DNA from: a virus
IMG/VR virus record: IMGVR_UViG_3300009034_000132
Coordinates: 1 to 34,735 of that record
Direction: 5' to 3' (one strand)
DNA: 34,735 nucleotides
Shown piece by piece: positions 1-34,735 of the stretch (positions within the stretch are counted from its first letter, which is position 1; each line of letters begins with the position of its first letter). The notes below the pieces were generated by a model. It searched no databases and had not been told where the DNA came from. It worked only from the letters and a program-made list of their open reading frames with translations. The position numbers and the translations under genes are program-made.

Positions 1-119
1 ATCCTCGGCCGTATATAATATTGTTTTTATAAAATCATTTTAATAAAGACTTGAAGATAAAAATACGCACCATATAGCTATTATACAGCTACATTATATA
101 AATGGATTTTCATAAAAGC

Positions 120-305
120 GCGCAGATAAAAAGAAAACGCGACGCATATGGAATACAGGTGACCGTATGGTTTTTGAATCCCGTATGCTTTTCGATTCAC
201 ACGACAATGGACAGAAATAGCCCAATGGGGAGACGCAACCCGTGACGAGTGGTATGGGCACCCCTTGGGCGAAAACGCCCTAGAATCGTCCTATGGAGAA
301 CCTAG
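120..305. ncRNA. candidate structured RNA in the 1-305 non-coding region
   Basis: I see no credible gene in 1-305. The stretch holds strong pairing potential: GCCCAA (220-225) plus GGGG (227-230) with CCCC (261-264) plus TTGGGC (265-270), a ten-pair helix with one bulge. Inside it CCCGT/ATGGG can pair. A competing hairpin GGGCG-AAAA-CGCCC (267-280) uses the same TTGGGC strand, and CGATTC (193-198) pairs with GAATCG (282-287) to enclose the domain. A TATA-like TTATATAAA at 94-102 lies about 25 bases before a possible plus-strand start near 123, and a T-rich stretch follows at 313-322. The minus strand also has a T-run (about 128-139) that could end the left operon. It does not fit a tRNA cloverleaf, and I match it to no known RNA family. 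Strand is undecided. Confidence 0.3.
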
Positions 306-452
306 TTAAAGGATTTTCTTCTTGCCCAAACTAAAATAATACAGTCTTTCACCGCACTCCGGACACTCACCAAGCCATTCCGATTTCAGGCTTCTGTGAT
401 GATGGTGATTGCGGCAAACCCAGACACCGTTGTTACCCCTGACGTTTTTCAT
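306..452 (-). CDS. 48-residue His/Cys zinc-ribbon-like protein
   Basis: This is a mini-gene starting at an ATG that overlaps the TGA of the previous 31-residue gene (ATGA junction). The protein carries WVCRNHHHHR (residues 11-20) and a CPEC pair (30-33), so one plausible Zn site combines the N-terminal Cys/His cluster with the C-terminal CxxC. Its tail is basic (KKKIL). It is the last gene of the left minus-strand module. Function is unknown. Continuous ATGA coupling through five successive mini-genes is the main support that it is real. Confidence 0.6.
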   Translation of the reverse strand: MKNVRGNNGVWVCRNHHHHRSLKSEWLGECPECGERLYYFSLGKKKIL

Positions 453-544
453 GTGAACTCATCCAGCGTGGTCTGCCTGTATGCCACCCAATACCCATTT
501 TTTATCACATAGCATTTGCCGTCCATACCGTAAACAGTTTTCAT
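449..544 (-). CDS. 31-residue hypothetical mini-protein
   Basis: A short ORF reads MKTVYGMDGKCYVIKNGYWV and ends TTLDEFT. Its stop overlaps the start of the zinc-ribbon mini-gene, and its start lies four bases after the stop of the preceding 39-residue gene. The composition is aromatic-rich with a GKCYVIKNGYW beta-hairpin-like core. No family is recognised. Tight packing in a co-directional chain argues for translation, but the length leaves real doubt. Confidence 0.45.
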   Translation of the reverse strand: MKTVYGMDGKCYVIKNGYWVAYRQTTLDEFT

Positions 545-548
545 GGTA

Positions 549-668
549 TCACAGCAATGTGGTGGTATGGTCGAAATGCACCCACCGAATGATGACTACA
601 TGACCGTTCTCGAGTACGTAGGTGTCCTCTCCGTAGAGTTCGTTCTCCCAAGTGTGAAGCCATATCAT
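549..668 (-). CDS. 39-residue hypothetical mini-protein
   Basis: The ATG overlaps the TGA of the upstream 57-residue membrane protein. The product starts MIWLHTWENELYGEDTYVL and continues with a VVIIRWVHF strand. The same frame stays open upstream to 872 (107 residues in all), but that longer version would overlap two better-supported genes, so the coupled internal start is preferred. The alternative, that the 107-residue reading is real, cannot be excluded because its amino-acid composition is also protein-like. Confidence 0.45.
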   Translation of the reverse strand: MIWLHTWENELYGEDTYVLENGHVVIIRWVHFDHTTTLL

Positions 669-838
669 TGCGGCACCCCGGTTATACAGGTAATAATCAC
701 CATGCCCAATAAGGTAAGAACAACTATCCAGCTTGTAAGTTCCTGTTTGTCTATCCTGTTCCACCATGTAGGCGGTTTTGATTCTGCATCCATCGCGGCA
801 TAATGTGTCGCTCCCGGAGGAATATAACTTGAAATCAT
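665..838 (-). CDS. 57-residue single-span membrane protein with GATHY motif
   Basis: The start is ATG at 836-838, which overlaps the TGA of the preceding 25-residue gene and has GGAGAG seven bases upstream. A TTG start nine codons further out is less likely. The N-terminal part carries PPGATHYA followed by PPTWWNRID. This resembles the GATHY...W motif seen in many small phage proteins (known from the family pattern, not searched here). Residues about 36-54 (SWIVVLTLLGMVIITCITG) form one hydrophobic segment, suggesting a membrane anchor. Function is unknown. Confidence 0.6.
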   Translation of the reverse strand: MISSYIPPGATHYAAMDAESKPPTWWNRIDKQELTSWIVVLTLLGMVIITCITGVPQ

Positions 839-912
839 TGCCAATCTCTCCAGCAATACACCCAAAGCGCAATAAGAATGACCATCTTAATCAACAACAA
901 CGGATAGTTCAT
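835..912 (-). CDS. 25-residue hydrophobic mini-protein
   Basis: The ATG overlaps the TGA of the 70-residue zinc-finger gene. The whole product (MNYPLLLIKMVILIALWVYC then WRDWQ) is one hydrophobic helix with an aromatic, polar end, so it is a candidate single-span membrane peptide. Its stop overlaps the start of the next membrane mini-gene, and two consecutive tiny membrane proteins could interact. There is no strong independent ribosome-binding site, and translation probably depends on coupling. Confidence 0.4.
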   Translation of the reverse strand: MNYPLLLIKMVILIALWVYCWRDWQ

Positions 913-1121
913 TCCTTGCACTCTGTAAACTCAGTGTCGCAACGGCATAACTTGAGCTTGTTCTCGAGAAACAGATTAGTCATCTTGACCAGTTCAACCG
1001 CACATGAATCACACATATCTTTCTTTTCGGTCTTTACCGTATCAGTTCTGGGTTTGAAACCGACCGTAACCTCTACGGTCTTGACATCTTTTTCAGACTT
1101 ACACCTATCGCATATTTTCAT
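909..1121 (-). CDS. 70-residue two-CxxC zinc-finger protein
   Basis: The product has CDRC near the N-terminus (residues 4-7) and CDSC mid-protein, spaced as in a treble-clef or zinc-ribbon fold, followed by a helical stretch and a terminal CRC pair. AAAGGAGG is placed best for the ATG at 1119-1121. An ATG six bases upstream (1125-1127) overlaps the TGA of the glutaredoxin-like gene but leaves almost no spacer. Probable small nucleic-acid-binding or adaptor protein; the exact role is not visible. Confidence 0.7.
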   Translation of the reverse strand: MKICDRCKSEKDVKTVEVTVGFKPRTDTVKTEKKDMCDSCAVELVKMTNLFLENKLKLCRCDTEFTECKE

Positions 1122-1123
1122 TT

Positions 1124-1507
1124 TCATTCCTCCTTTGAACAGCAGTTGGTCTCCCATACCGCCTTCCTTATGTCGGACTCGAGTTGGGCGCGTTCCCTAT
1201 CGTCGAGGATTTCCAGCACGCACTGTTTTCCAAGCGCGTCCATTATCGTCCTTACAAGGCGTTCCTTGTTGCAGACCTTCTTGGGTTTCGGAAACTTCTG
1301 CGCCTCTATCCACTTCATTACCTCCTCTTCCCCCACCAACCAAAGCTTGTAGTTTACGAGGTACATCTGCGGGACGTCAACGGTTTCGCCCTCCTTGAAG
1401 TAACTTTTATAGTACATGAGCTTGACGCTCTTCTGGCCGTCTAGCAGTTCGAAAACCCTCTCGCACTTGTGGCAGCCCTTCATCCCGTAAAGCCGTATTT
1501 CTATCAA
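1124..1507 (-). CDS. glutaredoxin/thioredoxin-like protein with C-terminal extension
   Basis: Residues 1-19 (IEIRLYGMKGCHKCERV) form the beta-strand plus CxxC redox motif (Cys12, Cys15) typical of glutaredoxin-like proteins. VPQMYLV near residue 45 resembles the cis-proline strand. The usual fold would be complete by about residue 70, and the remaining 55 residues are a charged helical extension ending in a second Cys pair (NCCSKEE). Likely a thiol-disulfide exchange protein. The segment looks more GC-rich (57% in 1141-1200) than the neighbouring replication genes (about 38% in a sampled stretch), hinting at separate acquisition. Confidence 0.6.
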   Translation of the reverse strand: MIEIRLYGMKGCHKCERVFELLDGQKSVKLMYYKSYFKEGETVDVPQMYLVNYKLWLVGEEEVMKWIEAQKFPKPKKVCNKERLVRTIMDALGKQCVLEILDDRERAQLESDIRKAVWETNCCSKEE

Positions 1508-2142
1508 CAGTAGTCATCTCCGCATTTATTATTCTCAATCTTTTTTAACTTTGGGTTGACAATGACTTTCAATGGGTGTTCACTGATTACCTTGTAATCC
1601 TCGTCGTTTTTCCATATTAAAATGCCGTATTTTTCTAAGTCTTTTTGTGTTGCTTCGGTTGGTTCAACAATATCACCGAGGTATTTTTTGCGTAACTGTT
1701 TTCTCATAGAATCAACGCATGTGTCATAACTGTTAGGGTATGTAGAAATGTCAGTCTTGAAACATTTTGGGCACCACTTGAAATGTCCTGATGCCGTTTT
1801 TAAAGAAGCTATATAGACATCGTCGAAACCGCAATGGGTGCACTTTATCTTCAGCCTTTTGAAGGTTCCCATGAGGTTCTTCAACAAGAGTTGGGACATG
1901 ACTATCCTTTTCCTGATGACGATGCTCCTGTTGTCTTCGACACCCTTGGCCTCCGGGTCTTTGGAGAGAATATCGGTACAATCCGTAAAGTAGAAAAAAT
2001 CGAGTTTCTTAAAATCGGCTCTGTAAACGTTTCCCTGCTGCCCGTTAGCCTGCCTTATCATCATGTCAAGCCACTCCTGCAACCAGTCCTTTACAATGGC
2101 TTTGGCCTTCTTGGAGAGTTTCAAGTCATCAATGGTTTTCAT
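1504..2142 (-). CDS. 212-residue zinc-ribbon hypothetical protein
   Basis: A helical N-terminus (LSKKAKAIVKDWLQEWLDMM) is followed by a central zinc ribbon formed by CTHC (about residues 101-104) and CPKC (about 124-127). The arrangement suits a nucleic-acid-binding or zinc-stabilised viral protein. The start overlaps the stop of the upstream gene and the stop overlaps the start of the glutaredoxin-like gene, so it sits in one operon. No family recognised. Confidence 0.65.
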   Translation of the reverse strand: MKTIDDLKLSKKAKAIVKDWLQEWLDMMIRQANGQQGNVYRADFKKLDFFYFTDCTDILSKDPEAKGVEDNRSIVIRKRIVMSQLLLKNLMGTFKRLKIKCTHCGFDDVYIASLKTASGHFKWCPKCFKTDISTYPNSYDTCVDSMRKQLRKKYLGDIVEPTEATQKDLEKYGILIWKNDEDYKVISEHPLKVIVNPKLKKIENNKCGDDYC

Positions 2143-2621
2143 TCTTCTTTCTCTTTGTATTTTTTCACTCTCAATGTTTTCTTCATTAAGTCATCTGTAG
2201 CAATTGTATGAACATCATATGGAGTATCACCATCGCACCCTTTCGTTATCAGGCAAGATGTTCTTCCGTCAATAACCCTGAGTAAATCTTCTATTAAAGC
2301 ACCGGTTATATCATTACGGGCAACCCAATCCATAGGATGATAAAGAGTCTTATACTTTGATAACGTAGTGGCTAATTTTTTCTTGTCCGCTTCCGGTTTA
2401 TTAAGTTTGTATTTTTTACAACACCCGTCTTTATTCTTTTGACAACAAGATGGATAAATATGCTTTATTTCTCCTGTAACATAGTCCGTTTCTTTTTTCG
2501 GATACGCTTTGCATGTCGATTCTGCTGGAAAAAGACAGGGTTCTCCTATCTCTCCTACTTGTCCCGGTATTATAAAAACGCAGTCTTTACAGAATACTTT
2601 GCGTTTGTTGTTTTTTTGCAT
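2139..2621 (-). CDS. cysteine-rich phage protein with VTGE motif
   Basis: The N-terminal half contains about ten cysteines, including CKDC, a following cysteine, the segment DYVTGEIKHIYPSC, and CQKNKDGCCKKY. Cys clusters around a D-Y-V-T-G-E core with a downstream N-x-D-G-x-C recur in small phage proteins of unknown role, probably as metal-binding knots. The C-terminal 80 residues are charged and cysteine-poor except for two residues. The ATG at 2619-2621 is chosen because GTGAGG precedes it; a GTG three codons upstream (to 2630) is possible. Confidence 0.6.
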   Translation of the reverse strand: MQKNNKRKVFCKDCVFIIPGQVGEIGEPCLFPAESTCKAYPKKETDYVTGEIKHIYPSCCQKNKDGCCKKYKLNKPEADKKKLATTLSKYKTLYHPMDWVARNDITGALIEDLLRVIDGRTSCLITKGCDGDTPYDVHTIATDDLMKKTLRVKKYKEKEE

Positions 2622-2630
2622 TTGCCTCAC

Positions 2631-2858
2631 TTAATCTTTTTTTTCAGAAACCGGGATGGCGTTTCTGGCCACTTCCCTGTTCATGTGTCGAAGCCTGTAC
2701 ACGGCCTGTTTTATCTGCTCGTCCTGCTTCTTCACCGGCAGTGCGGTGTTCAATACCAACATCTCCCCGTAGGGTTCCTTGTTGAATGTCGTCCTGAATA
2801 TCATCAACTGTTCGGTCTCATTCAGTATTTCTAAATAATAAAACTCCACTTCTCTCAT
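2631..2858 (-). CDS. 75-residue hypothetical protein
   Basis: A small acidic/basic mixed protein beginning MREVEFYYLEILN, with a mid-region strand (GEMLVLNTALPV) and a C-terminal helix (EQIKQAVYRLRHMNREVARN). GAGGG lies about nine bases before the ATG, which overlaps the stop of the preceding zinc-finger mini-gene. No family recognised. Confidence 0.6.
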   Translation of the reverse strand: MREVEFYYLEILNETEQLMIFRTTFNKEPYGEMLVLNTALPVKKQDEQIKQAVYRLRHMNREVARNAIPVSEKKD

Positions 2859-2989
2859 TTTATCTTTCCCTCTTTTTTCAGTTTCTCAAAGCAAGTCCCG
2901 CATAAGATGACCCCATCTTTCTCATTTTTATAGGCTTTCTTACAAAGGACAATTGGAAGCCCGCATTCCGCGCAGACCTCTTCAGGCAT
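2855..2989 (-). CDS. 44-residue zinc-finger mini-protein
   Basis: The product has VCAECG (residues 5-10) and LCGTCF (29-34), a two-CxxC zinc ribbon in only 44 residues, ending with a lysine-rich tail. Its ATG overlaps the end of the upstream 68-residue zinc protein by eight bases, and its TGA overlaps the next ATG. It is probably a compact DNA/RNA- or protein-binding module, like its neighbour. Confidence 0.65.
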   Translation of the reverse strand: MPEEVCAECGLPIVLCKKAYKNEKDGVILCGTCFEKLKKEGKIK

Positions 2990-3188
2990 CTTCCTTCGCC
3001 TCGAAGAACGGGTTGTACCCCTCGAGTTCCTTATCCAGCTTGACCGTCATGGCTACGTTTCGCCTTGCGGCCTTCTTGGCTGCCTTCCGCTCCAAGCGGG
3101 TATCGTAGCACCCATAGCAGAGAACTTTCTTCCTGTACCGCTTGAATTGGTTGTATTGGATTTTAGCTCCACATTCATTACACTTCAT
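2982..3188 (-). CDS. 68-residue zinc-ribbon protein, basic
   Basis: CNEC (residues 3-6) and CYGC (about 24-27) frame a basic loop, followed by a strongly basic helix (RLERKAAKKAARR). This fits a small DNA-binding zinc ribbon. AAGGTGAG sits four bases upstream of the ATG at 3186-3188. A GTG three codons upstream is inside this ribosome-binding site and less likely. It is the first well-supported gene after the repeat-bearing intergenic region. Confidence 0.65.
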   Translation of the reverse strand: MKCNECGAKIQYNQFKRYRKKVLCYGCYDTRLERKAAKKAARRNVAMTVKLDKELEGYNPFFEAKEDA

Positions 3189-3200
3189 TTTTCTCACCTT

Positions 3201-3275
3201 TTAGTACGCTATTCGGCACACCCGGCACACCAAGTTTCTCGATAGAAACCATGCTTTTGTGCCAGATGTTTTCAT
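3201..3275 (-). CDS. possible 24-residue leader peptide
   Basis: A short ORF (MKTSGTKAWFLSRNL then VCRVCRIAY) starts about 30 bases downstream of a TATA-like element and stops just before the AAGGTGAG of the next gene. Part of its coding sequence is one copy of the TGTGCCAGATGT repeat and the two CGGCACACC units. The ORF may therefore be only a by-product of repeat DNA. Included as a low-confidence leader or upstream ORF. Confidence 0.2.
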   Translation of the reverse strand: MKTSGTKAWFLSRNLVCRVCRIAY

Positions 3276-3410
3276 TTTGGTAACTTTATAACTTTTTTAC
3301 GTTTATATATTTATTTTTCATAATACTTCTCAAGTTGATAAAACTCATTTTATCTGGCACGATTGTTGTCCCATATCTTTCAAACTTGCTGTGCCAGATG
3401 TGCCAGATGT
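3214..3410. repeat. iteron-like 9-bp repeats around primase 3' end
   Basis: TGTGCCAGATGT occurs at 3258-3269, 3390-3401 and 3399-3410; the last two overlap with a 9-base period. An inverted core ATCTGGCAC lies at 3352-3360. Two tandem CGGCACACC units (3214-3222, 3223-3231) share the GGCACA core in inverted orientation and the same 9-base period. The repeats flank a TATA-like element at 3302-3310. The spacing and placement at the 3' end of the replicative primase gene suggest an origin (iterons) or an operator. Confidence 0.5.
3301..3316 (-). promoter_or_regulatory. TATA-like promoter for the small zinc-protein operon
   Basis: On the minus strand the sequence reads AAATAAATATATAAAC, a TATA-box-like element in the only sizeable gap (3198-3344) of the left module. 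A start about 25 bases downstream (near 3280) would serve the genes from 3188 down to 306. Repeat copies on both sides could regulate it. It is AT-rich DNA, so chance resemblance is possible. Confidence 0.35.
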
Positions 3411-5651
3411 CGCTGTTTTTCTGGCTATTTTAGCTCCATCAAGTACTCGTATCATGTGATTGTTCTGTCTTTTTCTGATAATTGCGAGCGGTTTTAATTT
3501 GACAGCCTTGCTGAGTTTTCTTCCAAAGCTGATTCTGGATTCTGGTGAGAACGATTGTTCTCTACACCATTCTACGTAATCTTTATACACTGCGTTCAGC
3601 GTCTCTGAGTCTGTAACTGATTCTATTATGCGCTCTTCCAACCAAGGTTCCACGGTATTGCAGTATGAATTCCACAAGTCTCCTATGACATCATAATGCG
3701 GTTGGTTGCTAAATTTGTTTGTTTTTAGAAGTCTCGTTAATCCTTTGATTGCCCAGATTAATAGGCCTTCTGCCTCTGATTCAAGATGGTCTTCAAACAG
3801 TCTTTCTACCGTCTTCTTGTTTCCTCGGTCATAGGTATTAGGGAATTCAAAGAATACAATCCTATCCAACCATCCGACATTCATATCCAAACTTGGTGGC
3901 AGGTTGTTAGTAGCGAAAATCAATTTCGCGTAGTTATCAAATTCAAATGATTCTTTGTATAATCGTCTAGCGGTGATTATATCTTCGCCAGTCAATTCTT
4001 TTATAAGTGAATTATCTTTAATGTCGTCGTATTTCATTTCTCCAGACAGTGATGCCATTCTGCAATACAGGTCTGCCCTTGCATGTTGGTCTGTGGCAAT
4101 CTCGTGAAGTTTTCTTGTGGTGATATTCTGCACTCCCAGCAGTGACCTCAAAAGCTTTAACGTAACGCCTTTTCCGTTTCTGCCTGTACCCCTTAGTATG
4201 AACAATGCATGTACTGGGTAACTTCTATAAAGGCAATAACCAAACATTTCTTGCATCGGAGCTATTGCGTCTTCTGTCAATACCTCTTTGAAGAATTTCA
4301 AGGTCTTTGGACACTTGGCTTTGGGTTTATAGTCAATTGGAATTTTATTTAGGAACCTGTATTTTGGGCTATGTCCTGACAATTTCATTGTATTGAGGTT
4401 TAATACTCCATTATTAACATTTATCAGGTTAACCGGAGGCTCTAACTCGCTTCTTTCAATGGCGGGTTCATCATTGAAGGCATCTAAGACTTCTTCTTTC
4501 TTGTGTTTGGTGGTCGTAGAGGCCAAATAATACTTTACATATTGTCTTATGATTTCTCTGCCAATGTTTTGAAAGAATCCATCTTTATAATAATAAATAT
4601 CTTTGGTTTTATTGGATTTATCTGAAATTAAGAGAAATTCACCATGTTCTTTTTGTATTAATTCAACTAGATTGGGATAAGCTATTTTGACTGCACCTGA
4701 ATCAGTTGTATAGTAAACCTTGTATTTCGCGAGAAGTCCAGCTTTATCTTTCTTCGAGATTTTTTTTGTGGTTTCAGCAACGTATTCACGGGTATTCACA
4801 TAGCCGTACTTTTTTTCGCTTATTTTGAGAATCTTTTTGAATAGCTTTCGACCTTTGGCAGACTTGCTGAAATTTTTGGTACATTCGTCACACGGAACTA
4901 GTTTTTCTAGCACACTAATCAATGAAGCGGTATCTCCACCAGTATGGCATCTAAAACAGTGCCAAAGATTTTTATTTGTATCTATTTCAAGGTTTGTTCC
5001 GGTCGTAGACCCGTGTACTGGATGAGTTCCTTGCCAAACGCCCTGTTTGGATTTTCTTTCTTTGAAACCACCTTTCAAGTACGCCAATAACGGGGCTATG
5101 TCCCAGTCGAGTCCTTCATTTATTACGAATTCGGGTTCCTCTTCCTCATTTATGAAATTTTTAATTACCTCGAGCAATCTTTCTTTGGTAATCTCTTTAA
5201 TAGAAGAATCCTTGAAGATTTCATAGTGTTTACCGCTTGGATGCAGGGATGAAGCACCGATACATTGTGCACCGTCAAACTGTATTTCACCATAATGCTT
5301 TTCTTCTTTGGTTTCTTTATCGTATTTTTGCATTACTATTTTTTTATCTAAATCTTTGATTATATAATAAAAATGAAGCCCGCCGCTGCCAGTTTTTACT
5401 ATGAAGGTTTCCGGGAGTCGCATTAAGATTTCTTGAGCCACTTCTTGTGTGTCACAATCAATTATCGCGAGATTGCCGTATCCACAAACCACCCCGTAAC
5501 TTTTGGCGGTTTTCAGATACTCTTGAAATTCGGGCTCATTGAATTTGTAATTGTTGGACTTAGCCCAGTCATCCTCTACGGGGCGTTTCTTACCCGGGAC
5601 AATCTTTATAAATCTAAATTTTTTATTTTTAAGCTGTTTTGGAATATCCAT
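3345..5651 (-). CDS. PrimPol-helicase (bifunctional primase/polymerase fused to D5-like SF3 helicase)
   Basis: The 768-residue protein primes and unwinds viral DNA. Residues about 1-170 form an archaeo-eukaryotic-type PrimPol: AIIDCD (62-67, catalytic acids), TGSGGLHFYY (87-96) and the GEIQFDGAQCIGASSLHPSG strand-loop (121-140). A zinc-binding segment with CFRCHTGGDTASLI (232-245) resembles the CHC2/Toprim-associated ribbon. The C-terminal half is an SF3/D5 helicase: Walker A GTGRNGKG (488-495), Walker B near SGEMKYDD (536-543), the sensor ATNNLPP (580-586) and an arginine-finger DR at 596-597. TTGAGG lies about eight bases before the ATG. The last 20 residues (TSGTSGT) are encoded by the 9-base repeats, so the C-terminus is probably shaped by a DNA-level signal. 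Confidence 0.9.
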   Translation of the reverse strand: MDIPKQLKNKKFRFIKIVPGKKRPVEDDWAKSNNYKFNEPEFQEYLKTAKSYGVVCGYGNLAIIDCDTQEVAQEILMRLPETFIVKTGSGGLHFYYIIKDLDKKIVMQKYDKETKEEKHYGEIQFDGAQCIGASSLHPSGKHYEIFKDSSIKEITKERLLEVIKNFINEEEEPEFVINEGLDWDIAPLLAYLKGGFKERKSKQGVWQGTHPVHGSTTGTNLEIDTNKNLWHCFRCHTGGDTASLISVLEKLVPCDECTKNFSKSAKGRKLFKKILKISEKKYGYVNTREYVAETTKKISKKDKAGLLAKYKVYYTTDSGAVKIAYPNLVELIQKEHGEFLLISDKSNKTKDIYYYKDGFFQNIGREIIRQYVKYYLASTTTKHKKEEVLDAFNDEPAIERSELEPPVNLINVNNGVLNLNTMKLSGHSPKYRFLNKIPIDYKPKAKCPKTLKFFKEVLTEDAIAPMQEMFGYCLYRSYPVHALFILRGTGRNGKGVTLKLLRSLLGVQNITTRKLHEIATDQHARADLYCRMASLSGEMKYDDIKDNSLIKELTGEDIITARRLYKESFEFDNYAKLIFATNNLPPSLDMNVGWLDRIVFFEFPNTYDRGNKKTVERLFEDHLESEAEGLLIWAIKGLTRLLKTNKFSNQPHYDVIGDLWNSYCNTVEPWLEERIIESVTDSETLNAVYKDYVEWCREQSFSPESRISFGRKLSKAVKLKPLAIIRKRQNNHMIRVLDGAKIARKTATSGTSGTASLKDMGQQSCQIK

Positions 5652-5652
5652 A

Positions 5653-5898
5653 TCATTTCCTCAATCTCAACCTTTTGAGTTCTTTTTTTATGGCTTTAGC
5701 CTCTGCCTTAAAGTTGGGTTTTCCATTTTTACGTTTAATCAAGTGTGCTCCAAGTGACCCAGCTTTCTCCCGTTTCTTTTTTAGATTGCGCCTTTTTTTG
5801 AAGAGTTGTATTATTGGAGCGCAATTTGTGCAATATTTTTGGGCATTGCTTGTTTTGGTTATGCGGGTTCCACAATTGTCACAGCAGTCGTTAATCAT
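5653..5898 (-). CDS. 81-residue zinc-ribbon, lysine-rich protein
   Basis: CDNC (residues 6-9) and CTNC (23-26) form a zinc ribbon. The remaining two-thirds are strongly basic (LFKKRRNLKKKREKAG; KKELKRLRLRK). It ends one base before the primase start, so it is cotranscribed with replication genes and probably binds nucleic acid. The pattern recalls small ribosomal-protein-like or replication accessory zinc proteins, but the family is not recognised. Confidence 0.65.
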   Translation of the reverse strand: MINDCCDNCGTRITKTSNAQKYCTNCAPIIQLFKKRRNLKKKREKAGSLGAHLIKRKNGKPNFKAEAKAIKKELKRLRLRK

Positions 5899-5906
5899 CC
5901 TATCAC

Positions 5907-6581
5907 TTAGATTGACTTGGTTAAACCTCTGTCAAACGCCTCTAGTTTTTTATCCAACTTTTTTGTGATTATAACATCTTTAATGTTATGGTCTAATATA
6001 TATTGTAATGCCTTTTCTTGTTTTTCACCGTCACACATCAAGGCTACCATCCATTTGTCACCGTGAACGTGGTTTTTTCCGGGGATTCTCAAGAACTTGG
6101 TGGCGACTTCAAGAGAATTTCTGTGCAATTTAAGAAGCCTTTTTACCATGTAGTAAATGTCTTTATGTTGAATCGTTTTATAAACTGGAAAGTCTAAATT
6201 CCATTTTAGACAACGAGAACGTATATAGGGAATGTCAAAACCAGTCGACCAATAACCCTTTATTAAATCATATTTTAAAAGGTCTTTAATAAGTTGTTTA
6301 CAAAGGTTTTTATCAAAGATTCCAGCTCTGACATCTTTAATGTCAATTATACCTTGAGAAATTTCCGAGGTTTCTCCGTCTAAAATGGCATAGGTGATGA
6401 TTATACCATAGTTTGCGTCAAGGTTGCTGGTTTCAATATCGAGATATCCGATTCTGGGCTTCTTGGACTGTTCTTTCCACCAACAATTGGGGTGTTCTGC
6501 ATAGGTATGGTAATGTTTACATTTTTGGGTGGTATAAATGAGCAGTTCTTTTTTCAACATTAGATGTGGATTTGGCTTCAC
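5907..6581 (-). CDS. DEDD-family 3'-5' exonuclease (RNase H-like fold)
   Basis: Exo I is YLDIETSN (Asp48, Glu50), Exo II is GYWSTGFDIPYIRSR (Asp115) and Exo III is DHNIKDVIIT (Asp201). Together they form the metal-binding DEDD set of DnaQ/RNase H-like exonucleases, closest in style to the YprB-type RNase_H group. An N-terminal Cys/His cluster (CKHYHTYAEHPNC) may bind zinc. The start is GTG with AAGGTGAT three bases upstream. It probably trims or proofreads during replication or recombination. The right-arm polymerase has its own exonuclease domain, so the roles may differ. Confidence 0.8.
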   Translation of the reverse strand: MKPNPHLMLKKELLIYTTQKCKHYHTYAEHPNCWWKEQSKKPRIGYLDIETSNLDANYGIIITYAILDGETSEISQGIIDIKDVRAGIFDKNLCKQLIKDLLKYDLIKGYWSTGFDIPYIRSRCLKWNLDFPVYKTIQHKDIYYMVKRLLKLHRNSLEVATKFLRIPGKNHVHGDKWMVALMCDGEKQEKALQYILDHNIKDVIITKKLDKKLEAFDRGLTKSI

Positions 6582-6590
6582 TTTATCACC

Positions 6591-6815
6591 TTAATTAAAT
6601 GCGGGGTCGCTGTTTGTAGGGGTCTTGGGTTGTTTTTTACTAAGAGTGTTTAATTTTAAAGTTTGAATCTCTTGTATGAAGGTCATTTCCAATTGGCTGT
6701 GTTGTTCATCCGACTCAAGAAGACCACCGATGACCTGCAACATATGTGCCATGTCTTCTAGGTAAGTTTTTCTACTCACTGGTAGACGGTTTTTTATAAA
6801 ATTAACTATCGTCAT
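6591..6815 (-). CDS. 74-residue hypothetical protein
   Basis: A helical protein (NFIKNRLP; YLEDMAHMLQVIGGLLE) with a proline/threonine-rich tail. It overlaps the end of the small-terminase-like gene. Two ATG starts are possible: one at 6815 and one four codons upstream at 6827 that sits directly on a GAGG. The inner one is listed. No family recognised. Confidence 0.5.
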   Translation of the reverse strand: MTIVNFIKNRLPVSRKTYLEDMAHMLQVIGGLLESDEQHSQLEMTFIQEIQTLKLNTLSKKQPKTPTNSDPAFN

Positions 6816-7308
6816 CTTTTTTCTCATCCTCGTTTAATTTTTTAAACTTTTCAGGGTCAATCATAACAGGGTGCCCTATATGAATATTATATAGCGGTTT
6901 TTCTTTGGAAGACAGGCTAGAGTGCGCCTTTCTAAACTTGATTAGAATCTCAGACTTAACTTTTGACAGTTTAGAGACAGTATTCATCGCCTTGAGTTGT
7001 AATTCGCTGTCGGTTTCTGTGGTGGCGATATTGTGGGCAATGGTAATCTCCTTGTTCAGCATATCGAGTATGCCTGATTTTTGATTTTCGTACTCGGGTT
7101 TGGTTAAAGCCTCCAAGTCGCGTTTTAAATCGGTATTTACGATATTGTGGTTTACCGAGATGCCATACTCCTTTTTCAGTATTTGCTGCATTTCCCTAGA
7201 AGAAGGTATCTTGCCAAGTTTCTGAATAATCTCCAGTTCCGCTTTCCATCTGGCTTCTTGGGCAACGGTCATACATATATATTTGTCTTCTATGCTATTT
7301 AAAGTCAT
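6802..7308 (-). CDS. terminase small subunit-like DNA-binding protein
   Basis: The N-terminal half contains a helix-turn-helix-like region (residues about 34-66: GKIPSSREMQQILKKEYGIS, then VNTDLKRDL). A long helical segment with ITIAHNIATTETDSE and MNTVSKLSKVKSEILIKF follows, resembling the oligomerisation helices of small terminases that pair with large terminases. The gene is divergent from, and separated by 85 bases from, the large terminase, whereas small and large subunits are usually co-directional. It could instead be a transcriptional regulator of the divergent promoter. The ATG has no clear Shine-Dalgarno and probably has a very short leader. Confidence 0.55.
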   Translation of the reverse strand: MTLNSIEDKYICMTVAQEARWKAELEIIQKLGKIPSSREMQQILKKEYGISVNHNIVNTDLKRDLEALTKPEYENQKSGILDMLNKEITIAHNIATTETDSELQLKAMNTVSKLSKVKSEILIKFRKAHSSLSSKEKPLYNIHIGHPVMIDPEKFKKLNEDEKKDDDS

Positions 7309-7393
7309 TCGGTTACCGACCGAGAAACAGTATAGAAAGCTTTAAATACTACCTGTTCTATTTGACACCTTATATTTATGTTATAATATAAAA
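7309..7393. promoter_or_regulatory. divergent promoter region with shared TATA-like element
   Basis: GCTTTAAATACT (7339-7350) is a near-symmetric TATA-like box. On the plus strand it would start transcription near 7370, about 24 bases before the large terminase ATG, whose leader has no Shine-Dalgarno. On the minus strand it would start near 7319, about 11 bases before the small-terminase-like ATG. The interrupted palindrome TCGGT-T-ACCGA (about 7310-7320) lies across that minus-strand start and resembles an operator. A second AT-rich stretch (7370-7390) could also contribute. The box fits an archaeal promoter; bacterial -35/-10 pairs are not obvious. Confidence 0.45.
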
Positions 7394-8734
7394 ATGGAGT
7401 TGAGCGCGGTGGCTCGGTGTAAGGGTGGGCAAGACAATCTCATTAATACGGTAATTCTTACACTAGGGAGAAAATTCTTACCCGAGCAGATTAAAACCAT
7501 GGAGATGGTCAAAAAATATAGGTACATATTGTATTCGGGGGCAGTACGAGCGGGTAAGACCCTGTTATTAGCACATGTAGCTATTCGTGCTTGCATTGAG
7601 AATCCCGGGTGCACTGGTATGTTAGGCTCTTTGACTACACCGCAGTTGACTGATGTTGTGTTTAGAGTATTTCAACAAGAATTAACCATTTATCAAAAGG
7701 CTTTGGACGATGCGGGTATTCCAATCCAACTTGCTGTTATAAAGCACAGTAAGGGTGATATGAAAGCTATCTTTTGGAATGGTTCTGTCGTTATGTTTAA
7801 ACCTTGTGACGATGAAATGAAGCTAAGGGGGCTTACGCTAGACTTTGTAGGACTTGATGAGCCAATAGATATTGATGAGGAGATTTTTAAACAACTGATG
7901 AACAGAATATCCGGAGGTCATATAGAAAATCCTTTTATACTCTTGACCACCAATCCCGGAAGTCAGACTCACTGGATTTACAGGTATTTTTTCACTAACA
8001 AGACAGATGAATATTATACCATTGAAACAACTACATATGACAACGTATTACTTCCAGAATATGAAAAATACATTAAAAGTTTGGAAGACAATCTTGATGA
8101 GGATTGGATTCTTAGGTTCTTGAATGGAAAATGGGGAGCCTACTCAGGTCAGATATACAAGCATTTCGACCCAGATAAGCACGTTGGTAATTATAAAGAT
8201 TTCCAAGATATCAAATATTATATAGCCGGAGTAGATTGGGGAATCAGAAATCCAAGTTGTATTTTGACGCTCGGTGTTTCAAAGGACAAGCACATCTATG
8301 TCGTTGATGAATATTACAAATCAGGTAGAACTACAAATCAGGTAGCGCAAGAGATTGCTGACAGGCATCATAAAAAATACCACTATCGTAAAGTTTACGT
8401 TGACCCGTCAACACCGGATTTAATCGTTCAAGTTACAGATTTAAAAGTACCGGCCGACAAAGCTGACAATAAAGTCGCTGATGGGATAGGAAAGATAAAA
8501 TCTGCCATCAAGGCGAATAAGATTCATATTGATAAGAGTTGCGTAAATCTTATAAAGGAAATGCAGGCTTACCGTTACGCAAAAGACAAATTGAATAAAA
8601 ATCCAACTGAGGAACCCGTAAAAGAAGATGACCATGCACCCGATGCTTTAAGGTACGGATTGACAAGTCATCATGCGTTTAGGGGTATTCCTGTCATTGG
8701 ATGGGTAAAAAAGGATTTGTGGGATTTTAAATGA
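7394..8734 (+). CDS. terL: terminase large subunit (packaging ATPase-nuclease)
   Basis: The motor pumps DNA into proheads and cuts it at the end of packaging. Walker A is GAVRAGKT (49-56), Walker B is VGLDEP (Asp155, Glu156), and the coupling motif is TTNPGS (185-190). The C-terminal RNase H-like nuclease has VDWGIRNPS (Asp281), VYVDPST (Asp337) and DDHAPDALRYG (about 412-422). At 446 residues the protein is complete. It opens the late plus-strand cluster, and its stop overlaps the portal start (ATGA). Confidence 0.93.
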   Translation: MELSAVARCKGGQDNLINTVILTLGRKFLPEQIKTMEMVKKYRYILYSGAVRAGKTLLLAHVAIRACIENPGCTGMLGSLTTPQLTDVVFRVFQQELTIYQKALDDAGIPIQLAVIKHSKGDMKAIFWNGSVVMFKPCDDEMKLRGLTLDFVGLDEPIDIDEEIFKQLMNRISGGHIENPFILLTTNPGSQTHWIYRYFFTNKTDEYYTIETTTYDNVLLPEYEKYIKSLEDNLDEDWILRFLNGKWGAYSGQIYKHFDPDKHVGNYKDFQDIKYYIAGVDWGIRNPSCILTLGVSKDKHIYVVDEYYKSGRTTNQVAQEIADRHHKKYHYRKVYVDPSTPDLIVQVTDLKVPADKADNKVADGIGKIKSAIKANKIHIDKSCVNLIKEMQAYRYAKDKLNKNPTEEPVKEDDHAPDALRYGLTSHHAFRGIPVIGWVKKDLWDFK

Positions 8735-10260
8735 AAAAAACATTAGGCGATAGAGCAATAGATTTTTATCGTAACTACATAGCACCTTCTAAAGAAGACA
8801 TTGAAAAAGGAAAGAAGGAAGAAAAACTTTCTACGCCTCCAGATTCTCTGTCTGATAAGAAAGAGAGTTTTGGTACAAAAAAACTGTCTATGGCCAAATG
8901 TAGAAAGACCGCGAATCAAAGTCCCTTGTTTATGAAAGGAGCTAGAAAAAAGGCCATGGATTCTATTAGGGCTTGGTTTATATTGGAGACGAAAAATCAA
9001 AAGACAACCCCGGTAGAGCAGGATTTAAATATTTTGGATACTTTTGAAAAGCGTACCCAGTTTAAAATGAAGTGGTATGAGGCTCGTGTGGCTTCTTTCG
9101 TCTATGGTGACGGATATCTTTTGATTACTTTTGAGAATGATGAAAATACTGATTTACATGACCCACCCGCTAAAAGAACAGTGGGAAAGGGAAAAGACCA
9201 AAAAACAATTCCTGCGTGCCCTTGGAAAGTAAGGGTTCTCAATAGTGAATTCATTAAAGAAATAGATTATTACCCAAAAAACGTAGAATATTATAAAAAG
9301 ATTTTTACTAAGCATTTTCATTACGAAGATACAAAGAATAATGCTGATTATTGGATTCATCCAGACAGGATAATCCATATAACTTGTGATAAATTACCTA
9401 ACAATCCATTTGGAAATTCAAAGGTTAATTTGTTAAGAAACATTATTAAATCCATGATAAACATCGATATTGCTTCTGGAGAGATACTTGCATGGTTTGC
9501 CCACGGGGCATACGACATAAAAGAAGACGGATTGGATGACAATAGGCGCCAATTTTGGGAAAAGATAGCCAAACAGCATCCCGGGGCTTGGATACATGAC
9601 GAAACCGCTGATATCAAAGCGATTAATCCGCAAGCAATAGACCCAAAACCATTTTACGAATACATAGTTTTAAAGACCGCTAGTGCTTTCAGAATGCCTA
9701 CCCACATATTGACCGGTATACAGGTCGGTAAGGTTACCGGTGCAGAGGTAGGTATGGGAGACTATGTTAAAGATATCAAGGACGACCAAGACTTGATGTA
9801 CACTCCGCTTATAGAGACTCTCTATGAAACGATACTAAAGGCTAAAGACCGAAAGTGGAAATATAACCTTGTTTGGAATGCCATCTATATCGATGAGTTA
9901 GCTGAAGCAGAGATAATGCATAAGAGGGTCGAGGCCGCGACACTTGCTTTAAATGGTCAAAGAGGAGCTGGCGGATTTATTAACAAAAAAGAAGCAAGAC
10001 TCATGTATAATAAAGGTCAAATCGAGTTGGATGCAGAGAATATCCCGACTGATATTCCCAAGCCTCCAGCACCACCTAAACCTCCGCAAGATTCTGACAA
10101 TGACGATGATGATAAAGATAATGCATATACAAGACAGCTTGATGATGCCACAAAAGCTATGATTAAAAAGAGAAAACTACAAGCCGCAAACGAGAAAAAA
10201 CTCGGTGATGAAATCATAGAAGAACAAGATAAAGATGTTACAGATAACGATTCGAACTAA
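8731..10260 (+). CDS. portal protein
   Basis: Located directly after the large terminase, 509 residues long, and built like phage portals: a mixed N-terminal domain, a strand-rich wing (SFVYGDGYLLITFE), a crown/stem region (PNNPFGNSKVNLLRNIIKSM; FRMPTHILTGIQVGKVTGAE), and a disordered acidic C-terminus with proline repeats (PKPPAPPKPP) and Asp/Asn runs. Twelve copies would form the packaging vertex and bind terminase. Its last 26 bases overlap the next gene. Confidence 0.85.
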   Translation: MKKTLGDRAIDFYRNYIAPSKEDIEKGKKEEKLSTPPDSLSDKKESFGTKKLSMAKCRKTANQSPLFMKGARKKAMDSIRAWFILETKNQKTTPVEQDLNILDTFEKRTQFKMKWYEARVASFVYGDGYLLITFENDENTDLHDPPAKRTVGKGKDQKTIPACPWKVRVLNSEFIKEIDYYPKNVEYYKKIFTKHFHYEDTKNNADYWIHPDRIIHITCDKLPNNPFGNSKVNLLRNIIKSMINIDIASGEILAWFAHGAYDIKEDGLDDNRRQFWEKIAKQHPGAWIHDETADIKAINPQAIDPKPFYEYIVLKTASAFRMPTHILTGIQVGKVTGAEVGMGDYVKDIKDDQDLMYTPLIETLYETILKAKDRKWKYNLVWNAIYIDELAEAEIMHKRVEAATLALNGQRGAGGFINKKEARLMYNKGQIELDAENIPTDIPKPPAPPKPPQDSDNDDDDKDNAYTRQLDDATKAMIKKRKLQAANEKKLGDEIIEEQDKDVTDNDSN

Positions 10261-10675
10261 GGGAATACAGGAACTGATTGCCAAAAATGAAAAAGCGATG
10301 AAGGCAATTGAGAAAGGTGAATTCACTGACGCACTTCAAAAAAAGATAGTCAGGAGAGCCAAATATCGGGCACCTAGGGACAAAGGCAAATTGGTGGCTG
10401 CAATTAAGGGAAAGAAAGTAAACGCATATGCATTCAAGATAATTTGCGACGCTGTAAATAAGCGTGGACAACCATATCCACAGTTCTTGGAACTTGGAAC
10501 GAGATTTATTAAGGTTGGTAAACCCGAGACTCCTCGTGTGATTAAAAGCCCGTATAGGTCAAAGGGCGGTTCCGGAAAAACGGCGTACCTTCCATTCATT
10601 CAATGGGCTGTATGGAGAACCCTCCAAGAAGCCCCTAAAATATTTAAAGATAAAATATTAAAATTCTATAATTAA
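10235..10675 (+). CDS. HK97 gp10-like neck/tail-completion protein
   Basis: Contains APRDKGKLVAAIKG and YPQFLELGTRF, the hallmarks of the HK97 gp10 family (A-P-x-D-x-G-x-L ... F-L-E-x-G-T). The protein probably takes part in head-tail joining. In many siphoviruses it follows the connectors, but here it directly follows the portal, overlapping it by 26 bases. The 146-residue length is typical. Confidence 0.78.
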   Translation: MLQITIRTKGIQELIAKNEKAMKAIEKGEFTDALQKKIVRRAKYRAPRDKGKLVAAIKGKKVNAYAFKIICDAVNKRGQPYPQFLELGTRFIKVGKPETPRVIKSPYRSKGGSGKTAYLPFIQWAVWRTLQEAPKIFKDKILKFYN

Positions 10676-10689
10676 TAAAGAGGGAAAAA

Positions 10690-10827
10690 ATGAAAAAATT
10701 AAACCTATGTGGAAAACCAAATGGCGGATGCTGTCCTGTCTTAGAGATAAACAACGACTTGTCTTACGAGATAGTTGAAGAACTCAACGACGGAAAACGA
10801 AAAGTACTCTCCAAGGGGAATTTCTGA
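10690..10827 (+). CDS. 45-residue CGKxxxxCCP mini-protein
   Basis: GAGGG precedes the ATG. The product begins MKKLNLCGKPNGGCCPVLEI and continues with a short beta/helix segment (YEIVEELNDGKRKVLSKG). A C-x4-6-C-C-P motif at the N-terminus of a very short protein is a recurrent pattern among phage hypothetical proteins, perhaps a metal-binding or disulfide knot. Its TGA overlaps the next ATG. Confidence 0.6.
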   Translation: MKKLNLCGKPNGGCCPVLEINNDLSYEIVEELNDGKRKVLSKGNF

Positions 10828-11417
10828 TGCCAAGAAAACGTGCAAACGTTAAAAAGAAAGTGGTTGAAAAGAAAGCCCCAAAGAAAGTTGCGCCACTTGT
10901 TGAAAACGAAGCTAGATTTTTTCAAGAGTTGGTAGATGCTTCGAACAGGTATACAAGTTTATTAAAGCAAAAAGCTCAATATGAGTTTATTGTACGGAAA
11001 TTGCAAGAACATCGAAAAAAGATTCAGATAGGTAAGATAAAACTTCCGGTCATGTTGACATTGATACCGAAAGTCATGACCTATCCAGAGCATGACAAAA
11101 AAGAAGTATTGAAAATCTTTGATGAACAAATAAAGGTTTATGAAGTCAACATCAAAAGCATTGTTGGTCAAATGGAACACAGATATGAGGATTACGTAGA
11201 GTCTGCTGTCAGGAACAGAGAGTTTTTAAACAAGCGATATAGCGGATTACACGCCAAAGAGATAACTCAGTCAAGACAAACAATCAAAGACGAGGAAGTT
11301 CTATTTGAAGCCGCCTTTAAAGATTTGGCGAAAGATGAAGGTTTGCAGGATGAACTAAAAAAAGCCCAAAAGGAAGCAGTTAAGAAAAACGCGTCAAGAA
11401 AATTGAAAGGTAAGTAA
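10827..11417 (+). CDS. 196-residue coiled-coil protein in the head region
   Basis: A lysine-rich N-terminus (MPRKRANVKKKVVEKKAPKK) is followed by long helices predicted as coiled coil (YTSLLKQKAQYEFIVRKLQE; QIKVYEVNIKSIVGQMEHR) and a lysine-rich tail. AAGGGG precedes the ATG. Placement between portal and protease suggests a scaffolding or internal head protein, but no family is recognised. Confidence 0.55.
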   Translation: MPRKRANVKKKVVEKKAPKKVAPLVENEARFFQELVDASNRYTSLLKQKAQYEFIVRKLQEHRKKIQIGKIKLPVMLTLIPKVMTYPEHDKKEVLKIFDEQIKVYEVNIKSIVGQMEHRYEDYVESAVRNREFLNKRYSGLHAKEITQSRQTIKDEEVLFEAAFKDLAKDEGLQDELKKAQKEAVKKNASRKLKGK

Positions 11418-11419
11418 GC

Positions 11420-11917
11420 ATGGCAGATGTGGCCTTTAGTGAAAGACAAAAAAAGATATTTCGCATATTGCTCAAATTAGGAATGGCAAAACTGAAGTTC
11501 GAAGAGAAAGTGATTGCAGAAAACTTAACTTACAGCCCCAACGAGGTGATAAAAAACCTTAATGCATTACTGCTTGCCGGAGCTAACCAAATACAACCGG
11601 ATTGGCAAAGACACTGTATCAAGTTGTATGGACGCGCTTTATTGTGGATAATTCAAAAAGATACAGCCTATAGAGATGTGTTTTTCTGGATGCTATATCA
11701 ATTGCTAAAAAAATCAAAAGAACTGATACCAATCGTAGAACCTTATGTCAAACCCCCAGAAGAATGGATACCAAATCTTTGGGACAATTCGAGAAAAAAA
11801 ACTAGACTATTGAAAAAAGAGGGCAAGATTCCTGCGGACATGAAAAGTTTCGAAGAGACTATATTTGTCCCGGACACTCAAGATAAACGACATCAAAAGT
11901 TATTAAAAAAGAAGTGA
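11420..11917 (+). CDS. 165-residue hypothetical head-region protein
   Basis: Mostly helical, with RQKKIFRILLKLGMAKLKF at the start, a central tryptophan-containing segment (LYGRALLWIIQKDTAYRDVF) and a lysine-rich end (KRHQKLLKKK). Close spacing puts it in the head operon. No family recognised; a structural or scaffold role is inferred only from position. Confidence 0.5.
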   Translation: MADVAFSERQKKIFRILLKLGMAKLKFEEKVIAENLTYSPNEVIKNLNALLLAGANQIQPDWQRHCIKLYGRALLWIIQKDTAYRDVFFWMLYQLLKKSKELIPIVEPYVKPPEEWIPNLWDNSRKKTRLLKKEGKIPADMKSFEETIFVPDTQDKRHQKLLKKK

Positions 11918-11923
11918 GGAAAT

Positions 11924-12793
11924 ATGTTAGACAATCCAAAACCGAAACCCGGTGAAAGTCAAAAGGATTTCATTGCTCGTTGTATTCCTGCCGTTCGTAA
12001 AGAGCATCCAAGCTGGAAAATGAACAAAGTGAAGGCTGTATGCTATGACATATGGAAACGGAGTCACAATGCCCTTGACGACCCGGAAATCGAGGTCTTT
12101 ACCGATGAGGCTCAACTGATTAGTGTTCCAAAAGAGACCCTTTTAGCCGAGGATGGTGGAACCGTGCAATCCGGTAAAAAGCAAATGATTGCTGTCATTG
12201 GTAACAGATTCATGAATGGCGGATTTCTTTCTGCCGAAGTATTAAAAAAAGCGCACAAACAGTGGGAAGGAACCTTACATGATATTAATCATATGGGAAC
12301 TTCTACAGGGTTTTTCTTAATGCAATCTGACATCACTTATTTTGTTGGGTGGCATTCAAATGTAAAATATGATGAGGATTCTAAGAGTGTTTCAATGAAT
12401 TTGAATATAAGGCATGATACAAAATTTGCCGCAGCGTGGGAGGCATATATTGGGTTGTGTGAAGATGCTGGTCGGATTCCCAATGTGTCGGTGACATATT
12501 ATGGAAAACGAAAATTGATTCCGGCTTCTGATTTACCTCCAGAAGCAGATTGGAAAAAAGAAGGTTATGGAAAAGACGACCTTGTACCAGTGTTGACTGA
12601 AATCACACCTGTCTGCGTTTCAACAGTTCTGGAAGGACGTTGTAATGACAAAGACGGTTGTGGATTAAGAAACACTTCTTTAATGAACGAAACGACAAGT
12701 TCCTGCAATGCAGAACAACAGCAAGAGCTTGATGAGGAAATCGAAAAACAAAAACAAGAGCTAATTAAATGGCTCAAAGAAAATGATAAATAA
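11924..12793 (+). CDS. prohead maturation protease-like protein
   Basis: Immediately upstream of the capsid gene, with GAGG before the ATG. The N-terminus has KPGESQKDFIARCI ... VKAVCYDIWKR, a phage head-protein module (P-G-E-x-x-D-F-I-x-R-C). A central beta-domain has LHDINHMG (His119, His123) and IPNVSVTYYG (Ser189), compatible with the His/Ser catalytic pair of HK97-type (S78/U35-like) prohead proteases. A glutamate-rich helix closes the protein (QQELDEEIEKQKQELIKW). It would cleave the capsid's N-terminal delta domain during maturation. Catalytic assignment is by pattern only. Confidence 0.62.
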   Translation: MLDNPKPKPGESQKDFIARCIPAVRKEHPSWKMNKVKAVCYDIWKRSHNALDDPEIEVFTDEAQLISVPKETLLAEDGGTVQSGKKQMIAVIGNRFMNGGFLSAEVLKKAHKQWEGTLHDINHMGTSTGFFLMQSDITYFVGWHSNVKYDEDSKSVSMNLNIRHDTKFAAAWEAYIGLCEDAGRIPNVSVTYYGKRKLIPASDLPPEADWKKEGYGKDDLVPVLTEITPVCVSTVLEGRCNDKDGCGLRNTSLMNETTSSCNAEQQQELDEEIEKQKQELIKWLKENDK

Positions 12794-12816
12794 TCCATTA
12801 TATGGAGGATTAAGTT

Positions 12817-14139
12817 ATGACAGATGAAAACTATGACGATATGTCATTAGACGAGCTGAAAAAGCTCAAGGAAAACAGGGAAAAGAAACAACTTGTAGAC
12901 GACCTTAAGTCTGAGGACAAAAAACTTCAAGAAGAAGCTGAAAAGCAGAAACTTGAAGAACAGAGAGCCGCATGGCAAGAGGAGTTCTACAAGGAACACC
13001 CTGAGTTCCAGCCTGCCGAAAAAATACCCGATGTTGGCAAAGAGACCAAAAACACTGGAGAAAACAAACTCCAAGAGTACTACAACGGCTATTACAAACG
13101 TCACGAAAACATTGAAACCGAGTCAAGATATCCGGCTAAACTTGCCGATGTCAAAAACGAGCGTTTCCAAGTTTATCGGAACCAGAGATGGGAAGAGACA
13201 GGCGTAGAAGGCTTATTCATTAACACAGATTCAGATAGTGGTTGCGAAGACGACGTAAGTGAGTGGAGTCCAGACGACGTTTACGCCAAAATTATATGGG
13301 AAACCTTTGTCTGTAAGGCTGACCTGTTTAAGATTGCCGTAAAAGGAATAGCAATAAACCCCGGTGACGGACTGGGAGTCCAAATCCGAGCGTTCGGTGC
13401 ATTCGGAGACCCTTCAGAGTTAGGTTCTTGTGAGTGTGCAAGTTGCGCTTCAATTACATTCACGACTTACCCGTTGACCTTAAAACAGTATAACTTGGAA
13501 GCCATTGTTTGTGATAGAGACATATGGGACGTCGGAAGCATCCTAATGGATTCTTACCTAAAGTCAATGTCTGACTCATGGGCAAGATGGTTCGATGCTC
13601 AGATTTACTCTGAACTAGAAACTGCAACACCCGGAACAACCGAAACCTTAGCGGGCGCTCTTTCGTGTACCCCAGCCATTGGTGGAAGTTGTTGTACTGA
13701 TTCTTCTTTAGTGAATCTCTACAATGCTGTACACAATACAGTTGCAAGTATGAGAGAAGGAACCGGTCTCGCAGGCCCCTATGACCCAGATTACATTATT
13801 GTTTCACCAACCGTCGCTGCGATATTTAAACGTATGCAGACACCTACACCAATGCCTTGGATGGGTGACGTGTCATTCGACAAAGACGGAAGGCTCAAAT
13901 CTATAGGTAGTCTAAAGGTTATCGAGTACTGTGGTGCTAACTCCTGTACTGATTCGAGTACTGAGGTTGCAGCGGTCATCATTGATTCAAGGCGTGCTGT
14001 TGGTGCTGTCTTCGGACAGAGACCGAAAACTTACAAGTTCTTCCAAACGAACTGTAACAGCTACAGAATTGACCAATGGGCTTACTTCGCTGTAGGCGAA
14101 TTGGATACTGACGCAATAGCTCACATCGTGAATCCATAG
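12817..14139 (+). CDS. major capsid protein (HK97 fold)
   Basis: 440 residues. Residues 1-70 are a highly charged coiled coil (KKLKENREKKQLVDDLKSED), matching a delta scaffold domain. From about residue 140 an HK97-type capsid core follows: an E-loop/P-domain region with WSPDDVYAKIIWETF, the segment YIIVSPTVAAIFKRM, GSLKVIEYCGAN and a terminal VGELDTDAIAHIVNP strand. GGAGG is well placed before the ATG. The protein has about 12 cysteines, including CECASC and GSCCTD, which is unusual for a capsid protein and suggests disulfide or metal cross-links. Confidence 0.85.
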   Translation: MTDENYDDMSLDELKKLKENREKKQLVDDLKSEDKKLQEEAEKQKLEEQRAAWQEEFYKEHPEFQPAEKIPDVGKETKNTGENKLQEYYNGYYKRHENIETESRYPAKLADVKNERFQVYRNQRWEETGVEGLFINTDSDSGCEDDVSEWSPDDVYAKIIWETFVCKADLFKIAVKGIAINPGDGLGVQIRAFGAFGDPSELGSCECASCASITFTTYPLTLKQYNLEAIVCDRDIWDVGSILMDSYLKSMSDSWARWFDAQIYSELETATPGTTETLAGALSCTPAIGGSCCTDSSLVNLYNAVHNTVASMREGTGLAGPYDPDYIIVSPTVAAIFKRMQTPTPMPWMGDVSFDKDGRLKSIGSLKVIEYCGANSCTDSSTEVAAVIIDSRRAVGAVFGQRPKTYKFFQTNCNSYRIDQWAYFAVGELDTDAIAHIVNP

Positions 14140-14155
14140 AGAGGTTAACCCTCTC
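14139..14155 (+). terminator. hairpin after the capsid gene
   Basis: GAGAGG and CCTCTC form a six-pair stem around TTAAC at the capsid stop codon, followed by the T-rich ATCTATTCTTTAATTT. It probably trims or tunes the highly expressed capsid transcript. Downstream genes still need read-through or their own starts. Confidence 0.55.
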
Positions 14156-14196
14156 ATCTATTCTTTAATTTACACGTCATGGTGATTGAAGGATTT

Positions 14197-14310
14197 ATGT
14201 TAAAATATTTAGATACAAAAACAAATAAAGTAATAAAGGTACACCCATGGAGCAAACGAGTCAAGCTCTTAGAAAAGGATAAAAGATACGCAAAGTATTA
14301 CGAGGAATAG
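14197..14310 (+). CDS. 37-residue basic mini-protein
   Basis: MLKYLDTKTNKVIKVHPWSK and then RVKLLEKDKRYAKYYEE. Small beta-hairpin plus helix, strongly basic. GGTGATTGAAGG precedes the ATG, and the stop lies two bases before the nuclease start. Analogous tiny proteins occur downstream of phage capsids; function unknown. Confidence 0.55.
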   Translation: MLKYLDTKTNKVIKVHPWSKRVKLLEKDKRYAKYYEE

Positions 14311-14312
14311 GC

Positions 14313-15020
14313 ATGCCACGAAAGCGAAAGTGGCAAATAGTGGTGCCAGAAGACTTCGAAACCACCAAGTCAGAGTATAAGTTGAACGGGAGAAGCTACC
14401 ACAGAGTCACCTCGACACTTGGTGTTATAGCGAAACACAGATTGTTCAATTGGGCTAAGCGGGTCGGCGAGGCAAAGGTAAAGAAGATACTCGAAACACG
14501 GCAAGCGATAGGTATACATGTACATAAACTGATAGAGCTTACGCTACAAAATACCGATTTCAATCTTGGCGCATACGAAACAGAAATTCAAGAGGGCATG
14601 ACACAGTTTAATATATTTAAGGTAGTATCTGGATTGAATCCAGACGGGTTAGAGCAAAGGCTTTGGAGCAATACCTACGGGTATGCCGGAACTGCCGACT
14701 ATATTGGAAAATACAAAAGTCCCGTAAAGTTTTTGACACGCGGTCATATTCCGAAGTTTGAAAAAACTGCCTACATGATACTTGATTGGAAAACAAGCAA
14801 GAGCTTCTATCCGTCGTATTGGCTTCAACTTGCTGCTTACATGTTTGCATTTCACGAACTCACCGGTATCTGGGTAGACGGTGGAGCGGTCATTAGAATC
14901 AGAGACGGCAAGCTTAAAGTACAAGAAAAAACTCGCGCTGAGCTGAAGGAACTGTTTAAAGTTTATCAGGCGGTGTTGGTAGTGTATAAATGGAAATTTA
15001 GAATTCAAGATGATTTCTGA
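14313..15020 (+). CDS. PD-(D/E)XK nuclease, RecB/Cas4-like
   Basis: The conserved set is in order: GIHVHKLIE (His71), GLEQRL (Glu114), YGYAGTADYIG (Asp129), ILDWKTSKSF (Asp158, Lys160) and WLQLAAYMFAF (Gln172). This is the H...E...GxxD...DxK...QxxxY pattern of RecB-family nucleases and Cas4. No four-cysteine iron-sulfur cluster is visible, so it is not a canonical Cas4. It would cut or resect DNA. It sits unexpectedly among structural genes, between the capsid and the connectors, which suggests a packaging, recombination or counter-defence role. Confidence 0.8.
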   Translation: MPRKRKWQIVVPEDFETTKSEYKLNGRSYHRVTSTLGVIAKHRLFNWAKRVGEAKVKKILETRQAIGIHVHKLIELTLQNTDFNLGAYETEIQEGMTQFNIFKVVSGLNPDGLEQRLWSNTYGYAGTADYIGKYKSPVKFLTRGHIPKFEKTAYMILDWKTSKSFYPSYWLQLAAYMFAFHELTGIWVDGGAVIRIRDGKLKVQEKTRAELKELFKVYQAVLVVYKWKFRIQDDF

Positions 15021-15031
15021 GAGGAATTAAA

Positions 15032-16006
15032 ATGGGGTCATATCATAGTATTTCAACAAAGTATGAAAATGCGATATACGAAAGAGGAGAGGACAATTAC
15101 TACGTAGTTAAAATTAAAGACATAGATGGTAGTGCATATGTCGACCCCAGTACATGTTCGATTACGATAACAAATCCATGTGATGCGGTATTAGTAAATG
15201 CGGATGCCATGACAAAAGATTCATTAGGTGTCTATTATTATTCTTATTCAATACCAACTACCGCCACTTACGGACGTTATGAAATTGAGGTAACGACATC
15301 TTCACCAACTTATACCACGATATATAAAGACAAATTTTACATATTGCCTTGGAATATCATATACGATGTCAGAAGGTTTTCTGGAATTACTTCTAAGAAA
15401 TCGATAAGCGACCATGACATTGCTGGAATAATCTGGGAGTCTTACAAAGAAGCTTTAGATGCGGTTTACACTTATTGTCATAACGACATACCGAATTGCA
15501 ATCCAGACACCGGAGAATGGTTTAACGGAACCAACATGGTCTTTGAAACAAAGCAATCCCCAATAGCTGACTTTAACGGTGACGGAGTAGTCAACGGTTG
15601 GGGTGAGGCCTCTTGCGGTACCGACATAAGTGGTTGGTGGAAAGACGCTGATGGAAATTGTCATAGATTAAACGTTACTGTAAATGATGCCCATTGTGGA
15701 AACATCTCCATAACCCAAACTGATGGGACGCCAATCCCGAGTGATGCAGAATGGGTTCATTTAGACTATCATGTCGAGTGGGAATCTTATGATGAGAATT
15801 TGTTCAGATTTGCGGTTGCCTATTTGGCTGCACACAAGTGTATAGAGAGATTCAGAGAGCTTGGTAGTGCTAACCTGTCTGACTTGGATTCAAGCAAAGA
15901 AGAGATTCTGGCCGACAAAAAGCGGATGCTGAGAGAGTATCGCAAGGTAATTAGAAGGATACAACGACCAAATATTGGTGCTGGAATGGTTCCGGGAGAG
16001 TCCTAG
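15032..16006 (+). CDS. head-tail connector with N-terminal Ig-like domain
   Basis: Residues 12-105 look like an Ig/BppU-type beta-sandwich (YVDPSTCSITITNPCDAVLV; GRYEIEVTTSSPTYTTIYKD). The rest resembles a helical head-tail adaptor (IAGIIWESYKEALDAVYTYC ... FRFAVAYLAAHKCIERFREL). An insertion carries DFNGDGVVNGWGE (180-192), similar to a dockerin/EF-hand calcium loop, and several cysteines. It is placed between capsid and tail tube. The connector role is inferred from helix pattern and gene order. Confidence 0.6.
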   Translation: MGSYHSISTKYENAIYERGEDNYYVVKIKDIDGSAYVDPSTCSITITNPCDAVLVNADAMTKDSLGVYYYSYSIPTTATYGRYEIEVTTSSPTYTTIYKDKFYILPWNIIYDVRRFSGITSKKSISDHDIAGIIWESYKEALDAVYTYCHNDIPNCNPDTGEWFNGTNMVFETKQSPIADFNGDGVVNGWGEASCGTDISGWWKDADGNCHRLNVTVNDAHCGNISITQTDGTPIPSDAEWVHLDYHVEWESYDENLFRFAVAYLAAHKCIERFRELGSANLSDLDSSKEEILADKKRMLREYRKVIRRIQRPNIGAGMVPGES

Positions 16007-16007
16007 A

Positions 16008-16496
16008 ATGGCTTATGAAGCATTCGACCCCCGTAAATCCATCAGGGAAACAATAGGAACAGAATGGGATATACAAAAAGACGGAAATACAGCCTACTGT
16101 TTTACTGTAGAAGATAATACCGGTGATACGGTATATATTCCAATGTATTTAAGTGAAGAGGTAAAGGCAGAAACGCTAGAAGCCTTCCCTTTTATCGAAA
16201 TGGAAATCGTCGATACCACATATGAACCTCACGACGTTGGAGCGACTACCAGAAAAATGATAGGTTTGATAAATCTACACGTCTACTTTACAGATACCGA
16301 CAACATTGATGCTACATCATTTGCTTTAAAGATAAAAAATAAATTACACGACTTGGTTAGAACATACCAAGCAACCTTTCCCAACATATATTTCGCGAAT
16401 GTCGAAAACGACGCCTATGATAGGGAAACGGACGGTACACAGGTCGTATATCACTATACGGCTATTTTATACGCATTGTGGTACGATGCGTGTTAG
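16008..16496 (+). CDS. tail-completion/neck protein
   Basis: The start is ATG at 16008 with GGGAGAG seven bases upstream; an earlier in-frame codon lies inside the connector. The 162 residues form an alpha/beta protein (VGATTRKMIGLINLHVYFTD; IKNKLHDLVRTYQA; VVYHYTAILYALWYDAC) like tail terminator/completion proteins found just before tail-tube genes. The assignment rests on size, fold impression and position. Confidence 0.55.
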   Translation: MAYEAFDPRKSIRETIGTEWDIQKDGNTAYCFTVEDNTGDTVYIPMYLSEEVKAETLEAFPFIEMEIVDTTYEPHDVGATTRKMIGLINLHVYFTDTDNIDATSFALKIKNKLHDLVRTYQATFPNIYFANVENDAYDRETDGTQVVYHYTAILYALWYDAC

Positions 16497-16570
16497 AGAA
16501 TAACACTTTCTTTAGTTCCCACGCAAAGAGAGTTGACAATAAAAAGAAAAAACATGGAGGATAAAAAATT

Positions 16571-17491
16571 ATGACACTTGATGAATTAGGTAGACCTTTT
16601 CAGGGTACTGCTTACTACTGGGTAGAATCAAGTTACGGAATCGGCGAAAGTGCTCCTACCTTACCCATATCTTGTAAGATTCAAAACATCAGAATCGATA
16701 CAGGGGATAGGCATAAGGTGCTTAAGGACATTGGTTCTGCCGTGGCTTGCCATTTATTGCAACAGACTGATGAACCAAAAGTGCATTTAGAATACATTCC
16801 TCAGTGCGATGATACATTGATAGATGATGTAATAGACAGGAGCTCTTGTTGTACACTCCAATCTCTTGCCATGTGTGTCGGTGCAAATACTTGTATGCCC
16901 GATACCGATGACAAAAGCTATTACTTAATTGATGGTATGAAACCATCTACTGTCAGAATATCAGGTTCCAAAAACACTGAGTATCTGGTCGTAATAGACT
17001 TTGAAGTTCAATCAGTAGTTACATCTACAGCTGCCACTGGAACTGCGCCGGCAGTATTAACCGGAGATTATTTGTCATTTAACGTAGCTGGAGAAATCAC
17101 GAAAAGCGGTGGACATGTGGTTAACGTTGACCACATAGCATTTATCACCAACTCTATTGAATTGACATTTACACATAAACTGACAGGATACACTGACCAT
17201 GACTCTACAGTCAAATCCTATATAATCGAAGGTGACATGGACGTAGAAGGGTCGGTAGACATTACGTTAGACGGCGGTGGTGCTCAGCACTTTGGTGAAG
17301 TTATGGCCAATACCGCGTTTACCATACAGGTAGACATGGGCGGTGTAGGTTGTCCGAGAATTACATTGACAGACTGTGAATGGAAGAATACCAGTGTTGA
17401 CATAAATACCGGTGGTGAAGCCATGATGAATTCTTCACCGTTTACAGCGAAACCGTCATCCTGTAGTGACATAGTATCATCAGTAACATAG
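16571..17491 (+). CDS. major tail tube protein
   Basis: A beta-rich 306-residue protein with strong GGAGG, directly before the chaperone pair and tape measure, which is the canonical position. Tube-like features include MKPSTVRISGSKNTEYLVVI and the repeated beta-strands after residue 140 (SYIIEGDMDVEGSVDITLDG). About ten cysteines (SSCCTL, MCVGANTC, GCPR, DCEW, SSCSD) are unusual for a tail tube and may stabilise the tube. Confidence 0.75.
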   Translation: MTLDELGRPFQGTAYYWVESSYGIGESAPTLPISCKIQNIRIDTGDRHKVLKDIGSAVACHLLQQTDEPKVHLEYIPQCDDTLIDDVIDRSSCCTLQSLAMCVGANTCMPDTDDKSYYLIDGMKPSTVRISGSKNTEYLVVIDFEVQSVVTSTAATGTAPAVLTGDYLSFNVAGEITKSGGHVVNVDHIAFITNSIELTFTHKLTGYTDHDSTVKSYIIEGDMDVEGSVDITLDGGGAQHFGEVMANTAFTIQVDMGGVGCPRITLTDCEWKNTSVDINTGGEAMMNSSPFTAKPSSCSDIVSSVT

Positions 17492-17498
17492 AGATTCT

Positions 17499-17524
17499 AG
17501 GGATTCATCTCCCTTTTTCTTTTT
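17499..17524 (+). terminator. hairpin plus T-run after tail tube gene
   Basis: AGGGA and TCCCT pair around TTCATC, followed by TTTTCTTTTTA. Consistent with partial termination after the abundant tube transcript and attenuation of the tape measure genes. Confidence 0.6.
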
Positions 17525-17540
17525 AATAAGAGGTATGAAA

Positions 17541-17903
17541 ATGGCTAAAATAAAACCATATAGTTTAAAGTTTGTAAATAGGGGCAAACCGTTTGACATG
17601 CCAAACTGGACGCCTGAAAAACACGAAAGTGCTCTCGCCAAGCTCAATAAGGATACAAAAAAATTGAATGACGAAGAGCAAAATAAAGAGTTCAAGTATT
17701 ATGTAATACATGAGACTCTTTTGGAACTTGATGAAGATTGTTCAATGGATAACATACGTCGTATGCATCCAATGGATTTAATTGAACTTTTTAATGCCGT
17801 CTATAATGCCGGTAGAGAGGGAATCTATAATGTGGATTTTCTCAGGGGGAAAAACAAGACCCCCGCCAACAAAAAACAAAAATCTACTGGGACGAAGAAT
17901 TAA
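17541..17903 (+). CDS. tail assembly chaperone, short product (G-like)
   Basis: The ATG at 17541 has GAGGT seven bases upstream; an ATG two codons earlier is too close to it. The 120-residue acidic/basic protein (MAKIKPYSLKFVNRGKPFDM ... MDLIELFNAVYNAG) lies between tail tube and tape measure, the place of lambda G and its equivalents. The frame ends shortly after a GGGGGAAAAAC run, while the -1 frame continues for a further domain. Confidence 0.7.
   Translation: MAKIKPYSLKFVNRGKPFDMPNWTPEKHESALAKLNKDTKKLNDEEQNKEFKYYVIHETLLELDEDCSMDNIRRMHPMDLIELFNAVYNAGREGIYNVDFLRGKNKTPANKKQKSTGTKN
17845..17855 (+). promoter_or_regulatory. candidate -1 frameshift slippery site (G5A5C)
   Basis: GGGGGAAAAAC spans 17845-17855 in zero frame AGG GGG AAA AAC. 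Slipping back one base gives GGG GAA or GAA AAA in the new frame, so one of the two tRNAs re-pairs perfectly and the other with a first-position mismatch. Five C residues at 17860-17864 could pair with the five G residues. The -1 frame has no stop from 17831 to 18104. This is the G/GT arrangement of siphovirus tail chaperones. The slip efficiency cannot be read from sequence. Confidence 0.55.
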
Positions 17904-18106
17904 AGCAGTTCCAAGAGTTGATACATATTGTCTATCTAAAGGTGGGCAATCTGCAAGAAATTCGTAAAATGAACTATTGGCGATTCAGGGTTATTTTAAA
18001 AACTCTCAACAAGCTTAACTGTTTAGAGAGTGGTAAACCTTATATAGAGCAGGGATTGCCTAGAAGTTCTAGAGACATGATTGAAAAGAGGAAAGCTCAA
18101 AGGTAA
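17850..18106 (+). CDS. tail assembly chaperone frameshift extension (T-like)
   Basis: The -1 frame reads TKIYWDEELKQFQELIHIVY, then LKVGNLQEIRKMNYWRFRVI and PYIEQGLPRSSRDMIEKRKA. It is protein-like throughout and ends four bases before the tape measure start. No well-placed ATG with a ribosome-binding site opens it, and a TTG at 17918 would be poor. Expression as a fusion to the upstream G-like protein by a -1 slip near 17845-17855 is the natural explanation, as with lambda GT. The fusion would recruit the tape measure for tail assembly. Confidence 0.6.
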
Positions 18107-18110
18107 ATTT

Positions 18111-20783
18111 ATGGCAACGAACAAAGTTGAACTTGACATTCTCTCCAATGCAAAAAAGGTTTTGGGCGAATTACGCCAGATGAATGCCGAATTACGCAAT
18201 GTTAGAGACAACACTCAAAAATTACACGCGACTGGTGTGTCTGGAGCGACCAAACACAAGTCAGCGATGGCTGGGTTGGCCTTACGTTTCGTTGGGTACA
18301 ACTTGATATTGAATCAGGTCATGGGTTCTCAGCAGAAACTTTATGAGTATGTAACAGAGAGCATCACGAAATTCAGGGAATTCCAGACGCGCATTGCTGA
18401 GGTCAGTACCATCATGGGTGTCGACTTTCAAAGTTCAATTTCCGGTTTAAAGGCCGGTGTGGAAAATTTATCAGTATCATTTGGAAAAAATACAAGTGAT
18501 ATGTCTAAGGGTCTTTATGATATCATGTCTGCGGCTTTCAGTGCCGACGAGGCCATTGCGCTTTTAGCCAGTTCTACTAAGGCTGCGATTGCTGGATTGG
18601 CAGAAGTTAGAGAATCAGTAGATATATTTACAACTGTTTTAAATACGTATGGAATGTCTGCATATGAAGCCACGTGGGTTTCAGATATGCTGTTCCAGTC
18701 TGTAGTTAGAGGTAAGTTTCAATTTGCCGACTTGGAGTCTGCACTTGGATACGTAGTTCCGATAGCCGCGCAAGCCGGAATTCAATTTGACGAGTTAATG
18801 GCCGCTTTGTCTACAACCACAAGGCATGGTCTTCACCTTGACATGACCTCCCGTGGTTTGGCGATGGCCATTCAAAACATCATTAACCCTTCAGAAGGAG
18901 CAGCCAAAGCCGCTATGAAATACGGAATACAAATGAACGGTTTGACCCTGCGAATGAAAGGTCTTACAGGGTTCTTCACTGAATTACAGGAAAAAACCAA
19001 GGAATATGGTAAAGTTGTGATGACAGAGTTGATTCCAAACATCAGGTCTTTGAGAACGGTCATGGTATTGGCAGGTGAAGAAGGTCTCGAGGGTTTGATA
19101 GACGATATGGATAAGTTGTCTATGGCTGGTGGAAGAACAGAAGAGGCTTTGAGCAAGATAATGGCAACCAGTGGATTTGTATCTAATCAGATTACACAAC
19201 AATGGGAGCAGACTCAGAGAGATGTCGGTGAGGCTTGGGATAAACTAGCTTTGGGAGTTCAACAAGGAATTACTGATATTGTTGCTAATTGGCAGTCTTT
19301 TTTACCAATTATAGGGCCGATTTTCACTGCCATGAAAGCTGTCGATGAGATGGATTATCAGAAGTGGCTTAAGGGAAAACAGATACAGGCAGGAGTTGCC
19401 CCCGGATATATTCGTAAAGACTATCCAACTGAAGTAATGCAAGTTTATTTAGATTTACAAAAAGATATAGCCAAAACGTCAGAAGAGATAAACAGAAGAA
19501 TGCTGGCAGGCGAAGGTTATGAAGAGCAATATAGACAACTGTTAGCGCTTCAAAATATTACTGCTGATTTACAGGAAGATTTCAATCGAGCATTCGGTGA
19601 ACCAATCCTTGGTGGAATAAGAAACCTTGAAGAATTGCATGTAACACTCGATGAAATTGAGATTGCGATAGGAAGAATCAAAGAGAGGCTTTCCATGGAG
19701 ATAAGCTATGGGTGGGGAGCCTATGCAGGCACAATCAAAGGAACTTTAAATTATCAATATAAATTACTGGAAGCTGAGCAGGCTCATGTAGATGTATCTC
19801 ACGATGTTAAAATGGGTTTGGCTGATGAAAATTATCAATACAAAGTTCTTAATAGTACTATGCAAGAAGCCATAGAAATAGTGAGAAATCATACCGAAGT
19901 TCAAAAAAAGGATGCAGAAGCAACTAAAATATTGAATATGGAAATGCGTAAACTTCAACTACAGGCGGCTCAAATTCAACTGAAAGGAATGTTGAGACGA
20001 AGAGGGTTGACCCGTAAAGAAGAAAGAATGCTAAAAAGGATTCAGATAGAGCAACTCAAGTTACGCATAGAAGAAATGAAGACTACACAGCAAGAAACTG
20101 AAGCGGATTATAGTCTTTATTTAGAAAAGAAAAGATTGATTGACGATTATTTACGTGCTAAGACAGAAGAAAGGTATCAACTGAAATACAACTACGACCA
20201 ACAATTGATTGACTTGCAGTTACTAATTGACAACGAGAAATTGGCTTTAGAAGAACTGGAAGACGGATGGAAAGATACCACTGATGAGATTGCGATACTT
20301 ACTCAAAGCTTGGTGGATAGTTTAACAGAAATTCTAGGTGACCCAAAACTTGCTGCCGCTTTTATGAATATTGGAATAGATATTCAAAATTTATTAAATG
20401 ATGTAAAAAACCTTGGAGAAACCACAACGACAACGACGGCTACTGGTGGAAAAACCATCACAACCACTTCTACCGATGAGGCAAAAACTTTTGCCAAACA
20501 GCTGCTCCCTCCAATGACGCAAAAACTTTTAGGGTTTGTCGGATTCCAACGAGGAATAAGGTATGTTCCAGAAACTCAACCCGCCATAGTGCATAGGGGA
20601 GAGACCATTTCGCCCGCAGGTCAAGAAATCGGTGGTGGAATTTACATAGAAAGTTTGACAATCGAGGTAAAAGAAATAGCCGACATTGGAAGCATAGAAA
20701 AACTCAATGCACTATTGTCGCAAGCTGAAGGTAGTGGATTGATGAAAAGGGGAAGAACCAATTACAAACTCAGGATAGGTTGA
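18111..20783 (+). CDS. tail tape measure protein
   Basis: 890 residues, with the start chosen at ATG 18111 (AAAGGT six bases upstream); an earlier in-frame codon lies inside the chaperone frame. Residues about 110-330 are a PhageMin_Tail/TP901-type core: GLYDIMSAAFSADEAIALLA, AAQAGIQFDELMAALSTTTR and TSRGLAMAIQNIINPSEGAA. A long coiled-coil middle follows (MRKLQLQAAQIQLKGMLRRR; EKKRLIDDYLRAKTEERYQL). The C-terminus has GFQRGIRYVPETQPAIVHRG then ETISPAGQ, a common tape measure end. It sets tail length; the length implies a fairly long flexible tail. Confidence 0.9.
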   Translation: MATNKVELDILSNAKKVLGELRQMNAELRNVRDNTQKLHATGVSGATKHKSAMAGLALRFVGYNLILNQVMGSQQKLYEYVTESITKFREFQTRIAEVSTIMGVDFQSSISGLKAGVENLSVSFGKNTSDMSKGLYDIMSAAFSADEAIALLASSTKAAIAGLAEVRESVDIFTTVLNTYGMSAYEATWVSDMLFQSVVRGKFQFADLESALGYVVPIAAQAGIQFDELMAALSTTTRHGLHLDMTSRGLAMAIQNIINPSEGAAKAAMKYGIQMNGLTLRMKGLTGFFTELQEKTKEYGKVVMTELIPNIRSLRTVMVLAGEEGLEGLIDDMDKLSMAGGRTEEALSKIMATSGFVSNQITQQWEQTQRDVGEAWDKLALGVQQGITDIVANWQSFLPIIGPIFTAMKAVDEMDYQKWLKGKQIQAGVAPGYIRKDYPTEVMQVYLDLQKDIAKTSEEINRRMLAGEGYEEQYRQLLALQNITADLQEDFNRAFGEPILGGIRNLEELHVTLDEIEIAIGRIKERLSMEISYGWGAYAGTIKGTLNYQYKLLEAEQAHVDVSHDVKMGLADENYQYKVLNSTMQEAIEIVRNHTEVQKKDAEATKILNMEMRKLQLQAAQIQLKGMLRRRGLTRKEERMLKRIQIEQLKLRIEEMKTTQQETEADYSLYLEKKRLIDDYLRAKTEERYQLKYNYDQQLIDLQLLIDNEKLALEELEDGWKDTTDEIAILTQSLVDSLTEILGDPKLAAAFMNIGIDIQNLLNDVKNLGETTTTTTATGGKTITTTSTDEAKTFAKQLLPPMTQKLLGFVGFQRGIRYVPETQPAIVHRGETISPAGQEIGGGIYIESLTIEVKEIADIGSIEKLNALLSQAEGSGLMKRGRTNYKLRIG

Positions 20784-20787
20784 AACA

Positions 20788-20964
20788 ATGCAAGTAAAAG
20801 ACATTAAAGGACTTCCACATAAGTGTACTACTACCGCTACATATATTTCTTATGCATATGCACACGATGATAGATTTGAACTTGGGGAAGGGGATATTGT
20901 ATTAGGATATGACAATAACGACAAACTTTGGGTACTAAAAAAATTACACAATAAGAGGGCATAA
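20788..20964 (+). CDS. 58-residue hypothetical protein after tape measure
   Basis: Starts MQVKDIKGLPHKCTTTATYI and ends DKLWVLKKLHNKRA. The compact beta-rich sequence (RFELGEGDIVLGYDNNDKLW) resembles a small SH3-like or OB-like domain. It sits four bases after the tape measure stop and two bases before the next mini-gene. No family recognised. Confidence 0.55.
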   Translation: MQVKDIKGLPHKCTTTATYISYAYAHDDRFELGEGDIVLGYDNNDKLWVLKKLHNKRA

Positions 20965-20966
20965 AT

Positions 20967-21122
20967 ATGGGATTAATCTATGTAGCCAAAGAAGTTGGTC
21001 TCGGTCACGGTACAGCGTATATTACGTTAAAAGCGGGTGATATAGTAGCCGGATTACAACCTAATGCCAGTCCACCCAGTATCATAGTTTTCAGGATTAA
21101 GAAAAACGAGAGGGATTTCTGA
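20967..21122 (+). CDS. 51-residue hypothetical protein
   Basis: MGLIYVAKEVGLGHGTAYIT, then LKAGDIVAGLQPNASPPSII and VFRIKKNERDF. GAGGG precedes the ATG and the TGA overlaps the next ATG. A small beta-protein in the tail-tip region; function unknown. Confidence 0.55.
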   Translation: MGLIYVAKEVGLGHGTAYITLKAGDIVAGLQPNASPPSIIVFRIKKNERDF

Positions 21123-21730
21123 TGGGACTTGAAGACCAAAGAGACTTTATAACCTTTTATGGGATTAAGCATAGTGATTGGGACGTCACATTTGGAAAAT
21201 TTATAGACCATGCAGAGGTTCTTGTTACTGATTATATCGGAATTGATGTAGATTGTGCAGAAAAAACACAGGCTACTTCATGCACTACAGATTATTGTAT
21301 CACAGTGGAATTTGTATTTCCACATCACATTAAAAAAGAATATTACATTGAGGGAGTTTTAGAAGGGGAGTTCACTGTTGCTTGTAATGGTGGTGCTTCT
21401 CACATCACTGACTATCGAATATCCATTTGGAAAACAAATACTGACACTACTTATGAACGTTTAGCAGTTACTGTAGATGGAGACCCAGAAATAGAGGCTA
21501 ATGAATGGATTACAGTTGACGATGATTTGGCTTGGGATGCGGGTAACTCCATAGGTGATGAAAAGGTTTACCATTGGTATATTAATTGTTGGACAGCCCA
21601 GAAACTGCTTGAAAACGACCGCCTTTATCTTAAGATAGAGATAAGGGGTACGAATAATAGTTTATATTTAATGCATTCAAATGACCCTGACTGGACTGAC
21701 GTCTGGGCGAAGATACCTTTCAGGTTATAA
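21122..21730 (+). CDS. distal tail / minor tail protein
   Basis: 202 residues, beta-rich, with GAGAGGG before the ATG. N-terminal FYGIKHSDWDVTFGKFID resembles the opening of distal-tail components. The C-terminal half (YRISIWKTNTDTTYERLAV; KLLENDRLYLKIEIRG) looks like a jelly-roll. Cysteine pairs (TSCTTDYC) are present. The tail-tip role comes from position and fold impression. Confidence 0.5.
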   Translation: MGLEDQRDFITFYGIKHSDWDVTFGKFIDHAEVLVTDYIGIDVDCAEKTQATSCTTDYCITVEFVFPHHIKKEYYIEGVLEGEFTVACNGGASHITDYRISIWKTNTDTTYERLAVTVDGDPEIEANEWITVDDDLAWDAGNSIGDEKVYHWYINCWTAQKLLENDRLYLKIEIRGTNNSLYLMHSNDPDWTDVWAKIPFRL

Positions 21731-21732
21731 AA

Positions 21733-22587
21733 ATGACAAACTATATTACTTTGATACAGACAGCCGGAACGAAATCGTTTTACTTTGACGAGTTTGACCC
21801 CACAGAAGACTGGGAAGACAATGGTGGAGATGTACCGGCAAACATGGTTGACAGTAATATAAAGACGTTTGCCGCGACTTTCGTAGATGGTAGGGTTCAA
21901 TTGTGTGATTCAAACACATGTGCCGAGACCGGTGACGAAGCCATCTCTAAGGTAGAGATACGCGCTTTTTCCGGTGCCGGGTCGTATTCAGCTTCACCTG
22001 GAGTCGCCGCTTATTTGCGCCCGGTATTTTCTGGTGGAGATGGAGACAATCACTCATGGGAACCTCCTGACCTCACCGAAGACACGCCAGCCGAGTGGGG
22101 TACTTGGTTTGACATTACAAATGACACCAATGCACCGGCCACATGGACTTGGAGCGATGTCACAAGCATGAACGTAGACCACTATCCAGATTTTCCGGTT
22201 GGTGGGAGTCCTTGGCACCTCAAAACGGCAAAGATTGAGGTACGAGTTACCTATGCCAGCTCATGTTCTTTGATAGTTCCGTACAAGGTTTCTACTAATC
22301 ATGCACAAAATATAAAAATGATGAATATGTGGAACGGAGACAGAGTGGTATTCGGATTGTCGAGAAGTCGTTGGACTTTGACATTGAGGGGAAGAGACTG
22401 GGAAAATAATGCATGTGACAAGGTTAATTGTATAAAAAATTTAGGGTTGGTTGGTAACCCTGTTAATATATCAGGTTTAAATAATTCCAATTGGGATACC
22501 GAATGGATGATTAGAAGCTTTGGATGGAAACTGGTAACAGAAAATCCAATACACTATGAATGGATATTATTGCTGGAGAGGACATAA
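21733..22587 (+). CDS. tail-tip protein, paralogue A
   Basis: 284 residues. A beta-sandwich-like N-terminal domain carries ISKVEIRAF (71-79), AYLRPVFSGGDGD (93-105), EWGTWFDIT (121-129) and DTNAPATWTW (131-140). These match the next gene almost residue for residue, so the two are duplicated copies. The C-terminal half (ALSRSRWTLTLRGRD-like region; WDTEWMIRSFGWKL) differs from that of the neighbour. Likely a host-binding or tip component. Confidence 0.55.
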   Translation: MTNYITLIQTAGTKSFYFDEFDPTEDWEDNGGDVPANMVDSNIKTFAATFVDGRVQLCDSNTCAETGDEAISKVEIRAFSGAGSYSASPGVAAYLRPVFSGGDGDNHSWEPPDLTEDTPAEWGTWFDITNDTNAPATWTWSDVTSMNVDHYPDFPVGGSPWHLKTAKIEVRVTYASSCSLIVPYKVSTNHAQNIKMMNMWNGDRVVFGLSRSRWTLTLRGRDWENNACDKVNCIKNLGLVGNPVNISGLNNSNWDTEWMIRSFGWKLVTENPIHYEWILLLERT

Positions 22588-23549
22588 TGGCTTGTGAAGC
22601 GTTTATACTCAGAACAGCTGACATCACCGAAATATTTTATTTCAATAGTTATGACGCGGTTGAAAAGTGGGAAGACACTCCAGAGCGGATGGTTGACGGT
22701 CTAATGTATAATGAAAGTACTGGATTATACAGTACGGCAGCTACGTGGATTAGCAATACTGTACAACTTTGCGATGGCAATTCTGCCCCGAGTGACCGGG
22801 AAACGACCATTACAAAAGTGGAGATAAGAGCCTACTCAGTGGTGGCAGATAGCTGTGGAACGTGTACAGCATATATGAGACCCGTATTTATTGCCGGTGA
22901 CGGTGATACTCATTTATGGTATCCTCCGGGGAGTTCAGAAGACGAAGTTCCTCCAGAATGGAGTGAATGGTTTGATATCACAAGTGATACTAATGCACCC
23001 GCTACATGGACTTGGGTAGATGTTTACAATCTTGGTGTCGACCATTGGATGGTGAAGACCGTATGTGGTAATCCTAATGGCTGTCAAACAGCGAGGATAG
23101 AGATACGGGTTACTTGGTATGACTCGGTAGAGCTTACGCTTGTTGATTCTCTTGACAAGTCTTTGAGTAAGCTATTGCAAGATTTCAACTTATGGGTGTC
23201 TTACGATATAGCCGATAGAGGAATCGATAGACAGCCTTTAAATCTGTCTGGTTATGAGATAGGGACGGAAGAGGGTGGAATAATTACCTTTGCGACAATA
23301 TGTTTTCCACTGTGCTTTCCCCTGTGCTTTGAATCAGGGTCGGAAGGTACCGTAGATAAAACGGCGGCACAATCCGCACAAGATAAAATAGCGAAAATTC
23401 ATGATTGGATGGAAAATCACTATAACGTAAAAATAGAACAATTTGGAGCATGCTTTGACGAAGAGTATTCGATTGCGGATTTTGCGGTTGAAAGTTTGAA
23501 TCATCCTTCAAATTATAGATGGAGACTCAGTTTGGAAGAGGCGAGTTAA
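22587..23549 (+). CDS. tail-tip protein, paralogue B
   Basis: The start is ATG 22587 with GGAGAGG ahead; an earlier in-frame codon is inside paralogue A. The 320-residue product shares the N-terminal domain with paralogue A: ITKVEIRAYS (75-84), AYMRPVFIAGDGD (95-107), EWSEWFDIT (124-132) and DTNAPATWTW (134-143). Its C-terminal part is different, with a CFPLCFPLCFESG stretch. Tandem duplication followed by divergence is clear. Confidence 0.55.
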   Translation: MACEAFILRTADITEIFYFNSYDAVEKWEDTPERMVDGLMYNESTGLYSTAATWISNTVQLCDGNSAPSDRETTITKVEIRAYSVVADSCGTCTAYMRPVFIAGDGDTHLWYPPGSSEDEVPPEWSEWFDITSDTNAPATWTWVDVYNLGVDHWMVKTVCGNPNGCQTARIEIRVTWYDSVELTLVDSLDKSLSKLLQDFNLWVSYDIADRGIDRQPLNLSGYEIGTEEGGIITFATICFPLCFPLCFESGSEGTVDKTAAQSAQDKIAKIHDWMENHYNVKIEQFGACFDEEYSIADFAVESLNHPSNYRWRLSLEEAS

Positions 23550-23551
23550 AA

Positions 23552-24775
23552 ATGGCAGATATAAAATGGTGTGAATCTCCGAATCCCGCAGATTGCCTAG
23601 CTAATGGCGAGTGGGATTTGATGGTGGATTACATAAAACATGAATCAGTCGTAGACTTTACAATACATACCACAGAGGGAACGTGCGCCGATACAGGACA
23701 AGCATTCAAGTTCTCAAACGTCGGCGCATTGTCGAGTATGTATGGTGGTGCGGATGGTGGTGACGATATGAAGATATTCGCCAACTCTACCAACGCTTAC
23801 CCATACTTTTACTTACTTGGCAACAGTGATATTCACCTATATAGCTATTATAAAGTGAAGTTTTTTAATCAGACTCAAGAGATGTTCAGATTTCAATCAA
23901 TTGGTACATTGTCGACTCTTTATGGTGGTGACGATGCTGGTGACGACCTGGAAATACACGCTAATAGTTCAGATGCAGAACCAAACATAAGGCTTGAAGG
24001 AGCCGGTGGCATATTTCTTGAGGTTGCAGATGCTGAATCGGTCATTTTTCAAGATGGCGCTACTGGTGAACAGGATTTCAAGTTTTTCAGGTCTGGTACT
24101 ATTTCAAAACTACAAGGTAGTGATGACACTGGTGATGATATGCAAATATTCGCTAATAGTACTGATGCTTATCCATATATTGAACTGCTTGGCAATGCTG
24201 GTATGTCGTTGAATGTTGCCAGTGAAGAATCGATTTATTTCAACGATGCAGGAGAGCAGTTTTTTAGGTTTGTGAGAGACGCCGCCCGTTCAGTACTGTA
24301 TGGAAGTGACGACACGGGAGATGATTTGGATATACAAGCCAACTTTACAGATACCTATCCTTTTATTAAATTGGCCGGAGATGACTATATTGAATTAAAT
24401 ACTTCCAGTTATGTAGTGTTTAAAGAAGACAATGAACAATACTTCTACTTTGACCACAGTTCACCTACTTCTTTTTTGTATGGTAGTAACGACACCGGTG
24501 ACGACCTGGTAATCTATGCGAATACGACCGACAGTTGCCCTTCGATATCACTATATGGAAATGTCGGTATAAGAAGCAAGATAATGAACAACACTGGATA
24601 CTTTGAGATAAGTACATGTTCTGACGAAAAATTGTTTGAGGTTGTAGCTACCAATGCAGATAAACATGTTAATTTTCATTGCCTTGATGCAAAAGAGTTC
24701 GTGCTAGAAAACAGGACAACCAATCCGTCAAGCCCGACCTGTCTTGGTAGAATATGGTTTAGGACTGACCTATGA
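23552..24775 (+). CDS. repeat-containing tail fibre protein
   Basis: The 407-residue protein starts at ATG 23552. Residues 52 to about 355 consist of five tandem units of about 60-64 residues with the consensus F-x-F ... S-x-L-Y-G-x-D-D-T-G-D-D-L-x-I-x-A-N-x-T-D-x-Y-P-x-I-x-L-x-G. The regular beta-strand pattern suits a trimeric fibre or beta-helix shaft. The C-terminus ends ENRTTNPSSPTCLGRIWFR, a common fibre end. It probably mediates surface attachment. Confidence 0.7.
   Translation: MADIKWCESPNPADCLANGEWDLMVDYIKHESVVDFTIHTTEGTCADTGQAFKFSNVGALSSMYGGADGGDDMKIFANSTNAYPYFYLLGNSDIHLYSYYKVKFFNQTQEMFRFQSIGTLSTLYGGDDAGDDLEIHANSSDAEPNIRLEGAGGIFLEVADAESVIFQDGATGEQDFKFFRSGTISKLQGSDDTGDDMQIFANSTDAYPYIELLGNAGMSLNVASEESIYFNDAGEQFFRFVRDAARSVLYGSDDTGDDLDIQANFTDTYPFIKLAGDDYIELNTSSYVVFKEDNEQYFYFDHSSPTSFLYGSNDTGDDLVIYANTTDSCPSISLYGNVGIRSKIMNNTGYFEISTCSDEKLFEVVATNADKHVNFHCLDAKEFVLENRTTNPSSPTCLGRIWFRTDL
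23705..24601 (+). repeat. five in-frame fibre repeats of about 180-190 bp
   Basis: The units begin near residues 52, 112, 176, 237 and 297 of the fibre, with GDD motifs at residues 70-72, 130-132, 194-196, 256-258 and 316-318. The DNA copies have diverged but keep GGTGACGA- or GGTGATGA-like words at each turn. Recombination between copies could change the fibre length. Confidence 0.65.
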
Positions 24776-25116
24776 TTAGAATAAAGACATCTATGCTACC
24801 AGCCGATACAGAGGCTCGACTTAAGACATTGTACAGGTTGCAACAACTGTTGATAATATTTCATAACAGGCAGGCTGAAAAATATCGTAGTGGAGAGATG
24901 AGTCTATACCGTTTCAGACAGTTCCAGAGACTCTGGTGTAAGCCTAGAAACAGGGCGATTTGCAGAGAAATGAACAACTGTAAACACAAAATTCCTACAT
25001 TTGTAGAAAACTGGAAAAAATCTCCAAAAAAACAGCAAGATGTCGATTCAATTTATAAGCAGGCGAAACATGATAAAAACATTGAAGTTTCTACTGACTG
25101 TTTCGAGGTGGTCTAA
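24772..25116 (+). CDS. 114-residue basic hypothetical protein
   Basis: Mostly helical and basic (RLKTLYRLQQLLIIFHNRQA; YRFRQFQRLWCKPRNRAICR), overlapping the fibre gene by four bases and the next gene by one. No family recognised. It could be a fibre assembly factor given its position between two fibre genes, but that is a guess. Confidence 0.5.
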   Translation: MIRIKTSMLPADTEARLKTLYRLQQLLIIFHNRQAEKYRSGEMSLYRFRQFQRLWCKPRNRAICREMNNCKHKIPTFVENWKKSPKKQQDVDSIYKQAKHDKNIEVSTDCFEVV

Positions 25117-25916
25117 TGGCATATGAAGATTTCAGTACATACACAGAGGTAGACCCGAACAACCGCATTACCATTGGTGGGGTCGGAAATGTTCGCATAG
25201 ACCATCAAGCAATCAGAAATGAGGATGCACATGTATATGATGACAAAGGTTCAAACCACTTTCAGAATTTTGAGCATCTTGTTGATATCAGAAGTGACTT
25301 TAATAATGGCGATTCTATGGGCGGAGTGTGGGCTGTTTCCAATACCGTGGACGATATGAAATACTGGATTGATAATACTAAACGTGCATTGTGGCTTCGA
25401 TTTTACGATAGAACGGTAAGTGGTGACGAAAGGATATATTTGGATGAACAAACGGAAAGTGGTGGACATACATTTGACTCATATAATTTAGCCGCTCCAA
25501 ACACATGGTATTACGTGGTTATAGAGCGCGATGACACTACTCTTACCTGTGATATATATTCTGATTCTGCTAGAAGCGTGTGGGTCGATACGCTGACTGT
25601 GACATGTGAAGGGGTTTCAACTGCTAAATATCAGTATGTATTTGGTTGTAATACCCAGAATACGGGTGCTGCTGTACTGATGAACAATGATATTGAAAAT
25701 CTTGATTTGCAAGAAGGCGTTGATACCGGAACTGGTGTTAGTATTTGGGACGGCACCGAGGTGGTAGAACTTGCGCGGGATGATACTAGTTCAGTCAAAC
25801 TATGGAATGGGAGTGAGGTCGTAGGAATAAAGCTTGTCGCTACTAACCATGCAGACGCGACACCGATTCACATATGGGACGGCACTTCGATAAAGGCATG
25901 GAAAAAGAAAGTTTAA
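25116..25916 (+). CDS. LamG-like lectin/fibre protein
   Basis: GAGGTGG precedes the ATG. The 266-residue product has a concanavalin-like beta-sandwich: KYWIDNTKRALWLRFYDR, TWYYVVIERDDTTLTCDIYS and VDTLTVTCEG. The C-terminus carries repeated Trp-D/N-Gly units (SIWDGTEVVEL, KLWNGSEVVGI, HIWDGTSIKAW) common in phage tail fibres. Likely carbohydrate binding at the host surface. Confidence 0.6.
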   Translation: MAYEDFSTYTEVDPNNRITIGGVGNVRIDHQAIRNEDAHVYDDKGSNHFQNFEHLVDIRSDFNNGDSMGGVWAVSNTVDDMKYWIDNTKRALWLRFYDRTVSGDERIYLDEQTESGGHTFDSYNLAAPNTWYYVVIERDDTTLTCDIYSDSARSVWVDTLTVTCEGVSTAKYQYVFGCNTQNTGAAVLMNNDIENLDLQEGVDTGTGVSIWDGTEVVELARDDTSSVKLWNGSEVVGIKLVATNHADATPIHIWDGTSIKAWKKKV

Positions 25917-25931
25917 TTAAGAGGTAAAAAT

Positions 25932-26135
25932 ATGGTATTAGTGGATATACAAAAGAAAGAGGTAGAAACCTTTGACAAGGTTTTAAAAAATGTAGAGGCA
26001 TCTATACCTGATGGATATGTTCTAGGAACATTAAGAATGAAAATACAACTGGCTTTCATGAAAGAACAAGAAAAACAATTGAGGGAAAAGTATGGGGAAA
26101 AGAAGAAACAAAGAGACAAGACTCCAAAAGCTTGA
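25932..26135 (+). CDS. 67-residue charged hypothetical protein
   Basis: GAGGT is seven bases upstream of the ATG. The helical product (EVETFDKVLKNVEASIPDGY ... AFMKEQEKQLREKYGEKKKQ) overlaps the next gene by 44 bases. No family recognised. Confidence 0.5.
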   Translation: MVLVDIQKKEVETFDKVLKNVEASIPDGYVLGTLRMKIQLAFMKEQEKQLREKYGEKKKQRDKTPKA

Positions 26136-26352
26136 ACGAGGACTCGAGGAAACTAAAGAGTTGATTAAGGAGTTCAAACAGAAGAATGGCAACTGTTCAC
26201 AACGGATACTCAACAAGGACATTCTATTCCTGCTTCTCACAAAGAGAATGGAAGATGACAGAAGGATAACAAAACTTGAGGCGACTGTTAAGATTTTATT
26301 ACTACTGGTATTGGCTTCGTATGGAGTAAGTTCGATATCAGGGCTTATTTAA
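26092..26352 (+). CDS. 86-residue coiled-coil protein with C-terminal membrane segment
   Basis: A long charged helix (RLQKLERGLEETKELIKEFK) is followed by TKRMEDDRRITKLEATVK and a hydrophobic segment (ILLLLVLASYGVSSISGLI). The GAGGG before the ATG is well placed. The layout recalls XhlA-type holin-associated proteins in which a cytoplasmic coiled coil is anchored by a terminal helix, next to the HP1-like holin candidate. Confidence 0.5.
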   Translation: MGKRRNKETRLQKLERGLEETKELIKEFKQKNGNCSQRILNKDILFLLLTKRMEDDRRITKLEATVKILLLLVLASYGVSSISGLI

Positions 26353-26366
26353 AAGGAGGCAAAAAT

Positions 26367-26552
26367 ATGGAAAATGAAAAAAAATGGTACAAAAGTAAAA
26401 CATTGTGGGTTAACGCGATAGCCATAGCGGCTATAATTATACAATCAGAAACCGGTTATGTAGTGTCACCGGAGATACAAGTCCTAGCACTTGGTGTCAT
26501 TAACGTTATATTACGGAAAATAACGAAAGAAAAAATAGTGTGGAAAGCATGA
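26367..26552 (+). CDS. HP1-family holin-like membrane protein
   Basis: The sequence WYKSKTLWVNAIAIAAIII (about residues 7-25) with the later segment VLALGVINVILRKITKEKI matches the K-S-K-T-x-W ... N-x-x-L-R-x-x-T-x-x-x-I pattern of small phage holins (Phage_holin_2_3-like). AAAGGAGG is ideal. It would permit exit from the cell by pore formation. No lysin gene is visible beside it. Confidence 0.6.
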   Translation: MENEKKWYKSKTLWVNAIAIAAIIIQSETGYVVSPEIQVLALGVINVILRKITKEKIVWKA

Positions 26553-26647
26553 TGCCAATCATGGGAATCGTCGTACTTGGATTTTGCGCAGGTATGGCCT
26601 TCATGATTATCTACAATATATATCAGTATACGAAAAAACACATGTAA
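26549..26647 (+). CDS. 32-residue single-span membrane peptide
   Basis: The ATG overlaps the TGA of the holin-like gene (ATGATG; either ATG may be used). Product MMPIMGIVVLGFCAGMAFMI then IYNIYQYTKKHM has one transmembrane helix and a basic C-terminal end, typical of antiholin or spanin-like mini-proteins. Low length limits certainty. Confidence 0.45.
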   Translation: MMPIMGIVVLGFCAGMAFMIIYNIYQYTKKHM

Positions 26648-26655
26648 ATTTTCGA

Positions 26656-26706
26656 GGGGAAGGGGATTAGGTTTTGTACCTCTTTTCCTTTTCCCCTTCT
26701 TCTCTT
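26656..26706. terminator. bidirectional terminator between convergent arms
   Basis: GGGGAAGGGGATTAGGT pairs with ACCTCTTTTCCTTTTCCCC using some G-U pairs and a short TTTTGT loop. The plus strand continues with TTCTTCTCTTTT. It lies between the last late gene and the converging minus-strand acyltransferase gene. Confidence 0.65.
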
Positions 26707-27315
26707 TTATGGAGGATTTTTAAAAAAGCGTGCAGGTATTCCTTTTACTTTTGTATAAGGTGGCACAGTTTTTGTAACTACTGCACCAGAGGCAACTACA
26801 GCATATTCTCCTATTATAACATCTGGAAGTATTGTAGCATTGGCACCTATACGAGCACCTTTGCATATAATTGGTGCCTTATATTCTACATTGCCTTCAT
26901 TTTTGCCCATTGTATTATCGTTAGTCGTTGCTACAAGGGTACTGATAAAAACATCGTCTTCGATAACAATATTACCCGTAAGGTGTGTGTTGTCCATTAC
27001 TTTAACTCCATTGCCGATTGTCACATTGTAATTTAGAGTGACACCATTTGCTATTATACAGTTATTACCGATTTTGGCGCCTTCTCTGATTACAACATTA
27101 CTACAAATCAAACAATTTTTACCTATCTTCACACCGGCATAAATTACTGTATTTGGATAAATGATAGTATTATCACCTATCTCTGTTTCAGCGAGTATCT
27201 TTTGTATTTTTCTTTTTGTAACCTTCATCGGTATTGGTTGAAACCCAACAATTGTGTTCTCAAATATTCTGACATTTTTTCCGAGCTTTGTATGCGGGGA
27301 TACTAGTTTAGTCAT
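26707..27315 (-). CDS. hexapeptide-repeat (left-handed beta-helix) acyltransferase
   Basis: 202 residues with many hexapeptide turns: IGDNTIIYPNTVIYAGVKIG, NCLICSNVVIREGAKIGNNC, ICKGARIGANATILPDVIIG and VVTKTVPPYTKVKGIPARFF. This is the WbbJ/DapH-like acyltransferase fold, commonly O- or N-acetylating sugars. GAGGAATTATT precedes the ATG. Grouped with glycosyltransferases and a sulfotransferase, it probably acts in viral or host-surface glycan modification. Confidence 0.82.
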   Translation of the reverse strand: MTKLVSPHTKLGKNVRIFENTIVGFQPIPMKVTKRKIQKILAETEIGDNTIIYPNTVIYAGVKIGKNCLICSNVVIREGAKIGNNCIIANGVTLNYNVTIGNGVKVMDNTHLTGNIVIEDDVFISTLVATTNDNTMGKNEGNVEYKAPIICKGARIGANATILPDVIIGEYAVVASGAVVTKTVPPYTKVKGIPARFFKNPP

Positions 27316-28337
27316 AATAATTCCTCATAAATTGCTAGGTATTTTTTTCCAATATACTTGGGATTAAACCATTTGTTGACCATTAATTTGTTAAACTTGG
27401 CTGATGCGCGTTGTTCTTTCTTATCTGCAATCAGGTGTTCTAACTCATCGACCGTCTTTATCCCGTGCTCAAGTTGAAGATAATTTTCTTTTTCTCCGGT
27501 TGCAACAATGGCGGTATTGTTTTGAGCTGCTTCCAATAGCGTTCTACCTATTCCATAATGATGGTAGGGTTGTACGTAGATATTGGATACAGCGAACAGG
27601 TCTTTTAAATCTTGGTGATTTAAGCCATCGTAATACACTACCGCATTTTTGCACAGATTAAAATATTTGGAAACTGTGTCTTTCCAGCCCTGCCCCACTA
27701 TTGTCAGGATAACCTTTTGTTTAGGAAATGTTGAGTAGTGTTGCAATAGGCCTTCGAAATTACGCCAAGTGGCGTAATTTCCGACTGCGATGAGTCTTAC
27801 AATGTCGTTACGCGGCCTTATTTTTGAAGCTGTATAATTTTCGTCAATCATATTTGGAATTACGGTTATTTTCTCTTCTTTCAATCCGTCATTGACCCAA
27901 GTGTCAGTATAAAACTTGCTTAAAGTCGTAAATCTCTTTATGTGCCTCGTATATGCCTGCAACATCATAGAATTAAAATTATACGCGACTGTGGGTTTGC
28001 TTCCCAGCTCTCGGCCAAAGGTTGGTGAATATACGTGTCCGTTGAGAGAGCCAACCGTATTGGTGCCATATTTCTTGGTCAATAGTCCTAATGTCGGAAG
28101 AAGATTCATATTATAGGCATGTAGAATATCATAGTCATCAAGTCTTTTTTTTAGATACTTGTACATTTTCAAGAACAACTTCTCTTTCCTCTTTGTCTTT
28201 GGAAATATTACATTTGCGGAAATGACGTCTACCATCACCCCGAGATTTTCCAAAGCCTTAACCAGCTGTTCACAGCTTATCTCTCCTCCGCCCACGATAT
28301 TTGGTGGATAGCGGGGAGTTACCATCGCTATTTTCAT
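27312..28337 (-). CDS. GT4-type glycosyltransferase
   Basis: 341 residues. N-terminal IAMVTPRYPPNIVGGGEISC binds the acceptor in GT-B enzymes. The C-terminal domain has DIVRLIAVGNYATWRNFEGL, IYVQPYHHYGIGRTLLEAAQ and a following E-x7-E-like acidic pattern. It transfers an activated sugar with retention of configuration. A ribosome-binding AAGGGG precedes the ATG. Specificity cannot be read. Confidence 0.8.
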   Translation of the reverse strand: MKIAMVTPRYPPNIVGGGEISCEQLVKALENLGVMVDVISANVIFPKTKRKEKLFLKMYKYLKKRLDDYDILHAYNMNLLPTLGLLTKKYGTNTVGSLNGHVYSPTFGRELGSKPTVAYNFNSMMLQAYTRHIKRFTTLSKFYTDTWVNDGLKEEKITVIPNMIDENYTASKIRPRNDIVRLIAVGNYATWRNFEGLLQHYSTFPKQKVILTIVGQGWKDTVSKYFNLCKNAVVYYDGLNHQDLKDLFAVSNIYVQPYHHYGIGRTLLEAAQNNTAIVATGEKENYLQLEHGIKTVDELEHLIADKKEQRASAKFNKLMVNKWFNPKYIGKKYLAIYEELL

Positions 28338-28339
28338 TT

Positions 28340-28912
28340 TTATTTCCCCTTTAATTCGTATTTGAAATTTTTTATATCTAATTTAAAGAGTCTCTTTACC
28401 ATTTTATAGGTCTCGTCATCATAATATTCCCAGTATGGTTTATGTTCTGATTTTCTAAGGTGAGGAAGAGGCACCTTTAACTTTAGTCTTTTAGAGATTT
28501 TCCGAAAGTCTTTTTTCAAATGTTCAAAACGGCAAACGGCATCGACCGCGATTTTGTTGTTAATGCAGATGTAGTTCCATTGCGGGTCGTTGTGTATGCT
28601 TGTCGGAAGATATTCAAGGCAAAACTTTTTAAAATCTGTACCTATCTCTTTTGAACGTGCGAGGTCTAACGCCCCTTGGTTACCACCTTTTGAGTTATAA
28701 GCAAAGACGCTTACAAGTCTGTCCCAAGGATTTCTTACCACTGCAAACTTGAAGTACTCTTTGAATTCCGGTATGTTCCTATGGTTTTCTATCTTTTCAT
28801 GGGTAGAACCTGTCGCTTTCGGTTTGGTCATATCTCGTAGTACGTTCTCTATGCTCGTACCACCAGTTCTGGGAATATGAATAAAGATACATTTATACCT
28901 ACGCGATAACAT
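28340..28912 (-). CDS. sulfotransferase (family 2-like, PAPS-dependent)
   Basis: The start is ATG at 28912 with GGAGAG eight bases upstream; a farther codon at 29002 lies inside the preceding gene. FIHIPRTGGTSIENVL (residues 10-25) is the 5'-phosphosulfate loop and FAVVRNPWDRLVSVF (56-70) is the 3'-phosphate motif of carbohydrate sulfotransferases. It would transfer sulfate from PAPS to a glycan. Its position between two glycosyltransferases suggests viral or host surface sulfation, an unusual cargo for a small tailed virus. Confidence 0.78.
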   Translation of the reverse strand: MLSRRYKCIFIHIPRTGGTSIENVLRDMTKPKATGSTHEKIENHRNIPEFKEYFKFAVVRNPWDRLVSVFAYNSKGGNQGALDLARSKEIGTDFKKFCLEYLPTSIHNDPQWNYICINNKIAVDAVCRFEHLKKDFRKISKRLKLKVPLPHLRKSEHKPYWEYYDDETYKMVKRLFKLDIKNFKYELKGK

Positions 28913-29948
28913 ACTCGAAACTCTCCAGTATATCCAGCAATTGTTGTTCTCTGCGAGCCAGCGAAAAATTTTCGAGAATGCGCTTTCTGGCAAGGTGACC
29001 ACGTGGATTTTTTTTATTGAGTATCATAAAAATTTTTTCCCCTACCGCTTTTTTATCCAGAGCGGTTTCGCCATTCTTTGCAGTCCAAAAATCGTGTCGA
29101 CTTATGACTATACCCGTGTCTCCTACGACTTCAGGCAATGCTCCGTATGCACTGACTATCGGGTAGCATTTACACAGCATAGCCTCGGCTACGGCAACAC
29201 CAAACCCCTCATGCCTTGACAGTTGCAGATAGATTTTCGCCCTCTGAAAATATCTCAAGAGGTCTTCGTCGCTGACCCTTCCCATCCAGAGAACGTTTGG
29301 CAGGGTTATGTATTTGTCGAGAAATGCCCGCATCTCTGAGACTATCTCTCCACACACTATGAATTTTTCCCTGCGGCCTATTGAATAGAAATACTCTGCG
29401 ACCTTTACAAAGTTATCGAGTCCTTTCCTTTTCCAGTTGCTCTTGTTGACCTCGGCAACGGTCAGGATTATGTTTTCCTTTTTACCTTTCGGATAAAATT
29501 TGTCAACCGGGACACCATTGTGAACGAGCTTGTTTTTCTTTACGGTCATTTTTTCCAACAACTCACGCTGATTGTTCTCGCTTACCGAGAGTACAAGGTC
29601 GGCGTTTTGCAGAGAAGACTTTGCGAGTATCCTATCTCTGGCTCTAACAAATACCCCGTAATTGATTTCCGGCATGTCTACCACATCGTAACCACCAGCG
29701 ACAACGATTGACTTCTTACCGAAGAATTTACAGCACTTGACAGCAATCGCCGAGTTCTTTCCACCGAACCAAGAGAACGTGACATCTGCCTTTCTGACAG
29801 CCGCTGCTATCTTCAGAACTTGTGTGTATTCTTTTTTGCCTTTGAGCATGGCACTGTCGAGCAGTATCGTTTCGTACTTCTTGCTGATTATGTCATAGTC
29901 GTTTTTTGTGAACGAGGCCTTCATGTTTCCGATAACGCATACTTTCAT
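28899..29948 (-). CDS. GT4-type glycosyltransferase
   Basis: 349 residues. GT-B features: IILTVAEVNKSNWKRKGLDN (acceptor region), NVLWMGRVSDEDLLRYFQRA and LSRHEGFGVAVAEAMLCKCY followed by PEVVGDTG, the E-x7-E donor-binding core of GT4. GGAGG is well placed for the ATG. It acts with the sulfotransferase and second glycosyltransferase of this cassette. Confidence 0.82.
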   Translation of the reverse strand: MKVCVIGNMKASFTKNDYDIISKKYETILLDSAMLKGKKEYTQVLKIAAAVRKADVTFSWFGGKNSAIAVKCCKFFGKKSIVVAGGYDVVDMPEINYGVFVRARDRILAKSSLQNADLVLSVSENNQRELLEKMTVKKNKLVHNGVPVDKFYPKGKKENIILTVAEVNKSNWKRKGLDNFVKVAEYFYSIGRREKFIVCGEIVSEMRAFLDKYITLPNVLWMGRVSDEDLLRYFQRAKIYLQLSRHEGFGVAVAEAMLCKCYPIVSAYGALPEVVGDTGIVISRHDFWTAKNGETALDKKAVGEKIFMILNKKNPRGHLARKRILENFSLARREQQLLDILESFEYVIA

Positions 29949-30098
29949 TCATTTTCCTCCAAATATGTTTTTTATCCATGTAGCATAGACCCATACCACT
30001 ATAAATATGATTCCTGCAACATAGATTCCTGCGCACCCTTGCTTGTTTAGGTAAGGAGCGGTCTCACTATAAAACCTTGCTAGTACCAATGAAATCAT
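29949..30098 (-). CDS. 49-residue single-span membrane protein
   Basis: A soluble start (MISLVLARFYSETAPYLNKQ) leads to one transmembrane helix (GIYVAGIIFIVVWVYATWI), and the C-terminus (KNIFGGK) overlaps the ribosome-binding site of the glycosyltransferase. The ATG overlaps the TAA of the upstream DUF6899-like gene. It could anchor the glycan enzymes to the membrane; that is a guess. Confidence 0.55.
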   Translation of the reverse strand: MISLVLARFYSETAPYLNKQGCAGIYVAGIIFIVVWVYATWIKNIFGGK

Positions 30099-30343
30099 TA
30101 AACATCGCCGTTTTGTTCAATCTTTTTGTCTTCATAAGGCGCGACAAGCCGTCTGAATATTTCACGGAGAGCTTGCTGACATTCGCCCTCGAGTCTCATA
30201 AAGTCTTCATAACTACTGCACGTTTCCTTTGCAAGTTTGTGTAGAAAGTAGTTTAGGTTTCCCTTTTCTTTTAATAGAAGTCCATAATTTTCAACAGCCT
30301 TATTTAATACGCTTCGCATAAATTTGTTTGCTATGTATGGCAT
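30098..30343 (-). CDS. DUF6899-like conserved phage protein
   Basis: 81 residues. MPYIANKFMRS, GNLNYFLHKLAKE and the ending IFRRLVAPYEDKKIEQNGDV match a recurrent phage/metagenome family in which P-Y-I begins the protein, G-x-L-N-Y sits in the middle and R-R-x-x-x-P-Y-E-D-x-K-x-x-x-N-G-D-V ends it. Function is unknown. The family link is from recognition of this pattern. Confidence 0.65.
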   Translation of the reverse strand: MPYIANKFMRSVLNKAVENYGLLLKEKGNLNYFLHKLAKETCSSYEDFMRLEGECQQALREIFRRLVAPYEDKKIEQNGDV

Positions 30344-30345
30344 TT

Positions 30346-30516
30346 TTATTCATCTCCATCAAATACTATCTGAAAACAAATTTCACAGAATCTCAAGATT
30401 GTGTCATACCCAAGAATCCTATAATTCATTACATTGTGTATGCATTGACTGACAGTCAAATCTCTGCCGCATCTTGCGCATTGACACTTCGCCTCTTTCC
30501 ACATGTATTTTTCCAT
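30346..30516 (-). CDS. 56-residue zinc-finger protein
   Basis: CQCARC (residues 11-16) and CEIC (44-47) give a four-cysteine site in a compact beta/helix fold. The start is one codon inside the previous gene's stop region, in a packed operon. Likely small nucleic-acid- or protein-binding zinc protein; no family name. Confidence 0.6.
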   Translation of the reverse strand: MEKYMWKEAKCQCARCGRDLTVSQCIHNVMNYRILGYDTILRFCEICFQIVFDGDE

Positions 30517-30738
30517 CTAGAACACCATCAGATAGTAAAATCCAACTTTGTTTCTGGAGTCCAGTTTCTTTTCGATTTGTTTTTTTATCCTTGTCAACTG
30601 TTTTCTCGTAAGTCCAGACCTTTTTAGTAGTATGTTTCCATCTCTGCCAAAAAATACGAGAGTGCCTTTTTCAAAGTTGAGCTCACCCCTCACGACGTCT
30701 CCGTTTTGAATCCACATGTATATGTCCTTGTCGCTCAT
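30517..30738 (-). CDS. 73-residue hypothetical protein
   Basis: N-terminal strand region (WIQNGDVVRGELNFEKGTLV) and a basic helical C-terminus (LTRKQLTRIKKQIEKKLDSR). AAGGA precedes the ATG. No family recognised. Confidence 0.5.
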   Translation of the reverse strand: MSDKDIYMWIQNGDVVRGELNFEKGTLVFFGRDGNILLKRSGLTRKQLTRIKKQIEKKLDSRNKVGFYYLMVF

Positions 30739-31196
30739 TTTAAACCGTCCTTAAGTCCATATTTTACCTTTATAAATTCCTCTAGTTCTTTTCTGTTAGC
30801 AAAAATTTTTGTTGCATGTTCTTGAATCCACGGGTGAAATTTATGTGTTTTTGTCACGATGTATACAGGAATTCTTAATATGCGCTTTGCAAAAAAGATT
30901 TCCATAGGTGTACCGATTCTTGTGTCATTTGCGAAAGCGATAATTCCGTCACTCTTGCGAATTTTGTCGAGGTCGTCCTCCACCACGTTTTCTGTATCCC
31001 TCTGAGCGAAAAAATCTCTTTGTTCCTTACTGCCGTCCTTCATTGAATCTAATATTTGCATCTCTTTTTTTCTATGCGGATTGTCGTAAAATGGATTATC
31101 AAGATTTATGTTATATTTAGCTTCTATTATAAGCTCCCATTTTCTAAAAGACTTTCTAAGATAGAAATTATGGGCTAAGTAAAATGTTTTTACCAT
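30735..31196 (-). CDS. nucleoside 2-deoxyribosyltransferase-like protein
   Basis: 153 residues. VKTFYLAHNF (strand-loop), a central VEDDLDKIRKSDGIIAFAND and RIGTPMEIFFAKRILRIPVY resemble the nucleoside 2-deoxyribosyltransferase/NDT-like fold, in which an E in the GxxMEI strand aids catalysis. Members exchange or cleave N-glycosidic bonds of nucleosides, perhaps to remodel host nucleotide pools. GGAGAT precedes the ATG. Function by fold is moderate; substrate not known. Confidence 0.6.
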   Translation of the reverse strand: MVKTFYLAHNFYLRKSFRKWELIIEAKYNINLDNPFYDNPHRKKEMQILDSMKDGSKEQRDFFAQRDTENVVEDDLDKIRKSDGIIAFANDTRIGTPMEIFFAKRILRIPVYIVTKTHKFHPWIQEHATKIFANRKELEEFIKVKYGLKDGLK

Positions 31197-31507
31197 TTCT
31201 TTATCTCCATTAAAAACTTATCGGTTGAAAGTATTTTGTATTTTTTCTTTTTCCAAAGTTTGAAAAGGATTGGTGTTATTATTATACCCTCTAAAAATAG
31301 TACTATAAATGAAAAATATAAATTTGATAATCCAAAGCATATTAGGGTGAATATTACCGCGAGCATTTTGTCCCTGTAGGCGTGGAAACTGATACCGGTC
31401 AACTTGCCAGTCCGGCGAATCTTCAGAAGTTGATGTATCTCAGCGACAAGGAAGAACAGCATTCCGCCAGTTCCGAACAGGTCTGCAATCAATCTGATTA
31501 TTTCCAT
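31190..31507 (-). CDS. PQ-loop/SemiSWEET-like membrane protein
   Basis: 105 residues with three hydrophobic segments: GTGGMLFFLVAEIHQLLKI, MLAVIFTLICFGLSNLYFSF and VLFLEGIIITPILFKLW. The first segment ends in a Q-L-L-K-I-R-R-T-G-K-L-T-G-I-S loop, resembling PQ-loop proteins such as SemiSWEET transporters. A transporter or membrane receptor is possible. GAAGGAGA precedes the ATG. Confidence 0.45.
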   Translation of the reverse strand: MEIIRLIADLFGTGGMLFFLVAEIHQLLKIRRTGKLTGISFHAYRDKMLAVIFTLICFGLSNLYFSFIVLFLEGIIITPILFKLWKKKKYKILSTDKFLMEIKKW

Positions 31508-31884
31508 GAGGTCTCCTTCAGTTTTCTAACAAGATACCAATTCAGATATGGATATTTTTCTTTTATATTTGTTGCTTGGTCAATTTCATTTATTTTATGA
31601 GCTATAAAATAACCTATTGCTGGACTACGAGAAATACCTGCATCACAACATATATATAGTATATCAATATCATCAGCATTTTCTATTATATGTTCAAGCA
31701 TTCTTCTTGTCCATTTGCTGATTATAGGTGTATCTGTATCTGCTATATTAGCTTTATAATACCAAGTAAATCCGAAGTCGTAGTAATCAGGTTTTTCTGA
31801 GATGAACATAATTGCCACACGATATGAATTTTTCAGATACGATATGTTTAATAAATCAGATATAGACATTATTTTTATTTCCAT
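31498..31884 (-). CDS. protein tyrosine phosphatase-like protein
   Basis: The signature ICCDAGISRSPAI has Cys80-x5-Arg86 of Cys-based phosphatases, with S-R-S after it. The usual histidine before the catalytic cysteine is replaced by a second cysteine (ICCDAG). A possible general acid (NIADTDTP) precedes. It may dephosphorylate host proteins or nucleotides. GAGGAGAT precedes the ATG. Confidence 0.6.
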   Translation of the reverse strand: MEIKIMSISDLLNISYLKNSYRVAIMFISEKPDYYDFGFTWYYKANIADTDTPIISKWTRRMLEHIIENADDIDILYICCDAGISRSPAIGYFIAHKINEIDQATNIKEKYPYLNWYLVRKLKETSWK

Positions 31885-32102
31885 TTAATCTCCTCAATCT
31901 CCTTTTTCTTTTGCCTGCCGAGTATCTTTATCGTATTCCCATTGCGGCATTTCATACCGTCCTTTATCCGGCGTTTCGTACCATATGCATCCTTCACCGT
32001 CAACACCCTACCTACTATGTTTGTCACCTTGTGTGTTCTGAACGAAGCCTCCTTATCTATGTAGGTAACATACTTTCCTTTGAGTTTATCTTTATGTATC
32101 AT
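31875..32102 (-). CDS. 75-residue basic beta-rich hypothetical protein
   Basis: Contains YVTYIDKEASFRTHKVTNIV and a KOW-like segment (VLTVKDAYGTKRRIKDGM), suggesting a small SH3-like nucleic-acid-binding barrel. GAGGT precedes the ATG. It overlaps the polymerase end by 11 bases. Confidence 0.5.
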   Translation of the reverse strand: MIHKDKLKGKYVTYIDKEASFRTHKVTNIVGRVLTVKDAYGTKRRIKDGMKCRNGNTIKILGRQKKKEIEEIKWK

Positions 32103-33888
32103 TATTTACCTCTTTCAAATCAATACCTTTGCTATGTGCTTCCTCCCAAGTCCTGCCGAACTTACAGTCCACCTCGACCGGTACAGACAGGTTTTTACCC
32201 GCTTTCAACATGCTCGATTTTACTATAGTAAAACAAGAATTCGCATATTTTACAGGGCACGACACTATGACCTCGTCATGCACTGTTGATATTATTCTTG
32301 CATCGAATTCTTTCAATCGTGAATACATTAAGACCATCGCCATCTTTATAAGGTCTGCCGCACTGCCCTGTATAATGGCATTTATGGCACTCCTAATCTC
32401 GCCACCCTTTTCAAAGTCGTCCTTTGTCGAAAAGAATTGCGAACGTCTCCTCTTTCTGCCAGACCAAGTTTTTACATAACCTTGATTGATGAATTGTTCT
32501 TCAGACTGCTGCCAAAATTCCTTGACCCCGGGATACATGTTAAAGTATCTGTCTATGTATTGTTGAGCTTCAGTCGCAGAAACCTTGATTTGTTTCGCCA
32601 AAGTCTTATTCCTCATTCCATATACCAGTCCAAAGTTTACGGTTTTCGCCTCTTGCCGTCCGATACCACAAGCATCTGCGGTCATTTGATGAATATCCTT
32701 TTTTTCCGCATAGGCTTTCATGAGATTCAGGTCTTTGGAAAAGTGCGCTAAGACCCGCAGTTCAATCTGTGAATAATCGGCGCCAATCAATATGTGACCG
32801 TCATCGGCCACTATCGCCTGTCGTATACCCAGTTTGTCAGCACGTGGAATGTTTTGCATGTTTGGTCTACTGCTACTGAAACGACCGGAAACGGTACCGC
32901 TTTGATTGAATGATGGGTAAATCTTGCCCCTATACGTTTTTAAATCCCATTTAACGGGCTTTAGGGCTGGCATGAACGTCGTCAATATTTTATTATACTT
33001 ACGGTACTCTAACAACAGTTTGGCTTCAGCGTTGTCCTCTGCGTATTTCTCGAGGACTTCTTTGTCTACCGACGGAGCACCTGTTTTCTTGCTCTGCTTT
33101 ATAACTGGCATGTTTCTTTTGTCTATAAAGTATTCTTTCAACTGTTTTGAACTATTAAAATTGATGTCACCAATGAGAAGTTTTAACTTGGTCTCATTGA
33201 GCTCTACCTTCTTTTTACAATACTCGGTCAATTCATAGACTTTTTTTGCGTCTATCATTATTCCATTGGAGTGCATATTGGCGATTACATGGAGTAGCGG
33301 TCTCTCTATCTTGGTATAGACATACTCTATCTCTCTATCCTTTAAAAGTTCTGTTTCTAATAGTGAATATAGTTTTAATGTATAGTAAGCATCATCACAA
33401 GCATATTTTACTTTATTTTTTGGCGCTTTGCTAAATGGAATTTGTTTAAGACCAGTTCCACATATTTCTTTATATTCAGTCATGGTATAATTAAAGTATT
33501 TTTTTACCAAACTCTTTAGTCCATGTCTCATGTTTTCATTAATAATATTTGCCATTATTAAAGTATCATGAATTGAATAACACTTGCTAATATCAATGCC
33601 AAATTTATATAAGGTAGGTAAATCAAAAGACGAGTTGTGAAATACGACAATACAATTATCTATTATAAACTGTAACAGATTTTTAGCTTCTTCAAGAGGC
33701 ATGTTGTTTAATACTTTGTCTCTTACAGGAACATACATCACGGTCTCTTTATCATATGCTATACTAAAACCGACTAAAGTCTTATCTTCCAGAGATTTGG
33801 TTTCCGTATCTATGGCAACAAGGCGTGCCTTTTTCAGGTCTGTCAGTAAAAGACCGTTATAACCTGTAGCATATCTACTTTTTCTCAT
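32092..33888 (-). CDS. polA: DNA polymerase I, family A, with proofreading domain
   Basis: 598 residues. The 3'-5' exonuclease has IDTETKS (Asp27, Glu29), NSSFDLP (Asp89) and KYACDDA (Tyr162, Asp166). The polymerase core has motif A GADYSQIELR (Asp371), motif B RQEAKTVNFGLVYG (Arg411, Lys415, Phe419, Tyr423) and motif C VHDEV (His537-Glu539). The Phe at the 762-equivalent is the bacterial Pol I form, not the T7-type Tyr. The 5' nuclease domain is absent. It overlaps the cysteine synthase gene at an ATGA junction and works with the left-arm PrimPol-helicase. Confidence 0.93.
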   Translation of the reverse strand: MRKSRYATGYNGLLLTDLKKARLVAIDTETKSLEDKTLVGFSIAYDKETVMYVPVRDKVLNNMPLEEAKNLLQFIIDNCIVVFHNSSFDLPTLYKFGIDISKCYSIHDTLIMANIINENMRHGLKSLVKKYFNYTMTEYKEICGTGLKQIPFSKAPKNKVKYACDDAYYTLKLYSLLETELLKDREIEYVYTKIERPLLHVIANMHSNGIMIDAKKVYELTEYCKKKVELNETKLKLLIGDINFNSSKQLKEYFIDKRNMPVIKQSKKTGAPSVDKEVLEKYAEDNAEAKLLLEYRKYNKILTTFMPALKPVKWDLKTYRGKIYPSFNQSGTVSGRFSSSRPNMQNIPRADKLGIRQAIVADDGHILIGADYSQIELRVLAHFSKDLNLMKAYAEKKDIHQMTADACGIGRQEAKTVNFGLVYGMRNKTLAKQIKVSATEAQQYIDRYFNMYPGVKEFWQQSEEQFINQGYVKTWSGRKRRRSQFFSTKDDFEKGGEIRSAINAIIQGSAADLIKMAMVLMYSRLKEFDARIISTVHDEVIVSCPVKYANSCFTIVKSSMLKAGKNLSVPVEVDCKFGRTWEEAHSKGIDLKEVNNDT

Positions 33889-34715
33889 AAATATCGTATC
33901 CTGTTATCTGGAAATATGGTTAATACTTTTTTGTATTCTTTGGCGATTAATTTTGCCGCTATGAAATTTGCACCGCTTGAATAACCGCAAGAGATGCCGT
34001 ATTCTTTCATTAATTTGGTGGCTGTTGTCAATGCCAATTCCCAAAAGACAAATACTTTATGCCTACTAAGATTATACGGTATTAAAGTTTGTTTGATGTT
34101 GTCTGTGATACCTTCTATCGGTTTGTCACCGGCTGTCTGTACCTCGTATATATCGGCATGCGGAAATATGGCATGCAATCCCATCAATGTACCGCCTGTT
34201 CCGGTTCCGGCAACAATTGCATTAGGATTTTTTAATTGATACAATAAGTCATCATCTAGTGTTCTTTGTGAACCATATTTAACTTCGTATGCCATTTTCT
34301 TTTGAGCCTCAAGATTATAAAGATTGGTAAATTGATTAGGATATATGTCTGCTTTTTTATTTTTAACCATTTTTTTGGCTTTGTCTATACAATCTTGCAT
34401 GGTATGAAATCCAGAATCAATCTTTGCACCATATTGTCGCATCATCTTTATCTTTAATCTGCTTGTATCATATGGACAGAGTATCCAGCAGTCTAACCCC
34501 AATGCCGCACAAACCATTGCTATAGAAATTCCCGTATTCCCACTTGTTGCCTCTACAACTGTGAATCTCCTATGAGCCTTTCCAATATAAGGAAGTAGCA
34601 TTTCTTTGGCAACACGGTCTTTTATAGAGCCAGATGGGTTCATCATCTCCATCTTGAAATAAACATTGCCTATGTTCATCAATGGAGTATTACCTATTAA
34701 GTCGAGTATGTTCAT
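33885..34715 (-). CDS. cysK: cysteine synthase (PLP-dependent O-acetylserine sulfhydrylase-like)
   Basis: 276 residues. LIGNTPL (6-12), MNPSGSIKDR (25-34; Lys32 for the PLP Schiff base), EATSGNTGISIA (55-66), PNQFTN (126-131) and AGTGTGGTLMG (169-179, PLP phosphate-binding loop) make a complete fold-type II cysteine synthase, with CGYSSGAN near 243-250. The protein would make cysteine from O-acetylserine and sulfide, possibly with a related beta-replacement specificity. It is an unusual auxiliary metabolic gene, in an operon with the viral polymerase. The ATG lies 20 bases from the right edge, so any promoter is outside the window. Confidence 0.85.
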   Translation of the reverse strand: MNILDLIGNTPLMNIGNVYFKMEMMNPSGSIKDRVAKEMLLPYIGKAHRRFTVVEATSGNTGISIAMVCAALGLDCWILCPYDTSRLKIKMMRQYGAKIDSGFHTMQDCIDKAKKMVKNKKADIYPNQFTNLYNLEAQKKMAYEVKYGSQRTLDDDLLYQLKNPNAIVAGTGTGGTLMGLHAIFPHADIYEVQTAGDKPIEGITDNIKQTLIPYNLSRHKVFVFWELALTTATKLMKEYGISCGYSSGANFIAAKLIAKEYKKVLTIFPDNRIRYL

Positions 34716-34735
34716 ATTCGAGTGGGGGGAATCGA

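What the first reader, a model, noticed from the sequence alone, without database searches (positions are those of the whole stretch)
33885..34715. Viral cysteine synthase in the polymerase operon
A complete PLP enzyme with Lys32 and all expected loops overlaps the DNA polymerase gene. It may feed cysteine needs of a virus whose capsid and tail tube are cysteine-rich and that carries many zinc-finger proteins.
Basis: partly seen in the sequence, partly recalled or inferred. Interest (0 to 1): 0.6.

Follow-up and report, generated by a model that had tools for sequence, protein, structure and literature searches.

The report
Viral cysteine-synthase-like enzyme with altered loop
An uncultured virus of microbes carries a complete enzyme of the cysteine-synthase family, a kind of gene already known in many viruses, but its active-site loop holds an aspartate that a known hydrogen-sulfide-releasing relative needs, so the gene's name does not tell whether it makes or breaks down cysteine.

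Summary
Window 33885-34715 (-) encodes a complete 276-aa fold-type-II PLP enzyme (Pfam PALP, 9e-47). It has Lys32 and the cofactor and substrate loops, models confidently (pLDDT 92) on O-acetylserine sulfhydrylases (Z about 35), and overlaps polA by four bases (ATGA). Viral cysK genes are a published kind of auxiliary gene.

The polA link is not conserved: two near-relatives keep the gene and lack polA. Four other members of this virus lineage carry a different, CysM-like enzyme, one of them at the same ATGA overlap with polA. The gene is in 6 of 10 long lineage records. The capsid protein is strikingly cysteine-rich (nine cysteines invariant in 16 of 16 homologues), but equally so in records without the gene. 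A cysteine-supply role therefore has no comparative support.

New here: the loop that reads QGIGAGF in E. coli CysK reads EGITDN. Its Asp205 aligns with Asp232 of Fusobacterium Fn1055, the residue reported as key in that cysteine (hydroxyl)lyase (cysteine + water to serine + H2S). 71 of 80 viral relatives share the Asp; it was rare in the cellular genes sampled. The enzyme probably exchanges OH and SH between serine and cysteine; the direction in vivo is unknown.

The parts
33885..34715 (-). cysK-like gene, 276 aa, fold-type-II PLP beta-replacement enzyme
34620..34622 (-). codon AAA, Lys32, expected PLP Schiff-base lysine
   Evidence: sequence; invariant in alignments A1 and A3
34542..34547 (-). 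Thr57-Ser58 of the substrate loop, aligned with Fn1055 Thr73/Ser74
34332..34334 (-). Gln128, aligned with Fn1055 Gln147
34101..34103 (-). codon GAC, Asp205, aligned with Fn1055 Asp232 (Ala in E. coli CysK)
33885..33888 (-). ATGA overlap of the cysK stop and polA start, suggesting coupled translation
   Evidence: the same 4-base overlap occurs in L046 with a different cysK type
32092..33888 (-). DNA polymerase family A with 3'-5' exonuclease domain, 598 aa
31190..31507 (-). small membrane protein (PQ-loop/SWEET-like by eye, no Pfam hit), part of the conserved neighbourhood
30735..31196 (-). nucleoside-2-deoxyribosyltransferase-like protein (sub-threshold Pfam hit), the best conserved neighbour, about 60% identical in the three relatives that share this cysK type
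30098..30343 (-). conserved 81-aa ORF of unknown function in the same neighbourhood

Best explanation
It is a working viral PLP enzyme of the cysteine-synthase family that swaps the group on the beta-carbon of a three-carbon amino acid. Lys32 holds PLP. The substrate (serine, O-acetylserine or cysteine) loses its beta-substituent to give an alpha-aminoacrylate, and sulfide or water then adds. Asp205 sits in the loop that closes over the substrate and would act as acid/base for loss or addition of water, as Asp232 does in Fn1055. The enzyme would then interconvert serine + H2S and cysteine + water without needing acetylserine. My lean is net cysteine formation in a sulfide-rich host (about 55:45 against H2S release). 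Shown: the fold, a complete catalytic residue set, the aspartate and its alignment. Inferred: activity, substrate, direction and benefit to the virus.
For: PALP 9e-47. AF2 model pLDDT 92, pTM 0.90; best structural matches are CysM and CysK structures, Z 34-36, rmsd 1.8-2.0 over 264-265 residues. Lys32, the TSGNTG loop, Gln128 and the GTGTGGT loop are kept across the viral alignments, which argues for selection on catalysis. Fn1055 Thr73/Ser74/Gln147/Asp232 align with window T57/S58/Q128/D205. The position was located from the D232N structure 5B55, which differs from 5B53 at this residue in the printed alignments. Those four residues are named as key in Fn1055 in PMC12940168. Asp is found in 71 of 80 viral relatives. 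The best hexapeptide transferase in the window scores 54 bits against a cysE cut-off of 211 and is closest to NeuD-type sugar acetyltransferases.
Against: No activity data exist. Asp at this site also occurs in a haloarchaeal (L126) and a Lachnospiraceae (L117) gene of untested function, and archaea were barely sampled, so it may simply mark a branch and not a reaction. The placing of the window clade with the Asp-type viral group and Fn1055 has only 93/62 support. Around the Asp the window loop (EGITDNIKQTLIP) differs from Fn1055 (EGISDEFIPDL). Host serine acetyltransferase could supply acetylserine, so absence of cysE in the window says little.
Confidence: 0.55

Rival explanations
1. Cysteine-degrading, H2S-releasing (hydroxyl)lyase. 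The enzyme mainly turns host cysteine + water into serine + H2S, recycling serine or changing sulfide or redox state during infection.
For: The four residues reported as key in Fn1055 are present (PMC12940168). A viral CysK has been linked to sulfide from cysteine degradation in a Lactococcus phage-host model (Kieft et al. 2021 as summarised in PMC12713726). Cysteine richness does not follow presence of the gene, which weakens a supply role.
Against: A virus with a cysteine-rich capsid would be spending its own building block. The Lactococcus phage enzymes have Ala, not Asp, at the site, so that published case is not the same variant.
Confidence: 0.25
2. Ordinary O-acetylserine sulfhydrylase that supplies cysteine from host O-acetylserine and sulfide; Asp205 is a neutral lineage marker.
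For: Nearest solved structures are CysK/CysM enzymes. The lineage has more cysteine than a control set, median 1.71 against 1.03%, p = 1e-7, confounded by GC 35 against 63%. Viruses with cysH were reported to use more cysteine (PMC9723712).
Against: Scores far below the cysK/cysM cut-offs. Nearly all cellular CysK sampled have Ala or another residue at the site. Lineage members without the gene are equally cysteine-rich.
Confidence: 0.15
3. A related beta-replacement with another donor or acceptor (O-phosphoserine, or a nucleophile other than sulfide, as in SbnA or O-ureidoserine synthase), perhaps serving the neighbouring surface-sugar genes.
For: This fold family contains such enzymes. The clade has a rebuilt, shorter substrate loop and no tail after RYL. 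Sugar, sulfotransferase and acetyltransferase genes lie nearby.
Against: No partner gene for such a pathway was recognised, and the sugar genes differ between relatives while the cysK-type gene stays.
Confidence: 0.05

Closest known systems
Viral cysK auxiliary metabolic genes (Kieft et al. 2021, cited in PMC12713726; PMC8725595; Lactococcus phages P087, phiQ1, P596)
   Same: Virus-borne CysK-family gene with complete catalytic loops
   Different: About 36% identity to the Lactococcus phage proteins in the phage search; those have Ala (QGISAGF) where the window has Asp; different virus lineage
Fn1055 cysteine (hydroxyl)lyase of Fusobacterium nucleatum (PDB 5B53, 5B55, 5Z5C)
   Same: Same fold family; Thr, Ser, Gln and Asp catalytic positions all match
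   Different: About 33-38% identity; Fn1055 keeps the IPDL part of the loop and a longer segment before it; not shown to be its sister in the tree
Bacterial CysK (O-acetylserine sulfhydrylase A)
   Same: Fold, Lys, TSGNTG, Gln, GTGTGGT
   Different: At most 42% identity in the Bacillota and Chloroflexota genomes searched; QGIGAGF loop replaced; 149 bits against a cut-off of 351
CysM-like enzymes carried by sister viruses (L032, L038, L045, L046)
   Same: Same virus lineage; in L046 the gene sits at the same polA-overlapping site
   Different: 31-34% identity; loop QGLKNLQF; grouped with E. coli CysM at 100/99 support, while the window clade falls outside it

Membership tests
Fold-type-II PLP enzymes (Pfam PALP) | PALP profile over the curated cut-off | tested here: met
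   160 bits against a cut-off of 35, residues 4-269
Fold-type-II PLP enzymes (Pfam PALP) | PLP lysine, substrate Asn loop and glycine-rich phosphate loop | tested here: met
   K32, TSGN60TG and the GTGTGGT loop
Cysteine synthase CysK/CysM (NCBIfam cysKM, cysK, cysM) | Score over the curated equivalog/subfamily cut-off | tested here: not met
   157/344, 149/351 and 113/394 bits
Cysteine synthase CysK/CysM (NCBIfam cysKM, cysK, cysM) | OASS fold over the whole chain | tested here: met
   Z 34-36, 264-265 residues aligned
Cysteine synthase CysK/CysM (NCBIfam cysKM, cysK, cysM) | Gating loop QGIGAGF (CysK) or RRWP type (CysM) | tested here: not met
   PIEGITDNIKQ in the window
Cysteine synthase CysK/CysM (NCBIfam cysKM, cysK, cysM) | O-acetylserine sulfhydrylase activity | not testable with these tools
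   needs an enzyme assay
Fn1055-type cysteine (hydroxyl)lyase | Asp at position 232 with Thr73, Ser74 and Gln147 | tested here: met
   D205, T57, S58, Q128
Fn1055-type cysteine (hydroxyl)lyase | Groups with Fn1055 in a tree | tested here: inconclusive
   One side of a branch with Asp-type viral rows and Fn1055 at 93/62 support
Fn1055-type cysteine (hydroxyl)lyase | Makes H2S and serine from cysteine | not testable with these tools
   needs an enzyme assay
Viral cysK auxiliary metabolic gene | Gene lies inside a viral genome among viral genes | tested here: met
   Overlaps viral polA; terminase, portal, HK97-like capsid and tape measure in the same record; three related viral contigs carry it
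Viral cysK auxiliary metabolic gene | Changes host metabolism during infection | not testable with these tools
   host unknown

The most novel reading that the evidence does not exclude
Most environmental viral 'cysteine synthases', this one included, are a distinct enzyme type marked by an Asp in the substrate loop. They work as serine/cysteine-sulfide exchangers or H2S-releasing cysteine (hydroxyl)lyases and not as acetylserine-dependent synthases, so current annotation of this auxiliary gene misstates its substrate and perhaps its direction.
Probability: 0.35. Interest if true: 0.7.

Novelty: new variant of a known kind. Interest (0 to 1): 0.42.

Why it matters
Viral cysK is cited as evidence that viruses steer the sulfur cycle, but surveys assign it to cysteine synthesis or to sulfide release by name alone. 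One residue position, at which most viral copies differ from most of the cellular enzymes sampled, gives a direct test of which reaction they run and whether they need acetylserine. If the Asp is decisive, the metabolic meaning of hundreds of viral genes changes.

Tried and rejected
Single-sequence scans of viral contigs with the cysK, portal and polA proteins found nothing; alignments were needed. The hexapeptide transferase 26707-27315 was considered as a serine acetyltransferase partner and rejected: cysE 54 against 211 bits, best family NeuD-type. Several 'Bacteriophage sp.' matches in the phage collection were set aside as bacterial contigs (for example L002 and L005 with ABC transporter, mnmA or dsbD-like genes). 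That the window-type and CysM-type genes of the lineage are one old gene: disfavoured (log-likelihood 35 lower) but not rejected, p-AU 0.087; an earlier quick tree could not tell (0.07 lower, p 0.49), so two separate gains are likely but not proven. Close cellular donor: none; the genome scan gave 32% over the full length at best in its table and whole-genome searches up to 42%. 'Asp at 232 is unique to Fn1055' (my memory of the paper, which is not held) is not true in this sample, since L117 and L126 have it. Literature searches for a viral (hydroxyl)lyase found nothing.

Full report
WHAT IS THERE. The window is a linear virus record of 34,736 bases with terminase, portal, tape measure and primase genes. 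Its last complete ORF on the minus strand, 33885-34715, encodes 276 aa. Its TGA stop and the ATG of the DNA polymerase A gene (32092-33888) share four bases, ATGA. Pfam PALP matches residues 4-269 at 9.3e-47. Lys32, EATSGNTG, Gln128 and GTGTGGT are in place. The protein is short. It lacks the segment before the gating loop (the SPVLSGG..GPHK region of CysK) and ends at RYL, as do its three nearest relatives. The AlphaFold model built from 45 viral sequences has pLDDT 92 and pTM 0.90 and lies on CysM and CysK structures with Z 34-36 and rmsd 1.8-2.0 over 264-265 residues.

HOW IT IS CLASSED. It scores 157, 149 and 113 bits against cysKM, cysK and cysM, whose cut-offs are 344, 351 and 394. In named phages the best match is the cysteine synthase of Lactococcus phages at about 36%. 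An alignment-based scan of viral contigs found 327 relatives. Three are close (L012 52%, L013 50%, L014 45%); the rest of the 80 kept are at most 38% identical in the best segment. In cellular genomes the best identity was 42% (Bacillota) and 40% (Chloroflexota), with 61 genomes searched in each phylum. In a careful tree the window and L012-L014 form one clade (100/100) on a long branch.

THE NEIGHBOURHOOD. L012 and L013 lie in records of 43-45 kb (G005, G006) from the same virus lineage. Terminase, portal, capsid, adaptor, tail tube and tape measure are collinear at roughly 30-58% identity. Across the lineage the constant neighbours are a small membrane protein, a nucleoside-deoxyribosyltransferase-like protein and an 81-aa ORF, followed by variable sugar genes. 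polA is absent from G005 and G006. Among ten lineage records of 37 kb or more (G005-G008, G010, G014, G016, G018, G021, G029), six have a PALP gene and eight have polA. The records are linear and may be incomplete, so absences are provisional. The four other PALP genes of the lineage (G007, G008, G014, G016) are of another type, 31-34% identical to the window and placed inside the CysM group at 100/99 support. In G016 (L046) this CysM-like gene overlaps polA by four bases exactly where the window has its own type; in the other three it sits elsewhere, after the primase block. Forcing both types into one clade costs 35 log-likelihood units, p-AU 0.087. The reading I prefer is that this lineage has gained, lost or exchanged cysteine-synthase-family genes more than once, which points to a repeated benefit. 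It is not proven.

THE LOOP. Among the structural matches are the H2S-producing enzymes of Fusobacterium nucleatum, including Fn1055 and its D232N mutant 5B55. Fn1055 converts cysteine + water into serine + H2S; Asp232, Ser74, Thr73 and Gln147 are named as key residues (PMC12940168; reaction also in PMC9865163). A Fusobacterium gene nearly identical to Fn1055, aligned to 5B53 and 5B55, shows that the mutated residue is the D of RIEGISDEFIP. In the alignment these four residues match window T57, S58, Q128 and D205. E. coli CysK has Ala where the Asp is. Of the 80 viral relatives 71 (counting the window) have Asp; the Lactococcus phage enzymes have Ala and the CysM-like ones Phe, Glu or Val. Among the sampled cellular genes, apart from Fn1055 itself, only L117 (Lachnospiraceae) and L126 (a haloarchaeon) have Asp. 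In the careful tree the window clade, the Asp-type viral group and Fn1055 form one side of a branch, support 93/62, which is suggestive only. Asp at this place is well suited to protonate a leaving hydroxyl or activate water, so the viral enzymes may exchange OH and SH on serine and cysteine. This is inference from one enzyme's mutant to a family with at most about 38% identity to it. Archaea were hardly sampled, and one study placed a viral cysK near Thaumarchaeota (PMC8725595).

DOES IT FEED A CYSTEINE-RICH VIRION? The 440-aa protein at 12817-14139 is the capsid protein: the model, though of medium quality (pLDDT 70), matches HK97-fold capsids throughout the list. It has 12 cysteines; nine positions are cysteine in 16 of 16 lineage homologues. 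The tail tube has 3.3% cysteine and the tape measure none. But three long lineage records in which no PALP gene was found have capsids with 3.4, 3.6 and 3.6% cysteine and total cysteine of 1.61-1.86%, close to or inside the range of the gene carriers, 1.69-2.36%. The lineage as a whole is richer in cysteine than a control set with distant terminases (1.71 against 1.03%), but the control is far more G+C-rich (63 against 35%). Cysteine richness is a lineage trait and does not track this gene. The zinc-finger remark is fair: four small proteins with CxxC motifs are present.

WHAT IS KNOWN. Viral cysK is an established auxiliary metabolic gene: Mariana Trench viruses (PMC8725595), coastal viromes (PMC10134843), jumbo phages (PMC13037316), and Kieft et al. 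2021, whose Lactococcus phage work is summarised as sulfide production from cysteine degradation (PMC12713726; the original is not held). Higher cysteine use was reported for viruses with cysH (PMC9723712). No paper found links viral cysK to the (hydroxyl)lyase residue.

VERDICT. A real, ordinary-in-kind viral cysteine-synthase-family gene in a divergent compact form. The polymerase link and the capsid-supply story do not survive comparison. The useful new point is a single testable residue that could decide whether this and most viral copies make cysteine from serine, release H2S from cysteine, or use acetylserine as their name implies.

Noticed in passing
window 12817-14139 (+): HK97-fold capsid protein with 12 cysteines, nine of them invariant in 16 of 16 lineage homologues and no match in 50,697 named phage records; suggests a disulfide- or metal-stabilised capsid.
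   Followed up: partly
window 18081-20783 (+); L132, L135, L137: The tape measure protein has no cysteine at all (900 aa here, none in relatives) although the neighbouring adaptor and tail tube proteins carry 2.5-7% cysteine.
   Followed up: partly
L046:4616-7371: A CysM-like gene overlaps polA by four bases at the same site as the window's different cysK type, hinting at exchange of one enzyme type for another at one locus.
   Followed up: yes
L039, L051, L052, L058, L070, L082: A separate viral group clusters firmly with Fusobacterium Fn1055 (100/99 with the four members kept in the careful tree) and has loop IEGIGDSF; better candidates than the window for true cysteine (hydroxyl)lyases.
   Followed up: partly
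window 30735-31196 (-): Nucleoside-deoxyribosyltransferase-like protein, the best conserved neighbour of the cysK-like gene in this lineage, with no match in named phages.
   Followed up: partly
window 26707-29948 (-): Cassette of two glycosyltransferases, a sulfotransferase and a hexapeptide acetyltransferase; the sugar genes are different in each relative, as if swapped freely.
   Followed up: no
L002, L005 (MT835718, MT837148): Phage-collection records labelled 'Bacteriophage sp.' that look like bacterial chromosome contigs, so counts of phage cysK from such records are inflated.
   Followed up: partly
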